Below are positions 1-64,000 of a stretch of DNA of 64,000 nucleotides, in pieces (within the stretch, counting starts at the first letter, position 1; each line of letters starts with the position of its first letter). The stretch is from assembly GCF_022919135.1 (NCBI RefSeq), contig NZ_CP095049.1:310001-374000 (forward strand). Direction: 5' to 3'. Below the pieces are notes generated by a model. The model had not been told where the DNA came from and did no database searches. It saw only the letters and a list, made by a program, of their open reading frames with translations. The translations under genes and the position numbers were made by a program. The DNA is from Hymenobacter cellulosivorans. Lineage in GTDB: Bacteria; Bacteroidota; Bacteroidia; Cytophagales; Hymenobacteraceae.

Positions 1-230
1 ATGATTTTTTCAACGGTCAGGGAGGTCAGCGGGGTGGCGGGCGGCGCTTGGGCCAGCACGGTGGCCGGCAACCACGCCAGCACGGACAACAGAGTAGAGG
101 AACGCATAGGCAACGGGGAAAGGACCTGAAGGATGGCCCGCAAAATACGCAAGCCTCCGGCAAGGACACTACCGCGCCAACGGATGTTGCAACCCAACTT
201 CCCCAGCCCCGACGAATTTGCCCCGGACTC
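1..230 (+). other. Possible 3' tail of a gene entering from upstream
   Basis: Plus-strand frame 3 is open from base 3 and reads as a Gly/Gln/Arg-rich segment (GGQRGGGRR, GRQPRQHGQQ), the kind of basic tail found on DEAD-box RNA helicases and other RNA-binding proteins. The frame stays open to 488, which would overlap the opposite-strand HD gene by about 260 bp, so the true end is unclear. Frame 1 stops at 127-129. No conserved domain lies inside the window. This is a weak call from composition only. Confidence 0.25.
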
Positions 231-881
231 TTACAGCCCGCCCTTCTCCCACTGCCGCAGCTCGGCCTGCAGATTGCGGCGGGCGGCGGCATCGAGCTTG
301 TCCCGGAACAGCGGGGTTTGGAACAGAACAGGAGCCCCGAGCAGCTTTTCCAGCACCTGCTTGCGGCCCCGACGGTAAAGAATGTCGGGCACGAGGCGGT
401 ACTCCTGCCGCACCTGGCGGGCGTACTGCCAGTAGTCGGCCTCAGCGGCCCCCAGGATCTGCAGGTCGGCGTCGAGGAAGAGGTGTAGGTCGGTGTCGGC
501 GGCGGGCTGGGGCTGGGTGTGGTCCTTGGTGCGCTCAATCAGGAAGCTCACCCGCTGCCGCCGCTCGATGGGCAGCGTCGTTTTGGCCAGAAACTCCTGA
601 GCCAGGACCGCGCTGCGGGCCTCGTTGTCGTCGCGCATGGGGCTATACACCACATCGTGAAACCAGATGGCGAGCTGCACCACTTCCGGGTCGTGGAGCA
701 GGGCTTTGTGCTGCTCGGCGGTTTCGAGCAGCTTACGGATGTGGGTCAGGGAATGGTAGTGCCGGCCGGAGGCTTCGTAGGCCGTGGCGAGCTGGCGGTA
801 GGTGGCGTCACGTAAGGCTTCGGGCAAGCCCAGCCGGGTGGCCAGCTGGCCCCAGCGGGCTTCGAGAGTAGTGGGTATCAT
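231..881 (-). CDS. HD-domain predicted metal-dependent phosphohydrolase
   Basis: The 216-aa protein has no signal peptide. It carries HD-superfamily metal-ligand motifs: RHYHSLTH at residues 40-47, WFHDVVY around His75-Asp76, and a later Asp in LFLDADLQILG (about 136). This arrangement matches the COG4339-type family of small predicted HD hydrolases, whose substrate is unknown. The ATG at 879-881 begins the conserved region and no better start is visible. The gene stands alone, and the next gene upstream on this strand (GNAT) ends about 210 bp away with no terminator seen between them, so a two-gene transcript is possible. Family assignment is firm; the biological role is not known. Confidence 0.8.
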   Translation of the reverse strand: MIPTTLEARWGQLATRLGLPEALRDATYRQLATAYEASGRHYHSLTHIRKLLETAEQHKALLHDPEVVQLAIWFHDVVYSPMRDDNEARSAVLAQEFLAKTTLPIERRQRVSFLIERTKDHTQPQPAADTDLHLFLDADLQILGAAEADYWQYARQVRQEYRLVPDILYRRGRKQVLEKLLGAPVLFQTPLFRDKLDAAARRNLQAELRQWEKGGL

Positions 882-1092
882 ATACGGGGGTAAGAATAGT
901 AGCTACTACGTACGAACAGGATGGGGAAAGCGGGGCACATAGAAGAAGATGGCAAAATTGTACTTTCCCAGCAGGCGCTTCGGGGAAGGTGGCGGGGAGA
1001 TGGCGGGGAGGTCCAGGGTAGCCGGCGGGGCAGCGCAAAATGGAATTGGACCTTACCCAGATGGCCGGCCTGGCAGCGTGGAGCCGGCGCGG

Positions 1093-1557
1093 CTAGTTGG
1101 CCGTGGGGGCGCCGTAGGGGTTAGGCAGCCGGATTTCCAGAAACCGCTCGGGCGTGGGCAGAGGCTCGAAGCCGAACTGGGTGTACAGCCCGTGGGCATC
1201 GAGGGTAGCCAGCATCTTGCGGCGCAGGCCCTGCAGCTCGGGGTGGGCCCAGACGCAGCTCATGAGCCACTTCGACAAGCCTTGCCCCCGAAACTCGGGC
1301 AGCACGAATACGTCGCAGAGCCAGGCAAAGGTGGCGTAATCGGTGACGACGCGGGCAAAGCCGGCCAGGCGGCCGTCGGGGGCGTAGAGGCCAAAATTCA
1401 GGGAGTGGGCAATGGCCCGCTCTACCGTAGCCCGCGGAATATTCTGGGCCCAGTAAGAGTCGTGGGCCAGGTAGTGGTGAATAGCGGCCACGTCGAGTTG
1501 GGCAGGGTCGGTGCTGATGCGGAACTGGTGCGGGTGGGTGTGTTCGACGAAAGGCAT
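1093..1557 (-). CDS. GNAT-family N-acetyltransferase
   Basis: A 154-aa single-domain GNAT protein. The acetyl-CoA pyrophosphate-binding loop is visible as LPEFRGQGL at residues 86-94, after the beta-4 strand FAWLCDVFV, and the C-terminal LYTQFGF segment matches the usual Y-x-x-x-GF motif. It should transfer an acetyl group from acetyl-CoA to an amine; the substrate cannot be read from sequence. A good Bacteroidota promoter lies 60-90 bp upstream (1619-1648). It is divergent from the sugar dehydrogenase gene. Confidence 0.85.
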   Translation of the reverse strand: MPFVEHTHPHQFRISTDPAQLDVAAIHHYLAHDSYWAQNIPRATVERAIAHSLNFGLYAPDGRLAGFARVVTDYATFAWLCDVFVLPEFRGQGLSKWLMSCVWAHPELQGLRRKMLATLDAHGLYTQFGFEPLPTPERFLEIRLPNPYGAPTAN

Positions 1558-1618
1558 ACGCGGCGCGAAAAAGAAGTTCAGGAAAGAGGCCGGCCAAACC
1601 CTGGCTCTGGCCTACCTA

Positions 1619-1648
1619 CAAAGCTACCGGCCCCGAATTCTCAAGCAA
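1619..1648 (-). promoter_or_regulatory. Predicted promoter of the GNAT gene
   Basis: On the minus strand a -33 TTG (1646-1648) is followed after 19 bp by the -7 box TAGCTTTG (1619-1626), an exact match to TAnnTTTG. It predicts a start near 1612 and a leader of about 55 nt. Confidence 0.65.
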
Positions 1649-1718
1649 GCTAATCCATTGCGGCTTCTCTCTCGTTAAGACCTATTAAGGTTATTCTTTC
1701 ACCCTCAACTGGTTGTCT

Positions 1719-3128
1719 ATGAAACGTTTTGTCTACTGTATTGCTACTGCCGCGCTGTTACTAGGTTCTGCCGCCGCGCGGGCCCAAACGACCACCTTTA
1801 CCGTGGGCGGCACCACCGTTTCCGTTTCGCCCCTGGCTTCTAACCTGAGCGTACCATGGGAATTGGTGTGGGGTCCCGACAACTTTATCTGGATGACGGA
1901 GCGCAACGGGCGCATCAGCCGGGTAAACCCTGATACGGGGGAGGTACTGCCCCTGCTCACCGTGCCCGACGTGGCCCAAACCGGGGAAAGCGGGCTGCTG
2001 GGCCTGGCCCTCCACCCCGATTTTGCTGCCTCACCCTACCTCTACATCGTCTACAACTACCGAGAGGGCAACGACCTGAAGGAAAAACTGGTGCGCTACA
2101 CCTACGCTGCCAGCACCCGCACCCTAAGCAGCCCATTGGTGCTGCTGGGCAACATTACGGCCAACACCACCCACAGTGGCTCCCGCCTGCTAATCCTGCC
2201 CGACCGGACCCTGCTGATGACGACCGGCGACGCCCAGCTGCGGCCCGAAGCGCAGAACAGCAGCTCGCTGAACGGCAAGATCCTGCGGCTGAACCTGGAC
2301 GGGACGGTACCGAGCAACAACCCCACGCCCGGCAGCCTGGTGTATTCGCTGGGCCACCGCAACCCCCAGGGCCTGACCCGGGCTTCCAATGGCAAAATCT
2401 ACAGCTCAGAGCACGGGGAGACTACCGACGACGAAATCAACCTGATTGAGGCGGGCCGCAATTACGGCTGGCCCAGCGTGGAAGGCCTGTGCAATCTGCC
2501 GGCCGAACAAACATTTTGCGCGGCCAACAACGTACGCCAGCCCCTGCGTACCTGGACGCCGACCATTGCCACCGCCGGCCTGATTCACTACGACCATCCG
2601 GCTATTCCGGAGTGGCGCAACAGTCTGCTGATGGTGGCCTTGAAGGCCACCCGGCTGGTACAGATGCCCCTGACCTCGGCCACTGATGATATCGGCACCG
2701 AGAATACCTACCTGACCACGTTTGGGCGCCTGCGGGCCATCTGCGTGTCGCCGCAGGGCAAAATCTACGTCGGTACCAGCAACCGTGACGGACGCAATAG
2801 CAATCCGCCCGCCACCGACGACCGAATTTTGGTGCTCGAAAACCGCGCTTACCTGCCAGCTTCCACCGCCTCCGCCTCGAAAGCCGCCAAGCTGAGTGTG
2901 TGGCCCAATCCCGCCCAGGGTACCGTGACGTTGCGGCTGCCCTCGGCACCGGCGGCACCCGTGCAAGCCACCATTCTCGACGCGCTGGGCCGCGTGGCCC
3001 GCACCACGTATTTTGCCTCCGGTCAGGCTGATTTGCAGCTTACCCTTGCCGGCCTGACCCCGGGCATTTACGCCATACGCGCCCTGAGCGGCACTTCCTT
3101 TTACACCCAGCAACTGGTAGTCCGGTAA
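1719..3128 (+). CDS. Secreted PQQ-dependent sugar dehydrogenase with T9SS type A sorting domain
   Basis: A 469-aa protein. The ATG at 1719 is chosen over an in-frame TTG at 1713 because it starts a clean Sec signal peptide (MKRFVYCIATAALLLGSAAARA). Residues of about 35-380 match the soluble glucose/sorbosone dehydrogenase (GSDH) beta-propeller family: VPWELVWGPD near the start, GLLGLALHPDF, HSGSRLLILPD, GHRNPQGL, EHGETTDDEIN and NYGWP. Members oxidise aldoses with PQQ. The last 75 residues (LSVWPNPAQGTVTLRLP ... GIYAIRAL) form a T9SS type A sorting domain, so the enzyme is expected outside the outer membrane or on the cell surface. It is followed by a strong terminator. The preferred sugar is unknown. 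Confidence 0.88.
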   Translation: MKRFVYCIATAALLLGSAAARAQTTTFTVGGTTVSVSPLASNLSVPWELVWGPDNFIWMTERNGRISRVNPDTGEVLPLLTVPDVAQTGESGLLGLALHPDFAASPYLYIVYNYREGNDLKEKLVRYTYAASTRTLSSPLVLLGNITANTTHSGSRLLILPDRTLLMTTGDAQLRPEAQNSSSLNGKILRLNLDGTVPSNNPTPGSLVYSLGHRNPQGLTRASNGKIYSSEHGETTDDEINLIEAGRNYGWPSVEGLCNLPAEQTFCAANNVRQPLRTWTPTIATAGLIHYDHPAIPEWRNSLLMVALKATRLVQMPLTSATDDIGTENTYLTTFGRLRAICVSPQGKIYVGTSNRDGRNSNPPATDDRILVLENRAYLPASTASASKAAKLSVWPNPAQGTVTLRLPSAPAAPVQATILDALGRVARTTYFASGQADLQLTLAGLTPGIYAIRALSGTSFYTQQLVVR

Positions 3129-3152
3129 GCCGACGGAACCTAGTTGGAAAGC

Positions 3153-3188
3153 AAAAAAGGCGCTGCGGAATACCGCAGCGCCTTTTTT
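3153..3188. terminator. Bidirectional intrinsic terminator
   Basis: The stem GGCGCTGCGG/CCGCAGCGCC is flanked by A6 on the left and T6 on the right. It can end both the sugar dehydrogenase transcript (plus) and the large surface-protein transcript (minus). Nearly the same hairpin recurs at 10915-10949. Confidence 0.9.
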
Positions 3189-3212
3189 AGGCTTATCGGA
3201 AAGGCTTTACCC

Positions 3213-6200
3213 CTATTCCAGCACCACTTTGCGCGTGATGGTGTAGTCGCCGACTTTCACCCGCAGGGTGTAGATGCCCGTAGCCAGGCCTTTTACCGAC
3301 AGTGGCGCTTCCACAGCCCCCGCCTGCACGGCCACCGACTGCGTCAGCACCTGTTGGCCCAGGGCGTTGAGCAGCGTAGCCTGTACGGCTTTGGTTTGCT
3401 CAGCTCCGCGGATGCGCAGGGTAACAGTGCCTGTGCTGCTGGGGTTCGGGAAGACGCTTACTTCACCGCCGGGCAACTCTTTGGCATTGCTCAGCACAGT
3501 CTGCCGGGCACAAATCGTGAAGGCACCCGTGGCGTCGTTGGAGCCGTAGCCCGCCACCATCACGTAGTATTGCGTGCTGGGAGCCAGGGTTACGTCGAAA
3601 GAGCCAACGGTTTGGTTGTTGCCACTGCTGGCGCGGCACGCCACCTGGGTGAAGGCCGTGGAGCAAGCTGCTGCAGTGAAAATCCGCACCTGGCCAGCGG
3701 GGCCGCCGGTGGTGGTGATTTGCACACTTCCGGCCGCGGCACTGGTCGTCATCGTGAACCACACGTCTTTCGGCGAGTTGGAGGTAGTGCAACCCGGGTT
3801 CACGTAGCCGTTGGCCACGCTGGTGGTAGCGCCGGTGTTGTTGCCGTTGACGGGCGTGCAGGCCGCGCTGGAAATTGGCAGGTTCACAGCGCCGCACGCA
3901 TCGTTGTTGGCCGGGATGGGAGCCGGAGTCGAGAAGCACACGGGGCCTGTAGCCGGGCTTGTACCGGCAGTAGCCCCAGTGTTGCCGCAGTTCTGCGACA
4001 CGTAGTAGCAGTACTCGGTGTTGGCGGTCAGGCCGGTTATATCCACGAAGGTACCGGTGAGGCCCGTCAGGCGCGTGCCAGCCGACGAACCGGGCGTAAA
4101 GCCCTGCGGACCGTATTCTACGTTGAAAGTGGCACCAGCCACGGTAGAGGTTACGGCCCAGTTCAGACGGGCGCTGGTCGTGGCAATGTTTGAGGCATTC
4201 AGGCCTATTGGAGCCGGGCAAGCCGAGTTGGAGCGCACACACAGCTTGAAGCGGCCAAATACGTCGTTGCCGTACTCAAACACGCGAATGTACAGCACCT
4301 CGCCAGGCGTCCGGCCCGTGAGTTCGAGTTGGGAGAATAATCCATCACCACCGTCGTCATTACAATTTACTACGGTTAGTGCGCCGCACGTGCCGGAATA
4401 GATGGCCATACCCGTATCCTTCAGGTCACTGCCCGCCACGGAGTCGGTGGTAGCAATGAGGCTGCCCGTTGAAGGCACTACCACCTTGAACCATACGTCG
4501 CCGCCGGTGTAGCTCGAGCAGCCGGGCGCCGGAATATTAGACGACGCGGTAGCGCCGGCATTGGTGGCCACAATCCGGTTGCTGCACGTGCTGCCAAACT
4601 GCACCGTTACTTCCGTAGCCGTAGCACATTCGTCGTTGGCAGGCGGTGCCGCCAGCGTGGTAAAGGCCACCGGGCCACTGGGCAGGCTGCTGCCGCTCGT
4701 GCCGCCGCAGTTCTGGGTTACGTAAAACTGGTACGTGGTGCCGCTAGCCAGATTCGTCAGGTTCACGGAGGTCGTGGTAGCAGTTACCACGGTGCCCTGG
4801 GTAGAGCCCGGCGTGAAGCCACGCGGACCGTATTCAACCGTAAAGGGGCCACTGCCTGCCGGCGACGTCCAGCTTAGCGTGGCCGAGGTCAGGGTGACAG
4901 CCGAAGCAGCCAATCCGGTTGGCGCAGCGCAAGTTGGCGGAGGCGTTACGCAGAGCGTGAAGGCACCCGTAGCCGTGGTTGAGCTGTAGCCCGATACGAA
5001 GACATAATAGGTCGTGCTCGGGGTCAGAGCCGTCAGGTCCAAGGTACCGGCAGTTGCCGTCGAGCTAAACTTACAGCCCACCTGCGTGAACGGCCCTGTG
5101 CAGCTAGCTGCCGAGAAAACGCGCACCTGCCCGGCGGCAACACCCGTCGTGGTTACGCTGACGGCCGTGCTGCTGGCCCCCGTAGCGGCCGTGGTAAACT
5201 TGTACCATACATCCAGAGGCGAGGCAGCAATACCGCAGCCAGGGTTGGTATAGCCACTGGGCGTAGTGGTGGTAGCACCGTCGTTGGTTCCCTGCGTCGG
5301 CGAAGCGCAGCCGGCCACTACCGGAACCGTAATAGCCCCGCAAGGCTCATCGTTGACGGGAGGCGTTGTGATGCAGATGGTGAATGCGGCCGCAGTAGCC
5401 GAAGGTACCGTGGCACTGTAAGAGAACACGCGTACGTAATACGTGTTACCTATCGTCAGACCCGTGTACAGCCTCACGCTGGGGTCCGAAAAACCTACCG
5501 AAGTCAGGCTGCCACAGGAGCCCGACAACAGTTGTTGCACGTAGTCGCCCGAGCCCGTCAGCGTGACGGTATGAGAAGTAGCGGTAGCAATAAACTTGTA
5601 CCATACATCATCATCGGCCGTGCCAACCGGAGCTACCAGGGTGCCAGGGCCAGTCGCACCTACCAGCGTACCGTTTGTAGCCGCCGTGCAGGTAAAGTTT
5701 GCACTGGGAGTAAGGGTAATGGCAGCTGCGCACTCATCATTGGCCGGGGGAGTAATCGGCGTGGGCGTCGTGACGCAAATCGTGAAGGCAGATGCCGCTG
5801 TGGAGAGTGTAGTAGAGGCGTAAGAGTATACGCGCACATAATACACAGTGCCGACGCTCAGGCCGGTGTAAGTTTTGGCATTGGGGTCGGAGAAGCCTAC
5901 CGAGGTCAGGCTGCCGCAGTTGCCCGACAGCAGTTCCTGTACGTAGTCACCTGTGCCCGTCAGCGTGACGGTGTGTACGGCTGCAGTAGCCGTGAACTTG
6001 TACCACACGTCGTCGTCAGCTGCTCCAACGGGAGTAGCCAGGCCCGCCGTGCCCGAGGCGCCTTCTATAGTGCCGCTGGTAGCGGCCGTGCAAGCAGCAT
6101 CCAGGGCTGCCGGCGTAAGCGTAACGGCGTTGGCACAGGCATCATTAGCTGGCGGCGTGCTCGTCGTAACGCAAATCGTGAAGGCCGCGGCGGCACTCGC

Positions 6201-8024
6201 CAACTGGGTAGTGCCAAACGAATACACGCGCACATAATACACGGTGCCGACACTCAGGCCCGTATAGGTTTTGACGTTGGGGTCCGAAAAGTCGAATGAG
6301 GTCAGACTGCCGCAGGAGCCCGTCAGCAGTTCCTGTACATAATTGCCCGTGCCCGTCAGCGTGACGGTGTGTACGGTCGAGGTGGCCGTGAACTTATACC
6401 ACACATCGTCGTCGGCTGTACCAGTTGGGGCGGCCAGACCGGTCGTACCGGTAGCGCCTTCTATCGTGCCGTTGGTAGCAGCGGTGCAAGCCGCGCCAGT
6501 GGTGGCCGGAGTCAGGGTTACGGCATTGGCACAGGCATCATTGTTAGGAGCCGGCGACGAGGTAACGCAGATAGTGAAAGCCGCCGCGGCTGCCGTGGGG
6601 AACGTTGCACCGTAGGAGTACACACGCACATAATACACGGTGCCTACAGTCAGCCCCGTATAGGTCTTAACGCTGGGGTCGGAATAATCGACGGGAGTCA
6701 GGCTGCCACAGGAGCCCGACAGCAGTTGCTGCACGTAGTCACCCGTGCCCGTTAGCGTGACGGTATGTACGGCCGCAGTGGCCGTAAACTTGTACCACAC
6801 GTCATCGTCGGCCGTGCCAACCGGAGCTACCAGGGTACCCGGGCCCGTAGCACCTTCTACAGTACCGTTGGTGGCTGCCGCGCACGTGGCGTCAGCGGCC
6901 GGAGTCAGGGTCACAGCGCCGGCGCACTCGTCGTTGGTGGGCGGACCGACGGCGCGGGTCGTAAACGAGCCCACGGGGCTCACCAGGCTGGTGCCGGCGC
7001 TACCGCCGCACACCTGGGTCACGTAAAAATCATACGCCGTATTCGCCGTCAGACCTGTCAGGGTCACGGAGGTGGTAGTCGAGGTAACGGTAGTAGCAGC
7101 GCTGGAGCCGGGCGTGAAGCCTTTCACTCCATACTGAATACTATACGTGCCGCTACCGGTAGCCGTCCAGGTCACTGCGGCCGTGGTATTGGTCAGCGCG
7201 GATACGCTCAGGTTGCGCGGCTGGGGGCAGCCCGTGGCGGCCGGAGGTGTAAATGCGTACACCTGACCGGTAGCCGGCTTGGTGAAGATATTGGTGTTTT
7301 CAGTGGTTGAGCTAGCCGTCGGAGCAGCCGTAGCATCGCTCAACGACAGGTAAGAGCCCGCACCGGTACCCGTACCCGCCAGCCCGATGGAAGCACCCGA
7401 CGAAGCAGTAGCGTTAATAGCTCCCGATTCCTGACGATAGATGAACTCGACCCGATTGGAACCCTCGTACAGCTTTACCTGAAAAGACAGGCCGGCAGCG
7501 TTGGAGTTCCAGCGCCATTCCCAGTTAATCCACTCAAAGGTGAACACCCGGTTGGGAGCGGTACCGGTCGTACTGTAAGAGCCCGTAGCCGTGGCCCCGG
7601 TGGGGTTGCCATCCAGGTCGTCGAGCAGCGGTGCTACCATGGGACGAGTAGCCGCCGACACACCCGCCAGGGTTGCAGCAGGGTTGCTGGTGCCAGCTGT
7701 GTTGAAGCTCAGCCAACCATTGGAAGAAGCCTTTACTTCCGTGAAGGTAGCACCATCAAAAACAAAGCTAAATCCTAATGGAATGGCCGGCGACAAGTAG
7801 GTATCAGCTGTCATGCCGGATAGCACTGTGCCGCCGCTAATTGGGGTGAAAGTACCCTGCGACGCGGCGAAGGTATACGTGTCGACCTGCGCCTGAGCGG
7901 TTCCGGCCAACCCCAGCCAGAAGCTGAGTACTAAGAGGGCGGCTCCTTGCCAGCGCCGACTGTACCTTATAGTACAATCAGTTATGCGTTTGACTAATTG
8001 GGGTAAAGGTTTTTTCATCATCAA
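3213..8024 (-). CDS. Giant secreted surface protein with FN3 and NDxC-type beta repeats, T9SS type A sorting domain
   Basis: A 1603-aa secreted protein. The signal peptide lies in residues 1-45 (hydrophobic AALLVLSFWLGLAGTAQAQ). An N-terminal region (about 46-260) is followed by a fibronectin type III domain (CPQPRNLSVSAL ... SFTTRA). Four near-identical modules of about 132 aa come next (NDECAGAVTLTPA ... DDDVWYKFTATA ... YYVRVYSY ... FTICVT). Then come a related module, FN3, another related module, FN3 (both FN3 with GFTPGS), and a last NDAC module. The C-terminus (VSVFPNPSSTGTVTLRIRG ... GIYTLRV) is a type A sorting domain. The DVWYKF modules resemble beta-sandwich repeats common in Bacteroidota exoproteins. 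Adhesion or carbohydrate binding is plausible but inferred. No catalytic domain was recognised. Confidence 0.88.
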   Translation of the reverse strand: MMMKKPLPQLVKRITDCTIRYSRRWQGAALLVLSFWLGLAGTAQAQVDTYTFAASQGTFTPISGGTVLSGMTADTYLSPAIPLGFSFVFDGATFTEVKASSNGWLSFNTAGTSNPAATLAGVSAATRPMVAPLLDDLDGNPTGATATGSYSTTGTAPNRVFTFEWINWEWRWNSNAAGLSFQVKLYEGSNRVEFIYRQESGAINATASSGASIGLAGTGTGAGSYLSLSDATAAPTASSTTENTNIFTKPATGQVYAFTPPAATGCPQPRNLSVSALTNTTAAVTWTATGSGTYSIQYGVKGFTPGSSAATTVTSTTTSVTLTGLTANTAYDFYVTQVCGGSAGTSLVSPVGSFTTRAVGPPTNDECAGAVTLTPAADATCAAATNGTVEGATGPGTLVAPVGTADDDVWYKFTATAAVHTVTLTGTGDYVQQLLSGSCGSLTPVDYSDPSVKTYTGLTVGTVYYVRVYSYGATFPTAAAAAFTICVTSSPAPNNDACANAVTLTPATTGAACTAATNGTIEGATGTTGLAAPTGTADDDVWYKFTATSTVHTVTLTGTGNYVQELLTGSCGSLTSFDFSDPNVKTYTGLSVGTVYYVRVYSFGTTQLASAAAAFTICVTTSTPPANDACANAVTLTPAALDAACTAATSGTIEGASGTAGLATPVGAADDDVWYKFTATAAVHTVTLTGTGDYVQELLSGNCGSLTSVGFSDPNAKTYTGLSVGTVYYVRVYSYASTTLSTAASAFTICVTTPTPITPPANDECAAAITLTPSANFTCTAATNGTLVGATGPGTLVAPVGTADDDVWYKFIATATSHTVTLTGSGDYVQQLLSGSCGSLTSVGFSDPSVRLYTGLTIGNTYYVRVFSYSATVPSATAAAFTICITTPPVNDEPCGAITVPVVAGCASPTQGTNDGATTTTPSGYTNPGCGIAASPLDVWYKFTTAATGASSTAVSVTTTGVAAGQVRVFSAASCTGPFTQVGCKFSSTATAGTLDLTALTPSTTYYVFVSGYSSTTATGAFTLCVTPPPTCAAPTGLAASAVTLTSATLSWTSPAGSGPFTVEYGPRGFTPGSTQGTVVTATTTSVNLTNLASGTTYQFYVTQNCGGTSGSSLPSGPVAFTTLAAPPANDECATATEVTVQFGSTCSNRIVATNAGATASSNIPAPGCSSYTGGDVWFKVVVPSTGSLIATTDSVAGSDLKDTGMAIYSGTCGALTVVNCNDDGGDGLFSQLELTGRTPGEVLYIRVFEYGNDVFGRFKLCVRSNSACPAPIGLNASNIATTSARLNWAVTSTVAGATFNVEYGPQGFTPGSSAGTRLTGLTGTFVDITGLTANTEYCYYVSQNCGNTGATAGTSPATGPVCFSTPAPIPANNDACGAVNLPISSAACTPVNGNNTGATTSVANGYVNPGCTTSNSPKDVWFTMTTSAAAGSVQITTTGGPAGQVRIFTAAACSTAFTQVACRASSGNNQTVGSFDVTLAPSTQYYVMVAGYGSNDATGAFTICARQTVLSNAKELPGGEVSVFPNPSSTGTVTLRIRGAEQTKAVQATLLNALGQQVLTQSVAVQAGAVEAPLSVKGLATGIYTLRVKVGDYTITRKVVLE
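5361..6944 (-). repeat. Four tandem coding repeats of about 396 bp
   Basis: Inside the large surface-protein gene, four direct repeats of about 395-401 bp each encode a DVWYKF / YYVRVYS module. The equivalent 'acgcaaatcgtgaa'-like anchors fall near 5371, 5772, 6169 and 6564. The copies are very similar at DNA level, which points to recent duplication or recombination-driven homogenisation. Confidence 0.85.
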
Positions 8025-8324
8025 TAGCTAGATGGGGTGAAAAGAGAAAAAATGGTAAATAGGTGGGATTGATAAGAAATAGAGCGGAGTGGATTCTGAG
8101 GTTCAGCACGCCGGCTGAATGTCCTAAATCTAAGACAGAGTTTTGTAATTGCGAAACGCTATACTCTGATTTGTCTTCAATTTTCCTTTTTTTGTTCAAT
8201 TGGCATTATCAACCGAATTTTGCTGTACTTTTTTATGACTATAAAACAAAATCCGTATATCTTACGGCAACGTTCTTCCCACCTATTGCTACGTGTCACA
8301 TCTTTTTAACTCTTGTTTCAGTAC
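8025..8324. other. Divergent intergenic region between two giant surface-protein genes
   Basis: This 300-bp AT-richer region must hold both divergent promoters, but I find no exact TAnnTTTG box on either strand. The one clear structure is a perfect inverted repeat TTCAGC-N6-GCTGAA at 8102-8119, a possible operator. Nothing else is recognisable. Confidence 0.4.
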
Positions 8325-10892
8325 ATGAAGAAACTTTTACATGCCACCTACATTCTAGCAGTTGCTTGGTGTATTTCGCTAATCGGGATATCGAGTGCGC
8401 ACGCTTCCCACATTCAAGGAGGACAGCTCACGTATGAGGCTTTAGGGAACAACCGCTATAAAGTATCCCTAACTGTATTTCGCGACTGCGGCGGAGCTGC
8501 TTTCAGCACCATCAGCGCCAAACTGAACTTCAGCAGCACCGGCTGCGCTTCCGGCCCCGAACTTCCCATGACCCTGACCGGCAATCCGGAAGCCGGCAGT
8601 CCGTACTGCGCCAACACGCCCGGCGGCGCATCGCAGTGCAGTGCGTCTTCGTTGACTAACTACCAGAAAGGTACCTTTGAAGCGACCATCACGCTGCCCC
8701 CGGCCGCGGAGTGGATCATCAGCGTGACGCTGAACGCCCGGCCGGGTGTGGCCAATATCAACCCCGGCACCGGCAACTTGTACTATGAGGCCCGGCTAAA
8801 CAATCTGTTACCCAACGGCACCCAAATCAACAATACCTCGCCCCAGTACCAGGCTCAGGATATTCCGATACCGTTCGTGTGTAAGTCGCAGGAGCGTACC
8901 ATTTCCTTTGCCACTACTGAGCCCGATGGCGACTCTCTGGTATACGCTCTGGCAACTCCTTTGCAGGGCTGCAACGAGCCCAACACGTACAAGTCGTACA
9001 CGGGCGGTATTCCATTCATCGACCTAACCCTGCCCGGTGGTGACCCATGCGGGGCTTATATTAAAGATAACCAGGGCACCTACAGCCCCACCTACCCGCT
9101 TGCCTCTTACAACATGACGGGTGCTTGCCCCCTGAAGACGGCCGTTAAAGCGTTTAACTTCAACCCCAACCTCGGCACGTTTACCTTCACCCCCGCTAAC
9201 TTCAACACGGCCATTAACTCGGCCGAAAACAAGTATGTAGTGGTAGGCCAAGTAACGGAATACCGCCGCTTTACCGGCGCCAACGGTAAACCAGTGTATT
9301 ACAAGGTAGGCCAGGTACGCCGCGATATGCTGGTAGTGGTTATCGACTGCAACAACAACAACCTGCCCGGCCCCCCTATCGGCAGCGGCTTCGACAAGTC
9401 GGGGGTGAAAATTGTCAACTCCCGCGACTCTACTTTCGTCACGGCCTACACCTGCAACTACACCGAGGTCCGCTTCCGCTTCAGCGACCCGAACCCCGGC
9501 GACATTCTCACGGTGAGCCACCCCGAGCTGGACCCCTCTATCCCGACGCTGGCCAAGCCTACTTACCTGCCCTCCGACGTAGCCACCTTCCAGCTGCTGG
9601 GTAATGGGACTGCTTCGCCGGCCGGTATCCTGCGGATTCAGCCCGACATTGCCTTCCTAGGCAAAACGTACCGGATTCCGGTTAAGATTGAAGACAATGC
9701 CTGTCCCTTCAAAGGCATTCAGTACCGGACTATCGTACTCAAGATTGAAAAAGGCAACTTCGCCAAGGTTGTAGCCTCTACATCCGACCCGGTAGTCTGC
9801 GCTGGTACGCCCGTAAGCCTGACGGCCAGCCCCTTCCGGCCCGACTCTGTGGCGGGCAACCCGGCGCGCTACGGTTATAAATGGGATGCGGCTCCAGGCC
9901 TACCCACGGCTCAGCTCACCAACCAGAAGATTACCGTAACGCCCACTGTAACGACGCGCTACCACGTCCGAATTCTGGGCCTGGACTTCCGCGAAGGAAC
10001 CTGCTCCGACACGGCCTCGGTACTGGTACGCGTGCAGCAGGCCGTGAAAGCCACAGCGGCTACCAGTGTGCCCTTAGTTTGCTCGGGGGGTTCCGCCTCA
10101 CTTACGGCCACGGCGGCCCGACCCGGCAATGCCCAGGAAACCTTTACCTACCAGTGGACAGCGGCCAATGGCCTGAGCACTGCCGATGCCACAAAGGCGA
10201 CCCTGACGGTGAAGCCCACTGCCACGACCCGCTACAAGCTGCGCGTTGCCAGCACCACGGCCAACGCCGTATGCGGCACCGACACGGCTTCGGTTCTGGT
10301 ACGGGTGGCCCAGCCCATCGTGACGGCTTTCAAAGTAGATTCAGCCGCTGTCGGTGGCCGCAGCATCAAGCAGCCACCCTTGCTCTTTACCTTCACCAAC
10401 CAGTCGAAGGTAGCGGCCCAGCCCAATACCGTGCCCCGCTATCAGTGGAGCTACCAGCGCATTGCCAATTCCAAAGGCCAGGCCATCAATGATACGGAGC
10501 AGGAATTCTCGAAGTCCAGCACCGTAGCAACTCAGCAGTTCATGATTGCCGGTATCTATAAGATTCGCCTGCGCTCGTCGCTTGTAATCGGGGCGGCCAG
10601 CAGTTCGCCTTGTCAGGAAACGCTGGCCGAAGTAAACATCCGCGTGCCCGACTCCCAGGTACCCAACATCTTTACGCCCAACGGCGACGGTATCAATGAT
10701 GCCTTCGTTATTTCCACGGAAGCCATCAACAGCAAGATCCAAATCTTCAACCGGTGGGGCCGACAGGTATTCAGCACGGATAGCTACCGCAACGACTGGA
10801 CCGGTGACGCCCAGCCCGCCGGGGTGTACTACTACATGCTCACGGACGTGAAAGGGACAACCAGCAAGGGCTGGGTAGAGTTGGTGCGCTAA
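8325..10892 (+). CDS. Secreted protein with Ig/PKD-like domains and T9SS type B (gliding-motility C-terminal) sorting domain
   Basis: An 855-aa protein. The ATG at 8325 is preferred to an upstream TTG because it opens a signal peptide (MKKLLHATYILAVAWCISL ... SAHA). The mature N-terminus (SHIQGGQLTYEALGNNRYKVSLTVFRDCGG) starts an architecture common in Bacteroidota cell-surface proteins. Two Cys-containing Ig/PKD-like repeats follow at about 490-680 (VCAGTPVSLTA and VCSGGSASLTA). The last 80 residues (VPNIFTPNGDGINDAF ... FNRWGRQVF ... GVYYYMLTD ... KGWVELVR) are the CHU_C/TIGR04131 type B sorting domain. It is exported by T9SS; its actual function is unknown. It is divergent from the 1603-aa surface protein. 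Confidence 0.88.
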   Translation: MKKLLHATYILAVAWCISLIGISSAHASHIQGGQLTYEALGNNRYKVSLTVFRDCGGAAFSTISAKLNFSSTGCASGPELPMTLTGNPEAGSPYCANTPGGASQCSASSLTNYQKGTFEATITLPPAAEWIISVTLNARPGVANINPGTGNLYYEARLNNLLPNGTQINNTSPQYQAQDIPIPFVCKSQERTISFATTEPDGDSLVYALATPLQGCNEPNTYKSYTGGIPFIDLTLPGGDPCGAYIKDNQGTYSPTYPLASYNMTGACPLKTAVKAFNFNPNLGTFTFTPANFNTAINSAENKYVVVGQVTEYRRFTGANGKPVYYKVGQVRRDMLVVVIDCNNNNLPGPPIGSGFDKSGVKIVNSRDSTFVTAYTCNYTEVRFRFSDPNPGDILTVSHPELDPSIPTLAKPTYLPSDVATFQLLGNGTASPAGILRIQPDIAFLGKTYRIPVKIEDNACPFKGIQYRTIVLKIEKGNFAKVVASTSDPVVCAGTPVSLTASPFRPDSVAGNPARYGYKWDAAPGLPTAQLTNQKITVTPTVTTRYHVRILGLDFREGTCSDTASVLVRVQQAVKATAATSVPLVCSGGSASLTATAARPGNAQETFTYQWTAANGLSTADATKATLTVKPTATTRYKLRVASTTANAVCGTDTASVLVRVAQPIVTAFKVDSAAVGGRSIKQPPLLFTFTNQSKVAAQPNTVPRYQWSYQRIANSKGQAINDTEQEFSKSSTVATQQFMIAGIYKIRLRSSLVIGAASSSPCQETLAEVNIRVPDSQVPNIFTPNGDGINDAFVISTEAINSKIQIFNRWGRQVFSTDSYRNDWTGDAQPAGVYYYMLTDVKGTTSKGWVELVR

Positions 10893-10914
10893 CTCCCACC
10901 CTGCTTACAAGACC

Positions 10915-10949
10915 TAAAAAAGGCGCTGCGAACCCGCAGCGCCTTTTTT
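10915..10949. terminator. Bidirectional intrinsic terminator
   Basis: The stem GGCGCTGCG/CGCAGCGCC has A-rich and T-rich flanks (aaaaaa ... tttttt). It serves the type B surface protein (plus) and the convergent CDF gene (minus). Confidence 0.9.
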
Positions 10950-10966
10950 GTTGGAACACCGGGCCG

Positions 10967-11956
10967 CTACTGGCCCAGCCGGTGACGCTCGTTTTTCACG
11001 GCATTCGACAACGTCCAGGGTACTTCGTGGGCAAAAGGGTGCTGCCGAACGGGGCATTCGGGCATGTGGCACAGCGAACAGGCGGCAAACGTACAGGGGT
11101 CGGCGTGCACGAACATTTCCACTTCTACGTCGAAGCGCTGCTTAATCAAGTCCTCAATGCGGTTGAGCTCGTTATGAGTTTCTTCCAGGCTGAAATAGTA
11201 GGGCATCTGCATGTGGCAGTCGATGTGCAGATTGGCCCCGTAGCGCAGCACGCGCAGGTTGTGCACGTCAATCCACGGGGGCAGGCGGTGCTGTTGCAGC
11301 TCGGCAATGACCTGCTCTACCGTCGCCACATCCGACTCATCCATCAGCGCAGACACCGATCGGCGCACCATCCGGTAGCCGTTCACGACGATGAACACGC
11401 CCAGCAGCAAAGCGGCCCCGGCGTCGAAAAGCACGTTGCCCGTAAAAATTACCAGCACCAGGGCCACGCACGAAACCAGGGTACTCAGGGCATCAATGTA
11501 CAGATGCTGCCCGTCGCCGACTAACGCCACGGAGTTCATCTTTTTGCCGGAGCGCACCAGCAGAAACCCCACAGCCAGATTGACCAGGGCCGTAGCGGCC
11601 AGCAGGTACATGCCCGCGTCGGGCCGCTCTACGGCGTGTGGTTCCAACACGGCCATTACCGCGCTGTAGAAGATGTAGATGCCGGCAAACAGGATGAGGG
11701 CACCTTCGAAGCCAACCGACAGGTACTCTACTTTCCCGTGGCCATAGGGGTGGTTCTCGTCTTTGGGCAGGTCGGAGAGGTAAAGGCTGTAGAGGGCAAA
11801 GCCGCTGGTAAAAACGTTGATAATCGACTCCAGTGCGTCGGTTAGTACGGCCTGCGACGCCGTGAGGGAATAGGCGTAAAACTTAATGGCAACCAGCCCT
11901 ACGCTGACAACCAGCGACAGTAAGCCAAGCCGGTTCTTCGATTGGGTAAACGTCAT
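10967..11956 (-). CDS. Cation diffusion facilitator (CDF) family metal efflux transporter
   Basis: A 329-aa inner-membrane protein. The ATG at 11956 is chosen because upstream codons look non-coding and offer only a GTG. Six membrane segments fit residues 10-215, with CDF landmarks LTDALESIINV in TM2, HPYGHGKVEYLS after TM2, and HLYIDALSTL (HxxxD metal site) in TM5. The cytoplasmic domain (about 215-300) is followed by an extension with four Cys and His (CTFAACSLCHMPEC). CDFs export Zn, Fe, Mn or Co in exchange for protons. The gene is divergent from the Nramp importer mntH, which suggests opposing roles in metal balance. The metal is not determined by sequence. Confidence 0.88.
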   Translation of the reverse strand: MTFTQSKNRLGLLSLVVSVGLVAIKFYAYSLTASQAVLTDALESIINVFTSGFALYSLYLSDLPKDENHPYGHGKVEYLSVGFEGALILFAGIYIFYSAVMAVLEPHAVERPDAGMYLLAATALVNLAVGFLLVRSGKKMNSVALVGDGQHLYIDALSTLVSCVALVLVIFTGNVLFDAGAALLLGVFIVVNGYRMVRRSVSALMDESDVATVEQVIAELQQHRLPPWIDVHNLRVLRYGANLHIDCHMQMPYYFSLEETHNELNRIEDLIKQRFDVEVEMFVHADPCTFAACSLCHMPECPVRQHPFAHEVPWTLSNAVKNERHRLGQ

Positions 11957-12070
11957 GGAAGGGAGAGGTTGAGCAAAATTGAGCCCGCAAAAGTCCGGCA
12001 AAAAACCCACTTCCCTACGGTTTGCAACCTTTTTCGGCTAAATGAGTATTTAAATTGCCTTAAAAAAATG

Positions 12071-12086
12071 TTTAGGCTACTCTAAA
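12071..12086. promoter_or_regulatory. DtxR/MntR-like operator upstream of mntH
   Basis: TTTAGGCTACTCTAAA matches the general DtxR-family palindrome TTTAGGCTAGCCTAAA at 14 of 16 positions. It lies 41 bp before the mntH start and 115 bp before the divergent CDF start, where a repressor could control either gene. A second, more symmetric copy stands before the TonB-dependent receptor. Confidence 0.6.
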
Positions 12087-12126
12087 AATTTGTTTCTTTG
12101 TTGAGCTACCTGATACTCTATTCATT

Positions 12127-13494
12127 ATGCCCCCACTCGTACAAGCTTCCCCCACTCCTCCTTTGACCGAGAATAACTCCGGCTGGCGCCAGGAGCGCAA
12201 GCATAACTCCCTGAGTGAAGTATACGCCAGCATCAAGGTACCGGCGGCCAATGCCTCTTTCTGGCGTAAGCTGGTGGCCTTCTGGGGCCCGGGCCTCATG
12301 GTAGCCGTGGGCTACATGGACCCCGGCAACTGGGCCACCGACATTGCCGGCGGCTCCCGCTACGGCTATACGCTGCTTTCCGTCATTCTGATTTCCAACC
12401 TGTTTGCCATGTTGCTCCAGCACCTGGCTGCCAAGCTGGGCATCGTGACGGGGCGCGACCTGGCCCAGGCCTGCCGCGACCATTACTCTAAGCCCGTGGC
12501 TATGGTGCTGTGGGTATTCTGCGAAGTAGCCATTGCGGCCTGCGACCTGGCCGAAGTCATCGGCTCGGCCATCGCCCTGAACCTGTTGTTTGGGCTGCCC
12601 CTGCCCTGGGGCGTGGTGCTCACCATCCTGGACGTGCTGGTGGTGCTGTTTTTCCAAAATAAGGGCTTCCGGGTTATTGAAAGCATTGTGGCCGGCCTTA
12701 TTGTGGTCATTTTTGGCTGTTTCCTTTACGAAATCCTGGTTTCCCACCCTGATTACCTGGGCATAGCCAAAGGCTTGGTGCCGCAGAAAGAAGTAGTGAC
12801 TACGCCGGGTATGCTCTACATTGCCATCGGCATTCTGGGTGCTACGGTGATGCCTCACAACCTGTATCTGCATTCCAGCATCGTGCAGACCCGGGCCATT
12901 GAGCAAACTGAATCCGGCAAGCGCATGGCCATCAAGTTTGCCACTATCGACTCGACGGTGGCGCTGTTTCTGGCGTTTTTCGTGAATGCGGCCATTCTGA
13001 TAACCGCGGCGGCCACCTTCCACACCAACGGCCTGTTTCACGTGGCCGACATCACCGATGCCCACAAGCTGCTGGCTCCCGTGCTGGGCGCCGGCGCGGC
13101 CGGGACCGTGTTTGCCATTGCTTTGCTGGCCTCGGGTCAAAACTCGACGCTGACCGGCACCCTGGCGGGCCAGATTGTGATGGAAGGCTTCCTCGATTTG
13201 CAGCTCAAGCCCTGGGTGCGCCGCCTCATCACCCGCGCCATTGCCGTGGTGCCAGCCCTGATAGTCACACTGCTCTACGGGGAGAAAGGCACGGCCGACC
13301 TGCTGGTGCTGAGCCAAGTGATTCTGTCGTTGCAGCTGAGCTTTGCGGTAGTGCCGCTGGTGCTGTTCACGGGCAGCAAGGCCAAGATGGGCGTATTTGT
13401 CAACCGGCCGGTGTTACAGTTGGTGGCCTGGGTGGTATCGGGCATCATCATCGTCCTGAACCTGTACCTGCTGTTCTCTACCTTCTTCAAATAG
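12127..13494 (+). CDS. mntH: Nramp-family divalent metal importer (MntH-like)
   Basis: A 455-aa polytopic inner-membrane protein that should import Mn2+ (and perhaps Fe2+) with protons. Both signature metal-binding motifs are intact: DPGN at residues 65-68 in TM1 and MPHN at 242-245 in TM6, followed by LYLHSS. About 11 hydrophobic segments are visible, the normal number. The N-terminal 45 residues form a polar cytoplasmic leader. The gene starts 41 bp after a DtxR/MntR-like palindrome and ends at a terminator, so it is probably a single-gene transcript repressed when metal is sufficient. It is divergent from a CDF exporter and followed by a TonB-dependent receptor with a similar operator. Confidence 0.92.
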   Translation: MPPLVQASPTPPLTENNSGWRQERKHNSLSEVYASIKVPAANASFWRKLVAFWGPGLMVAVGYMDPGNWATDIAGGSRYGYTLLSVILISNLFAMLLQHLAAKLGIVTGRDLAQACRDHYSKPVAMVLWVFCEVAIAACDLAEVIGSAIALNLLFGLPLPWGVVLTILDVLVVLFFQNKGFRVIESIVAGLIVVIFGCFLYEILVSHPDYLGIAKGLVPQKEVVTTPGMLYIAIGILGATVMPHNLYLHSSIVQTRAIEQTESGKRMAIKFATIDSTVALFLAFFVNAAILITAAATFHTNGLFHVADITDAHKLLAPVLGAGAAGTVFAIALLASGQNSTLTGTLAGQIVMEGFLDLQLKPWVRRLITRAIAVVPALIVTLLYGEKGTADLLVLSQVILSLQLSFAVVPLVLFTGSKAKMGVFVNRPVLQLVAWVVSGIIIVLNLYLLFSTFFK

Positions 13495-13498
13495 CCAG

Positions 13499-13530
13499 AA
13501 GGCGCAGGGCTTTGGCTCTGCGCCTTTATT
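13499..13530 (+). terminator. Intrinsic terminator after mntH
   Basis: The stem AAGGCGCAG/CTGCGCCTT with a 10-nt loop is followed by TTATT. It separates mntH from the downstream receptor gene, which has its own operator. Confidence 0.75.
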
Positions 13531-13541
13531 GCGGCTTTACT

Positions 13542-13557
13542 TTTAGACTCGTCTAAA
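13542..13557. promoter_or_regulatory. DtxR/MntR-like operator upstream of the TonB-dependent receptor
   Basis: TTTAGACTCGTCTAAA is a perfect inverted repeat of 7-bp half-sites (TTTAGAC/GTCTAAA) around two central bases. It shares TTTAG....CTAAA and the same 16-bp span with the site before mntH. It lies 39 bp before the receptor ATG, a good position for repression. Confidence 0.65.
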
Positions 13558-13596
13558 TAAAAATAAGAGTTCATCCTAAACCTCGACTATTCCACT

Positions 13597-15858
13597 ATGA
13601 AAACACTTCTGCTCCTGTTCCTCTACTTCTGCACAACTGCCTTGGCCCAGGCCCAGACCGGCTCTATAAAAGGCACGGTGCGGGCTGAAGGCAAGGTAGT
13701 GCCCTTCGCCAGCATTGGCCTGAAAGGCACTACGCTGGGCACTACGGCCGACGAAAACGGGGCCTTTTCGTTGGGTAAGGTACCAGCGGGGCCGCAGCGG
13801 GTAGTAGTAAGTGCGGTAGGCTTTCTGCCGACGGAGCGGACCGTGACAGTGAGCAGCGGGCAGGCAGCAACGGTGAACGTGGCGTTGAGCGGCAACAGCA
13901 ACGAGTTGGGCGACGTGGTGGTAAGCGGCACGCTGAGCGAAGTAGTGAAAAGCCAGTCGCCGGTGGCGGTGGAGATTTATACGCCGCGCTACTTCCAGAA
14001 AAATCCCAGCGCCTGCTTGTTTGAGAACCTGACGATGGTCAACGGGGTGCGGCCCCAGCTCAACTGCAACATCTGCAACACCGGTGACATCCACATCAAC
14101 GGGCTGGAAGGGCCCTACACGATGGTACTGATTGACGGTATGCCCATTGTCAGCTCCCTCTCCACGGTGTATGGGCTGAGCGGCATTCCCAACAGTATGG
14201 TCGACCGGATTGAGGTGGTGAAAGGGCCGGCTTCCACGCTCTACGGCTCAGAGGCTGTGGGTGGGCTTATCAACGTTATTACCAAGAACCCGGCGAAGGC
14301 ACCCCGCTTCACAGCCGATGCCTTCGGGACTTCCCATGGCGAAATGAACCTGGATTTGGGCACGGCAGCCAAGGTTGGAAAGGCCACTACCCTACTCAGC
14401 ACCAATCTGTTTGGCTACGACCAGCGCCGCGACGTAAACGAAGACGGCTTCACCGACTTGCCGACCCAGAAACGCGGTTCGGTGTTCAATAAATGGTCGT
14501 TGCAGCGGCCTCAGGAGCGGGTAGCTAACCTGGCCGGGCGCTATTACTACGAAGACCGGTTTGGGGGGCAGCTGGGCTGGACACCCGAGTTTCGGGGCGG
14601 CGACAGTATCTACGGAGAGAGTGTGTACACGAGCCGCTACGAGCTGCTGGGCCAGTACCAGCTGCCGGTAGCAGGCCAGAAATTTATGCTCAGCGGCTCC
14701 TATAACCAGCACCGCCAAAACTCGGCCTACGGCACCACGCTGTACCGGGCCACCCAGCGCGTGGGATTCGGCCAGCTCACCTGGGCCCGGGAGTTGAGCA
14801 TCCGGCACAGTCTGCTGCTGGGCGCTACCTACCGCTACACTTGGTACGACGACAACACACCCGCCACGGCCCGCCCCGACGGCGACCAGACCGTAACCCA
14901 ACCCGACAAAACCAGTCTGCCCGGCATTTTTGCCCAGGATGAGTGGAAGGTAACCGAAAACGCCACCCTGCTGGCCGGCCTGCGCTACGACTACAACTCG
15001 GTGCACGGCAGCATTCTTTCGCCCCGTCTCAACTATAAATGGAGCAAGCCCGACAACAGCCAGGTGGTGCGCGTGGGCGTGGGCAACGGCTACCGCGTGG
15101 TAAACCTATTTACGGAAGACCACGCCGCTCTGACCGGAGCCCGGCAGGTGGTAGTACCCGAAGCCCTGCGGCCCGAGCGGAGCTGGAATGCCAACGTGAA
15201 TTACCAACGCTTCTTTACCACCGCCGTCGGTCAGCTCACTGTCGACGCCAGTGCCTTTTATACTTACTTCACCAACAAAATCAGCCCCGACTACACCACC
15301 GACGTCAACCAGATTATCTACCGCAACCTGGATGGCTACGCCGTGTCGCGGGGCCTGACGCTAAACACGGACTTCACGTTTTCCCGGCCCCTGAAGGTTA
15401 TTGCGGGCTTTACGCTGATGGACGTGTTCCGGCAGGAGCGGCCCGAAGGCGGCGGGCCCCTGCGGCGCGTACAGCAGCTCCACGCCCCGGTTTTCTCGGG
15501 CACCTATGCCGTGAGCTACACCCTGGCCCGCCTGGGCGTGGTGATAGACTATACCGGGCAGGTGAACGGACCCATGCAGCTGCCCGTGCAGCCCAACGAC
15601 TACCGCCCGGCCCGCTCCCCGTGGTACTCCCTCCAAAACCTGCAACTCACCAAGCGCCTCGGTGAACACCTGGAAGTATACGGCGGGCTGAAAAACCTGC
15701 TTGATTTTCTGCCCCGCCACGTGCTGATTCGCGCCTTTGACCCCTTCGATAAATACGTAGGCCAGGACAATCCCAACGGCTATTCCTTTGACACTGAGTA
15801 CAACTACGCCCCAGTCCAAGGTCGCCGCACTTTCCTGGGGCTGCGCTATACTCTGTAA
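13597..15858 (+). CDS. TonB-dependent outer-membrane receptor, probable metal uptake
   Basis: A 753-aa protein with a signal peptide (residues 1-20), a CarboxypepD_reg-like domain (about 22-97), a plug (about 118-235; GDIHINGLEGPYTMVLIDGMP, VVKGPASTLYGSEAVGGLIN) and a 22-strand-type barrel ending in the aromatic-terminated strand RRTFLGLRYTL. The plug contains Cys140 and a C-N-I-C pair at 157-160, possible metal ligands or a disulfide exposed to the exterior. The DtxR-like palindrome at 13542 and the neighbouring mntH and CDF genes suggest that the ligand is a metal ion or metal chelate. That is inference, since haem or siderophore ligands cannot be excluded. A barrel-protein gene follows 97 bp downstream, probably cotranscribed. 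Confidence 0.88.
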   Translation: MKTLLLLFLYFCTTALAQAQTGSIKGTVRAEGKVVPFASIGLKGTTLGTTADENGAFSLGKVPAGPQRVVVSAVGFLPTERTVTVSSGQAATVNVALSGNSNELGDVVVSGTLSEVVKSQSPVAVEIYTPRYFQKNPSACLFENLTMVNGVRPQLNCNICNTGDIHINGLEGPYTMVLIDGMPIVSSLSTVYGLSGIPNSMVDRIEVVKGPASTLYGSEAVGGLINVITKNPAKAPRFTADAFGTSHGEMNLDLGTAAKVGKATTLLSTNLFGYDQRRDVNEDGFTDLPTQKRGSVFNKWSLQRPQERVANLAGRYYYEDRFGGQLGWTPEFRGGDSIYGESVYTSRYELLGQYQLPVAGQKFMLSGSYNQHRQNSAYGTTLYRATQRVGFGQLTWARELSIRHSLLLGATYRYTWYDDNTPATARPDGDQTVTQPDKTSLPGIFAQDEWKVTENATLLAGLRYDYNSVHGSILSPRLNYKWSKPDNSQVVRVGVGNGYRVVNLFTEDHAALTGARQVVVPEALRPERSWNANVNYQRFFTTAVGQLTVDASAFYTYFTNKISPDYTTDVNQIIYRNLDGYAVSRGLTLNTDFTFSRPLKVIAGFTLMDVFRQERPEGGGPLRRVQQLHAPVFSGTYAVSYTLARLGVVIDYTGQVNGPMQLPVQPNDYRPARSPWYSLQNLQLTKRLGEHLEVYGGLKNLLDFLPRHVLIRAFDPFDKYVGQDNPNGYSFDTEYNYAPVQGRRTFLGLRYTL

Positions 15859-15955
15859 ATACCATCTGTATAAGTACGCAATTGCGCTGCTGCATGCACC
15901 GGCCGCCGAGCTTCTGCGTATGCGGGCTGAATAGTACAATTTTTTCCTCCGCGCT

Positions 15956-16798
15956 ATGAAGTTCTGCTCCCTACTCCTGACCACACTAGTACTCCCCTTC
16001 TGGGCCGCCGCCCAAAACCAGGATTCCATAACGGCCAAGGCTGGCTACAACCTGTTTCGGCCCACGCCCCGCAACATGATGCGGGAATTGCGCCCCGACC
16101 GGCCCGGCTACTCCGAAAGCCCATTCACCGTCGACCCCGGCCACTTTCAGATTGAGAGTGACTTGCTGCGCCTGGTGAACAAGCAGGAAGAGCAGCACCA
16201 CGAACGGAATTTCTACCTCAACCACGCCCTGCTCAAGCTCGGCGTTACGACCCGGACCGACGTGCAGGCCGAGCTGGATTCCTACTCCGTTGAGAAAGAG
16301 TGGGACGACGACCAGCCCGAGGAAAAACACCAGGGTTTCGGCGACCTGACCCTGCGGGTAAAGCACACCTTTCTGGGCGAAGACGGTAAGCCCGACGCCT
16401 TGGCGCTTATCGGGTTCGTGCGACTACCGGTAGGGCCGGCGGTGGGTACCAGTGTTACAGAATACGGCCTGATTGTGCCCTACAGCCACGATTTTAGCAA
16501 GCAGTTCAACCTGCAATTCCAGTTGCGCAGCGACCTGGACTACGACCGGGACGAGCAGCAGCGCTACGTGATGCTGGCCCCCAGCACCGCCGTCGACGTG
16601 GAGTTTTCGGAATTTCTCTCGGCCTTCGCCGAGGTTGTCGGGATATGGAATACCCGCCAGAATGCCTGGCAGGCCAACTTCAATGTGGGCCCGCAGCTGC
16701 ACCTGAGCGACAATCTCATCGTGGACTTCGGCACCCACCTGGCCCTGACCAAAGAAACAGACCACGAATACTTTTTGGGCGTCAGCTTCCGCCGGTAA
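15956..16798 (+). CDS. Outer-membrane beta-barrel 'transporter' family protein (MetA-like)
   Basis: A 280-aa protein with a signal peptide (MKFCSLLLTTLVLPFWAAAQ), the family hallmark RPDRPGYSESPFTVDPGHFQIE (about 45-66, given here as a motif region), and alternating amphipathic strands ending in YFLGVSFRR, typical of an outer-membrane barrel. Proteins of this kind are annotated as putative transporters related to the phenol-degradation MetA family; the true substrate is not known. It follows the TonB-dependent receptor after 97 bp and ends at a strong terminator, so the pair probably forms one unit in the metal-responsive block. Confidence 0.75.
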   Translation: MKFCSLLLTTLVLPFWAAAQNQDSITAKAGYNLFRPTPRNMMRELRPDRPGYSESPFTVDPGHFQIESDLLRLVNKQEEQHHERNFYLNHALLKLGVTTRTDVQAELDSYSVEKEWDDDQPEEKHQGFGDLTLRVKHTFLGEDGKPDALALIGFVRLPVGPAVGTSVTEYGLIVPYSHDFSKQFNLQFQLRSDLDYDRDEQQRYVMLAPSTAVDVEFSEFLSAFAEVVGIWNTRQNAWQANFNVGPQLHLSDNLIVDFGTHLALTKETDHEYFLGVSFRR

Positions 16799-16811
16799 GG
16801 TTCTGCCTTCA

Positions 16812-16848
16812 CAAAAAAGCCCGTGCTGATTACAGCACGGGCTTTTTT
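16812..16848. terminator. Bidirectional intrinsic terminator
   Basis: The stem AGCCCGTGCTG/CAGCACGGGCT is flanked by A6 and T6. It lies between the convergent barrel-protein gene and the first small membrane-protein gene. Confidence 0.9.
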
Positions 16849-16867
16849 ATTAGCAATAACCAAGTGG

Positions 16868-17242
16868 TTAGCCATTATCCGTTATCAGGGAGCGGGTTTG
16901 AGCTTTCCAATCGGTGATAAGCCAGACGATGATGGAGAAGATACCCAGGCCCAGAAACAGGTTTCGTTCGTCGCTATTCGCCTCGAAGTGGAACAGGAAA
17001 GGTGCCGCGGCCAGAGCCACGCCGGTGAGCAGGTCTAGCCAGCCGTGCACCGGAAAAGGAATCAGGCGCAGCAGGCCCAGGCGGAAATCGGTGAGCAGCG
17101 TGACGAGCAGGTAGCCCCCGGCCAGCACGAAGCAGGCCGTGTCAATGGCGGGTTCCAAGTCGAACATAACGGGGGCCAAGGCCACGAAGGTGATAAAGCA
17201 CACGTCAATGATTCCGTGGGCGGAAGGTGAAAGGATTTTCAT
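16868..17242 (-). CDS. Small SPW-like four-helix membrane protein (paralogue 1)
   Basis: A 124-aa protein with about four hydrophobic helices. It has the conserved frame K-I-L-S-P-x-x-H-G near the start, LAGGYLLVTLLTDFRLG in the middle, and FPVHGWLDLLTGVALAAAPFLF, which resembles SPW-repeat membrane proteins. It is closely related to the next gene upstream (17409-17804): same motifs, same order, similar length. No catalytic residue is obvious and function is unknown. Both genes carry AAGGATATTGT at a similar distance upstream. Confidence 0.7.
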   Translation of the reverse strand: MKILSPSAHGIIDVCFITFVALAPVMFDLEPAIDTACFVLAGGYLLVTLLTDFRLGLLRLIPFPVHGWLDLLTGVALAAAPFLFHFEANSDERNLFLGLGIFSIIVWLITDWKAQTRSLITDNG

Positions 17243-17297
17243 AGCACGGTGAGGGTTGAAAAGAGGCGAAGCAGTTTTTCTACGCTAGCACGTCGAG

Positions 17298-17308
17298 AAG
17301 GATATTGT
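17298..17308 (-). promoter_or_regulatory. Shared upstream element of the small membrane-protein pair (copy 1)
   Basis: AAGGATATTGT (plus-strand reading) lies 56 bp before the first paralogue and recurs at 17867-17877, 63 bp before the second. On the coding strand it reads ACAATATCCTT, close to a -7 box, so it may be a promoter core kept after gene duplication. Confidence 0.35.
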
Positions 17309-17340
17309 TGACCTTCAATTTATTACCCGTTATAAACCCA

Positions 17341-17377
17341 CAAAAAAGCCCGGCTACTATGCAGTAACCGGGCTTTA
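17341..17377 (-). terminator. Intrinsic terminator after the second small membrane-protein gene
   Basis: On the minus strand the stem AAGCCCGGTTACTG/TAGTAGCCGGGCTT (imperfect near the loop) is followed by a T-run (CTTTTTTG). Confidence 0.8.
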
Positions 17378-17408
17378 CGACTTGACAGCTCAGCGTAATA
17401 CGCTAAGC

Positions 17409-17804
17409 TTAGTGATTGGGCATCATCGTGCCGTGGCCGTGAGTCTGAGTGTGAGTATCAGCATGCCAATCGGTCAGCATCCAGGTACCGAGGAAAAGCA
17501 CGCCCATGCCCATGAAGAAATTACGGGCCGTTTCGTTGTCATCGGCAAAGCCAAAGAGGAAGGGCGAGGCCAGCAGGGCAATGCCGCTAACGAGTTCCAG
17601 CCAGCCGTGCATCGGGAACGAAATCAGGTGGGCAACCCCCATTTGGAAGTCAGTAAGCAGCGTAACAACCAGATAGCCGGCAGCCAGTACATAACATACG
17701 GTAGCGTAGGTGCCGTCCAGGTCGAAGAGCGTGGGGGCCAGGGCAAACAGCAGAATCGTTCCGTAGTCGAGCATGCCGTGCACGCGGGGTGATATAACTT
17801 TCAT
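17409..17804 (-). CDS. Small SPW-like four-helix membrane protein (paralogue 2)
   Basis: A 131-aa protein that is a tandem duplicate of the 124-aa neighbour. Shared motifs are MKxxSPxxHGxxD, LAAGYLVVTLLTDFQMG, ISFPMHGWLELVSGIALLASPFLFGF and a final LTDW. Four membrane helices are predicted by eye. Unlike its paralogue it ends in a His-rich tail (HADTHTQTHGHGTMMPNH) that could bind metal. Function unknown. The neighbouring metal genes may be coincidental. It has its own terminator, so the two paralogues seem to be separate transcripts. Confidence 0.7.
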   Translation of the reverse strand: MKVISPRVHGMLDYGTILLFALAPTLFDLDGTYATVCYVLAAGYLVVTLLTDFQMGVAHLISFPMHGWLELVSGIALLASPFLFGFADDNETARNFFMGMGVLFLGTWMLTDWHADTHTQTHGHGTMMPNH

Positions 17805-17866
17805 GGTGCGAAGTTTTAAGGGTTGGAAGTGGTACTAACTGCGCTTTTGTACGCCCTTGCAACCCA

Positions 17867-17877
17867 AAGGATATTGT
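17867..17877 (-). promoter_or_regulatory. Shared upstream element of the small membrane-protein pair (copy 2)
   Basis: A second copy of AAGGATATTGT, preceded by CCCA, so the coding strand reads TATCCTTTG, one base longer than the TAnnTTTG consensus. This is consistent with a weak or atypical -7 region. Confidence 0.35.
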
Positions 17878-17923
17878 CGAGCTAATAAAAAATATAATTT
17901 ATGGATGAGTTTATAGCTTTAAC

Positions 17924-17937
17924 GGTACAGCTGTACC
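17924..17937. promoter_or_regulatory. 14-bp perfect palindrome
   Basis: GGTACAGCTGTACC reads the same on both strands, with no loop, so it is not a terminator. It lies 120 bp before the paralogue-2 start and 5 bp past the DUF1501 stop codon. It is a candidate protein-binding site. Confidence 0.4.
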
Positions 17938-17941
17938 TTAT

Positions 17942-19153
17942 CTATACCAGCCCCGAAAGCCGGGCAAACTCACTGCCCAGAATGGCTTGGTCATCGGCCC
18001 CGAGCCAGTCGCGCAGGATGGTGGCGTATACGCTGCGAAAGTCGAGCTGATACTTCAGGTCACCCTGGTCGAGGTTGAGCAGATCGGGGGCGTCGTTGAG
18101 GATGCCTTTTTGCCGCAGGCCGCCGCCGAGCAGCAGCACATTGTTGGCCGTGCCGTGGTCGGTTCCGTTGCTCGCGTTCTGAGTCACGCGGCGGCCAAAC
18201 TCGGAAAATACCAGAATCAGCGTGTCGTTGAGCTGCCCGCTTTTCTGCAAATCTTCAACAAAAGCGCCCAGCCCGCCCGACAGGTCGCCGAGCAATTTAC
18301 CCTGCTGCTCCTGCTGCCGCACGTGGGTATCGAAGCCGGTGAGCGAAACGTAGAACACCCGGGACTCGATGCCGGAATTAATCAGTTCGGCGGTGGTCTT
18401 GAGGTTCTTGCCAAACTCCGTATTCGGATATGTTATGGCCGATTTATAGACTTTGGAGGTCTGGTAAAGGTAGTCGGCCGAAGAAGCCGTTTCGGCCAGG
18501 GTCTTGTACAGATAATCCAGCTCGGAGCCGCTGCCACCGGCTTTTTCCCCGCTCACCTGCCGCAGAAATCGGTTCTGGGTGACCTGGTGAAACTTCTCCG
18601 GATTTTTCAGCGCCAAGCCTTTGCGCAGCTCGCCCTTCATAGCCAGGCTCAGCGTGTCATCTACTTCCAAACCATTGTAAGGCACCTGGCAGGCCGAGCA
18701 GCTAGAGTCGAGGTAGCGGCCGAGCCAGCCGGTCGTCACGTACTGGTCGGAAGCCGAGCCGCTCTGCCAGATGTCCATGGACCGGAAGTGGGACCGGTCG
18801 GGGTTGGGGTACCCTACGCTGTTGAGCACCCCCACCAGACCCTGGTCGTAGAGGCCCTTGAGCTGGGTCATGTGGGGATTGAACCCCAGGTCTTGGTCCA
18901 GGGTCAGAATTCCGCTTTGCTCCTTGATTCCCAGCGTGGGCCGGGCCTTGTAGTACAGGTCGTTACGGAAAGGCACCACCATGTTCAGACCGTCGTTGCC
19001 GCCGCCGAGCTGCACCACCACCAGACGCTTGCCGTTGGAGTTGCGCAGTTGCGGCACGCCCTGCTGGTCTAGGGCGTGCAAAAATTTGGGCACGAACAGC
19101 AGGGAACTGGCCAGCACCGAAGTTTTCAAAAAGTCGCGGCGGGAAGTAGGCAT
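17942..19153 (-). CDS. DUF1501-family exported protein
   Basis: A 403-aa protein. The N-terminus SRRDFLKTSVLASSLLFVP is a twin-arginine-like export signal. The body matches the DUF1501 family, part of the alkaline phosphatase/sulfatase-like superfamily: VVVQLGGGNDGLNMVVPF, SHFRSMDIWQSG, GFDTHVRQQEQQGKLLGDL, VFSEFGRRVTQNASNGTDHG. The conserved Asp/His residues suggest a metal-dependent hydrolase, but the activity is not established. It lies 151 bp downstream of a DUF1800 gene on the same strand. These families are found paired in many bacteria, so they probably work together. Confidence 0.85.
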   Translation of the reverse strand: MPTSRRDFLKTSVLASSLLFVPKFLHALDQQGVPQLRNSNGKRLVVVQLGGGNDGLNMVVPFRNDLYYKARPTLGIKEQSGILTLDQDLGFNPHMTQLKGLYDQGLVGVLNSVGYPNPDRSHFRSMDIWQSGSASDQYVTTGWLGRYLDSSCSACQVPYNGLEVDDTLSLAMKGELRKGLALKNPEKFHQVTQNRFLRQVSGEKAGGSGSELDYLYKTLAETASSADYLYQTSKVYKSAITYPNTEFGKNLKTTAELINSGIESRVFYVSLTGFDTHVRQQEQQGKLLGDLSGGLGAFVEDLQKSGQLNDTLILVFSEFGRRVTQNASNGTDHGTANNVLLLGGGLRQKGILNDAPDLLNLDQGDLKYQLDFRSVYATILRDWLGADDQAILGSEFARLSGLV

Positions 19154-19304
19154 ATTGGTTTTGGGTTAAGCAGTCAGGCTTGATCTGGCGTCCACTTGTT
19201 GAAGCACCTTTCCCGTAGAAGTTATCTGATTGTCCTTGCACGCGAGATTTATCGGCAAGCTCGGCATGACGCTCGGCCTATTTATTCGGTGCAGAAGCTC
19301 CTGC

Positions 19305-20762
19305 TTACATCAGCTGGTACTCGGGCAGGCTGAGCAGGCTGGTCACCATGGTGCGCAGGCGGCCTTCGGCAGAAGCTTTCTGGGCCATTTGCTGCACCAG
19401 TTGCAGATTTTCGGGCCGGATGGGCGCCTGCAGCAGGAACTGGCTGAGTGCGGCGGGCTGCTGGGCTTCGGGTGTTTTGGCCAGCAACAAGCCCAGTGGC
19501 GCCAATTTGGCCTTGGCTTTCACCGGTTGGCGAAAGGTTCGGTCGGACTTGGTTTGCTGAGGGTCGAGGTCGTTTTCATCTTCCTTGAGGGCGATGCTGA
19601 TTTCGGCGTTTCTGAGCAGCACCTGCGGCAGTTGCAGACGAAACAGCAGCGTAGACGAGTCAATCCAGCTGCGGCCGCCGGCCCAACCCGCCACGTTCGG
19701 CGGCTCAAACAGGGTCTGGCCCAACGCTTTCTGGAATACAATCAGCGGCTTCTTATCCTCCAGCTCCACGCCCAACGTACGCTTGATGCCGGCCAGCAGC
19801 TCAATGGGCGACTTGATACGGGTGCCCACATTAGCCGCGTCGTAAAACCAGTCGGCCGTAAACAGGCGCTCCACCAGGTCACTGATGTCGTAGCCGCTCC
19901 GGAAAAATGCCTGGGCCAGGGGCTGAATATGGGCCGGGTTGGGCGCGTCGTTGACGAAAAACCGGTAGAGCTTGGTGGTAATGAACTCAGCTGTATGGGG
20001 CTGCTCCAGGATGATGCGGAGAATGTCCTCGCCGCCGAAGTTGCCGGTGCGACCCAGAAAGATTTTCGGGCCAGCGTCGTGCTGCCGCTCCCGAAACACA
20101 AACTGGCCCTGGGCGTCGTAGCTCCAGCCGGTGAAGGCCCGGGCGGCTTCCTTTACATCCTGCTCGGCGTAGTGCCCGCGCCCGATGGTGAAGAGCTCCA
20201 TGACTTCGCGGGCGAAATTCTCGTTGGGGCGTTGCTTGCGGTTCTGCTGGTTGTTGAGGAATTGCAGCATAGCCGGCTCCTTGCTCACGGCCAGCAGCAG
20301 GTCGCTGAACTTCCCGAGAGCCAACTGCCGGATGGTGTTGTTAAGCTGCAAAGCGGCAGCGGGGCGGCGAACCCGGCAGGCGAAGTGGCCGTGCCAGAAA
20401 AAGGTCATTTTCTCGCGCAGTTGGGCCGGCGACGTGGCCATTCGCTCTAGCCAGCCGGTATTCATGGTGTAGAAAGCCTCCCGAATCTGCCGGTTCTGCT
20501 CCTTGCGCTGCTCGGACGTCAGCTCGCCTTTTTTCAAAGCCGGGGCCTGCGGGTCCTGGCGCAAATCGGGGGTCGGAACCGGGGTCATGGCCTGCATTTC
20601 GGCGGCCTGAATCCTGGGGCCAGCCAGGGGCTGATACTCCGCCGCATCCCGCAGCAACTGCCGCAGCGCCTTGCGCGGATTGGGGTTAGCGGCAATATCC
20701 TGCGGCCGCGGCCCAAAGCCCGCGCGCCAGTACAAATGCTGCAGTTGCTGTTGGTTCGTCAT
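19305..20762 (-). CDS. DUF1800-family protein
   Basis: A 485-aa protein without a clear signal peptide. DUF1800 landmarks are present: LYWRAGFGPRP at the N-terminus, MTFFWHGHFACR, NFAREVMELFTIG-HGxYxExDV-like, AARAFTGWSYD, GHxGR-like FLGRTGNFGGEDI, and LPNVAGWAGGRSWIDSSTL-like in the last third. Its biochemical role is unknown. It precedes the DUF1501 gene with a 151-bp gap and no visible terminator, so the two are probably one operon. Confidence 0.85.
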   Translation of the reverse strand: MTNQQQLQHLYWRAGFGPRPQDIAANPNPRKALRQLLRDAAEYQPLAGPRIQAAEMQAMTPVPTPDLRQDPQAPALKKGELTSEQRKEQNRQIREAFYTMNTGWLERMATSPAQLREKMTFFWHGHFACRVRRPAAALQLNNTIRQLALGKFSDLLLAVSKEPAMLQFLNNQQNRKQRPNENFAREVMELFTIGRGHYAEQDVKEAARAFTGWSYDAQGQFVFRERQHDAGPKIFLGRTGNFGGEDILRIILEQPHTAEFITTKLYRFFVNDAPNPAHIQPLAQAFFRSGYDISDLVERLFTADWFYDAANVGTRIKSPIELLAGIKRTLGVELEDKKPLIVFQKALGQTLFEPPNVAGWAGGRSWIDSSTLLFRLQLPQVLLRNAEISIALKEDENDLDPQQTKSDRTFRQPVKAKAKLAPLGLLLAKTPEAQQPAALSQFLLQAPIRPENLQLVQQMAQKASAEGRLRTMVTSLLSLPEYQLM

Positions 20763-20960
20763 ATCCCTTGGACGCAGCTTAGTGCCAAGGGTTTAATTTC
20801 AGATTCTGGCCAATGAATTTCGCGCAATGTCCCGTAGTACATGGCGCAGAGCTTCGCAGTGCATGTTCGAAACAGCGTCAATTACCGCCCGCGCCATTCA
20901 CACAATCCGACCCATCCTCAACATCCGTCGAAACCAAGTTCGGCGTGCCCAATCTGTGGT

Positions 20961-23900
20961 CTAGAAACGAGCCCCGACTACCACGCTCTTTTTGTATTCC
21001 TTTTTCTCGCCGCTGGGCTGTAGGAGCTCTATGTGCAGAATGTAGTAGCCGATGGGGACTTTGCGGCCCTGGTCGTTGAGGCCGTCCCACTGGAAAAAGC
21101 CCGAAGTGGCCATGGTTTCGTTGCGCACCAGCCGCCGCGCCAGGCGGCCCTGGGCGTCGTACACCGTAATGCTGGCCGCAAAGCCGGGCTGGTCGACGCG
21201 GTAGTTGAGCGTGGTGAAGTCCTGCTGGCCATCGGCGTCGGGCGTAAACACCTCGGGCTCCAAGGTAAAGAGCTTGCTCCCGCCGGGGTCGTCCTGATAT
21301 TGGGAGTTGCGCCGGCCCGGCGTGGCGTAGCCCACGGTACTGGCGGCCGAGTGGAAGTTGCTGGCCACGCTCGGCCCGTCGGTCCGGATCCGCTCCAACG
21401 ACACGCCATCCTTGGAATCGAGCAAGCCCAGGTGCTGGTTTTCGTCGAAGTCATAGCGGTCCAGCAGGCGCTTTTGCGAGTCGAATACCAACACGGTGCC
21501 GGCATCATCGGCCAAGGTGGGCAGCGCAGGCAGGGTTAAAAAGGCGTTGGGGTCGTTGGTTGGGTACTGGCTTTGCACCAGGTCAGGCTTGGTAGTCAGC
21601 ACCACCAGTTGGCCCGGCGCCAGCACATAGGGCCCGCTGCTGATAGGCTCAGAGACCACGCCGCCGGGAGCTATGTTGCCCAACTCCCAGCCCTGCAGGT
21701 TCAGGTATTTGTTTGAGCGGTTAATAAGCTCGACAAAATCAACGCCGCCGCTGCGCGGGTTGAACAGGATTTCGTTGATAACCACGTCATTTTGCGCCGG
21801 AGCTGAGGGCAAACCAAACGTAGCCGTAGCGGCCGCCCCGGTAGCATTGCCCACGCAGTCGGTGGCGCGCTGCACACTCACGGTAATAGGCTGACTGGCG
21901 GCCAGCGCCGAGCCCAGCGTCAGGTCCACGGCCCGGAAATCCGGGGAAACGGGCGCGGCCCGGGTAACGGTAGTGTTGGGGCTGAATGTATACAGGGCTG
22001 GGTTGGCTGCCGACACGCTGTCGAGCTTTTCCCCAAAGAACAGCCGCACTATCGTGGGCGAAACCGCCACGGCCCGCAGGAGCACCGGCGCGGTCCGGTC
22101 GGGGTTGGTGGCCCGCACCGAGTTGGCCCGACCGGGCGTGCCCCCGCTGGCATCGGTGCTCGCCGTCCAGTTCTCATTACCAGCGCAGAAGTTGCCGGCA
22201 TCCACCATTTCCAGGGCCCAGCCCCCGTCTTTCTTGGCCGCGTCCTTGTACCAGGTACTCGAATACGAGACTTCAAACAGCGTCCGTCCGTCCCGGGCCC
22301 GCAGCACGAGCTGGTCCCCGTCGTTGGATAAGCTCGGGAAGTTGCTCAAGCCAAACACGCTACCGTAGCGGGCAAACAAAGCCGTCCGGGTACTACTGCA
22401 CACCACGGCGTACTGGCCCGGCTGCAGGCGGGTCGTATCCGGAAACACGGCGGCTGAGCTGCTGCCCGGTTTAAGGAGCCGCATACCGCCAAGGTCCAGA
22501 ATCCGGGTGGTGGGGTTGTGAATTTCCAGGTACTCCGAAGCCGGCAGACCTACAGTCGGCGTTTCGTCGGCCAGGATTTCGGTGATGATAACCTGCCCTA
22601 CCGTGGGCACCACCGGTAGGCCAAACGTGACGCTGGCCGCCGCGCCGGTAGCATTGCCCACGCAATCCACGGCGCGCTGCACGGTGGCCGTGTAAAGCTG
22701 GGCCGCGGCCAGCGGGGTAGCCAGCGTCAGCTCTACGGCCCGGAAATCAAAGGGCACGGGCGTTACGCGGGTAATGGTCAGGCCCGGGGCCAGGCTGTAG
22801 AGAGCCGGATTGGCCGCCTGCACGCTGTCCAGCTTTTCATCGAATTCTAGGCGCACTACGGTAGGACTGAGCACAGAGGCGCGGCGCAGCAGCGGCGCGG
22901 TCCGGTCGGCGTTGGTGGCCCGCACCGAGTTGGCCCGACCGGGCGTGCCCCCGCTGGCATCGGTGCTGGCCGTCCAGTTGGTGGCGCCGCCGCAGGGGTT
23001 AGCCGTGTCTATCATTTCCAGACTCCAGCCTCCCTCCTTTTTTACCGCGTCGCGGTACCAGGCATCGGTGTAGCGCACTTCGAAAAGAGTCCGCCCGTCG
23101 CGGCCCCGCAGCAGCAGCTCGTCGCCGGCATTAGTCAAAGACGGAAAATTGCTCAGGCCAAACACCTTTCCATAAGCGGCAAACTGGGCCGTGCGGGTAC
23201 TGCCGCACACCACGGCGTACTCGCCGGGCAGTAGCTGAGCCCCGGCCGGAAACACGGCCGGCGTGCCGGTGCTCGACGTACGCAGCAGCCGCACCCCGCC
23301 CAGATCCAGCGTCTGCGTGGCCGAAGGGTTGTGAATCTCCACGAACTCCGAAGCCGGCAACCCTACGACCGGCAGCTCGTCGGCCAGGATTTCAGTGATG
23401 AGCAGCTGATAGTAGCCCGGGGCCACAGCGGGCGGCGAGAAGGTGAGCGTGGTCGTCAGGGGTCCGGTTATATTGCCGTAGAGGTCACCGGCCCGCAAGG
23501 TCAGCGTATTGGCACCCGGGGCCAGGTCGGCGGCCAGCGTCAGGTGCACGAGGCCTACATCAGAGGCGTCGCGCACGACGCTTACGATGACCGGTGTGCC
23601 GTTATTAAATTGGTAAGTGGCTACGTTGGGCGTAAAAACCGGCTCATTGAACAGTACATCCACCTGCCGGGCACTTACGATGGAGGCACTTTGCAGCACG
23701 GGCGCGGTGTTGTCGCTGATGCGAAAGTCGTCGAAGTAAAAGTTGCGGTTATTCGTAGCCGAGTAGGTCAGCGTGACTCCGAAGAAGTTGCTGCGCTGGT
23801 GGGTAGCGTCGGTTACGCTGCCTTCCGCCGTGAAATTCTGCCCGCCGTTCAGGTCGCGCTCCAGCGTCCAGACGTTCTGCACCGAGCGGGTCACGCGCAC

Positions 23901-24416
23901 CCGCACTACATTGCTGGTCGTGGAGTTTAAGGTGCTGTTGGCTCCGTCGATAAGTACGGCCGCCGTAGCCGAGGCATTCTTACGAAACAGGGATACTTCG
24001 TCGTCGGTGCCGCCCAGGCGCACGAAATAGCCTTTATTGGCCGCCGCCTTCAAGTCGGCCTGGTCGGCCATAAGCCAGACGTCGGCGTAGTTGGAGCCGG
24101 AAGTAGCCAGGTTGAGCTTGGCGTAAAACTCCCAGGTGGTGCCCGTGGCAGCCTGACTGGCGGTAACCAATTGGGTGGTACTGGGTGTTACGGCCGGGCC
24201 GTTGCTTTGCAGCTGCTGGCTGGCATTGACCACAAAATCGGCGGTGCCACCGACCCAGGCCGGGTTTTGGGTGAAGTCGCCGTCGGTAAAAGATTCGGTC
24301 AGCTGGGCGTAGGCAGCGGGCCGACAAAGGCTCAGCAGGAGCAGCACCAGGCCGAAAAGTCGTTTATCTCCTCGCAGATTTACTAAGGTACTTTTTGGGG
24401 TAGAAGTTTTCTGCAT
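20961..24416 (-). CDS. Secreted protein with three lamin-tail domains and a FlgD-like C-terminus
   Basis: A 1151-aa protein. The ATG at 24416 is chosen because it starts a signal peptide (residues 1-37, GLVLLLLSLCRPAAYAQ); upstream codons overlap asd. An N-terminal concanavalin-like sandwich (FTDGDFTQNPAWVGGTADF) is followed by SbsA-like Ig domains alternating with two near-identical lamin-tail domains (ITEILADELPVVGLPASEF ... and ITEILADETPTVGLPASEY ...) and a third (VINEILFNPRSGGVDFVEL). The end (LEPEVFTPDADGQQDF ... IGYYILHIELLQPSGEKKEYKK) resembles a FlgD-like/gliding-associated sorting module. It is probably a T9SS-exported surface protein. Enzymatic activity is not evident. It is divergent from asd. 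Confidence 0.85.
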   Translation of the reverse strand: MQKTSTPKSTLVNLRGDKRLFGLVLLLLSLCRPAAYAQLTESFTDGDFTQNPAWVGGTADFVVNASQQLQSNGPAVTPSTTQLVTASQAATGTTWEFYAKLNLATSGSNYADVWLMADQADLKAAANKGYFVRLGGTDDEVSLFRKNASATAAVLIDGANSTLNSTTSNVVRVRVTRSVQNVWTLERDLNGGQNFTAEGSVTDATHQRSNFFGVTLTYSATNNRNFYFDDFRISDNTAPVLQSASIVSARQVDVLFNEPVFTPNVATYQFNNGTPVIVSVVRDASDVGLVHLTLAADLAPGANTLTLRAGDLYGNITGPLTTTLTFSPPAVAPGYYQLLITEILADELPVVGLPASEFVEIHNPSATQTLDLGGVRLLRTSSTGTPAVFPAGAQLLPGEYAVVCGSTRTAQFAAYGKVFGLSNFPSLTNAGDELLLRGRDGRTLFEVRYTDAWYRDAVKKEGGWSLEMIDTANPCGGATNWTASTDASGGTPGRANSVRATNADRTAPLLRRASVLSPTVVRLEFDEKLDSVQAANPALYSLAPGLTITRVTPVPFDFRAVELTLATPLAAAQLYTATVQRAVDCVGNATGAAASVTFGLPVVPTVGQVIITEILADETPTVGLPASEYLEIHNPTTRILDLGGMRLLKPGSSSAAVFPDTTRLQPGQYAVVCSSTRTALFARYGSVFGLSNFPSLSNDGDQLVLRARDGRTLFEVSYSSTWYKDAAKKDGGWALEMVDAGNFCAGNENWTASTDASGGTPGRANSVRATNPDRTAPVLLRAVAVSPTIVRLFFGEKLDSVSAANPALYTFSPNTTVTRAAPVSPDFRAVDLTLGSALAASQPITVSVQRATDCVGNATGAAATATFGLPSAPAQNDVVINEILFNPRSGGVDFVELINRSNKYLNLQGWELGNIAPGGVVSEPISSGPYVLAPGQLVVLTTKPDLVQSQYPTNDPNAFLTLPALPTLADDAGTVLVFDSQKRLLDRYDFDENQHLGLLDSKDGVSLERIRTDGPSVASNFHSAASTVGYATPGRRNSQYQDDPGGSKLFTLEPEVFTPDADGQQDFTTLNYRVDQPGFAASITVYDAQGRLARRLVRNETMATSGFFQWDGLNDQGRKVPIGYYILHIELLQPSGEKKEYKKSVVVGARF

Positions 24417-24545
24417 AGTAGGTTTGTAAAATAGCCGATGTTCGTTGTGTAATGATTGGCGCACGAGCTGCCTAAGTAACTTGCTTTTCCCGACATTTGC
24501 CACGCGTACAGCCCAGCTGGCTGACGCTTTTTTTCTCTTATTGCC

Positions 24546-25544
24546 ATGAAAGTAGCCGTAGTAGGTGCCACCGGCCTGGTCGGGGGCGAAATGTTGAAAG
24601 TGCTGGCCGAGCGGAATTTCCCGGTCACCGACTTGTTGCCCGTCGCCTCGGAGAAATCTGTGGGCCTGCCCATTGAGTTTCAGGGCAAAACCTACCACGT
24701 CATCAGCATGGACGACGCCATTGCGGCTCGCCCCGACGTGGCTATCTTCTCGGCCGGGGGCAGCACGTCCAAGGAGCAGGCCCCCCGCTTTGCCGAAGTT
24801 GGTACCGTAGTCATCGACAACTCCTCGGCCTGGCGCATGGACCCCACCAAAAAGCTGGTCGTGCCCGAAATCAACGCCAAGGAACTAACTTCGGAGGATA
24901 AGATTATTGCCAACCCCAACTGCTCCACCATCCAGATGGTGCTGTCGTTGCACAAGCTCCACGAGGCGTTCCGCATCAAGCGTATCGTGGTGAGCACCTA
25001 CCAGAGCGTGACCGGCACCGGCAAGAAAGCGGTGGACCAGCTCATGGAGGAGCGCAGCGGCCAGGATGCCAGCAACCCGGCCTACCCCCACCGCATCGAC
25101 CTCAACGTGCTGCCCCACATCGACGTGTTCGAGGACAACGGCTACACCAAGGAGGAAATGAAGATGGTGAAGGAAACCAAGAAAATTCTCGGCGACGACT
25201 CCATCCAGGTAACGGCCACGGCCGTGCGCATCCCGGTGATGGGCGGGCACTCGGAGTCGGTGAACGTGGAGTTTGAGCAGGAATTCGAGCTGGAGGAAGT
25301 GTACCGCCTGCTGCGCGCAACCGAAGGCGTGGAAGTCGTGGACGACGTGGCCAAGAACAGCTACCCCATGCCCAAGGACGCCCACGGCAAAGACAGCGTA
25401 CTGGTAGGCCGCCTGCGCCGCGACGAAAGCCAGCCCCGCACCCTGAACATGTGGGTGGTGGCCGACAACCTGCGCAAGGGTGCCGCTACCAACGCCGTGC
25501 AGATTGCCGAGCACATGATAAAGCTGGGTCTGCTGAAGGCCTAG
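24546..25544 (+). CDS. asd: Aspartate-semialdehyde dehydrogenase
   Basis: A 332-aa cytoplasmic enzyme of normal family length. It reduces 4-aspartyl phosphate to aspartate semialdehyde with NADPH, feeding lysine/DAP, threonine and methionine synthesis. The Rossmann motif GATGLVG (residues 8-14), catalytic Cys126 in NPNCSTIQ, and His235 in GGHSESVNVEF are all present. The ATG at 24546 gives the canonical MKVAVVGATG start. It links functionally to hom-metX-metY at 38.9-42.8 kb. It is divergent from the lamin-tail protein and ends before a long hairpin at 25576. Confidence 0.95.
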   Translation: MKVAVVGATGLVGGEMLKVLAERNFPVTDLLPVASEKSVGLPIEFQGKTYHVISMDDAIAARPDVAIFSAGGSTSKEQAPRFAEVGTVVIDNSSAWRMDPTKKLVVPEINAKELTSEDKIIANPNCSTIQMVLSLHKLHEAFRIKRIVVSTYQSVTGTGKKAVDQLMEERSGQDASNPAYPHRIDLNVLPHIDVFEDNGYTKEEMKMVKETKKILGDDSIQVTATAVRIPVMGGHSESVNVEFEQEFELEEVYRLLRATEGVEVVDDVAKNSYPMPKDAHGKDSVLVGRLRRDESQPRTLNMWVVADNLRKGAATNAVQIAEHMIKLGLLKA

Positions 25545-25575
25545 TACTAGTCTTGCTGGGTGAAAACCCCGGTAT

Positions 25576-25630
25576 ACTCAACATAATTGGGCCTGTCGGC
25601 AAGCAGCTGGCAGGCCCAATTACGTTGAGT
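25576..25630 (+). terminator. Long hairpin downstream of asd (terminator-like, no U-tract)
   Basis: A 20-bp stem with a single mismatch (left arm 25576-25595, right arm 25611-25630) closes a 15-nt loop. No T-run follows, so it may act as an RNA 3' end stabiliser, an attenuator for the downstream TonB-like gene, or a repeat remnant rather than a standard terminator. Confidence 0.5.
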
Positions 25631-25693
25631 AGCCCGCCGCCCAGCTACAGCAATGCTTTACCGCTGCCTATCCCCGCTTTTTTTCCTCCCAGT

Positions 25694-26167
25694 ATGAGGC
25701 CTGTTCTATACTTATTGCTTACGCTAGGCGCCTGTTTGGCACTACCCTACTGGGGAGTGGCCCAGCCAGCAGCACCCAGCTCAATCCGGAAAGCGGCTCA
25801 AGCCCCGAAGAATACGTCGGCGCTGGGGCAACAGCCGCGGGTTTTTGAGGAACGAGGCTACTTTTTCGTGGAGCAAATGCCAGTATTTCCAGGTGGTCAG
25901 GTCAGCTTAGACCAGTATATAGCAAGTCATCTTTGGTATCCGGCCCAAGCCAAAAAGGAAAAAATAGCAGGAGCCGTTTCCGTGTGCTTTATGGTAGACC
26001 CGGAAGGCAACGTCCGACGCGCCGAGGTAGTCAAAGCCCGGCATCCGTTGCTGGACGCCGAGGCGCTCCGCGTTATTTCAACCCTGCCCGCCTGGAAGCC
26101 CGGCCGGCACAACGGCCGCTTAGTTCCTGTTTCGATAATAGTCCCCGTCCGATTTATACTCAACTAG
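25694..26167 (+). CDS. TonB C-terminal domain (energy-transducer-like) protein
   Basis: A 157-aa protein. The ATG at 25694 gives a Sec signal or N-terminal anchor (MRPVLYLLLTLGACLALPYWG). Residues of about 75-157 match the TonB C-terminal fold: FPGGQVSLDQYIASHLWYP, GAVSVCFMVDPEGNVRRAEVVKA, HPLLDAEALRVISTLPAWKPG, and a final VPVRFIL strand. It lacks the long Pro-rich spacer of true TonB, so it is one of the short Bacteroidota TonB_C proteins whose role in energising transporters is unproven. It is a single gene ended by the terminator at 26183. Confidence 0.85.
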   Translation: MRPVLYLLLTLGACLALPYWGVAQPAAPSSIRKAAQAPKNTSALGQQPRVFEERGYFFVEQMPVFPGGQVSLDQYIASHLWYPAQAKKEKIAGAVSVCFMVDPEGNVRRAEVVKARHPLLDAEALRVISTLPAWKPGRHNGRLVPVSIIVPVRFILN

Positions 26168-26182
26168 GCAGCAGATCAAACA

Positions 26183-26211
26183 AGAAGGCCCTCCACAGAG
26201 GGCCTTTTTTG
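26183..26211. terminator. Intrinsic terminator
   Basis: The stem AAGGCCCTC/GAGGGCCTT is followed by TTTT on the plus strand. It lies between the TonB C-terminal gene and the convergent alpha/beta hydrolase. Confidence 0.85.
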
Positions 26212-26970
26212 CTACTCCCCAAACACCGCCCCGGCAAAGTCCAGCACGGCCCGGCGCACTTCCTGTGGCTTTTCATAATAAGCCAGGTGCCCCACGTCGG
26301 CCAGGAACAGGGCGTAGCTTACCGGGGCCAGGGGCGCCAAAGCCACCGACTGCTCCAGGGGCACGGCCACGTCTTCCTTGCCGGCAATGAGCAGCACAGG
26401 GAACTTGGCCTCGCGTAGCACCTTGGTCCGGTCGGGGCGGGCGGCCATGGCCCGCATGCCGCCCACGATGGTTTCGAGGGGCGTGGCTTTGCCGATTTCC
26501 TCCAGAAACTCGCGCTGGGCCTGCATGGCCTCGCGGTGTACCGGGGCAAACAGGGGCCGGATAAACGACTCCATGAATTTCTCCACGCCATGCCGCTCCA
26601 CGAAGGCCACGTTCTTTTCGCGGTTGGCTTTTTTCTCCTCCGAGTCGGCGTAGGCAGAGGAGTTGAGCAGGCACAGGCCCGCCACCCGTTCGGGCCACCG
26701 CTCAGCAAAGGCCAGGGCCGCGTAGCCGCCCATGCTGTGGCCCACAAACAAGGCTTTATCCACGCCGGCGGTGCGCAGCTTGTCGGCTACGTAGCGGGCC
26801 TGGGCCTCCATGGAGTAGTCGCGCACGTCGTGGATGTTGGTGCCGTGCCCGAGCAGGTTGAGAGTGATGACGCGGTAGCCGTCGGGAAAGTCGCGGCAGA
26901 AGTCGGACCAGATTTCGCGGCTTTCGGCGAAGCCGTGCAGGAAAACCAGGGTGGGTTGAGCGGATGACAT
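26212..26970 (-). CDS. Alpha/beta-fold hydrolase
   Basis: A 252-aa cytoplasmic protein. The ATG at 26970 is chosen because the family start (PTLVFLHGFAESREIW) follows directly. The oxyanion HGF motif, nucleophile elbow GHSMGGY, acid Asp in AGKEDVAVP and catalytic His in DVGHLAYYE form a complete catalytic triad. The fold is that of the BioH/esterase/proline-iminopeptidase group; the substrate cannot be chosen from sequence. It is divergent from the membrane-SRPBCC gene, with only 92 bp between starts. Confidence 0.87.
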   Translation of the reverse strand: MSSAQPTLVFLHGFAESREIWSDFCRDFPDGYRVITLNLLGHGTNIHDVRDYSMEAQARYVADKLRTAGVDKALFVGHSMGGYAALAFAERWPERVAGLCLLNSSAYADSEEKKANREKNVAFVERHGVEKFMESFIRPLFAPVHREAMQAQREFLEEIGKATPLETIVGGMRAMAARPDRTKVLREAKFPVLLIAGKEDVAVPLEQSVALAPLAPVSYALFLADVGHLAYYEKPQEVRRAVLDFAGAVFGE

Positions 26971-27005
26971 ACAGTAAAAGACTACCGCAAGAAGGCGGCA
27001 TAGGG

Positions 27006-27033
27006 TTGAACTGGGCACAAGTACGCACTTTTG
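27006..27033 (+). promoter_or_regulatory. Likely promoter of the membrane-SRPBCC gene
   Basis: TTG (27006-27008), 17 bp, then CACTTTTG (27026-27033), one mismatch from TAnnTTTG. It predicts a leader of about 22 nt before the ATG at 27063. Confidence 0.4.
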
Positions 27034-27062
27034 CCCCAGCCGTTTCTCTTCTCCTTGCGCTC

Positions 27063-28088
27063 ATGCCCTTCGTTCAGCGTCGCTACGCCCATTACTTCAT
27101 TGCCGTACTGGCCGGCCTATTCTTCGCCCTGCTGGGCCGCTTCACCTTTGCCAGTGAGTTGCTCAACCAGGGCGGCGGGTTGCTCATGCTGGGCTTTCTG
27201 GTGCTGATTCCGCTGGGGCTGGGTGCCGTTACCGAGCACTTTGCCCCTTCTGCCGACGTCAAAGGATTTGCATTTCTATGGCGGCCCTGGCTGGCCTCTA
27301 TCCTCTTTATGGTGACAGCCTTCGTGTTTCACCTCGAAGGTTTTATCTGCCTGCTGATTATTTCACCGCTCTACGTGGTTATGTCCCTGCTGGGAGCGGC
27401 TTTCTACCGGATTCTAACCCGCAACCGCCCCGGCCCGAATGGCCGGCGCAGCACCTTCATAGTGGCGGGCTTTGCCCTGTTGCCTTTCGTGGCCGCTCCC
27501 CTGGAAAGCCAGTTTGCCGCCCCCGACGACTTTCGCCGCGTCGAAAACACGATTCTGATTAACGCCCCCGTGGAGGCCGTGTGGCACAACATCATCCGAG
27601 TGCCCGCCATTTCGGCCCAGGACCTGGGCCCGAGCCTGATAGACAAAATCGGCTTTCCAAGGCCGGTGGAGGCGACGTTGTCTTTCGAGGGCGTGGGCGG
27701 GGTGCGGCACGCTACTTTCGAGCGGGGCGTCGAGTTTATCGAAACCGTGGACGTGTGGGAGCCGCTGCGGCGCATTTCCTTCAGCATCGTGCCCAATACG
27801 GCCACTATTCCGCCCACCACCTTCGATGAGCACGTCACCGTCGGCGGCCGGTTTTTCGACGTGCTGCGCGGTACCTATGAGCTGCAACCCGCCGGCCCCG
27901 GCCAAACCCGGCTTATCCTTTACAGCCAGCAGCGCTTGAGCACCCGCCTCAATCCCTACGCCGGGCTGTGGACCGACTACGTGATGAGCGAAATCCAGGC
28001 GCGCATCCTGCGGGTGGTGGCCAAACGCAGCGAAGCCGAAGCAGCACAGGCTACTTCGGCTTCGGGAATTGTATCGGGGCGGCACTAA
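27063..28088 (+). CDS. Membrane protein with C-terminal SRPBCC (polyketide cyclase-like) domain
   Basis: A 341-aa protein. The ATG at 27063 is preferred, since an upstream ATG at 26964 would overlap the divergent gene's start. The N-terminal 145 residues hold about four membrane helices (YFIAVLAGLFFALLG, GLLMLGFLVLIPLGLGAV, WLASILFMVTAFVF, ICLLIISPLYVVMSLLGAAF). Residues of about 170-325 match the SRPBCC/START-like fold (NTILINAPVEAVWHNIIRVP ... GGRFFDVLRGTYELQP), a hydrophobic-ligand pocket. Function unknown; this membrane-plus-SRPBCC layout may sense or modify lipid-like molecules. The tail is Ala/Ser-rich. Confidence 0.78.
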   Translation: MPFVQRRYAHYFIAVLAGLFFALLGRFTFASELLNQGGGLLMLGFLVLIPLGLGAVTEHFAPSADVKGFAFLWRPWLASILFMVTAFVFHLEGFICLLIISPLYVVMSLLGAAFYRILTRNRPGPNGRRSTFIVAGFALLPFVAAPLESQFAAPDDFRRVENTILINAPVEAVWHNIIRVPAISAQDLGPSLIDKIGFPRPVEATLSFEGVGGVRHATFERGVEFIETVDVWEPLRRISFSIVPNTATIPPTTFDEHVTVGGRFFDVLRGTYELQPAGPGQTRLILYSQQRLSTRLNPYAGLWTDYVMSEIQARILRVVAKRSEAEAAQATSASGIVSGRH

Positions 28089-28133
28089 GCTGGCGGGGCA
28101 GATCCGCCGGCCTAGGTCCGGATTCCGCTAGAC

Positions 28134-28682
28134 TTAGGCTGCTACTTCGGCTTGCTGCTTCACGAACTGCACGTTGGCAAACAGCTTCACGTCGTCGCCG
28201 AGTACGATGGAGCCGGTTTCGGTTACGGCGCTGAAGGTTAGGCCAAACTCCTTGCGGTTGATTTTGCCAGTTACTTCAAAGCCAGCCTTTTCGTTGCCGT
28301 AGAAGTCGGTGGCGGTGCCGCCGTACTCCACGTCGAGGGTAATGGGCTTAGTCACGTCTTTCACCGTCAGGTTGCCCAGCAGCTTGTAGGTGTCGTCGCC
28401 GGTCTTGCTCATGCCCGTCGATACGAAGGTGATGTTCGGGTAGGTCGGCACGTCGAAGAAGTCGTTGTTGCGCAGGTGCTCGTCGCGCTGCTCCTGGTTG
28501 GTGTCGATGCTGTGCACGTCGAGCGAGAAGGTTACCTGGGCATTTTCGAAGCTGTCATTTTCGGTAATGGCTTCGCCCGAAAACTTCTTGAACGAGCCTG
28601 TTACGGTCGAAATCACGAGGTGCTTGATTTTGAACTGAACCTCGGAGTGCGTGGGGTCAATTGCCCATTTGGTAGTGGCCAT
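28134..28682 (-). CDS. YceI-family protein
   Basis: A 182-aa protein. The start at 28682 gives MATTKWAIDPTHSEVQFKIKH, the usual beginning of cytoplasmic YceI members, with no signal peptide. Family motifs are HSEVQFKIKHLVIS, FENAQVTFSLDVHSIDT, RDEHLRNNDFFDVPTYPNITF and GNLTVKDVTKPITLDVEY. The lipocalin-like barrel binds isoprenoid or polyprenoid lipids in known homologues. The promoter at 28764-28792 has an operator-like repeat across its -33 element, so the gene is probably tightly regulated. It neighbours dxs, the entry to isoprenoid synthesis, which may or may not be meaningful. Confidence 0.9.
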   Translation of the reverse strand: MATTKWAIDPTHSEVQFKIKHLVISTVTGSFKKFSGEAITENDSFENAQVTFSLDVHSIDTNQEQRDEHLRNNDFFDVPTYPNITFVSTGMSKTGDDTYKLLGNLTVKDVTKPITLDVEYGGTATDFYGNEKAGFEVTGKINRKEFGLTFSAVTETGSIVLGDDVKLFANVQFVKQQAEVAA

Positions 28683-28763
28683 GATGCGGTGAAATTGGGG
28701 TTGTTTCTTGATTGATGCTGGCTCAGCTGCGGCAGCCAGAGCTGCTGCGGCTGATTGATGATG

Positions 28764-28792
28764 CAAATATACAACTAGTGTACATACATCAA
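28764..28792 (-). promoter_or_regulatory. Promoter of yceI
   Basis: On the minus strand TTG (28790-28792) is followed after 18 bp by TATATTTG (28764-28771), an exact TAnnTTTG box. The predicted start is near 28757, giving a leader of about 75 nt. Confidence 0.7.
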
Positions 28793-28807
28793 TGTACCTA
28801 CATCAAT
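28780..28807. promoter_or_regulatory. Operator-like repeat over the yceI promoter
   Basis: Two tandem 14-mers, GTACATACATCAAT and GTACCTACATCAAT, differ at one base. The first contains, with the start of the second, a perfect inverted repeat GTACAT-N6-ATGTAC (28780-28797). It covers the -33 TTG, a position that favours repression by a dimeric regulator. Confidence 0.6.
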
Positions 28808-29048
28808 TATTTTTTATTTGGTTCATCCGATTCTCTGCTCTGCTCCTACCCCATCCTGAATCAGGGCTCTGATAATCTCTCCTCTGGGCGAGCTGTATTG
28901 GGCGCCGCACCGGGCATTATCCAGCACATCTCTCCCTCTCAGTCACTTCTTTCCAAGTGGTTTTTACCTCCTAAACAGAGCTTGGGGATTCCTGGCCGTT
29001 TACTTTTCCCGCCAACCCTTTCGGAAGCTACAAGTCCAGTAAAACACA
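28808..29048. other. Intergenic stretch between yceI promoter and dxs terminator
   Basis: About 240 bp of AT-richer sequence, without a supported ORF, promoter box or RNA structure that I can recognise. Confidence 0.5.
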
Positions 29049-29081
29049 AAGCCCCGCCGGACGAATCCAGCGGGGCTTTTC
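29049..29081 (-). terminator. Intrinsic terminator after dxs
   Basis: The stem AAGCCCCGC/GCGGGGCTT with a 13-nt loop. On the minus strand it is followed by the T-rich stretch TTTGTGTTTT. Confidence 0.8.
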
Positions 29082-29096
29082 CTATAGCTAATTCCC

Positions 29097-31037
29097 TTAC
29101 AGAACCACTTTCTCAACAGCTGCCTTAGCGGCTACCTTGCCGGCCATTTCGCGCACGGCGGCGGCAATACCGGCAACATCGAAGCCACACTCTTTGTAGA
29201 GCTCATCCTGGGTACCGTGCTCCACGATGCGGTCCGGGATGCCGAGGCGCTTCACGGGTACCGAGTAGCCGTGGTCGGCCATGAACTCCAGGATGGCGGC
29301 GCCGAAACCACCGGGCAGGCAGCCGTCTTCCACCGTTACAATGGCTTTGTACTTGCTCAGGGCGGCGGCCAGCATTTCCTCATCGAGGGGCTTAGCAAAG
29401 CGCATATCGTAGTGCCCTACATTCAGGCCTTCGGCGGCCAGCTGCTGAGTAGCCTTGGCGGCGTAGTTGCCGATGTGGCCGATACTCAGAATCGCCACGC
29501 CTTCGCCCTCGCGCACCACGCGGCCGGTGCCCACGGCGATTTTCTTAAGCGGCGTACGCCATTCGGGCATCATGCCTTCGCCGCGGGGGTAGCGGATGCT
29601 GAACGGACCCATATCGGGCAACTGGGCCGTGTACATCAGGTTGCGCAGCTCCTCCTCGTTCATCGGGGCCGATACCACCATGTTCGGGATGCTGCGCATA
29701 TAGGCAATGTCGTAGCAACCGTGGTGGGTGGGGCCATCGGCACCGGCAAAACCGGCCCGGTCGAGGCAGAACACCACGTTCAGGTTTTGCAAAGCCACGT
29801 CGTGCAGCACCTGGTCGTAGGCGCGCTGCATAAACGAGGAGTAGATGTTGCAGAACGGCACCAGTCCCTGCGTGGCCAGGCCCGCGGAGAAGGTCACGGC
29901 GTGCTGCTCGGCAATGCCCACGTCGAAAGCGCGGTCGGGCATGGCCTTCATCATAATGTTCAGGGAGCAGCCCGAAGGCATGGCGGGCGTTACGCCCATC
30001 ACCTTGTCGTTCTGCTCGGCCAATTCCACCATCGTGTGGCCAAACACGTCCTGGTACTTCGGCGGCTGGGGCTTCTCGTAGGTCTTGGTGTGGATTTCGC
30101 CGGTAATCTTGTCGAACAAACCCGGGGCGTGCCACAGGGTCTGGTCTTTCTCGGCTAGAGCGTAGCCTTTACCTTTCACGGTCACACAGTGCAGAATTTT
30201 GGGACCGGGAATGGTCTTCAGGTCTCGCAGAATAGTGGCCAGGTGCTGCACGTCGTGCCCATCCACGGGGCCGAAATAGCGGAAGTTGAGAGCCTCAAAC
30301 AGGTTGCTTTGCTTAAGCAGCGTAGCCTTCATGGCCTGCTCCACCTTGCGGGCAATCTGCTGGGGGTTGGGGCCAAACTTGCTGAGCTTGCCCAGCACGT
30401 TCCAGAGCTCGTCGCGCACCTTATTATAGGTGCGGGAAGTAGTAATGTCGGTAAGGTATTCCTTGAGCGCGCCCACGTTGGGGTCGATGCTCATGCAGTT
30501 GTCATTGAGGATAACAAGCAGGTTGGAGTTGGCTACGCCGGCGTGGTTAAGAGCCTCAAACGCCATACCGGCCGTCATGGCCCCGTCGCCGATTACGGCA
30601 ATGTGCTGCCGGTCCTTCTCCCCCTTATAGTCGGAAGCCACGGCCATGCCCAGCGCCGCGCCGATACTGGTGCTGCTGTGCCCCACCCCAAAGGCGTCGT
30701 ACTCACTCTCCTTGCGCTTGGGGAAGCCCGACATACCGCCGTAGCGACGATTGGTGGGGAACCGGTCGCGCCGCCCGGTCAGGATTTTGTGGCCGTAAGC
30801 CTGGTGGCCCACATCCCATACCAGCTGGTCGTAGGGCGTATTGAAGACGTAGTGCAAGGCTACCGTCAGCTCAACCACGCCCAGAGAGGCCCCGAAATGG
30901 CCTCCGTAAATGGAAACCGAGTCGATAATGAACTGTCGAAGCTCCTGGCTGACTTGAACCAGTTGATCTTCACTGAGCTTTTTAAGATCGTCAGGCGAGT
31001 TTATGGCCGCCAGCAATTCACCGGGTTCGACAAGCAT
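29097..31037 (-). CDS. dxs: 1-deoxy-D-xylulose-5-phosphate synthase
   Basis: A 646-aa cytoplasmic thiamine-diphosphate enzyme that condenses pyruvate and glyceraldehyde 3-phosphate, the first step of the MEP isoprenoid pathway. Visible motifs are VGHQAYGHKILTGR, the ThDP site GDGAMTAGMAFEALNHAG, VKGKGYALAE, the catalytic Glu region GIAEQHAVTFSAGLA, and DRAGFAGADGPTHHG. The ATG at 31037 is chosen over one 11 codons upstream because homologues start close to this point. Length is typical. A -7 box lies at 31130. Confidence 0.95.
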   Translation of the reverse strand: MLVEPGELLAAINSPDDLKKLSEDQLVQVSQELRQFIIDSVSIYGGHFGASLGVVELTVALHYVFNTPYDQLVWDVGHQAYGHKILTGRRDRFPTNRRYGGMSGFPKRKESEYDAFGVGHSSTSIGAALGMAVASDYKGEKDRQHIAVIGDGAMTAGMAFEALNHAGVANSNLLVILNDNCMSIDPNVGALKEYLTDITTSRTYNKVRDELWNVLGKLSKFGPNPQQIARKVEQAMKATLLKQSNLFEALNFRYFGPVDGHDVQHLATILRDLKTIPGPKILHCVTVKGKGYALAEKDQTLWHAPGLFDKITGEIHTKTYEKPQPPKYQDVFGHTMVELAEQNDKVMGVTPAMPSGCSLNIMMKAMPDRAFDVGIAEQHAVTFSAGLATQGLVPFCNIYSSFMQRAYDQVLHDVALQNLNVVFCLDRAGFAGADGPTHHGCYDIAYMRSIPNMVVSAPMNEEELRNLMYTAQLPDMGPFSIRYPRGEGMMPEWRTPLKKIAVGTGRVVREGEGVAILSIGHIGNYAAKATQQLAAEGLNVGHYDMRFAKPLDEEMLAAALSKYKAIVTVEDGCLPGGFGAAILEFMADHGYSVPVKRLGIPDRIVEHGTQDELYKECGFDVAGIAAAVREMAGKVAAKAAVEKVVL

Positions 31038-31129
31038 CTTGAGAGAGGGCAAGGGGAGGATTTTCAGCAAGGCAACAGACAGAGGAGCCTAAAGGTTAGC
31101 GGCTTTGTACTATTTGCCTTTGTAACACG

Positions 31130-31137
31130 CAAAGGTA
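31130..31137 (-). promoter_or_regulatory. Likely -7 box of dxs
   Basis: TACCTTTG on the minus strand, an exact match. No TTG was found at the usual -33 distance. The predicted leader is about 85 nt. Confidence 0.45.
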
Positions 31138-31238
31138 CGACTTTTCACAGGTACCGGTTGTGGGCACGGCAGTGAGTCGGGTGACTACGGGCAAGCCCGT
31201 CGGGGAAGGGTAGTTAGGCGGCCGTTAAAGCTAGGCCG

Positions 31239-31799
31239 TTATTTGCAAGCGGCCGTCACGTCGACGTAGCCGAAAGGATTGGTGGCCGAGCCGTCACCGT
31301 GGATAATGGGGTAGTCGCCGGCCTGAATTACGACCTGCGAGTAGCCAAAGGCGTGGGCAGTTTCGTCATCGAACGTGGTGCCTTCCTTGGCTACCGTGAA
31401 CAGCTTTTCAGCATCAATATTTTCCTGCTGTTTGGTGAAGATGATTCGGATGGTGCCCTGGCTCGTCTTAGGATCTACGTTAACCGGGGCGCTTAGGAAG
31501 CCCGTGCCCTCGCCTACTACTGGGTACTCAGCCACGTTATGCTGCGTGAGCCAGATACGGATATAGCAAATGCCCGCGCCCCCGCAGTTTCGGTCCCAAC
31601 GGCCCCAGCGCCAGTCAATGAGACGGCCTGCCGTTTGCTCGGTACCGGCCACGGGATTGATGATTTTGTCGCCCACTTCCACGCGCTGCGTGGTGGCGGT
31701 GGCGCGGGGCTGGGTCGGTGCTACCGTGGTTTGCTCGCAGCTGGCCAACAGCAACACCGTCCCCATTGCCACTATAGATGTATAGATATTGAATCGCAT
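31239..31799 (-). CDS. Putative lipoprotein, tandem family member C
   Basis: A 186-aa protein. The ATG at 31799 gives a lipoprotein signal with lipobox LLLASC. The mature part shares with its two upstream neighbours IINP near the start, a C-x(5)-C pair (NCGGAGICYIRI), YPVVGEGTGFLSAPVNVDP, GTIRIIFTKQQENI, IHGDGSATNPFGYVDV and a C-terminal Cys. It is the most diverged of the three. It matches no family I know. The pattern suggests a small beta-rich domain closed by disulfides, anchored in the outer membrane or periplasm. Function unknown. Confidence 0.7.
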   Translation of the reverse strand: MRFNIYTSIVAMGTVLLLASCEQTTVAPTQPRATATTQRVEVGDKIINPVAGTEQTAGRLIDWRWGRWDRNCGGAGICYIRIWLTQHNVAEYPVVGEGTGFLSAPVNVDPKTSQGTIRIIFTKQQENIDAEKLFTVAKEGTTFDDETAHAFGYSQVVIQAGDYPIIHGDGSATNPFGYVDVTAACK

Positions 31800-31915
31800 A
31801 ATAATAAAAGATAAAATACTATAAAATAGATACTTACAATAATTACAAATACACAAATGATAGTCTAGAACCGGAGCCGGCCGCAGAACCGGCCCCGGGT
31901 TAGTAGGCGTAGTGC

Positions 31916-32476
31916 TTATTCACACCGCACAGGCACATCCACGTAGCCGTAGGGGTTGCGGTCAGTACCATCACCGTGGATAATTTTGTAGACGCCTTCC
32001 AGCAGGCTAAGCTGCTTGTAGTCGCCGCCCAGCAAACCGGGCTTCTCCAGGCTCAGCACGGTGCCGCCGTCGGTCAGGTCGAAGTCGTCGCCCTCGTTGA
32101 TGTTTTTCTGGTCGCTGGTGAAGATGATGCGCATTGTGCCGATATGGGTTTCCGGATCGACGTACTCGGGGGCGCTAAAGAAGCCCGTACCCTGGCCTGC
32201 CACCGGATACTTCACAATTTTGTTGGCTTCCACCGTACCCTTCACGAAGCAGATACCGCGGTTGGGGCAGCCCGTACCCCGACCAAAATGCAGCTCGAAG
32301 CCAAACCCGGGACGTTGCAGGGTTTCGGGTAAGGGGTTGATGATTGGCTGCCCATCCTTGATGGCGTGCACGGCGGGTTTGGCCGCTACGCCATTGGGTT
32401 TTACCTGACTGTTTTCGCAGCTTGTCGTGGCTGACAACAGCCCTACGAGGGCAATAAAGCTATTATACTTACGCAT
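31916..32476 (-). CDS. Putative lipoprotein, tandem family member B
   Basis: A 186-aa protein, exactly the same length as both neighbours. Signal with lipobox SATTSC. The motifs are IINPLPETLQRPGFG, CPNRGICFVKG, YPVAGQGTGFFSAPEYVDPETHIG, MRIIFTSDQKNINEGD, GVYKIIHGDGTDRNPYGYVDV and a final C. It is very similar to the next gene upstream. The AT-rich leader (TTTTATCCTT just before the start on the coding strand) resembles those of the other two. The 116-bp gap to member C and 77-bp gap to member A hold no terminator, so the three may be one transcript. Function unknown. Confidence 0.75.
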   Translation of the reverse strand: MRKYNSFIALVGLLSATTSCENSQVKPNGVAAKPAVHAIKDGQPIINPLPETLQRPGFGFELHFGRGTGCPNRGICFVKGTVEANKIVKYPVAGQGTGFFSAPEYVDPETHIGTMRIIFTSDQKNINEGDDFDLTDGGTVLSLEKPGLLGGDYKQLSLLEGVYKIIHGDGTDRNPYGYVDVPVRCE

Positions 32477-32553
32477 AAGGATAAAAGATTAAATTGTTGA
32501 TAACTAGTTAATTGAAATATATAAAATAGAATCATGGAGCAGACTAGCAGGGC

Positions 32554-33114
32554 TTACTTGCAGAGCACGGGCACATCCACGTAGCCGTAGGGGTTCTGGT
32601 CGGAGCCGTCGCCGTGAATGGTTTTGTACACGCCTCCCAGCAAGGTATACTGGGAGTACTCGTCGCCGAGCATGCCGGGCTTTTCTAGCTCGATGACCGT
32701 GCCGCCTTCGGGCAGGGCAAACTCGTCGGTGGCGTTAATGTTCTTCTGGTCAGTGGTGAAAATGATGCGCATGGTACCAATATGCGTTTCGGGATTCACT
32801 TCTGCCGGCGCACTAAAAAAGCCCGTTCCTTGGCCCGCAATGGGATATTCCATTCGGTTGAAGAAGGTAACGCGCACTTTGACGTAGCACACGCCGCTAC
32901 CATGACAGTCGGAACCGCGGCCGAAGGCCATACCAACACCAAACCCGGGTTTCTGCAGAGTGCCAGGTATCGGGTTGATAATCGGCTCACCGTCCTTGAT
33001 GGCCGCGCTAGTTGGCAGAGCTGCTACTGCGGCGGGCTTTACGGCCATGTCTTCGCAGCTCATGGTGCTTACCACCAGCCCTAGCAGGGCCAACGCTTTG
33101 ATAGGCTTTAACAT
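32554..33114 (-). CDS. Putative lipoprotein, tandem family member A
   Basis: A 186-aa protein, first in the run of three. Signal with lipobox VSTMSC. It shares long identical stretches with member B: IINPIPGTLQKPGFGVGMAFGRG, CHGSGVCYVKV, YPIAGQGTGFFSAP, NPETHIGTMRIIFTTDQKNI, VYKTIHGDGSDQNPYGYVDV, and a C-terminal C. The conserved Cys pattern implies folding in the periplasm. No exact -7 box was found in the 220 bp upstream. No known domain; the role is unknown. Confidence 0.75.
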   Translation of the reverse strand: MLKPIKALALLGLVVSTMSCEDMAVKPAAVAALPTSAAIKDGEPIINPIPGTLQKPGFGVGMAFGRGSDCHGSGVCYVKVRVTFFNRMEYPIAGQGTGFFSAPAEVNPETHIGTMRIIFTTDQKNINATDEFALPEGGTVIELEKPGMLGDEYSQYTLLGGVYKTIHGDGSDQNPYGYVDVPVLCK

Positions 33115-33335
33115 AATGATAAGAATAAGGATAACGGATAGATAAGGATAGCACTAACACTCTTGACTGCAGCTCCTTCTGGGAAGATGGCCTTCGTCGT
33201 ATTTGTTGATTAAAGGTGTAAAAAGCCGGACAGGACAGAAAAAATAATACACCAACCCGGCGTTTACCGGTATCAATTAGCACCTCCAGAGGGCCAACTC
33301 CGCGGCTGAGCAGTCGGGGCGGGCCAAAGAATGTC

Positions 33336-33343
33336 TATTTTTG
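33336..33343 (+). promoter_or_regulatory. Likely -7 box of the LPG-synthase-like gene
   Basis: TATTTTTG, exact TAnnTTTG, 24 nt before the ATG at 33368. No TTG lies at -33, so this is partial evidence. Confidence 0.4.
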
Positions 33344-33367
33344 CCAGGCCCACCTTTGCTTACGCCT

Positions 33368-34441
33368 ATGCCGCTCACCCAGCACAACAACCAGGAGCAG
33401 CAACTGCTCGACAAGCTCAAGCCCTCGCGCATTGTCTTGCCGGTACTCATTGGCCTGGGAGTAGTGGGCTTCATGTTCTGGCGCAGCTACCAGCCCGGCG
33501 ACCTGGCGCCCCTGGCCAATGCCAAGCTACACTGGTTGCTGGTGATGCTGGCCGTGCTGCTGGCCCGCGACCTGGGCTACATCTACCGAATCCGCCATAT
33601 CTCGGAGCGGGTGCTCAGCTGGCGCCAAAGCCTGGATGTGATTATGATTTGGGAATTTGCGTCCTGCGTTTTGCCCTCGGCCGTAGGTGGCACGGCCGTG
33701 GCCTCGTTTATCCTGAACAAGGAGGGAATTTCCCTGGGCAAGTCCTTGGCCTACGTGATGGTGACGGCCCTGCTCGACAACCTGTACTATGTAGTCACCG
33801 TGCCCTTGGTAGTATGGCTGGCTGGTGATGCCCTGTACCCGCACGAGGCCCTGCAGGGCGGATTGGTGGCCACGCTGAAAGGAGCCTTCATTGTGAGCTA
33901 CGTGCTGGTCACGCTCTACGCCCTGCTCATGCTGTACGCCATTTTTGTGAATCCTGAGGCGGTAAAGCGGCTGCTGGTGCGGCTCTTTTCCATCAAGGGG
34001 CTGCGGCGCTGGCGGGCCAAGGCCTACCAGCACGGTAATGAGGTAGTGTGGGCTTCGGCCCAGCTGCGCGGCAACGGGGCCAGCTACTGGCTGCGGGCTA
34101 TCGGCTCCACGTTCTTCGTCTGGACGGCCCGCTACCTGGTTATCGGCTGCATCATTGCCGCTTTCGTCGACGTGAGCTGGAGCGAGTTCCTGCTGATTTT
34201 TGGCCGCAACCTGACCTACAAAGTCATCCTGCTGATTGCCATTACGCCGGGCGGGGCGGGCATTGCCGAAGGCGCTTTCCCGACCTTCTTCGGTAAGTTT
34301 ATCGGCACGCCCACCATGACCAACTTCGTGGTGTTGCTCTACCGCTTGGTGACCTACTACCTGTATCTGGTGCTGGGGGCTGTATTTTTGCCACGCTGGG
34401 TAAGCCGGGTGTTTGGCACCCGGCAGTCAGCAGCTCAGTAG
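33368..34441 (+). CDS. Lysylphosphatidylglycerol synthase-like (UPF0104) membrane protein
   Basis: A 357-aa protein. The ATG at 33368 is used rather than a TTG at 33341. Seven or eight hydrophobic helices are visible, with family motifs WEFASCVLPSAVGGTAVASFILNKEG (spread over about 105-130), ALLDNLYYV, the PGGAGIAEGAFPTFF loop, and a C-terminal LLYRLVTYYLYLVLGAVFLP. This domain is the flippase-like membrane part of LPG synthases. Without the soluble aminoacyltransferase domain the protein is more likely a lipid or polyprenol-related transporter. The specific substrate is unknown. Confidence 0.82.
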   Translation: MPLTQHNNQEQQLLDKLKPSRIVLPVLIGLGVVGFMFWRSYQPGDLAPLANAKLHWLLVMLAVLLARDLGYIYRIRHISERVLSWRQSLDVIMIWEFASCVLPSAVGGTAVASFILNKEGISLGKSLAYVMVTALLDNLYYVVTVPLVVWLAGDALYPHEALQGGLVATLKGAFIVSYVLVTLYALLMLYAIFVNPEAVKRLLVRLFSIKGLRRWRAKAYQHGNEVVWASAQLRGNGASYWLRAIGSTFFVWTARYLVIGCIIAAFVDVSWSEFLLIFGRNLTYKVILLIAITPGGAGIAEGAFPTFFGKFIGTPTMTNFVVLLYRLVTYYLYLVLGAVFLPRWVSRVFGTRQSAAQ

Positions 34442-34522
34442 CTTAGGCCCGCGGCTTAACGGTCTTCATCATCTTTACAAGGGCATCCTTTTCATAGCTT
34501 GAGAAGGGTGCCTTCGTGCTTA

Positions 34523-37099
34523 TTAAGGCTTACTGACTTCAAGCTGCGGAGCCGGTTCCGTAGGCTGCGGGCGTTGGTAGCTTTGCCAGAACAGCGGCCG
34601 GTAAGGAGTTTTTGATGCCTGCCAAATTTCTCCCCGACGAAGGGTTGGGTCATCTTGCCCCGCCAGCAAATCGGCAGGTGTGGGCTGGGGTAGCGGGGTG
34701 AAATACTCTTCGCAGAACTTTTGGGCATAGAACGGTTTGCCACCCAGTATATGACCGATACTTACTACTTGCGCTACGCTGCTCGCCACGTGGTAACGAC
34801 CATTGGCCCCCTGCTCATACGTGACTACATGGGCCTTGCGGTGGTCCGAAAAAACTTCGGGGTATAGGCGCGCAATGTCGCTTTTGGTGCCGTGGTATTT
34901 GCGGGCAATAGCGTTGTTTTTCACCGTGTCTTCCTGCCACAACGCCTCATAGCGCACCACGGCATAGTCGCGCTGCCGCACGTACACTTTCCCGGCATAG
35001 CCACTGACAAGGTACATGCCCGTAGACCGGTTTGTGGCCCGTTTTACGGCAAAGCGAATCACGTAGAGTGTTTCGCCGCTCCGCTGCTCGATGCTGTCAA
35101 ACCGCAACTGGTACTTACCCAGCGTACCCGACTTGAACAGGGGCGAAATTCGTACGGGGTCGGAGCCGGCCGTAAAAAATCCGTGGCCAGGCTCCAGATA
35201 TACCGAGTAGTCGGCCGGCTCCTGAGCGGGAACCAGCGCGTGCTTTTCCCGCACCAGGTGGGTTTGCTTAGGCCCCATCATCAGGAAGCCCCCGTGCCAC
35301 TCTTTAAACCCGGCCGGATCGAGCACGTCACTTACGTATTCTACCTCGTAGCGCAGCGTATCGAAGTTGGTAATTCGGCGGTGGGAGTAAACCTGGGCGG
35401 CGTAGTTCTGCTGTTCATAGTTGGTAGCCGCGGCCTTTATCACCTTCTTCATAATCCGGTGCGGATCCTGCGACTGGGCACTCACCCGCACGTCGGCCAG
35501 GGCAAAGGCGGCGGGCACGAGCTGAACCGCTAGCGGGGCCGACGATGAACGAGCTGTCAGCATAACCGGTTCGTAGCCGATGCTGCTGACCTGTACGGTT
35601 TCGCCTTGGCGGCTCGGCAACCGGAAGCGGCCCTGCGCGTCGGAAATGGTCCCGGTGCTCCGACTGGGCACAGCTACAGTTGCAAACGGAACGGGGCCCC
35701 CCGTTTTATGGTCGAGCACGGTGCCGGTAAGCAGAATGGCCGGTCCGGTCTTACCGGCAGGCCGGGTGGCTGGGTTGAGCCCGCGCCGGGCCGGGCTCGG
35801 TGCTGAGCCGGATAGGTCGGGCGTAGCCGCCGCAGTGGCCGCAGACACAGTTGCCGCGTGCGGTGGATTCACTGATTTAAGGAACAGAAACCCGTCGACG
35901 ACCTCGCTCCAGCGCCCCGTCATTGGCTTGTACTCAAACGCGTACGTAGTGAGCATCTGCCCCGGGGCATCGTGCTTCAGACTCACAAAGCTGTACTCTT
36001 CACTTTTGGCCAATAGCTGCGCTTCCAGCGTACCAGCAGCGGGGGTGGGCACGGCCACAGGTTTGCCCCAGGAGCCAAAACCGTGGCTGCCGCCGCCCGC
36101 TAGGGTACCCAGCACATACACGGCATCCGGGCCCAGCTTGGCTTTCACGGCCTGCCCCATAGAGCGAAATTCTTTTACATCATCACCACTCAGGACGTGC
36201 ACCTTGTTGGCCAAGTGCCCCAGCGCTCCCCAGCAAATTACCTTTTCCCGGGGGTGCTGGCGCACGTACCACAGTAGGTTGTCGGCCATCTGGGCATCGC
36301 GCGGGTTGCTGGTAGTAGCCGTCCACTCCGAGGAGTCCCGTGCGGCTGGGTCGTTGGTAGCATAGTCGTGAGCTAGGGCCTGCAGGCTGCGCAGGTTTTG
36401 CAGCCAGAAAACGGCCCGCTCCCGGCGTTGTGCATCCGTTCCGGCCGCTACTTTCTCCAGCAGCTTGCGGGCCTTGCCGATCTGCAAATCGAAGATGAGA
36501 ATCTGGTGGGTGGGCGGAAAAAGAAAGTTCTCGCCCATCGTGCTCAGGCACTCTTCCAGGTAATCATAGGCCAGCTCGTTGCCTCCTTTCTCCGGTTTGA
36601 GCAGTGCTTCCAACTCCTCTAGCTGGCTTTCCTGGTAAGCTCCGCTAAGCTGACTATCGAAGCCCGCTACGCGCAGCCGGCCTTTGCCCAGCAGCGGCAG
36701 CAGGGCCTGAAACTCCTGGGTGCCGGTCCACACGTTGAACACGCTGGCTTCTATGGCTTCCCGCACGGGCACGCCGGTCGAAATCTCACGTTGGGCCTTA
36801 TCCAGCTCATAGAAGCCGCTTTCAAAAGCCACGGTGGTAAAGCCCAGGCGCTGCTGCAAAAAGCGTATCAGCCGGATTTTGGCTTCGGTAACGTTGCCTT
36901 CGCCATGAGTGGGCTCACCCAGCATCACGACCTGCGCCCGGCCTATTTCCTGAACCAGAAACTCCAGGTCGGCAAAGCTCGTGTCGGCGGGGCTTATACT
37001 CCGCACAGGGCGGGCCGGCAAAGTAGGCTGGGCCTGTACTGCGAGGGCTAATACCAACCACAACAGGCAGATGCCCAGCAAACGACGGATAGAAAACAT
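34523..37099 (-). CDS. Secreted erythromycin-esterase-like protein fused to a CarboxypepD_reg-like domain
   Basis: An 858-aa protein. Signal peptide 1-23 (GICLLWLVLALAVQAQ). Residues of about 40-410 match the erythromycin esterase family: LGEPTHGEGNVTEAKIRL with conserved Glu/His, TVAFESGFYELD, and a later GALGHLANKV. A Pro/Ala linker (about 430-460) leads to a carboxypeptidase-regulatory-like beta domain (465-545; GTVLDHKTGGPVPFATVAVP ... GRFRLPS). A C-terminal region of about 300 aa follows (SAQSQDPHRIMKKVIKAA ... VVRYEALWQED), as seen in other Bacteroidota exported proteins. Macrolide hydrolysis should not be assumed; many members act on unknown esters. A 9-bp inverted repeat lies just before the start. 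Confidence 0.82.
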   Translation of the reverse strand: MFSIRRLLGICLLWLVLALAVQAQPTLPARPVRSISPADTSFADLEFLVQEIGRAQVVMLGEPTHGEGNVTEAKIRLIRFLQQRLGFTTVAFESGFYELDKAQREISTGVPVREAIEASVFNVWTGTQEFQALLPLLGKGRLRVAGFDSQLSGAYQESQLEELEALLKPEKGGNELAYDYLEECLSTMGENFLFPPTHQILIFDLQIGKARKLLEKVAAGTDAQRRERAVFWLQNLRSLQALAHDYATNDPAARDSSEWTATTSNPRDAQMADNLLWYVRQHPREKVICWGALGHLANKVHVLSGDDVKEFRSMGQAVKAKLGPDAVYVLGTLAGGGSHGFGSWGKPVAVPTPAAGTLEAQLLAKSEEYSFVSLKHDAPGQMLTTYAFEYKPMTGRWSEVVDGFLFLKSVNPPHAATVSAATAAATPDLSGSAPSPARRGLNPATRPAGKTGPAILLTGTVLDHKTGGPVPFATVAVPSRSTGTISDAQGRFRLPSRQGETVQVSSIGYEPVMLTARSSSAPLAVQLVPAAFALADVRVSAQSQDPHRIMKKVIKAAATNYEQQNYAAQVYSHRRITNFDTLRYEVEYVSDVLDPAGFKEWHGGFLMMGPKQTHLVREKHALVPAQEPADYSVYLEPGHGFFTAGSDPVRISPLFKSGTLGKYQLRFDSIEQRSGETLYVIRFAVKRATNRSTGMYLVSGYAGKVYVRQRDYAVVRYEALWQEDTVKNNAIARKYHGTKSDIARLYPEVFSDHRKAHVVTYEQGANGRYHVASSVAQVVSIGHILGGKPFYAQKFCEEYFTPLPQPTPADLLAGQDDPTLRRGEIWQASKTPYRPLFWQSYQRPQPTEPAPQLEVSKP

Positions 37100-37104
37100 G
37101 ACAA

Positions 37105-37139
37105 TAGATTAGCAACGCAGAATATAGAGCGCTAATCTA
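37105..37139. promoter_or_regulatory. Inverted repeat before the esterase-fusion gene
   Basis: TAGATTAGC (37105-37113) and GCTAATCTA (37131-37139) are perfect complements separated by 17 bp, beginning 6 bp upstream of the start. It could be an operator or a hairpin in the leader RNA that controls ribosome access. Confidence 0.4.
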
Positions 37140-37215
37140 GTCGATTTTAGGGTGCGGCTTTCAGCTGGTAGGAGTGAATACGTCTACTCTGAGGCATAAA
37201 CAGATAGCAGGCTTA

Positions 37216-37255
37216 CAAAAAAAAGGCCGCTTCCTGTACTAGGAAGCGGCCTTTC
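37216..37255 (-). terminator. Intrinsic terminator after the small lipoprotein gene
   Basis: The stem AAGGCCGCTTCCT/AGGAAGCGGCCTT with a short loop. On the minus strand it is followed by T8. Confidence 0.9.
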
Positions 37256-37276
37256 CAAAAACGGCTACAAGGAAAA

Positions 37277-37693
37277 TTACTCCTTTTCGAGGCGCAGCTC
37301 GGCGCCTTCGGGGCTTTTCAGCGTGAGTTTGTCGTCGGTCAGCGTTACCACATCAAAGCTGTTGCTGGTAGCAGCGCCATCGGGGGTCAGCATAATTTTC
37401 TTACCGGGCTGGTCGAAGGTGTACTTACCATTGACGGCCCCGGCGGGTGAAGTCATGTTGTACTGACCGTTGGCGAAGAACGTAAGCCGCTCGTCTTCCT
37501 GGGCGTCGGTCTGTTTCACTTTCTCGCCGCCGGCGCTGAGCTCTTTGTCAGTTTTCCAGACCTTGCTCTCCGTACCGTAGAGCATATTTACGCCTTCAAC
37601 TTTACCTTCCTTGCTACCGCAGGCAGACAGGAACAGAACGGCCAGCGTCAGCAGGCTGGCGAGTAAGCGAAAGGAAGTGGGGAGAGTTTTCAT
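37277..37693 (-). CDS. Small lipocalin-like lipoprotein
   Basis: A 138-aa protein. The ATG at 37693 gives a lipoprotein signal (SLLTLAVLFLSAC, lipobox LSAC, followed by GSKEGK). The mature part, with LYGTESKVWKTDKEL, DERLTFFANGQYNM, NGKYTFDQPGKKIMLTPDG and DVVTLTDDKLTLKS, fits the lipocalin-like barrels of Bacteroidota (DUF4923/5004-type). The ligand is unknown. Single gene with its own terminator. Confidence 0.78.
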   Translation of the reverse strand: MKTLPTSFRLLASLLTLAVLFLSACGSKEGKVEGVNMLYGTESKVWKTDKELSAGGEKVKQTDAQEDERLTFFANGQYNMTSPAGAVNGKYTFDQPGKKIMLTPDGAATSNSFDVVTLTDDKLTLKSPEGAELRLEKE

Positions 37694-37919
37694 GAGGAAA
37701 GAAAGGGTTTTGGGGAAGGACAAAAACAACCCGCCGCCGCCCAAATAGCGGCTAGCGTTGCGGTTCTTACGGGGCAGAAGCTAAAGAGTTAAGCCTAGCA
37801 CGGCTGGGCTTAGGCGGCCACAACCAATTTCAACCCCGGGGCGTAATAGCCCCTGATACCGTGGCCGTCAGGCACATGCGGTACTGCCACTCTCCCCTCA
37901 CCTTAACCGACACATACTC

Positions 37920-38228
37920 ATGGGACTGTTCGATTTCCTCAGCAATAAAGGCGAAGAAAAACCGGTTCAACCCGCCGCCAAGCCCGCCGCCGGTGGCACC
38001 GATTTTTTCGGAAATAATAATGCCGCTGCCAACCCCACGGCGCAACCCGCCGCCGCAAAAGGCGACTCTTACACTGTGGTAAGTGGAGATTCACTCTCCA
38101 AGATTGCCAAAAACCACTACGGTGACGCCTCGAAGTGGCACCAGATTTACGAAGCAAACAAAGCTATTATTGGCGCTAACCCCGACCATATCGAAGTGGG
38201 TCAGCAGCTTACGTTACCTACCCTTTAG
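37920..38228 (+). CDS. LysM-domain protein
   Basis: A 102-aa protein with no signal peptide. N-terminal MGLFDFLSNKGEEKP is followed by a Pro/Ala/Asn-rich linker (residues 16-47). One complete LysM domain follows (about 50-100): YTVVSGDSLSKIAKNHYGDASKWHQIYEANK ... VGQQLTLP, split here by the variable loop. It resembles the small LysM proteins of the YgaU/BON-LysM group, but without BON. LysM binds peptidoglycan or chitin-like glycans. How it would reach the wall without a signal is unclear. Confidence 0.85.
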   Translation: MGLFDFLSNKGEEKPVQPAAKPAAGGTDFFGNNNAAANPTAQPAAAKGDSYTVVSGDSLSKIAKNHYGDASKWHQIYEANKAIIGANPDHIEVGQQLTLPTL

Positions 38229-38253
38229 GTCCTTTTTTGCAGAAAAAGGTTGG

Positions 38254-38286
38254 AAACGCCGCCCGAGCTTCGGGCGGCGTTTTTTT
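38254..38286 (+). terminator. Intrinsic terminator after the LysM gene
   Basis: The stem AACGCCGCCCG/CGGGCGGCGTT with a 4-nt loop is followed by T6. Confidence 0.92.
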
Positions 38287-38328
38287 CTGCCTGCTTTTTT
38301 GGAAAAGCAAAAAAACTTTTCGCAGAAT

Positions 38329-38358
38329 TTGGTCTTCTCAATTCCATCTGTACATTTG
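38329..38358 (+). promoter_or_regulatory. Promoter of the methionine (met) operon
   Basis: TTG (38329-38331), 19 bp, then TACATTTG (38351-38358), an exact -7 box. Transcription should start near 38365, about 40 nt before the riboswitch. Confidence 0.75.
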
Positions 38359-38405
38359 CAGTCACCAACCCGGTACTCTCCCAGAACGATGGGACAGTTT
38401 GAAAG

Positions 38406-38518
38406 AATTTATACAGAAGCGGCGAGAGAACAGGCTCCCTGACCCGCTGGCAACCTTCATCTGATGAAAGGTGCCAATTCCTGCCCGCCCGGCGTAAGGC
38501 CCGCGGGAGCTATAAGTC
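38406..38518 (+). promoter_or_regulatory. SAM-I (S-box) riboswitch
   Basis: The conserved S-box core is present: GGCAACC (38449 onward), a P3 helix, then AAGGTGCCAATTCCTGC (from 38467), followed by a GC-rich P4 hairpin. The closing P1 helix pairs TTTATA (38408-38413) with TATAAG (38511-38516). The RNA binds S-adenosylmethionine and should lower expression of metY-metX-hom when SAM is abundant. No terminator with a U-tract follows directly. P1 ends only about 10 nt before the ATG of the poly-Cys ORF, so control may act on translation of that ORF, which is inference. Confidence 0.88.
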
Positions 38519-38525
38519 GAGTACC

Positions 38526-38690
38526 ATGGAAAACAACCCCGCTTCCGCTTTCATCTCCCCATCCGCTGCAGCCGCCTCTGTGCCCGCTGCCTCGCCGATG
38601 GGTTTGCGCGTTTTCGCCGCTGGGTTTTCGCCCCGGCTGGCCGCACGAATGCGAATGTGCAGTTGGTCCACGTGTTGTTGCTGTTGCTAG
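38526..38690 (+). CDS. Leader ORF with C-terminal penta-cysteine tract
   Basis: A 54-codon ORF begins 8 nt after the last S-box base and ends 210 bp before metY. Residues 1-24 are Ala/Ser/Pro-rich (MENNPASAFISPSAAAASVP). The end reads RMRMCSWSTCCCCC, i.e. Cys45 and Cys50-54, coded TGT TGT TGC TGT TGC before TAG. It has no signal peptide or domain. The position between a SAM sensor and a sulfhydrylase gene, and the Cys run at the very end, suggest a cis-acting leader peptide at which ribosomes slow when Cys-tRNA is low. That is inference. Actinobacterial sulfur genes are known to use poly-Cys leader ORFs as attenuators, an analogy only. Alternatively it is chance; translation is not proven. 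Confidence 0.6.
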   Translation: MENNPASAFISPSAAAASVPAASPMGLRVFAAGFSPRLAARMRMCSWSTCCCCC

Positions 38691-38823
38691 CCCACTGAGC
38701 GCCTAGCTTCTCCCCTTTCTCCTTTTTTCTGGCTTTCCCACCGTGTGCGGCCACTTGCTGGTGCACTTCGGCGCAGGGTCTGGCCGGGCTCCGCTGCAGC
38801 CTTTTGGGGCTCCGGATGCCTTC

Positions 38824-38852
38824 CTGGTTGCCGTCGCCATGACTCCAACCAG
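38824..38852 (+). promoter_or_regulatory. Hairpin between the poly-Cys ORF and metY
   Basis: CTGGTTG (38824-38830) pairs perfectly with CAACCAG (38846-38852) around a 15-nt loop, about 50 nt before the metY start. It might be part of an attenuation switch linked to the leader ORF. No T-tract follows. Confidence 0.3.
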
Positions 38853-38888
38853 CTGACAATCTGAAACTTCATTTCAAAGACTTCTTAA

Positions 38889-40286
<1,398 letters not shown>

Positions 40287-40397
40287 AGTAGAGAGGAGAC
40301 TTGGCGGGCAATGAGAGTGGCCCGTCTGCTCCGGCTACGGCAGCGCCGTGAATGGCAGGATGAGGAGTTGTGAGAGAGGAATCATCCTGACCATTCC

Positions 40398-40494
40398 GCA
40401 ATAGCCCGGGTTGAGCCGGCAGAGGTCCACCAAAACCTTCATTGGGTGGGACTGATGCAAGACGGACCAGCCGGCTCAGCCCGCGCGCTATTGC
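40398..40494 (+). promoter_or_regulatory. Structured intergenic element between metY and metX
   Basis: The left arm 40398-40420 and right arm 40470-40494 form a long helix of about 22 bp with small internal loops (GCAATAGC...TGAGCCGGC). Inside is a second hairpin built from GTCCACC (40425-40431) and GGGTGGGAC, and an unpaired A-rich loop. The nested layout looks like a folded RNA rather than a terminator (no T-run). It does not match S-box, SAM-II or SAH core motifs that I know. Confidence 0.5.
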
Positions 40495-40505
40495 ATTGAT
40501 ATTAA

Positions 40506-40528
40506 AGCCCGCCGCTTACCAGCGGGCT
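40506..40528 (+). promoter_or_regulatory. Small hairpin before metX
   Basis: AGCCCGC (40506-40512) and GCGGGCT (40522-40528) form a perfect 7-bp stem 22 nt before the metX ATG. It could gate translation together with the larger element just upstream. Confidence 0.4.
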
Positions 40529-40550
40529 GCCCAACCCGACCTATTGCCTC

Positions 40551-41582
40551 ATGAATCAGCCTCGGCTTTTGAACCTTCCGGCGGGACTCGTGCTCGAAAG
40601 TGGCGCGACGCTGGCTCCGGTGCAGATAGCCTACCACACCTTCGGCACGCTCAACGAAGCCCGAGACAATGTGGTATGGGTGTGCCATGCCCTGACGGCC
40701 AATGCCGACGTGCTCAGCTGGTGGACCGGCCTGTTTGGCTCCGGCCATTACTTCGACCCAGCCGACTGGTTTATCGTGTGCGCCAATATTTTGGGCTCGT
40801 GCTACGGCAGCACCGGCCCGCTGACGCCCGTTGGGGAAGCCGCCGAGCCCCTGTACCAGCAGTTTCCGCTGGTCACGATTCGGGACCTGGCGGCGGCGCA
40901 CGAGGCTCTGCGGCTGGAGTTGGGCCTAGCGAAAATCCATACTCTGATTGGGGGCTCGTTGGGCGGACAGCAGGCTTTGGAATGGGCTATTCAGCGGCCC
41001 GAGGTATTTGCCAATCTGGTGGTGCTGGCTACCAATGCTCAACACTCGCCCTGGGGCATTGCCTTCAATGAGGCCCAGCGGCTGGCCATTTTCGCCGACG
41101 TTACTTACCACGAAGGCACGCCCAGCGGTGGGCAGCGGGGCATGAAAGCCGCCCGGGCTACAGCCCTGCTTAGCTACCGCAGCTACGACGCCTACGGCCG
41201 CACCCAGGCCGAAACCGACCCCGACCGGCTCGACGACTTTCGGGCCAGTTCCTACCAGCAGCACCAGGGCGACAAACTCGTGGCCCGCTTCAATGCCTAC
41301 AGCTACGTGGCGTTGTCGCGCACGATGGATACGCACCACGTGGGCCGGGGCCGCGGCAGCCTGGCCGCCGCGCTAAGCCAGATTCGGGCCCGGACGCTGG
41401 TGCTGGGCATCAGCTCCGACGTGCTGTTTCCGCCCGCTGAGCAGCAGCTGTTAGCCCGCCACATTCCGGGCGCCACTTATGCCGAAATGGATTCCCAGTT
41501 CGGCCACGACGGTTTTTTAATCGAAACCGCCCAGATAACGCAGTTTTTAGAACAATTCTATGTCCCCAGTCTCGTCCATTAA
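40551..41582 (+). CDS. metX: Homoserine O-acetyltransferase
   Basis: A 343-aa alpha/beta-hydrolase-fold enzyme that acetylates homoserine with acetyl-CoA to give the MetY substrate. The conserved start PAGLVLESGATLAPVQIAYHTFGTLN, CHALTANADV, the nucleophile Ser136 in GGSLGGQQALEWA, Asp in GISSDVLFPP and His in QFGHDGFLIE complete the triad. The last 23 bases overlap the hom start, so the two genes are translationally coupled. It is part of the SAM-riboswitch operon. Acetyl rather than succinyl specificity is inferred from pairing with MetY. Confidence 0.94.
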   Translation: MNQPRLLNLPAGLVLESGATLAPVQIAYHTFGTLNEARDNVVWVCHALTANADVLSWWTGLFGSGHYFDPADWFIVCANILGSCYGSTGPLTPVGEAAEPLYQQFPLVTIRDLAAAHEALRLELGLAKIHTLIGGSLGGQQALEWAIQRPEVFANLVVLATNAQHSPWGIAFNEAQRLAIFADVTYHEGTPSGGQRGMKAARATALLSYRSYDAYGRTQAETDPDRLDDFRASSYQQHQGDKLVARFNAYSYVALSRTMDTHHVGRGRGSLAAALSQIRARTLVLGISSDVLFPPAEQQLLARHIPGATYAEMDSQFGHDGFLIETAQITQFLEQFYVPSLVH

Positions 41583-42849
41583 CCCCGCGGTATCGGCTAT
41601 TGCTGCCTCCCTGATAACGGCCAGCGCCCCGCTGCGCATTGGCCTGATCGGCTTTGGCTGCGTCGGCCAGGGCCTCTATGAGATTCTGCAGCGCCTACCC
41701 GGCTTTGGGGCCGAAGTACGGCGCATCGCCGTGAAAAACCCGGCCAAGCTCCGTACCCTGCCCGCCGAGGCCTTCAGCTTCCACGCCGACGAGCTGCTGC
41801 AGGATCCCGGGTTGGACGTGCTGGTCGAAGTCATTGACGACGCGGCCGAGGCGTTCCGCTTGGTGAGCACCGCGTTGCGGCAGGGCCGACAGGTTGTGAC
41901 GGCCAATAAAGCCATGGTAGCCCAGCACCTGCCCGAGCTGGTGGCCTTGCAGCGTGAGTTTGGCGGCATCCTGCTGTATGAAGCCGCCGTGTGCGGCAGC
42001 ATCCCGATTATCCGGACGCTGGACGCGCATTTCGGACAGGAACCACTGCGTAGCGTGAGCGGAATTTTCAACGGCTCTTCGAACTACGTGCTGACGCGCA
42101 TGGGCCAGGATGGCTCGGAATATGCCGTGGCACTAGCCGAAGCCCAGCAGAAAGGCTTTGCCGAAACCGACCCTACCTTGGACATGGCCGCCTTCGACCC
42201 TCGCTCGAAAGCCGTAATTCTGGCGGCTCATGCTTACGGCGTGTTTCTGCAGCCCGAGCAGGTGCTGAACCTGGGCATCGAAAACGTCAGCGCCACCGAC
42301 ATTGGCTACGCGGCCGTAGCCGGCCAGAAGATTAAGGTCGTGGCCGGGCTATACTTGCTGCCCAACAACCAGCTCAGCGTGCTAGTTACTCCGCAGTTTG
42401 TCGACCCGACGTCCTCGCTCTACACCGTGGATGATGAGTTCAACGGCGTGGTTATCGAGGCGGAGTTTGCTGGCACCCAGTTTCTGCAGGGCCGGGGCGC
42501 AGGCGGACACCCGACCGGCTCAGCCGTGCTTTCCGACATTGCGGCCTTGCGCAACCAGCAGCGCTACGCCTATCCCAAGCTGGGCACCGAGCCGCTAACC
42601 TACACCACCGACCTGGAAATTGAAATCTACCTGCGGACCGACGATGAGCTGATTCTAGACCAACTGGGCTTTACCGATATTACCGAGGAAGCCGACGAGG
42701 ACAGTTATATCGTGGGCTACGTGCCGCTCGATGCCCTGCTTCAGCACCGGGACCGGCTACGCCAAGCCGGGGCCTTCGTGGCCCGCACCGGCAACGTACG
42801 GCCCGCAACACACTCCGTTGAGGCCCTGGCCCTGGCGACGAGTGAATGA
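41560..42849 (+). CDS. hom: Homoserine dehydrogenase
   Basis: A 429-aa enzyme reducing aspartate semialdehyde to homoserine with NAD(P)H. The Rossmann motif GLIGFGCVGQGL follows a 25-residue leader. VVTANKAMVAQH, YEAAVCGSIPIIRTL, GIFNGSSNYVLTRM, FAETDPTLDMAAFD and catalytic-site residues in GRGAGGHPTGSAVLSDI are all present. It is monofunctional (no aspartokinase domain). A degenerate ACT-like C-terminus (340-420) may bind an effector. It overlaps metX by 23 nt and ends the operon. A dedicated hom in a methionine operon may favour flux to methionine over threonine. Confidence 0.94.
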   Translation: MSPVSSINPAVSAIAASLITASAPLRIGLIGFGCVGQGLYEILQRLPGFGAEVRRIAVKNPAKLRTLPAEAFSFHADELLQDPGLDVLVEVIDDAAEAFRLVSTALRQGRQVVTANKAMVAQHLPELVALQREFGGILLYEAAVCGSIPIIRTLDAHFGQEPLRSVSGIFNGSSNYVLTRMGQDGSEYAVALAEAQQKGFAETDPTLDMAAFDPRSKAVILAAHAYGVFLQPEQVLNLGIENVSATDIGYAAVAGQKIKVVAGLYLLPNNQLSVLVTPQFVDPTSSLYTVDDEFNGVVIEAEFAGTQFLQGRGAGGHPTGSAVLSDIAALRNQQRYAYPKLGTEPLTYTTDLEIEIYLRTDDELILDQLGFTDITEEADEDSYIVGYVPLDALLQHRDRLRQAGAFVARTGNVRPATHSVEALALATSE

Positions 42850-42872
42850 TCAGCCAGCCTTTTTCTGCATAC

Positions 42873-42909
42873 GAAAAAGCCTTTCCCTGTTCCGGGAAAG
42901 GCTTTTTTA
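42873..42909. terminator. Terminator of the met operon
   Basis: The stem AAGCCTTTCCC/GGGAAAGGCTT with a short loop, A5 before and T6 after. Convergent genes on both sides can use it. Confidence 0.93.
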
Positions 42910-42928
42910 TTAATCGGCTGAACTGGCT

Positions 42929-44155
42929 TTACTCAAATACCACCCGCTGAGCTGCCAACCCCGAGCCGCGCAGAAGATAAAAGCCCGGAGCAAGCGCCCC
43001 ACGGCGGATGAGCTGTTCCGGCTGCTCCCAGCGGAAGCGGCGGACCACCCGGCCGGTGGCGTCAAGCAGCTCCAGGGTGCGAGGCTGGAAGGCTACGCCA
43101 GTAGCGGCCATCAGACGCACTTCAGCCGCGGCGGGCTGCGGATAGAGCTGCATCAGGGCCAGCTTCTCGGCCGAGCGGTTAGCCGTAACCGTAGCGGGCA
43201 GGCGCAGCACCGGCCGCAGGAAGTCGCGCACGAAGCGGAAGGTGGTATCCATGTAGGCCAAGCTCCGGGCGCTGGTACCGCTGTAGGGCACATGGCCAGC
43301 ACCTTTGAAAGTGTAAAGCGGATTGAACACACCCACCGCATCGGCACGGGGCTTGAGGGCGCCACTGCCGAATACCAGCTGGGCCGGCAAGCCGCTGCCC
43401 ACCGTGCCGCGGCCATAAGGCACGGTGCCGTCGGCGGTGCCGTGCAGACTGACGAAGGGCACGTCGCCGGACTCAATCCACTGCGGCCGGCCCAGGGCCC
43501 CGCACAGGTTTACCACGCCGCGCACGGCGCTGGAGTAGCCGGGGTTGCCGCTATTGCCTTCCAGGCCACCGAGCTGGGCTATTTCCAGGTAGGCGGGCAC
43601 TTCACTGGCTTTGTCGAGGTACGCTAGCTGCAAGGCCATAAACGCCCCGGCCGAGCTGCCAGCGGCGAAAATATAGCCGGGGTGAATCCGGTAGGTTTTG
43701 CTGGTGGCGGCATCCTGGCGGAAAAAGCGCACTGCGGCCCGCATGTCCTGGGTGGCCCGAATGGCGGCCCGGGCAATATTGGTCGTGTCGAAGGGCAGGA
43801 ACAGGACGCGGTAGTCGATGCTGGCCGTGACGTAGCCCAGACGGGCGTAGCGCTGGCACAACTCAGTTACGTCCTGGTCACTTTTAGTGCCCGAAACAAA
43901 GCCACCGCCGTGGGCAAACACCAATAGGGGTCGACGCCGCACGGTGTCGCCGGTGGGCTCGTAGATGTTCATGGTCAGCGTCTGGGTAACGCCGGCGTAG
44001 TTGACGGCGCTACCAAACACCACGTTGGAACGGGCAGTAATAGTCGGAAAAATGGGCTGATGGTACCGTCCGCGGGTCGTGTCGATAACGGCCTGGGCCC
44101 GCGCCAGCGGGAGTCCGGTCAGGGCCAGTAAAAGAAGGAGGAGAAGTTTTTTCAT
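42929..44155 (-). CDS. Secreted alpha/beta hydrolase (carboxylesterase-like) with T9SS type A sorting domain
   Basis: A 408-aa protein. The ATG at 44155 opens a signal peptide (MKKLLLLLLLALTGLPLARA). The catalytic domain (about 40-310) has the oxyanion motif FAHGGGF, the nucleophile elbow AAGSSAGAFMA, and a late GAGHVPY His, as in hormone-sensitive-lipase or BD-FAE-type carboxylesterases. The C-terminal 75 residues (LMQLYPQPAAAEVRL ... GFYLLRGSGLAAQRVVFE) form a type A sorting domain. It is expected on the cell surface or secreted, hydrolysing acyl or acetyl esters of polymers, which is inference. Confidence 0.85.
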   Translation of the reverse strand: MKKLLLLLLLALTGLPLARAQAVIDTTRGRYHQPIFPTITARSNVVFGSAVNYAGVTQTLTMNIYEPTGDTVRRRPLLVFAHGGGFVSGTKSDQDVTELCQRYARLGYVTASIDYRVLFLPFDTTNIARAAIRATQDMRAAVRFFRQDAATSKTYRIHPGYIFAAGSSAGAFMALQLAYLDKASEVPAYLEIAQLGGLEGNSGNPGYSSAVRGVVNLCGALGRPQWIESGDVPFVSLHGTADGTVPYGRGTVGSGLPAQLVFGSGALKPRADAVGVFNPLYTFKGAGHVPYSGTSARSLAYMDTTFRFVRDFLRPVLRLPATVTANRSAEKLALMQLYPQPAAAEVRLMAATGVAFQPRTLELLDATGRVVRRFRWEQPEQLIRRGALAPGFYLLRGSGLAAQRVVFE

Positions 44156-44281
44156 GTTGATAAGGGCAAAAGACAAAGTAGTAGGACGAGGCCGGAGGCG
44201 GCAAAGTTTTCACTACCACTTGATTTTGAAGCTTTTTGCCGGATAACCCCGGGAAACCCGGCCTACATGCGGCCCCAGGGC

Positions 44282-44312
44282 TTGGGCCAGTGCAGCGCGT
44301 TGAGTAGGTTTG
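44282..44312 (+). promoter_or_regulatory. Promoter of ldcA-GNAT
   Basis: TTG (44282-44284), 20 bp, then TAGGTTTG (44305-44312), an exact -7 box. It gives a leader of about 20 nt before the ATG at 44339. Confidence 0.7.
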
Positions 44313-44338
44313 TCTGGTTCACTTACCTTGATTCGCGC

Positions 44339-45241
44339 ATGCCCATTACCTCTCCCTTCCTGCGGCCCCACGACCGGGTAGCCATTGTTAGTACGGCCCG
44401 CAAAGTGTCGGCCGAGGACGTAGCCGCCGCCGTGGAGATTCTGCGCAGCTGGCAGCTGGAAGTGGTACTGGGCGAGTCTATTACGGCCGTACACCACCAG
44501 TTTGCCGGCCCCGATGAGCTGCGCCGCCGCGACTTGCAGCAGCAGCTCGACGCGCCCGACATCCGCGCCATTTTCTGCGCCCGGGGCGGCTACGGCACTA
44601 CCCGCATCATCGACCAGCTCGACTTTTCGGCCTTTACCGAGCACCCCAAATGGATTGCCGGCTTCAGCGACATTACCACGCTGAACTGCCATCTGCTGAA
44701 GCTGGGCTACGAAAGTATCCACGGGGTAATGCCGTTTATTTTTGCCCAGCCCGGCGGGGAAGAAGCTCTGGAAAGCCTGCGCCGGGCCTTGTTCGGTGAG
44801 CCCCAGTCGTACGCTGTACCTCCTCATCCGCTCAACCAGCCTGGCACGGCCGCCGGCGAGCTGATGGGCGGCAACCTGACGCTGCTACAAAACCTGACCG
44901 GCACGGCCTCCGACTGCCCCACCGCTGGTCGCATTCTGTTTGTGGAAGACGTGGCCGAGTACCTGATGAACATCGACCGAATGATGGTACACCTGGACCG
45001 GACCGGCAAGCTCCGCAACCTGGCCGGACTGCTTGTGGGTCACTTCACCGACTCCCAGGACAACGCCGTGCCCTTTGGACAGACGGCCTACGAAATCATT
45101 GCAACCTACGCCGCCAAGTACGATTTCCCGGTGGCCTACGGCTTTCCCGTGGGCCACGAGCCCCAGAATATAGCCCTGATTTGCGGCCATCAAGCCCGGC
45201 TGACCGTGACCAGCCAGGGCGCCGAGCTTCACTACCTCTAG
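44339..45241 (+). CDS. ldcA: LD-carboxypeptidase (muramoyltetrapeptide carboxypeptidase, S66)
   Basis: A 300-aa protein that removes the terminal D-Ala from murein tetrapeptides during peptidoglycan recycling. The S66 features are RPHDRVAIVSTARKV at the N-terminus, ARGGYGTTRIID, the nucleophile Ser110 in GFSDITTLN, Glu in FVEDVAEYLMNIDRMM, and His in FPVGHEPQNIAL. There is no signal peptide, as expected for the cytoplasmic enzyme. It is followed after 11 bp by a GNAT gene, probably cotranscribed. Confidence 0.92.
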   Translation: MPITSPFLRPHDRVAIVSTARKVSAEDVAAAVEILRSWQLEVVLGESITAVHHQFAGPDELRRRDLQQQLDAPDIRAIFCARGGYGTTRIIDQLDFSAFTEHPKWIAGFSDITTLNCHLLKLGYESIHGVMPFIFAQPGGEEALESLRRALFGEPQSYAVPPHPLNQPGTAAGELMGGNLTLLQNLTGTASDCPTAGRILFVEDVAEYLMNIDRMMVHLDRTGKLRNLAGLLVGHFTDSQDNAVPFGQTAYEIIATYAAKYDFPVAYGFPVGHEPQNIALICGHQARLTVTSQGAELHYL

Positions 45242-45252
45242 CCTTTTTGCCC

Positions 45253-45774
45253 ATGAGCTTCGTTGTTCGAGAACTTACCGCTGAACAAGCCCAGACCCGG
45301 ATTCCGGCTCTGGTGGCCTTGTTTCAGGACGCGCTGGACTCGGGTGCTGCTTTGGGCTTTCTGGCCCCGGTAGCAGAAGGCGAGCTGGAAGAATACTGGC
45401 GCGAAGTGGCCGAAGCTGTAGCCCAGGGCCACCGGATTTTGCTCGTGGCCGAAGCCGACGGGCAGCTGCTGGGTACTACGCAGCTCGACCTGGCCACCAA
45501 AAGCAATGGCCTGCACCGGGCCGAAGTCTGCAAGGTGATGGTGCACCGCCGGGCTCGGCGCCAGGGCGTAGCGCGCCGCTTGCTGGCAGCGGTGGACGAA
45601 AAAGCCCGGCAGCAGCAACGCACCACCCTGCTGCTGGATACCCGCCAGCACGACCCATCCGAGCAGCTCTATCAACAGGCCGGCTACACCGTCGCCGGCA
45701 CCATCCCCGACTTTGCCCGCAGCTCTTCCGGCGAGCTACACGCCACGGTTATTTACTACAAGCTGTTGAGTTAG
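45253..45774 (+). CDS. GNAT-family N-acetyltransferase
   Basis: A 173-aa protein. The ATG at 45253 begins MSFVVRELTAEQAQTRIPALV. The acetyl-CoA loop is RRARRQGVARRLL (about 120-132), after VCKVMVHR. LLDTRQHDPSEQLYQQAGYTVAGTIPDFA gives the alpha-4/beta-7 part with the conserved Y. It lies 11 bp after ldcA. A link to amino sugars or peptides released in murein recycling is possible but unproven. Confidence 0.88.
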   Translation: MSFVVRELTAEQAQTRIPALVALFQDALDSGAALGFLAPVAEGELEEYWREVAEAVAQGHRILLVAEADGQLLGTTQLDLATKSNGLHRAEVCKVMVHRRARRQGVARRLLAAVDEKARQQQRTTLLLDTRQHDPSEQLYQQAGYTVAGTIPDFARSSSGELHATVIYYKLLS

Positions 45775-45793
45775 TCCCGCTAAACTTTGGGTG

Positions 45794-46216
45794 CTACGTT
45801 TCCCCGGGCGCAGTTGGCTTATCGCCAGAGGGTCGCTCCGGGTAGTCAGCTGTGCGGGAAGATGTAATGACTAGTTTCACAAGTTGCGCCGGCCCCTCGG
45901 GTGTGAGGTTCCACACCGGAATCCGCTTTTCACCCACCATGTAGCTGTCCGGAGTCGGCCCAAGCCCGGGGCCGAAGCTCAGCATCCGTGTCCAGTTGTC
46001 GAGGGCAAAGGAAATCCGGGCGGCCCGCAGCGCCGGTACTACGCCGGTTAGAAAATCGGGGCCGACTTCATATTCAAGGCCCGATTCGTCGCGCACCCGG
46101 CCGGGGCTGCCATTGGGCTCTACCAGCCCGCGGGTGACGTAGGTAAATTCAACTACCGACTGGCCCACAGCCAGCTCCCGCTGGACCGTAGCCAGCATGT
46201 CCCACTCATTTTTCAT
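45794..46216 (-). CDS. Conserved hypothetical protein, 140 aa
   Basis: I do not recognise a family. The start at 46216 (MKNEWDMLATVQREL) has, unusually for this genome, a strong Shine-Dalgarno (GAAGGAGG, 7 nt before the ATG). No signal peptide or membrane helix. The sequence is mixed alpha/beta with FEFTYV-like and RTADYPERPSGDKPTAPGET tail segments. A 16-bp perfect hairpin lies immediately upstream (46236-46274). The gene sits between cysS-M28 and the convergent GNAT. Confidence 0.55.
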   Translation of the reverse strand: MKNEWDMLATVQRELAVGQSVVEFTYVTRGLVEPNGSPGRVRDESGLEYEVGPDFLTGVVPALRAARISFALDNWTRMLSFGPGLGPTPDSYMVGEKRIPVWNLTPEGPAQLVKLVITSSRTADYPERPSGDKPTAPGET

Positions 46217-46235
46217 TCGGTTTCCTCCTTCACAC

Positions 46236-46274
46236 ATCCGCCCGCCATCTTACGCAAGAAGATGGCGGGCGGAT
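46236..46274 (-). promoter_or_regulatory. Perfect 16-bp hairpin upstream of the 140-aa gene
   Basis: ATCCGCCCGCCATCTT (46236-46251) pairs exactly with 46259-46274 around a 7-nt loop. No T-run follows on the minus strand. It may serve as the 3' end of the M28 gene's RNA or as a leader structure just before the strong Shine-Dalgarno of the next gene. Confidence 0.5.
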
Positions 46275-46300
46275 ACGGAATTCCGAGTTGAAGTCGGGCG

Positions 46301-47326
46301 CTACTCGTTGTAAATCGTTTGGAGCACGGTCTGGCCCACGGCTTTCAGGGTGCGCTTGTCAATCACGCTCATGTTGTCCTGGGTGGTGTGGTGGTAAGGC
46401 GGAAAGTACTCATCCCCGACGGGCAGGTGGTCGATAATGTCGATGGTGCGCACGCCGGCCTGGTTGGTGTACACATGGTCATCGTCGATGCCGGGGCTGT
46501 CCTGAAACAGGAAAAAATCGGAGAAGCCGAGCTGAGCGGCCGTGTTCCACACTTTGTCTACCACGTCGCGGGCGTACTGCCGGGAGGTTTCCTCGCGGCT
46601 GAATTTGGCGTTTTTGGCTCCCACCATGTCGAGCAGGATGCCGTAGCTGGGCTTGTAGTTGGCCGGCACCAGGTTTTTCGACCAGTACTGGGAGCCCAGG
46701 CACCAGCTGTCCTTGCCCTGGGCGCTGAGCTGGTCTTTCAAATCGGACTGCGTTGAGGAGTCGTAGCCGTAGTCTTCGGAGTCAAACAAAATGAAGTCGA
46801 TGCCAACGCCGGGCTGCTGGGCGGCAGGCTGCTGGCTGAGCACCCGGGCCATTTCCAGGGCTACGGCCACGCCGCTGGCGCCGTCGGAAGCCCCATCGAG
46901 CGGGGCATTTTTCTTCTCCTTGTCCTTATCGGCGAACGGGCGGGTATCCCAGTGGGCAAACACGGCAACGCGCCGGGCCGCCGTGGGATTGAACTGGGCA
47001 ATGATGTTGCGGCTGCGCAGGTTTGTGCCATCGAAGGCCATAACCTCAAACTTCTGCTCCTTCACCGTCAGCCCGTAGGCTTTGAACTGTTTTACCAGCC
47101 AGTCGCCGGTGGCTACGTGGGCTTTCGAGTTGGGCACGCGCGGCCCAAAGGCCACCTGCTTGGCCGTAAAGGCATAGGCCGAGTCGGCGTTGAAAGCCGG
47201 AGCGGCAACGGTGGCAGGCGTTTCGGCGGGGGCACTGGTCGTGGTTTCCTTTTTATCGGTGCCGCAGCTGGCCAGCAGCAGACCGGCCGCGGCGGCCAGG
47301 GTTAGCCCAAGTCGGTTATTCTTCAT
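46301..47326 (-). CDS. M28-family lipoprotein, glutaminyl-peptide cyclotransferase-like
   Basis: A 341-aa protein. The ATG at 47326 gives a lipoprotein signal (LGLTLAAAAGLLLASC, lipobox LASC). The zinc-dependent M28 core has AHWDTRPFAD, GASDGASGVAVALEMAR, LFDSEDYG, WCLGSQYW, DMVGAKNAKF and IDDDHVYTNQAGV. The SQYW and DDDHV elements are those of bacterial glutaminyl cyclases, which form N-terminal pyroglutamate, matching the view that many T9SS cargo proteins begin with Gln. Peptidase activity is an alternative. The start overlaps the cysS stop by 11 bp, so it is coupled to cysS. Confidence 0.85.
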   Translation of the reverse strand: MKNNRLGLTLAAAAGLLLASCGTDKKETTTSAPAETPATVAAPAFNADSAYAFTAKQVAFGPRVPNSKAHVATGDWLVKQFKAYGLTVKEQKFEVMAFDGTNLRSRNIIAQFNPTAARRVAVFAHWDTRPFADKDKEKKNAPLDGASDGASGVAVALEMARVLSQQPAAQQPGVGIDFILFDSEDYGYDSSTQSDLKDQLSAQGKDSWCLGSQYWSKNLVPANYKPSYGILLDMVGAKNAKFSREETSRQYARDVVDKVWNTAAQLGFSDFFLFQDSPGIDDDHVYTNQAGVRTIDIIDHLPVGDEYFPPYHHTTQDNMSVIDKRTLKAVGQTVLQTIYNE

Positions 47327-48818
47327 AAGCCCAGTCAACGCCGGTTTTTAAGTCTTTAATCACAATGCCCTGCCCTTTCAACGCCGCCCGAATCTGGTCA
47401 ACCTTGTCGTAGGCTTTGGCCGTTTTGGCTTCCTGGTAAAAGCCCAGGGTAAGCTCCAGCAGCTGCTCGGCGTTGGCCCGGGGCTCGTCCTGCAAGCCCA
47501 GCACCTGGGTTACGACGGTACGGTAAGCCTCCATAGCATCTTCCAGCACAGCTTCGCTCACCGAGCTCAGTGTGGCCAAGTTGGCGAAGAATCCGTTGAA
47601 CTTGCGCACCAAATTAAACAGGCTGGCAATGGCGCGGGCCGTGTTCAAATCGTCGTTGAGGCCTACGAAAATATCGGCCACCAGCTTGCGCAGCTCGGCG
47701 TCGGCCTTCTCCGTGTCGGTGCTCCGCTCAGCGCCTTCGGGCAGCACCAGCTTGTCGAGCAGGCGCAGGCCGTTCATAAGCTTGCGGTAGCCTTTGCGGG
47801 CCGCCTGCAGCGCCTCGTCCGATACGTCGACGGGTGAGCGGTAGTGGGCCTGGAGCAGGAAGAAACGCACCACCATGGGCGAATAGGCCTGGGTGAGCGT
47901 AGCCGTGGGGCCTTTGAACATTTCGCCCAGCAGCACGAAGTTGCCGATGCTCTTGCTCATCTTGGTGCCGTCCACGGTTATCATGTTGTTGTGCACCCAG
48001 AAGCGCGACTCGTCGGTGTGGGTGTGGCTGCCCTGGCACTGGGCTATTTCGCACTCGTGGTGCGGAAACATCAAATCCAAGCCACCGCCGTGAATGTCGG
48101 AGAGCTGGCCCAGGTACTTGCGGCTCATGGCCGAGCACTCGAGGTGCCAGCCCGGGAAACCCTCGCCCCAGGGCGAAGGCCAGCGCATGATGTGCTCGGG
48201 CGCGGCCTTTTTCCAGATGGCAAAATCCAGGGGGCTGCGCTTCTCGTCCTGCCCGGCCAGCGTGTCGCGGGTGCCAGCCAGTTGGTCTTCGATGCTGCGG
48301 TTAGAGAGCTTGCCGTACCGGTCACGCTCGGCGTTGTACTTGGGCACGTCGAAGTACACCGAGCCGTTGACCTCGTAGCCAAAGCCGTTCTCGATGATTT
48401 CCTCCACCATCCGAATTTGCTCGGTGATGTGGCCGCTGGCCTGGGGCTCGATATCGGGCGGCAGGCAGCCCAAAGCCAGCATGTTCTGGCGGTACAGGTT
48501 GGTGTAGTGCTGGGCAATCTGCATGGGCTCCTTGCGCTGGGCGCGGGCGGCCTTGGCCATCTTGTCCTCGCCTTCGTCGGCGTCGCTTTCCAGGTGTCCC
48601 ACGTCGGTTACGTTGCGCACGTAGCGCACGGTGTAGCCCAGGTAGCGCAAGTAGCGCGTCAGCACGTCGAATACGACTGGGCCGCGGGCGTTGCCCAAGT
48701 GGGCCTCGCTGTACACCGTCGGGCCGCAGAGGTACACGCCCGCGAAAGGCGCGTTGACGGGCACGAACTGGTCTTTGCGACGGGTAAGGGTATTATAAAG
48801 GGAAAGCGGGTGCTCCAT
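47316..48818 (-). CDS. cysS: Cysteinyl-tRNA synthetase
   Basis: A 500-aa class I synthetase that charges tRNA-Cys. The zinc-binding Cys31 (YLCGPTVY), HIGH-type motif HLGN at 40-43, KMSKS at about 286-290 ([11 protein letters not shown]), [17 protein letters not shown], and C-terminal anticodon-binding region are intact. Normal family length. First gene of a two-gene unit with the M28 lipoprotein. A -7 box (TACTTTTG) lies just upstream. Confidence 0.96.
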
Positions 48819-48832
48819 GGGGCAAAAGTAGC

Positions 48833-48840
48833 AAGATTTG
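48833..48840 (-). promoter_or_regulatory. Likely -7 box of cysS
   Basis: TACTTTTG on the minus strand, exact TAnnTTTG, 14 bp before the ATG. No convincing -33 TTG, so the call is partial. It implies a leader of only about 8 nt. Confidence 0.45.
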
Positions 48841-49056
48841 GCGGTCAGCCCGAGTTGAATTACTTAGGATTATCGGGCGGATTACGGGCTGTAAACAAAC
48901 AACCAGGCAGCTGTTTTGCACCGCCATAAAATTACAGGGCCCCTAATACTCGGCAACTCACCGCACTTTGAGCACAAAAACGGTACATAAACCCGTTTTG
49001 GCAGTACAAAAAGTTCACTAGCCAGTACAACGGGTTCCATTTTCAGTATATCCGTG

Positions 49057-50193
49057 TTACTGCGCAGGTGGTGCAGGCCGCAGCTGGTATGTTGCTGATG
49101 TCGGGAAATGGTCGGAGTAGGGAATTTCGTAATTGACTTTAAACTCCTCCACCTGCCACTGCGGGCTGGCAAACTGGTTGTCGATGCGTACGAAGGGCAA
49201 GGCGCCGTTGTAAGTGGCCCCCACACCATTGCCCACGGTGGCCCAGGCATTCTGAAAACGGTCGGCCAGCTGGTCGTAGCTGTAGCTGTAAGGCAAGTCG
49301 TTGAGGTCGGCGCAGAGCAGCATGGGGTAGCGACACTGCTCGAAACGCTGAATCAGGGTATCAACTTGCACGCTGCGGGCCACCATGCCACGTTTGAAGC
49401 GCCGCATCAGGCCCAGGCCCTTTTTCTTCAGGCCGGCCTTGCTGGAGTAGCTATCCACAATGTCCTTCTCATCCATGCTCATGCTTTGCAGGTGGAAGTT
49501 GTAGACCCGGATTGTGTCGCCGGAGGGCAGGCGCAGGTCGGCGTACATAGCGTGGTTCTGGGTGAGCCGGTCGAAGGAAATAGTGCCCCGTCCCACGATG
49601 GGAAAGCGCGAGAAAATAGCCATGCCAAACTCGGCACCGGCCCCATTGGTCAGGGTTTTCGATAGGAAAACCTGACGGCCAGCCTGCTTGCCAATTTTAT
49701 CCACGCTGCGAAACAGGCGGCCTTCCCCGGTGCGGCTGCCTACGGGCTCATTATAAAACTCCTGCAGGCAGAGCACGTCGGCCGAACTCTCCGCCAGCCA
49801 CTGAATGAACTTAGTGGGCGACTCCGGGTCCTTTTCGCGCAGCTGGGCATACACGTTGAAGATGCGCACGTTGGCACTGAGCAGCCGTACGGTCTGGTTG
49901 GTAGGTTCGGGAGCCGCGCGCATGGGAGCCAGTTGGGCCGGGTGCAGGGCTAGGCCGCGCTGAAAGTGGGGCCAGGTCAGGAAAGCCACCAGAGCCGGCA
50001 GGGCCGCCACGCGCCAGTTGCGCAGCAGCCAGTAGACCACCGCCACCAAGTTGAGCCCCAGGGCTACGGGCAGGGTCAGGGCACCAAATGAGGCAGGCCA
50101 GAACGTCCGGGCCGGAATCTGCACGCAGGCAATGGCTATGAGCAGCCACGCAATGACGAGCAGGGTACATTTAAAGGCAAAGGAACGGCGCAC
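49057..50193 (-). CDS. Membrane-anchored endonuclease/exonuclease/phosphatase-family protein
   Basis: A 378-aa protein starting at GTG (50193); an in-frame stop lies five codons upstream, so no ATG is available. Three N-terminal membrane helices (10-85) precede an EEP domain (about 95-375): VRLLSANVRIFN, VLCLQEFYNEP (metal-binding Glu), YNFHLQSM, LLCADLNDLPYSYSYDQL (catalytic DLND), and SDHFPTSATY (catalytic SDH). The substrate may be a nucleic acid or a phospholipid/phosphodiester. The active site probably faces the periplasm. Confidence 0.85.
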   Translation of the reverse strand: MRRSFAFKCTLLVIAWLLIAIACVQIPARTFWPASFGALTLPVALGLNLVAVVYWLLRNWRVAALPALVAFLTWPHFQRGLALHPAQLAPMRAAPEPTNQTVRLLSANVRIFNVYAQLREKDPESPTKFIQWLAESSADVLCLQEFYNEPVGSRTGEGRLFRSVDKIGKQAGRQVFLSKTLTNGAGAEFGMAIFSRFPIVGRGTISFDRLTQNHAMYADLRLPSGDTIRVYNFHLQSMSMDEKDIVDSYSSKAGLKKKGLGLMRRFKRGMVARSVQVDTLIQRFEQCRYPMLLCADLNDLPYSYSYDQLADRFQNAWATVGNGVGATYNGALPFVRIDNQFASPQWQVEEFKVNYEIPYSDHFPTSATYQLRPAPPAQ

Positions 50194-50219
50194 AATCGAA
50201 AACCCCTAGGCGGGCAAAG

Positions 50220-50227
50220 CAAAGGTA
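50220..50227 (-). promoter_or_regulatory. Likely -7 box of the EEP gene
   Basis: TACCTTTG on the minus strand, exact match, 26 bp before the GTG start. It supports that start. No -33 TTG was found. Confidence 0.45.
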
Positions 50228-50302
50228 TAGGTTACGGCCACTTTCACGCTACTGGTGCTTATTCCTGGTAAAAGCCCGACTTTTTTGGTTGTATCTTTCC
50301 TT

Positions 50303-53300
50303 ATGAAATTACCTCTACGCATTCGGTTTGCCGCTATCCTATGTATTGAGCTGATTACGTCCCTATTCGCCGGGGCGGCCGCCGCGGCGCGGTCGGAGCC
50401 CGAGCAGCCGGCTCGCACCCTGGAGTTTGTAGAAAACAAGGGGCAGTGGCCCAAGCCGGTGCAGTACCTGGCCGAGCTGCCGAGCGGCCGGCTGTTCCTC
50501 GAAAAAACTGGCTTTACCTACGCCTTCGTTGATTCCAAGGCCCTGGCCCGGCACCACGACCACGCGGCCCCGACTGGGAAGTTGGCGGCTCACGCCTACT
50601 CCGTTACGTTCGTGAGTGGCAATGCTAACCCGGATTTTGTCCCCACTGAGGCTACAACTGAGCAGCGCAACTACTTTCTGGGTGCCGACTCCCGCAGCTG
50701 GGCCACCCGGGTGCGGGGCTTCCGCCGGGTGCGCTACCAGAACGTGTACCCCGGCATCAGCACCGAGCTCTACGAAAACGCCAGCGGCCACCTCGAATAC
50801 GACTTTCAGCTGCGCGCCGGAGCCCAGCCTTCCCAAATTCGGCTACGCTACACCGGGGCCCAGCAACTAAGTCTGCAGGAAGGCCAACTGCGGATTCAGA
50901 CCGCCGTGGGCACCATTCTGGAGCTGGCGCCCCGGGCCTGGCAGCAGCAGGGCGAAAAGCGCGTGCCCGTAACCTGCGAGTACGTGCTGCACAACAACGT
51001 GGTGAGTTTCCGCCTGGGCCGCTACAACCACGAGCTGCCGCTGGTAATTGACCCTACGGTGCTGTTTTCGTCTTTCACCGGCTCCACGGCCGACAACTGG
51101 GGCTTCACGGCTACCTACGACCCGCAGGGCAATATGTACTCGGGCGGCATCGTGTTTGGCATCGGCTACCCCACCAGTCTCGGCGCGTTCGACACGTCGT
51201 TCAACGGCCTGGCCGATATTGCTATTTTCAAGTACAATACCACAACGACCGGCACAGCTTCCCGCCTGTACGCCACCTACCTAGGCGGCGACTCTACCGA
51301 AGCGCCGCATAGCCTGGTCGTGAATTCGGCGGGGGAGCTGGTCATTATGGGTGCCAGCAGTTCCCGCAACTACCCCACCACCGATGGAGCATTCGACCGG
51401 ACATTCAACGGCGGCTCACGGCTTACCAACATCAACGGCCTGCGTTATATCAACGGCAGCGACCTTATCGTCAGTAAGCTCAGCGCCGACGGTGGCCGGC
51501 TGACGGCTTCCACCTTTCTGGGCGGCGCGGGCACCGACGGCCTGGCCCCGGGCAGCGTCTTGACTCATAACTACGGTGACCAGTTCCGCGGCGACGTTAT
51601 TACCGATGGTGCCAACAACGTGTATGTCGCCTCCGTCACAAGCAGCAGCGACTTTCCCGGCGCTGGGGCCTCGGCTATTCAGCGTACCAACCGCGGCGGC
51701 GGCTCCGATGCCGTAGTCTGTAAGCTCAGCCCCAACCTGGGCAGTGTGCAGTGGAGTACGTACCTGGGCGGAACAGGAGCCGATGCAGCCTATTCTATTC
51801 AACTAGGGCCCGCCAACGACGTGTACGTAAGCGGCGGCACGAGCAGCACCGACTTTCCTGTGACGCCCGGCAGCTTCAAGCCGCAGCACCCCGGCACCGA
51901 TGTGGATGGTTTTGTGGCCCACCTCAGCAACACGGGCACCAAGCTGGAGCAGGCTACTTACTTGGGAACTACATTCTACGATCAAGCCTATTTTATCCAG
52001 CTCGACGCCGCCTCCAATGTGTATGTGCTGGGCCAAACAAACGGCCTATACCCGGTAACTGCGGGCTTGTACTCGACTATCCGCGGCAATCATTTCGTGC
52101 AAAAGTTTGACGCTACCCTTAGCCAAAGCCTGTACTCTACCCGTTTCGGCGGGGGCCTGAATACCAACCCCAATCTGGCGCTGACAGCCTTTCTGGTCGA
52201 TGAGTGTGAGCGAATTTACGTCTGTGGCTGGGGTGGCGTTGTCAACTCAGGTTTCAGCGGGGGCAGTACCAGTGAGCTGCCCATTACGACCAACGCCCTG
52301 CAGTCCCGCACCGACGGCTCCGACTTTTACCTAGCCCAGTTTTCGGCCGGCATGAAAGAGTTGGAGTACGCCACCTTCTTCGGCGAAGCCGGGGGCCGCG
52401 GGGAGCACGTCGACGGGGGCACCTCCCGCTTCGACAAGCGCGGCATTGTGTACCAGGCCGTGTGCGGGGGCTGCACCGGCACCTCGGGCTTCCCGACGCT
52501 GCCCACCGCCAGCTTTTCCCAGACCAACAACAGCCGCAACTGCAACAACGCCGCCTTCAAGATTGACTTTGGCATCCGCATCGCCGACCCCGGCCCCAAC
52601 CGCTCAGTCTGCGTCAGCGCGGTTCCGTTCGTACTGGGCGGCAGCCCGGCCGGCGGCACCTGGTCGGGACCGGGTGTAACGGCCCGGGCGGGCGGCGGCT
52701 ACCAGTTCACACCCTCAGCCGCCGTGCTCGGCGTAAATATGCTCACGTACTCGGTGGCCTCCACGGGCACCTGCGTCAGCACCCGCCGCCTGCGCGTCAC
52801 AGTCACGCCCGAAATAGCACCGGTCTTTACCCCTGTATTGCCCCAGTGCGCAGCTTCCACCGCGGCTATTCCCTTGTCGGCTACGCCGCCCGGCGGCACG
52901 TTCAGCGGCCCCGGGGTCAGCGGCAACACGTTCACGCCTTCCCGGGCTCAGGTCGGCACCCACGTGCTGACCTACTCTTTCAGCGACACGACCCGCTGCG
53001 GCTTTATTACCCAAACCGTGGTGGTCGACCCGCCGCGCCCGGTGGAGGCCGGCCCCGACCTGACGCTGTGCTCCTACGAAACGCAGCCGGTCCAGCTCAC
53101 AGGCTTTAGTCCGGCCGGTGGGGTGTGGAGCGGTCCGGGGGTAAGTGCTACCGGCTTGTTTACGCCGCCCAACACCAACAACCGCGGCGCCATCCTTACG
53201 CTGCGCTACAGCTTTTCCGACAACGCCTGCAGCACTTCCGACACCCGCACCGTAGTGCTGGCCCCTTCTCCCGGCACAAACATCGACCTGAATGTGCCGG

Positions 53301-53773
53301 CCTGCGAGGCCGCGCCTCACTACACGGCCCTGGCCCCCTTCACGCATACCTTCGCCCCGATTCTGCCCGGCGGCGTCTACCAGTGGAGTTTCGGCGACGG
53401 CGCTACTTCCACCGAGGCCAACCCCACCCACACCTATGCCCAGCCGGGCCAGTACCAGGTGCGGCTCACTGCGTTCTACTCCAGTTGTGAAGTCCTGACC
53501 CAGTTTGCACCCGTCACCGTTGGCGAAATATTTATTCCCAACATCATCACCCCCAACGACGACCCCGAGCGCCTCAACGAGCAGTTTGTGCCCCGTTTCA
53601 GCTGCCTGCCGGCTTCGCTGCAGGTCTTTACCCGCTGGGGCAATAAAGTGTACGAAACCAGCCGCTACCTCAATGACTGGCGCGGCGAGAACCTGCCCGA
53701 TGGGGTGTACTACTATTTGCTGCGCGACGCTAGTGGCCGCTCGGCGAAGGGCTGGGTGGAAGTAAAACGCTAG
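50303..53773 (+). CDS. Giant SBBP-repeat surface protein with T9SS type B sorting domain (paralogue 1)
   Basis: A 1156-aa protein. The ATG at 50303 is followed by a signal peptide (ILCIELITSLFAGAAAAA). The N-terminal domain begins FVENKGQWPKPVQY, as in the DUF7948 region of Bacteroidota surface proteins. SBBP beta-propeller-like repeats follow (YLGGxxxDxAYSIQLGPANDVYVSG; TDFPVTPGSF). Ig-like GTWSGPGV repeats, a PKD domain (YQWSFGDGATSTEANPTHTY), and the CHU_C/type B domain end the protein (IPNIITPNDDPERLNEQF ... GVYYYLLRDASGRSAKGWVEVKR, spread over the end). T9SS-exported. Probable role in adhesion or motility; not proven. The next gene is a close paralogue. Confidence 0.88.
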   Translation: MKLPLRIRFAAILCIELITSLFAGAAAAARSEPEQPARTLEFVENKGQWPKPVQYLAELPSGRLFLEKTGFTYAFVDSKALARHHDHAAPTGKLAAHAYSVTFVSGNANPDFVPTEATTEQRNYFLGADSRSWATRVRGFRRVRYQNVYPGISTELYENASGHLEYDFQLRAGAQPSQIRLRYTGAQQLSLQEGQLRIQTAVGTILELAPRAWQQQGEKRVPVTCEYVLHNNVVSFRLGRYNHELPLVIDPTVLFSSFTGSTADNWGFTATYDPQGNMYSGGIVFGIGYPTSLGAFDTSFNGLADIAIFKYNTTTTGTASRLYATYLGGDSTEAPHSLVVNSAGELVIMGASSSRNYPTTDGAFDRTFNGGSRLTNINGLRYINGSDLIVSKLSADGGRLTASTFLGGAGTDGLAPGSVLTHNYGDQFRGDVITDGANNVYVASVTSSSDFPGAGASAIQRTNRGGGSDAVVCKLSPNLGSVQWSTYLGGTGADAAYSIQLGPANDVYVSGGTSSTDFPVTPGSFKPQHPGTDVDGFVAHLSNTGTKLEQATYLGTTFYDQAYFIQLDAASNVYVLGQTNGLYPVTAGLYSTIRGNHFVQKFDATLSQSLYSTRFGGGLNTNPNLALTAFLVDECERIYVCGWGGVVNSGFSGGSTSELPITTNALQSRTDGSDFYLAQFSAGMKELEYATFFGEAGGRGEHVDGGTSRFDKRGIVYQAVCGGCTGTSGFPTLPTASFSQTNNSRNCNNAAFKIDFGIRIADPGPNRSVCVSAVPFVLGGSPAGGTWSGPGVTARAGGGYQFTPSAAVLGVNMLTYSVASTGTCVSTRRLRVTVTPEIAPVFTPVLPQCAASTAAIPLSATPPGGTFSGPGVSGNTFTPSRAQVGTHVLTYSFSDTTRCGFITQTVVVDPPRPVEAGPDLTLCSYETQPVQLTGFSPAGGVWSGPGVSATGLFTPPNTNNRGAILTLRYSFSDNACSTSDTRTVVLAPSPGTNIDLNVPACEAAPHYTALAPFTHTFAPILPGGVYQWSFGDGATSTEANPTHTYAQPGQYQVRLTAFYSSCEVLTQFAPVTVGEIFIPNIITPNDDPERLNEQFVPRFSCLPASLQVFTRWGNKVYETSRYLNDWRGENLPDGVYYYLLRDASGRSAKGWVEVKR

Positions 53774-53850
53774 TTTCTTGGGATTAGCAGCGGCTGCTAT
53801 GCCTACCTTTACCACCTATTGCCTTTTCGTATTTGCCCAATAATCCATTT

Positions 53851-56800
53851 ATGTGGAGAAATTTACTGTGCCTAGCCACGTTGGTGGCTGTGTTTACCGG
53901 TTCTAGTTATGCCCGATCAGAGCCCCCGGCCAATCCCAGCCTGGAGTTTATCGAAAACCGCGGGCAGTGGCCCGCCCCGGTACGCTACAGCGCCGACCTT
54001 GCCGATGGGCGCTTGTTCCTGGAACCCGGCGGCCTGACGTACTCTTTTTTGGCAAGCGTGCCCCACGAGCACAGCGCGGCTCCGCGGCCCGCGGCCGAAA
54101 CCGGCATTCAGGCCCACGCCCTGCGCGTAACCTTCGAGGGCGCCGCCGCTCAGCCGGCGGTACGGGCTGAAAACCAAACGGCCGAAATTCGCAATTACCT
54201 GCGCGGCAACGACCCGAGCCGCTGGGCGCATAATGTTCCCGGCTTTCGGGCCCTGCACTATGCCGGCATCTGGGCGGGAATTGGAGCTCATTTCTACGAA
54301 AACCGGCAACAGCAGCTTGAGTACGACTTTGAAGTGGCCGCCGGCGCCGACCCTACCCTCATTCGGCTGACTTATTCCGGCGCCGATGCCCTGCAGCTAA
54401 CCCCTGATGGTGCCCTGGAAGTCCGGACCTCGGTAGGCGTTTTGCGGGAACTGCCACCGCAAGCCTGGCAAACAGATGCCACCGGCCGCCGCGTGGCCGT
54501 GCCGTGCACCTACGTTCTGGAAGGTAGCACCGTGCAGTTTAAGCTGGGCCGCTACGACCATGAGCAGGCCCTGACCATCGACCCCACGGTTGTCTTTTCC
54601 AGTTACTCGGGCTCCAAGGCCAACAACTGGGGGTTTACGGCCACCTACGACCCGCAGGGCAACATGTACTCCGGCGGCATTGTCTTCGGTGCCGGCTACC
54701 CTACTACCACGGGAGCCTTCAGGACTACTTTTGGTGGCGTAGTCGACATAGGCATCATCAAGTATAATGCTGCTACAACTGGCCCGGCAGCCCGGGTATG
54801 GGCTACCTACATAGGGGGCTCCGCCTCCGATTTTCCTCACAGCTTAGTGGTAGGCAGCCAAGGCGACTTGTTTCTGCTGGGCTCTACCTCATCTACCGAT
54901 TATCCTACTTCGGCAACGGCTTACGACCGAACCTTTAACGGCGGCACCTACATTGATCCGTATGGAAACGGCGGGGGTGCTCCCTATGACGTACCGGGCG
55001 GCTCCGACTTGGCCATAACCCGTTTGAGTGCCGATGGCAGCAAGCTGGTGGCTTCTTCCTACCTGGGCGGCTCCGGTAACGACGGGTTGCTGCCCCCCGG
55101 TATTTCGGCGCTGGCTTATAACTACGGCGATGCGTTTCGGGGAGATATTCTGCTGGATGCCAGCAACAATATTTATATCGCCTCCAGCACTGCCTCCGCT
55201 AACTTTCCAACGGCCAACGGGTTCGGCAATACCTACCGGGGCGGCGCCCACGACGCGGTAGTCTGTAAGCTCAACTCTACAGCCAGCAGCCTGCTGTGGA
55301 GCAGCTTTCTGGGCGGCTCCGGCGACGATGCGGCCTACTCCCTGCAGCTCGACGCCACCGGCAACGTTTACGTGAGCGGCGGCACAAACAGCACCAACTT
55401 TCCGGCCACGGCGGGCGCTCTGCACCAAACCAGCCGGGGTGGGACCGACGGCTTCGTGGCCCGCATCAGCAGCGCGGGCAACCAGATTCAGAAGGCAACT
55501 TATCTGGGCACCACCTCCTACGACCAAGCCTACTTTCTCCAGCTCGACGTCAGTGGCGCGGTGCTGGTGCTAGGCCAGTCCTTGGGCAACTACCCCGTAA
55601 CGGCTGGGCGCTATCAGAACGCGGGCAGCCATCAGTTTATTCATAAGCTCAATGCCGACCTGAACACGACCGACTTTTCGACGGTATTCGGCAGTGGGCG
55701 CTCTTCGCTCGACATCTCCCCCACGGCTTTCCTCGTTGACCAGTGCAATCGGATTTACGTCAGCGGCTGGGGTGGGGGGGCCAATCAGCGCGGTCCTTAC
55801 AACAATGGCAACACGTTCAATATGCCCGTGACGGCCAATGCCGTGCAGCGCACCACCGACGGCGCAGACTTTTACCTGTTGCAACTGGCCCCGGAAGCCA
55901 CCCGCCTCGACTACGCCACCTTTTTTGGCCAGCAAGGTGGCGAAGGCGACCATGTCGACGGGGGCACCTCCCGCTTTGACCCGCGCGGCGTAGTATACCA
56001 AGCCGTGTGTTCTTGCTCCTTTGGCGGTGGAGGGTCCTTTCCTGTTCCGCCCGGAGCCGGTACATTCTCGGTTTCTTCCGGCGTGACGACCGGCTGCAAC
56101 AACGCCGCTTTCAAGTTCAACTTCGAAACCGTAAACGTGGTAGCCGGCACCGATGCCGACATTTGCGTGTCGGCGGCACCTCAGGCGCTAACCGGCTCAC
56201 CCGCCGGCGGTGTCTGGACGGGAGCGGGCGTGTCGGGGTCAGTAGCTACGGGCTATATCTTCACGCCTACTTCGGCCTTGCTGGGTGCTAATACGCTAAC
56301 CTACACCGTCACCGGCGTAGGCCCTTGCGGCGGCGTTTCCACACTCCGGCTCACCGTGGTGCCGTCTCCACCACCGGCGGCTTTCGTTTCGCCAACTCAA
56401 ACGTCCTTTTGCCTGGGCACCTCCGCCCTACCCAGCGTAGCTCTAACGGCTACTCCAGCGGGCGGTACATTTTCCGGCCCGGGCGTTGTCAACAACGTAT
56501 TCAATCCGAATGCTGCCGGCCCTGGTACGCACACCTTAGTATACAACGTGACCGTTGCGGGCTGCATCCTGCAGGCTACCCGCACGGTTACGGTACTGCG
56601 GGCTACAGCGGGCAGTACCTTTTCCGTTTGCTCTACGGCAGCTCCGGTGGCCCTGCAGAACGGGTTACCCGTCGGGGGCGTCTGGACGGGACCAGGCGTT
56701 TCGGGCTCGGTGGCTTCCGGCTTCCTCTTTACTCCTACCAACGCCCTCATTGGCAACGCAACGCTTACTTACACGGTAACGGGCACGAACGGCTGCACCA

Positions 56801-57780
56801 GCAGTGCCTCGCTGGTAGTTCATGTGGAGCGGGGCGTCGTGTTGACCCCTCCCACACTGCCGGCTTACTGCACCACCACGACTACCCCGGTGCCCTTGCC
56901 AGCCGGGCTGTTTTGGAGTGGCCAGGGGGTGCAATTCACCAATGCGGGTTACACGTTTACGCCTTCCCTGGTCAGGGCGGGCACGATTATGCTCAACTAC
57001 CGCACCGGCTACAGCTTTTGCGACGTATCTGGCTTTGCTCCTGTCACCGTAACGGCTCCTGCCACCATCAGCATGCCCGCCGATACCCTGCTCTGCGTGG
57101 GAACTACTCAGCCGTTTCGCCTGCGGGCCACGCCGGTGGGCGGCACCTGGTCGGGAGCCAATGTAACCAGCGCGGGTATCTTCACCGCTCCTCCAGGCTT
57201 CAGCGGCACAGCTGTTCTCACCTACACCGTCAGCAGCGGCCCTTGCGTGAGTACTGCCACGCGTCGGGTCAGCGTGGCCCCCGTCCCGTCCTACGCCGCC
57301 CGCTGGGACACGGAGCTGTGCGCCGAAACCCGCCAGGCTCCTTTGAAGGTCCGCTTCTCCGATCCGCTCAACAACGCCACCGGCGTCAGTTGGGACTATG
57401 GCGACGGCACCAAGGGCAGCGGCAACACAACGAGTCACGTGTATCAACAGCCCGGCCGGTACACGCCCCGCATCACCAGGCTCTACAACAACGGGCAGTG
57501 CAGCGTTCAGCTCGATTTGCCCGTTGTTGAGGTGACGCCTGCCTACCAGATTCCCAACATCATTACCCCCAACGGCGACGCGAAAAACGACTATTTCCTG
57601 GCTACCAATGGCTGTCCGGCCCGCTTACAGGTGTTTTCCCGCTGGGGCAACAAGGTGTTTGAAGCGGCGCAGTATCACAATGACTGGAATGGTGGTCAGC
57701 TCCCCAACGGCACTTACTATTATTACCTCCAGCATGCCGACGGTCTGACCACGAAGGGCTGGCTGGAAATAAGCCGCTAA
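53851..57780 (+). CDS. Giant SBBP-repeat surface protein with T9SS type B sorting domain (paralogue 2)
   Basis: A 1309-aa protein. The ATG at 53851 starts a signal peptide (MWRNLLCLATLVAVFTGSSYA). It has the same order as its neighbour: FIENRGQWPAPVRYSADL domain, SBBP repeats (YLGGSGNDGLLPPG, GDDAAYSLQLDATGNVYVSGG), HVDGGTSRFDPRGVVYQAVC, a longer run of Ig-like GGVWTGAGVSGSV repeats, a PKD-type domain (VSWDYGDGTKGSGNTTSHVY), and type B sorting end (IPNIITPNGDAKNDYF ... YYYYLQHADGLTTKGWLEISR). The gap to the first paralogue is 77 bp without a terminator. The two surely arose by duplication; the second has extra Ig repeats. Confidence 0.88.
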   Translation: MWRNLLCLATLVAVFTGSSYARSEPPANPSLEFIENRGQWPAPVRYSADLADGRLFLEPGGLTYSFLASVPHEHSAAPRPAAETGIQAHALRVTFEGAAAQPAVRAENQTAEIRNYLRGNDPSRWAHNVPGFRALHYAGIWAGIGAHFYENRQQQLEYDFEVAAGADPTLIRLTYSGADALQLTPDGALEVRTSVGVLRELPPQAWQTDATGRRVAVPCTYVLEGSTVQFKLGRYDHEQALTIDPTVVFSSYSGSKANNWGFTATYDPQGNMYSGGIVFGAGYPTTTGAFRTTFGGVVDIGIIKYNAATTGPAARVWATYIGGSASDFPHSLVVGSQGDLFLLGSTSSTDYPTSATAYDRTFNGGTYIDPYGNGGGAPYDVPGGSDLAITRLSADGSKLVASSYLGGSGNDGLLPPGISALAYNYGDAFRGDILLDASNNIYIASSTASANFPTANGFGNTYRGGAHDAVVCKLNSTASSLLWSSFLGGSGDDAAYSLQLDATGNVYVSGGTNSTNFPATAGALHQTSRGGTDGFVARISSAGNQIQKATYLGTTSYDQAYFLQLDVSGAVLVLGQSLGNYPVTAGRYQNAGSHQFIHKLNADLNTTDFSTVFGSGRSSLDISPTAFLVDQCNRIYVSGWGGGANQRGPYNNGNTFNMPVTANAVQRTTDGADFYLLQLAPEATRLDYATFFGQQGGEGDHVDGGTSRFDPRGVVYQAVCSCSFGGGGSFPVPPGAGTFSVSSGVTTGCNNAAFKFNFETVNVVAGTDADICVSAAPQALTGSPAGGVWTGAGVSGSVATGYIFTPTSALLGANTLTYTVTGVGPCGGVSTLRLTVVPSPPPAAFVSPTQTSFCLGTSALPSVALTATPAGGTFSGPGVVNNVFNPNAAGPGTHTLVYNVTVAGCILQATRTVTVLRATAGSTFSVCSTAAPVALQNGLPVGGVWTGPGVSGSVASGFLFTPTNALIGNATLTYTVTGTNGCTSSASLVVHVERGVVLTPPTLPAYCTTTTTPVPLPAGLFWSGQGVQFTNAGYTFTPSLVRAGTIMLNYRTGYSFCDVSGFAPVTVTAPATISMPADTLLCVGTTQPFRLRATPVGGTWSGANVTSAGIFTAPPGFSGTAVLTYTVSSGPCVSTATRRVSVAPVPSYAARWDTELCAETRQAPLKVRFSDPLNNATGVSWDYGDGTKGSGNTTSHVYQQPGRYTPRITRLYNNGQCSVQLDLPVVEVTPAYQIPNIITPNGDAKNDYFLATNGCPARLQVFSRWGNKVFEAAQYHNDWNGGQLPNGTYYYYLQHADGLTTKGWLEISR

Positions 57781-57871
57781 CGTACTCTTTTGGCTCTAGC
57801 CCGGCCGGTCGGCATTGCCGGGTGTAGCCTGAACTTCAAGCCCTCCCCATTTCGCCAGCCCGGCGACTGGC

Positions 57872-57902
57872 TTGCTTTCGGCATTTTTTCGGCTTATCTT
57901 TG
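57872..57902 (+). promoter_or_regulatory. Promoter of rimP-nusA(-infB)
   Basis: TTG (57872-57874), 20 bp, then TATCTTTG (57895-57902), an exact -7 box. The start should be near 57909, just before the hairpin at 57922. Confidence 0.75.
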
Positions 57903-57921
57903 CACCAGCAAATTGACTACG

Positions 57922-57950
57922 AAGAGGGGACACACAGTCCCCTCTTTCTT
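57922..57950 (+). terminator. Terminator-like hairpin in the rimP leader
   Basis: AAGAGGGGAC/GTCCCCTCTT (57922-57931 and 57937-57946) is a perfect 10-bp stem with a 5-nt loop, followed by TCTTTTG. It lies downstream of the predicted promoter and 21 nt before the rimP ATG, so it can act as an attenuator. It might also end transcripts from the upstream surface-protein gene. Confidence 0.7.
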
Positions 57951-57970
57951 TTGTCCCCCTATTCATCTCC

Positions 57971-58441
57971 ATGAAATTCGACCGCGACCAAATTGCCGAA
58001 ATGCTCCAGGACAGCCTACCCGGTCCCGAGCTGTTCGTTGTCGCCCTGACCGTGTCCGACGCCATCCGGCCCAAGATTACGGTTATCCTCGACAGTGAGC
58101 AGGGTTTCGGTATCGACGAGTGCGCCCTGGTCAGCCGGCGCTTGGCCCGCCGCATCGACGAGGCCTACGGCGAAGAAGCTAGCTATACGCTGGAAGTAAC
58201 CTCGCCCGGTGCCGACCAGCCCTTCACCGACCAGCGCCAGTACACGCGCCACGTAGGCCGTACCGTGAATGTGAAGCTGCAGGATGGCACCGAGAAAACC
58301 GGTGTCATGGAAGCTGCCGAAGCCGAAGGCATTCAGCTGGCTGAAGAAGTCAAGGAGAAAAACAAAAAGAAAGTACTGCCTGCCGTGCTCGTGCCCTTCG
58401 CCGACATCAAAGAGGCCCGGGTGGTTATTTCTTTTAAATAA
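57971..58441 (+). CDS. rimP: Ribosome maturation factor RimP
   Basis: A 156-aa cytoplasmic protein needed for 30S subunit maturation. The family pattern is visible: ELFVVALTVSDAIRPKITVILDSEQGFGIDECALVSRRLARRIDE (spread over residues 20-70), YTLEVTSPGADQPFTDQRQY, then the SH3-like C-terminal domain with LPFADIKEARVVISF-like end. It begins the conserved rimP-nusA-infB order. Its ATG is only 21 nt after the leader hairpin. Confidence 0.93.
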   Translation: MKFDRDQIAEMLQDSLPGPELFVVALTVSDAIRPKITVILDSEQGFGIDECALVSRRLARRIDEAYGEEASYTLEVTSPGADQPFTDQRQYTRHVGRTVNVKLQDGTEKTGVMEAAEAEGIQLAEEVKEKNKKKVLPAVLVPFADIKEARVVISFK

Positions 58442-58562
58442 CGGAGTAGGCCTACTGCCTAACGCCGCTGGCTTAATTCTGAAATTTATCTAAACCGTAA
58501 ACTGTTGAGTAAGTAAGGTTTTAAAACCCGCCCGCCCACCCAACAGTTAATAGCTTAACCCC

Positions 58563-59846
58563 ATGAACAGCCACGTTCTGATAGAATCGTTCGCCGAGTT
58601 CGCCCGCTCCAAGAACATCGACCGTCCCACGATGATGAGTATCCTGGAAGACGTGTTTCGCACGATGATCCGGAAAAAGTACACCACCGATGAGAACTTC
58701 GACGTCATCATCAACGTGGACAAAGGCGACCTGGAGATTTGGCGCAACCGCGAAATCGTGGATGACAACTCCGAGGACATCTGGGATTTCGACAAAATTC
58801 CGTTGGCGGAAGCCCAGAAAATCGAGGCCGACTTCGAAGTAGGCGAACAGGTAGCGGAAGAGGTGAAGCTCGAAGACTTCGGCCGTCGCGCCGTGCTCAT
58901 GGCTCGCCAGACGCTGATTCAGCGCGTTAAAGACCTGGAGCGCGACAACCTTTACCAGGCCTATAAAGATCAGGTGGGAGAAATCGTGACCGGCGAAGTG
59001 TATCAGGTATGGAGCCGCGAGGCCCTGATTCTGGACAAAGAGGAAAACGAGCTGGTGCTGCCCAAAGGCGAGCAGATCCCCAAGGACCGCTACCGCAAGG
59101 GCGACACCGTCCGCGCCGTGGTTCACCGCGTGGAAATCATCAACGGCACGCCCAAGATTATTCTCTCGCGTGCTGCCCCAGCTTTCCTGGAGCGTTTGTT
59201 CGAGCTGGAAGTACCCGAAATCTACGATGGCCTGATTACCATCAAGAACATCGTGCGGGAGCCTGGTGAGCGCGCCAAAGTAGCCGTCGAAAGCTACGAC
59301 GACCGGATTGACCCCGTGGGTGCCTGCGTGGGCATGAAAGGGTCGCGTATCCACGCCGTGGTGCGAGAGCTGGAAAACGAGAACATCGACGTCATTAACT
59401 ACACCGACAACCTCGAACTCTACATCCAGCGGGCCCTGTCGCCGGCCAAGATTGGCTCGATGCGGATTAATGAACAAACCGGCCGGGTTTCGGTGTTCTT
59501 AAAGCCGGACCAAGTTAGTCTGGCCATTGGCCGCGGCGGTGCCAACATCAAGCTGGCAAGCCGGTTAGTAGGCATGGAAATCGACGTGTTCCGCGAAGCC
59601 GGCGACTACGACGAAGATATTGCCCTCGACGAATTCCAGGATGAAATCGAAGGCTGGGTGCTCGACGAGCTCAAGAAAATCGGCCTTGACACGGGCCGTG
59701 CCGTACTGGCAGTGAGCAAAGAAGATATCGTTCGGCGCACCGAGCTGGAGGACGTCACCGTAGAGGACGTTTTCCGCATTATCCGCAATGAATTCGAGGA
59801 TAACGAAGAACAAGAAGAAACCACAAATTCCGGCGACGCGCAATGA
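58563..59846 (+). CDS. nusA: Transcription termination/antitermination factor NusA
   Basis: A 427-aa protein that binds RNA polymerase and RNA and affects pausing and termination. N-terminal RNAP-binding domain (1-135), S1 domain (about 135-200; GEIVTGEVYQVWSREALILD), KH1 and KH2 (about 215-345; VGACVGMKGSRIHAVVREL and AIGRGGANIKLASRLVG). It has a short acidic C-terminus (EDNEEQEETTN) and lacks the second acidic-repeat domain of the E. coli protein, as is usual in Bacteroidota. It is 121 bp after rimP in the same operon. It may regulate its own operon at the leader hairpin, by analogy. Confidence 0.95.
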   Translation: MNSHVLIESFAEFARSKNIDRPTMMSILEDVFRTMIRKKYTTDENFDVIINVDKGDLEIWRNREIVDDNSEDIWDFDKIPLAEAQKIEADFEVGEQVAEEVKLEDFGRRAVLMARQTLIQRVKDLERDNLYQAYKDQVGEIVTGEVYQVWSREALILDKEENELVLPKGEQIPKDRYRKGDTVRAVVHRVEIINGTPKIILSRAAPAFLERLFELEVPEIYDGLITIKNIVREPGERAKVAVESYDDRIDPVGACVGMKGSRIHAVVRELENENIDVINYTDNLELYIQRALSPAKIGSMRINEQTGRVSVFLKPDQVSLAIGRGGANIKLASRLVGMEIDVFREAGDYDEDIALDEFQDEIEGWVLDELKKIGLDTGRAVLAVSKEDIVRRTELEDVTVEDVFRIIRNEFEDNEEQEETTNSGDAQ

Positions 59847-59870
59847 ATGCGCGGCGGCCGGTACAGCAAG

Positions 59871-59906
59871 GACGCTAAATCACGCTAGTCGGCGTGATTT
59901 GGCGTC
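59871..59906 (+). promoter_or_regulatory. Strong hairpin between nusA and infB
   Basis: The left arm GACGCTAAATCACGC (59871-59885) pairs with 59892-59906 around a 6-nt loop. All 15 positions pair, one as U-G. No T-tract follows. It lies just before a -7 box and may be an RNA-processing or partial-termination site separating nusA from infB. Confidence 0.6.
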
Positions 59907-59927
59907 GGCTGGCAAGATTTAATGTAG

Positions 59928-59935
59928 TACCTTTG
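59928..59935 (+). promoter_or_regulatory. Likely internal -7 box before infB
   Basis: TACCTTTG, exact TAnnTTTG, 33 bp before the infB ATG. The nearest TTG is 26 bp upstream, longer than usual, so the promoter is only moderately supported. Confidence 0.45.
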
Positions 59936-59968
59936 CATCTGAATACGAGTATCGTTCGCGAGCATAGA

Positions 59969-62900
59969 ATGGCGGAAGCAGCACCTAAACGGCTCCAGCA
60001 GGCAGCCAAAGACCTGAATATTGGAATGGGCACGGTCGTAGAGACCTTGGCCAAGAAAGGACATCAGGTAGAAAATAAACCTACCACGAAGCTGACTGCC
60101 GAACAGGTGGGCCTGCTGGAAAAGGAGTTTGCGTCATCGGCGCAAGACAAAATGGAGGCTACCAAGCTCACGCAGGCCAAGCGCCAGACGGAGCAGGAAG
60201 CCGCTCCAGCTCCTGCTCCCCGGCCCGAGCCTGTTGCGCCGAAAGCTGCTAGCCCCACTGTGTCCGCTCCGGCTCCGGTGGCTGAAGCGCCTAAGCCGGC
60301 TGCCCCTGCCCCGCAGGCAGCACCCGTAGCGGAGGCCAAGCCTGCCGCTCCCGTAGCGCCTCAGCCGGCTCCAGCGCCGGTGGCAGCTGCTCCGGCCGAG
60401 CCTGAGGCTCCCAAAGTGCCCGGCCTGAAGGTGCTGGGTAAAATTGAGCTCGACTCCAAAGGCCGGCCGATACCGCCGCGGCCCGCAGCAGCGGCTCCCC
60501 AGCCCGCTCCTACCCCGGCGCCTCAGCCTACTCCCGCTCCGGTCCCTGTGGCTGCTGCTCCGGTAGCGCCTGCCCCGGCCCCAGCACCCGCTCCCGTAGC
60601 TGAAGCCAAACCAGAGCCCAAAGTTGAAGCCGCTCCCCAGCCAGCTCCTGCTCCTGTGCCTGCAGCGGCCCCTGCTGCCGCTCCGGCTCCCGTAGCGGTA
60701 GCTCAGGCTGTCCCGGCCCCAGCAGCTACTCCAGCTCCTGAGCCTTCTGCTCCCGCAGCAGCCCCGTCCGCCGAGCCAGCTACGCCTGAGCAAGTCACTG
60801 ACGGTACTATTATTGCCAAAGCTGATCAGCTTAAGGGCTTGACGGTACTGGGCAAAATCGAGTTGCCGCTTGACTCCTCGCGCCGTGGTGGCCGGAATGC
60901 TCGTCCGGTAGCCTCGTCTGATGTGCGCAAGAGTGGCCTCGGCCCCGGCACCGACAACAAGAAGAAGCGCCAGCGCATGCCTGCTCCCGGGGCTCCTACC
61001 ACGGGTGGACAGGCTGGCCAAGGCGGTCAGAATACCGGCCAGGGTGGTGGCTACCAGGGCAACCGCCCTGCTGGCGGCCAAGGTGGTCCCGGTCAGCGGC
61101 CTGGCGGTCCTGGGCAGCGCCCCGGTGGTCCGGGTCAGCGGCCCGGCCAAGGTGGGCAGAATGCTCCCCGCCCAGCAGCCGTAGCCAATACGCCTGAGCA
61201 GAACGACAAGCAGATTCAGGAGCAAATCAAGGCTACGCTGGCTAAGCTCAGCGGTGGCCGTGGTGGCAACCAGAACAACCGCGCCAAATACCGCCGCGAC
61301 AAGCGGGCCGGTGTTGCCGAAGACCGTGAAGCCCAGCGTGCTCAGAATGAACTAGACGCCAAGACCCTCAAAGTAACCGAGTTCATCTCCGCCAATGACC
61401 TGGCCTCGCTGATGGACGTATCGGTGAATGAGGTAATCAAGGTGTGCCTGAACATGGGCATGTTCGTTTCCATCAACCAGCGCCTCGACGCGGAAGCCAT
61501 TACCGTTATTGCCGACGAATTCGGCTACGACGTGGAATTCCTGTCAGCCGAGGAAGAGGAAGTGGACACTACCCTCGACGACAACGAAGAAGATCTGCAG
61601 CCCCGTGCTCCCATCGTGACCATCATGGGTCACGTCGACCACGGTAAAACCTCGCTGCTGGACTACATCCGGAACGCCAGCGTAGCCAAAGGCGAAGCCG
61701 GCGGTATCACCCAGCACATCGGGGCTTACGACGTAATGACCAAATCGGGCAAGCGCGTAACCTTCCTCGATACCCCAGGTCACGAAGCGTTTACCGCCAT
61801 GCGTGCCCGTGGTGCCAAGATTACCGACATTGCCATCATCGTGGTAGCAGCCGACGACTCGGTAATGCCCCAGACGCGGGAAGCAATCAACCACGCGCAA
61901 GCGGCGGGTGTGCCCATCGTTATTGCGATGAACAAGATTGATAAGCCCGGCGCCAACTCGGAGAAAATCCGCGAAGAACTTTCGCAGATGAATATCCTGG
62001 TGGAAGAATGGGGTGGTAAGTATCAGTCGCAGGAAGTATCGGCCAAAACGGGCCTCGGTATCGAGGACCTGCTGGAAAAAGTTCTGCTGGAAGCTGAACT
62101 GCTCGAACTACGTGCCAACCCCGACCGCAACGCCGTGGGTGCTGTTATCGAAGCCATGCTGGACAAAGGCCGAGGCTACGTAACTACCGTGCTGGTGCAA
62201 ACCGGTACGCTGAAAGTAGGCGACGTGGTGCTGGCAGGCCCCCACTACGGCCGCGTGAAGGCCATGACTGACCACCGCGGTAAGAAGATGAAGCAGGCTG
62301 GCCCGGCCACCCCGGTTCAGGTGCTTGGTCTGACGGGTGCTCCCCAGGCAGGCGACAAGCTGCAGGTAATGGAAACCGAGCGCGAAGCCCGCGAATTGGC
62401 CACCCAGCGTCAGCAGCTGACCCGTGAGCAGAGCATGCGCACCAAGAAGCACATCACCCTGGACGAGATTGGTCGCCGTCTGGCTATCGGCTCGTTCAAG
62501 GAACTCAACGTTATTGTGAAAGGTGATGTGGACGGTTCGGTAGAAGCTCTCTCCGACTCACTGCTCAAGCTCTCGACGCCGGAAGTAAAGGTGAACATCC
62601 TTTCCAAAGGTGTGGGTGCCATCTCCGAATCCGACGTACTGCTGGCTTCGGCTTCCGACGCCATCATTATCGGCTTCCAGGTGCGGCCCTCGCAGAGCGC
62701 CCGCAAGCTGGCCGACAACGAGCAGATCGATATCCGTCTTTACTCTATCATCTACAACGCCATCAATGAGGTGAAGGATGCCATGGAAGGCATGCTGGCC
62801 CCAACGGTGCAGGAAGTAGTGGTAGCCAATGCCGAGGTGCGGCAGGTGTTCAACATTACCAAAGTGGGCAGCATTGCTGGCTGTATGGTAACGGAAGGCT

Positions 62901-63109
62901 CCTTCACTCGCAACACCAAGGTTCGGGTGGTGCGCGACGGCATCGTAGTACACTCCGGCGACATCTCGGCGCTGAAGCGTTACAAAGACGACGTGTCGGA
63001 AGTACGCCAGGGCTACGAGTGCGGTATTTCGATCAAAGGCTTCAATGACCTGCGCGAAGGCGACAACATTGAGGGCTTCGAAGAGAAGGAAATCAAGCGG
63101 ACGCTGTAG
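59969..63109 (+). CDS. infB: Translation initiation factor IF-2
   Basis: A 1046-aa protein. The ATG at 59969 gives the expected [19 protein letters not shown] start of the first IF2_N domain. A long Pro/Ala-rich linker (about 60-300), a Gly/Gln/Pro-rich segment (about 340-415) and a second IF2_N domain (about 465-525) precede the GTPase. The G motifs are G1 [10 protein letters not shown] (about 553), G2 [11 protein letters not shown]3 DTPGHEAF, G4 NKID. Domains II-IV run to [19 protein letters not shown]. It places initiator tRNA on the 30S subunit. The N-terminal half is longer than in most bacteria. Confidence 0.96.
61082..61144 (+). repeat. Three 21-bp tandem repeats in infB
   Basis: Units 61082-61102, 61103-61123 and 61124-61144 each encode a GGPGQRP heptad. 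They lie in the disordered Gly/Gln/Pro linker, where copy number could change by slippage. Confidence 0.75.
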
Positions 63110-63124
63110 TCGGCTTGACAGTAA

Positions 63125-63172
63125 TAAAAGCAGAACGCCCCGGCTGGAAACAGTCGGGGCGTTCTGCTTTTA
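63125..63172. terminator. Very strong terminator after infB
   Basis: A 22-bp stem (63125-63146 with 63151-63172), all paired with one G-U, closes a GAAA tetraloop. The 3' arm ends in CTTTTA and the 5' arm begins TAAAAG, so it works in both directions. Confidence 0.92.
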
Positions 63173-63410
63173 CAGCACCTGGAGGTTTTACACAAAAGAT
63201 AACGTGGGACAACGGTACGACAGGTAGGGAGCAATCAACGATCTGGTCGCCGAAGACGAGGGGGCATTTACTTGCAATACACATTGGATAAGATGAAAAG
63301 CAAGCTGGCATCCCTATTTTTATATTTATTATGATATATATTTGAATGGCTGTTTTTAATTAACATACTGACAGTCAATAGCTTGAGCGTTTAATCACAT
63401 AATCATGCGA
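63173..63410. other. AT-rich intergenic stretch
   Basis: About 240 bp, strongly AT-rich between 63300 and 63400, with no supported ORF. It leads into the promoter at 63411. Confidence 0.5.
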
Positions 63411-63441
63411 TTGACGGCAGAAATTTGCAGAAGTATTTTTG
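63411..63441 (+). promoter_or_regulatory. Promoter of the terminal barrel-protein gene
   Basis: TTG (63411-63413), 20 bp, then TATTTTTG (63434-63441), an exact -7 box. The predicted leader is about 56 nt. Confidence 0.75.
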
Positions 63442-63503
63442 CATCGGTTAATGAAATAATTGCACTACCACCCAACTCGTCCGACCTCTCATTCTACAGT
63501 CCT

Positions 63504-64000
63504 ATGAAAACTCTTACCACCTTGCTACTTGCCGCTACCATAACCAGCGGCACGGCCTTGGCTCAGACCAAAACACCGGCCCGAACGGCCAAGCCCGCCA
63601 ATACCAGCTCTGCTCCGGCAGCACGGCCAGCGGCTACGAAGGCTACCACCAAGCCTGCAGCTAAGCCTAGCGCTACCACTAGCAAACCAGCACCCAAACC
63701 AGCACCAGCACCAGCACCTACAACCACTCCGGCTCCAACTCCTGCCCCGGCGCCCGCGGCCGAAGCCCAAACCAGTAACCAGGCAGCTGCCGGAGAACTG
63801 TTCCATAAGGGCACTACGATGGTGAATCTTGGGGTGGGAGCTGGCCTAGGATATGGCTACTACGGTACGCTCAAGTCGACGCCGGCACTTAGCCTCTCGG
63901 TGGAGCATGGCCTGCGCGAGGGGCTCGGACCAGGTACGATTGGCATAGGCGGCCTGGTAGGCTACAAGTCATACCACTACGACTACCCGAGCAGCAACTA
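63504..64000 (+). CDS. Outer-membrane beta-barrel protein (partial, runs off the window)
   Basis: 165 codons are visible. The ATG at 63504 starts a signal peptide (MKTLTTLLLAATITSGTALA). A low-complexity Ala/Pro/Lys/Thr linker (about 21-95; PKPAPAPAPTTTPAPTPAPAPA) precedes the first barrel strands (GTTMVNLGVGAGLGYGYYG, PALSLSVEHGL, IGIGGLVGYKSYHY). The linker could span the peptidoglycan or periplasm. The end of the gene, and so its full identity, lies beyond 64000. Confidence 0.75.
   Translation, partial: MKTLTTLLLAATITSGTALAQTKTPARTAKPANTSSAPAARPAATKATTKPAAKPSATTSKPAPKPAPAPAPTTTPAPTPAPAPAAEAQTSNQAAAGELFHKGTTMVNLGVGAGLGYGYYGTLKSTPALSLSVEHGLREGLGPGTIGIGGLVGYKSYHYDYPSSN

Follow-up and report, generated by a model that had tools for sequence, protein, structure and literature searches.

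A leader ORF with a Met/Cys-rich terminus directly behind a SAM-I riboswitch suggests serial regulation of metY in Hymenobacter and other Bacteroidota

In Hymenobacter, a short open reading frame (ORF) ending in a run of Cys codons is located between a SAM-I riboswitch (S-box) and metY, and this arrangement is probably a serial regulator that responds first to SAM and subsequently to the supply of Met and Cys. Comparison of the sequences shows the ORF itself, its conservation, its spacing behind the P1 helix of the predicted aptamer, the Met/Cys terminus and the association with particular genes. From these features we infer SAM binding, P1-controlled initiation on the leader, stalling of the ribosome, the direction in which metY responds and how the signal reaches it.

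The window, the whole stretch of 64,000 nucleotides analyzed here, is part of a Hymenobacter genome of 6.1 Mb, and all features given for it are on the + strand. The aptamer (RF00162) at 38406..38518 was the sole Rfam match at the gathering threshold within these 64 kb. It covered model positions 1-108 with 66.6 bits compared to a gathering score of 44.4, in agreement with the sequence and structure of a SAM-I aptamer, and the 3' strand of its P1 helix was at about 38511-38518. The leader ORF extended from an ATG to a TAG stop codon at 38526..38690 and comprised 54 codons (MENN...RMRMCSWSTCCCCC*), with Cys at codons 45 and 50-54. Codons 41-45 (38646..38660) encode Arg-Met-Arg-Met-Cys, with the Met residues as part of the proposed sensor, and the five Cys codons 50-54 (38673..38687) are a mixture of TGT and TGC. 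With these consecutive terminal Cys codons in a short ORF before sulfur genes, it has the features of a poly-Cys leader. The initial annotation had described this ORF between riboswitch and metY correctly, as well as the 210 nt from its end to the sulfhydrylase gene, which is the distance from the stop codon to the metY ATG; the ORF starts indeed close to P1, but 7 nt beyond the last base of the aptamer instead of the 8 nt claimed. By eye, a tentative, weak 5-bp hairpin (GCTAG...CTAGC, 38686..38707) spans the stop codon, and the spacer up to metY (38691..38900) is rich in pyrimidines. The metY product (38901..40286) belongs to the O-acetylhomoserine sulfhydrylase/cysteine synthase family (TIGR01326, 675.7 bits, cut-off 495.1). 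It is followed by a metX-like gene for a homoserine O-acetyltransferase (40551..41582; best model TIGR01392 with 353.9 bits, under the cut-off of 500) and a homoserine dehydrogenase gene (41560..42849; NF004976 with 299 bits, exceeding the cut-off of 205).

A promoter-like site, TTTG-N19-TACATTTG, was matched by pattern at 38328..38358, in a form which we take to be the Bacteroidota −33/−7 consensus. This site indicates that aptamer and leader ORF are probably part of one transcript. About 170 nt, S-box included, would separate the predicted promoter from the ORF, a distance that argues against a leaderless ORF at the 5' end of the transcript as in the mycobacterial type. The pattern occurred twice in the window compared to 0.58 expected matches, and at least twice in 10 of 100 shuffles, so that it is weak evidence when taken alone. 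In the genome of the host, each of the five S-boxes with a leader has a TAnnTTTG motif that begins 38 to 55 nt 5' of the aptamer, two of them in the form of the full pattern, and in 24 of 79 loci of the genus the full pattern is positioned −198 to −209 from the leader ATG.

Conservation within Hymenobacter was evaluated in the 98 of 101 genomes in which metY was matched with an E-value of 1e-50 or lower; L104 was counted among these loci although its metY match contains in-frame stops. Rfam identified the S-box in all 40 loci scanned, and in the remaining 58 its core motif was matched by a regular expression. An ORF behind the S-box was present at 98 of 98 loci, and at 94 of them at least three Cys were among the last 15 residues; 79 of the 94 passed an automatic filter and 15 were added by reading. 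The other four, L041, L049, L052 and L103, kept the ORF with a weaker terminus, which is RMRMCWGC(W/R)M in the first three and a degraded LRMRPRRDCCRRR in L103. At the 17 loci read against P1, the leader ATG was at +7 to +10; for those beyond the 17, the order of S-box, ORF and metY alone was read. In the 79 leaders, pN/pS was 0.46 for the terminal columns and 0.72 for the body, compared to 0.94 and 0.96 in the two shifted frames, and the value of the body shows weak constraint outside of the putative sensor. The terminal 15 codons of these leaders contain 275 TGT and 216 TGC codons, and an RMRM motif is present in 63 of the 79. Met accounts for 149 of 1,580 residues (9.4%) in the last 20 positions and for 24 of 2,473 (1.0%) in the body. 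The spacer from the leader stop codon to metY had a median length of 214 nt with a range of 159-312 nt at the 79 loci. As a separate observation, an additional ORF with a length of about 220-270 codons, which resembles a peroxiredoxin by eye, is situated between leader and metY in 15 of the 98 loci (L031, L044, L048, L054, L063, L082, L086, L087, L091, L093, L095, L097, L098, L102 and L103) and appears split into two pieces in L077; a 75-residue piece of this insert gave no Pfam match.

The enrichment of Met next to Cys at the terminus is not a peculiarity of ORFs chosen for their Cys content. In 45 short ORFs picked by position alone, with no criterion of composition, Cys made up 31.7% of the terminus and 1.5% of the body, and Met 6.3% and 0.9%. 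Among the seven residues with the smallest p values, Cys and Met were the only ones that were enriched, the others being depleted; since the sequences are related, there are fewer independent events than these p values imply. As a control, 269 further ATG ORFs from these loci were compared, in which Cys was not among the seven and the bias of Met was twofold. Outside of Hymenobacter, 24 of 29 leaders from named species, with five near-duplicates dropped, contained 40.6% Cys at the terminus compared to 2.4% in the body, and 14.2% compared to 0.3% Met. The enrichment of both residues lets the terminus look as if built for the reading of both sulfur amino acids and, as in a classical attenuator, the leader ORF contains the cognate Cys and Met codons.

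The host genome possesses six S-boxes, and the genes behind them were checked with Pfam. A Cys-rich ORF follows five of the six; the exception is the S-box of metH, which has no Cys-rich ORF and the metH start 71 nt past P1. The four leaders not belonging to metY start with GTG 9-10 nt after P1 and are rich in Cys at the end. The leader of cysH reads VKTLSNARTLSPTSAALQPGCCGMMCCRCC, that of an ATP-grasp gene VDTANN...GCCWPLAGAGCCC and that of an amino-acid permease gene VDCF...GCCCCC; a gene for a TonB-dependent receptor is preceded by VKAF...GCCGMMCCAVCMPTLG, which failed the strict run test. At the S-boxes of these GTG leaders (L001, L002, L003 and L004), the stretch from the promoter to the aptamer contains a common 5' segment, CAATTCTTT...CAAAGGATTG, possibly an additional hairpin that the metY copy does not have. 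Receptors of the TonB-dependent/SusC-like type behind S-box and Cys-rich leader were observed twice, in L003 of the host by Pfam and in L227 of another family by eye, which suggests regulated uptake of a sulfur compound.

Cys codons accumulated by chance or by slippage of repeats in a non-coding leader would also yield such a run, as TGY repeats can expand by slippage. Genome-wide statements on the host rest on a pattern search, in which TGYTGYTGYTGYTRR matched 33 times compared to 10 times for the reversed control, and most of the 33 matches were not at the stop of a short ORF. Among the 30 of the 33 matches that were examined, only the metY and permease leaders combined an ATG or GTG start and more than 12 codons with four Cys codons before the stop, and two further ORFs with this end, of 19 and 31 codons, had TTG starts. 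The mixture of TGT and TGC codons and the interleaved Met codons argue against slippage. Further arguments came from a set of 134 S-boxes of the phylum, six from the host genome, 88 from the same order and 40 from the same class, which comprised the best-scoring among the matches listed plus the own genome, with L137 (short) and L164 (own genus) dropped. A strict Cys run, defined as a run inside the last 15 residues of a short ORF starting near P1, was present at 37 of these 134 S-boxes among the matches listed, compared to a mean of 0.09 and a maximum of 2 such ORFs when these stretches were dinucleotide-shuffled 200 times. This distribution, together with 0 of 40 before metH among the matches listed, makes an origin by chance or slippage negligibly probable.

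The runs were linked to the gene downstream. Among the matches listed, a strict Cys run preceded metY in 27 of 47, cysH in 3 of 4, a permease gene in 1 of 1 and metX in 1 of 20 cases, no metB-like gene (0 of 7), and it was found at 5 of 15 S-boxes with no gene assigned. They were likewise linked to the P1 3' strand, which distinguishes two kinds of S-boxes: strict runs occurred at 33 of 66 TATA-type, 3 of 65 GATA-type and 1 of 3 other S-boxes among the matches listed. An ATG or GTG ORF that starts at +7 to +12 and comprises 12 codons or more was present behind 55 of 66 TATA-type compared to 3 of 65 GATA-type S-boxes among the matches listed (p 6.9e-22), and the P1 5' strand of the three GATA-type exceptions (L147, L153 and L154) is TATA-like. 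In three units, L231, L287 and L288, a long gene itself, metX in L231 and L288, starts +9 to +11 after P1, indicating that the leader takes the position that a gene under direct control by the S-box would have.

The distribution across families was uneven. Before metY, and among the matches listed, family f5 had an ORF at 7 of 7 S-boxes and a Cys run at 1 of 7, f11 an ORF at 3 of 4 and a Cys run at 0 of 4, and f26 neither of them (0 of 4); at all S-boxes of f26 among the matches listed, a Cys-run ORF was absent (0 of 20). In the six f5 loci with an ORF at +7 to +10 before metY and no Cys run (L146, L148, L159, L206, L238 and L239), either the sensor may have been lost or a different residue may be sensed. 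In the other classes of the phylum, a Cys-run ORF was found at 0 of 27 S-boxes, with 27 of 28 loci being long enough. The leader of L226 in family f4, which is followed by a nitrite/sulfite reductase-like gene, ends in seven Cys. A set of 80 metY loci from named species was reduced to 36 by leaving out 44 from Hymenobacter, many of which duplicated genomes of the genus set. An S-box was present in 29 of these 36, with RF00162 alone reported by Rfam, and in 29 of 29 it was followed by an ORF at +6 to +11. The Cys-run filter was passed by 19 of the 36 loci. Ten further loci with an S-box comprised L362, which ends in MCCCYCCC and was missed by the filter, and nine with mixed Met and Cys ends such as MQLMNCMCSRIY or RMCMCICYC. 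The predicted combination of an S-box with a Cys-rich leader is thus recurrent in several Bacteroidota families.

An ORF that is conserved and adjoins a riboswitch may alternatively encode a functional Cys-rich small protein, e.g., for binding of metals or thiols, which would be made at low SAM; the authors describing the Mbox upstream ORF (uORF) of Mycobacterium tuberculosis (Mtb) suggest a peptide function in the available text (PMC12810186). Leaders of different families, however, have the Met/Cys terminus in common but bodies that appear unrelated, it is the terminus that is under the strongest constraint, and a single word-based query with the window peptide revealed no relatives in a set of 5.8 billion proteins. 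A small protein is consequently regarded as very improbable.

In the serial model, the readout of the leader would be transmitted by the RNA around and behind the stop codon. Two scans of the window leader revealed no canonical intrinsic terminator with a good T-tract. A perfect hairpin at 38257-38287, followed by a T7 tract and located 3' of the LysM-domain gene upstream, had escaped the first scan and was recovered by the second scan, the better test. The best hairpin of the spacer (38777-38821, −18.7 kcal/mol) is followed only by TTCCTGGTT, and the window leader revealed no intrinsic terminator with a competing antiterminator as in a classical attenuator. The spacers of the genus yielded no structure that could be aligned (consensus energy 0), and the consensus folds of the individual clades disagreed.

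Signals of folding were nevertheless present, at positions that differed between the sets of leaders. In 27 leaders of the genus, 45-nt segments from −9 of the stop had a mean folding z of −1.47. In 37 cross-family leaders, z was −1.46 at +27 past the stop, compared to −0.30 in the genus at this position and −0.23 in 48 S-boxes without a leader, and in the named set the signal was at 0 and +45 from the stop. Terminator-like hairpins of the 37 leaders had a mean of −6.0 kcal/mol compared to −4.0 kcal/mol in shuffled sequences, with a mean z of −0.91; z was below −1 in 15 and above +1 in 6 leaders, and 6, including that of the window, had no such hairpin. Predicted pairing between the Cys codons and the sequence downstream exceeded that of shuffles only weakly, with mean z values of −0.52 and −0.63 next to the stop.

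A more defined structure was predicted for leaders of the Pedobacter type, with three successive hairpins in 26 matches, 24 of them distinct (L374-L392 and L349, L350, L357, L360, L364, L367 and L370). Of 151 genomes from one family, 19 had a single match to the model each, and all 19 are of one genus, which is called Pedobacter here because most of the named model sequences are from Pedobacter (L360 is filed as Flavobacteriaceae bacterium). The sensor codons are in the predicted 5' arm of hairpin 1, the CUUCC/GGAAG stem of hairpin 2 is nearly invariant, and hairpin 3 has changes on both sides in 5 of 6 pairs; in helix 1, which contains the sensor codons, 0 pairs were changed on both sides. 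For the whole model, 28 cells were changed on both sides compared to 12.0 in shuffles and the covariation score was 0.178 compared to 0.116, both reached by 0 of 500 shuffles, the alignment being fitted to the model itself. Two of five measures were not clearly above the shuffles, the number of pairs changed on both sides (7 compared to 5.4, reached by 47 of 500) and that of further pair types (18 compared to 17.5). These comparisons show a predicted covarying hairpin downstream of the leader in the Pedobacter type. The sequences CTTCC, GGAAGG and a TACGC tail were strongly conserved in this element, more than pairing would require, which suggests that a factor binds there or that a tertiary contact is formed. 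The model did not match the window (best 3.8 bits, E 1). Eight sequences from Mucilaginibacter gave a similar prediction of three hairpins with different sequences, with both-side changes in 5 of 26 pairs and the sensor codons in the loop and 3' arm of predicted hairpin 1.

These structures bear on the question of how a delayed ribosome could affect metY. Plain ribosome attenuation by alternative hairpins, acting on transcription or hiding the start of metY, with the S-box as an independent second regulator, would agree with the position of the sensor codons within the first predicted hairpin of the Pedobacter-type and Mucilaginibacter leaders, with the difference in folding between leaders and leaderless S-boxes, and with the stability of the terminator-like hairpins. 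By eye, however, no U-tract follows the hairpins of Pedobacter and Mucilaginibacter, and independent sensors would leave the spacing of 6-12 nt between P1 and the start codon unexplained. This explanation is considered unlikely. A variant of the serial model differs in the last step and employs Rho, which would load onto the C-rich leader when this is untranslated or vacated and would terminate transcription, and a ribosome waiting on the Cys codons close to the stop would shield the RNA. The genome contains a rho gene, the window leader is without a canonical terminator, and there are precedents in the available texts on mycobacterial poly-Cys leaders, where Seliverstov et al. (PMC1262725) suggested Rho, and on Mbox-uORF-Rho control by D'Halluin et al. 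(PMC12810186). At the 79 genus loci, the leader body contains 37% C and 25% G and the 80 nt past the stop 39% C and 24% G, but composition does not discriminate because metY itself is no poorer in C over its first 60 nt (42% C, 19% G). The three-hairpin predictions and the terminator-like hairpins suggest, moreover, a role of RNA folding in other genera. A relay by Rho is possible, albeit rather doubtful.

The preferred serial model would operate as follows. The transcript would begin just 5' of the S-box. With plentiful SAM, the aptamer would close P1, the 3' strand of which overlaps the ribosome entry site of the leader ORF; the leader would remain untranslated and metY off. At low SAM, the leader would be translated, and the pace of the ribosome across the terminal Met and Cys codons would be the readout of charged tRNA-Met and tRNA-Cys. 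A delayed ribosome would alter RNA folding, or the access of Rho, at or behind the stop, leading to expression of metY, and an undelayed ribosome would not, so that expression would need low SAM plus scarce sulfur amino acids. S-boxes before met genes usually switch these genes off at high SAM. Provided that P1 is closed by SAM and the leader thereby blocked, translation of the leader must help metY, and we infer from this that a delay at the Met/Cys codons raises expression further. The sensors seem to be arranged in series and not in parallel since the leader starts 6-12 nt past P1, where some genomes place metX itself. The initial annotation had considered the terminal Cys run improbable by chance, which the shuffles bear out, and the comparative evidence strongly supports its conserved Cys-sensing leader peptide in combination with an S-box before sulfur genes, with the run kept in the genus and constraint in the frame of the ORF. 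From its two-input control by SAM and Cys, the combination is supported at the level of sequence, while the enrichment of Met and the serial layout were absent from this claim; methionine, the scope of several operons and the geometry of P1 and start codon had been overlooked.

Poly-Cys leaders of mycobacterial cys operons are likewise short ORFs with a Cys run near the stop, before sulfur genes. The title of a 2020 paper by Canestrari et al. reportedly calls these ORFs leaderless. In the available text of PMC1262725, they are also without a conserved terminator and no preceding riboswitch is mentioned, and the available part of PMC13236596 describes such cases as translation attenuation. The Hymenobacter leader differs in being located behind a SAM aptamer, in the additional Met codons and in its occurrence in Bacteroidota. 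The Mbox-rv1805A uORF (PMC12810186) and the B12 riboswitch-uORF pairs (PMC11260477) of Mtb similarly combine a riboswitch leader with a short translated uORF that affects the downstream gene; the available texts do not describe these uORFs as amino-acid sensors, and the ligands are Mg2+ and B12. For direct SAM-I riboswitches, the accessible text of Barrick and Breaker 2007 (PMC2258182) places the ribosome-binding site within the 3' side of P1 and predicts direct control of initiation, again with P1 adjoining the start region, whereas the slot in the Bacteroidota S-boxes usually holds a short leader and not an enzyme gene. The SAM-I riboswitch of Xanthomonas campestris, which senses uncharged initiator tRNA according to the available text of PMC7270179, also joins SAM with a second signal of amino-acid supply, mainly at translation, but there tRNA-fMet binds directly to the expression platform; the terms "leader peptide" and "uORF" do not occur in the main text. 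The cysS uORF motif uORFC-8-2 (PMC8632094) has tandem Cys codons in a uORF as well but is from Rhodobacterales and has a consensus terminal U-run, with no riboswitch described in the available text. No published description of an S-box followed by a Cys/Met leader was recognized in the full-text literature, with subscription journals mostly outside the search. As far as this literature goes, the system would be the first known case in which a riboswitch controls access to a leader peptide that senses amino acids.

It seems somewhat likely that these leaders form a regulon across several Bacteroidota families, in which one RNA would read three sulfur metabolites serially, with SAM at the gate and tRNA-Met and tRNA-Cys at the readout, and relay the result by hairpins to genes for sulfate assimilation, homocysteine synthesis and uptake. 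If true, two classic mechanisms of RNA control would be joined in series, and this would explain the two geometries of S-boxes, with a P1-adjacent ORF before metY and cysH and none before metH. The serial model predicts small translated ORFs that the protein search did not find, and many seemingly empty 5' leaders would become testable sensors in culturable Hymenobacter, Pedobacter and Mucilaginibacter.
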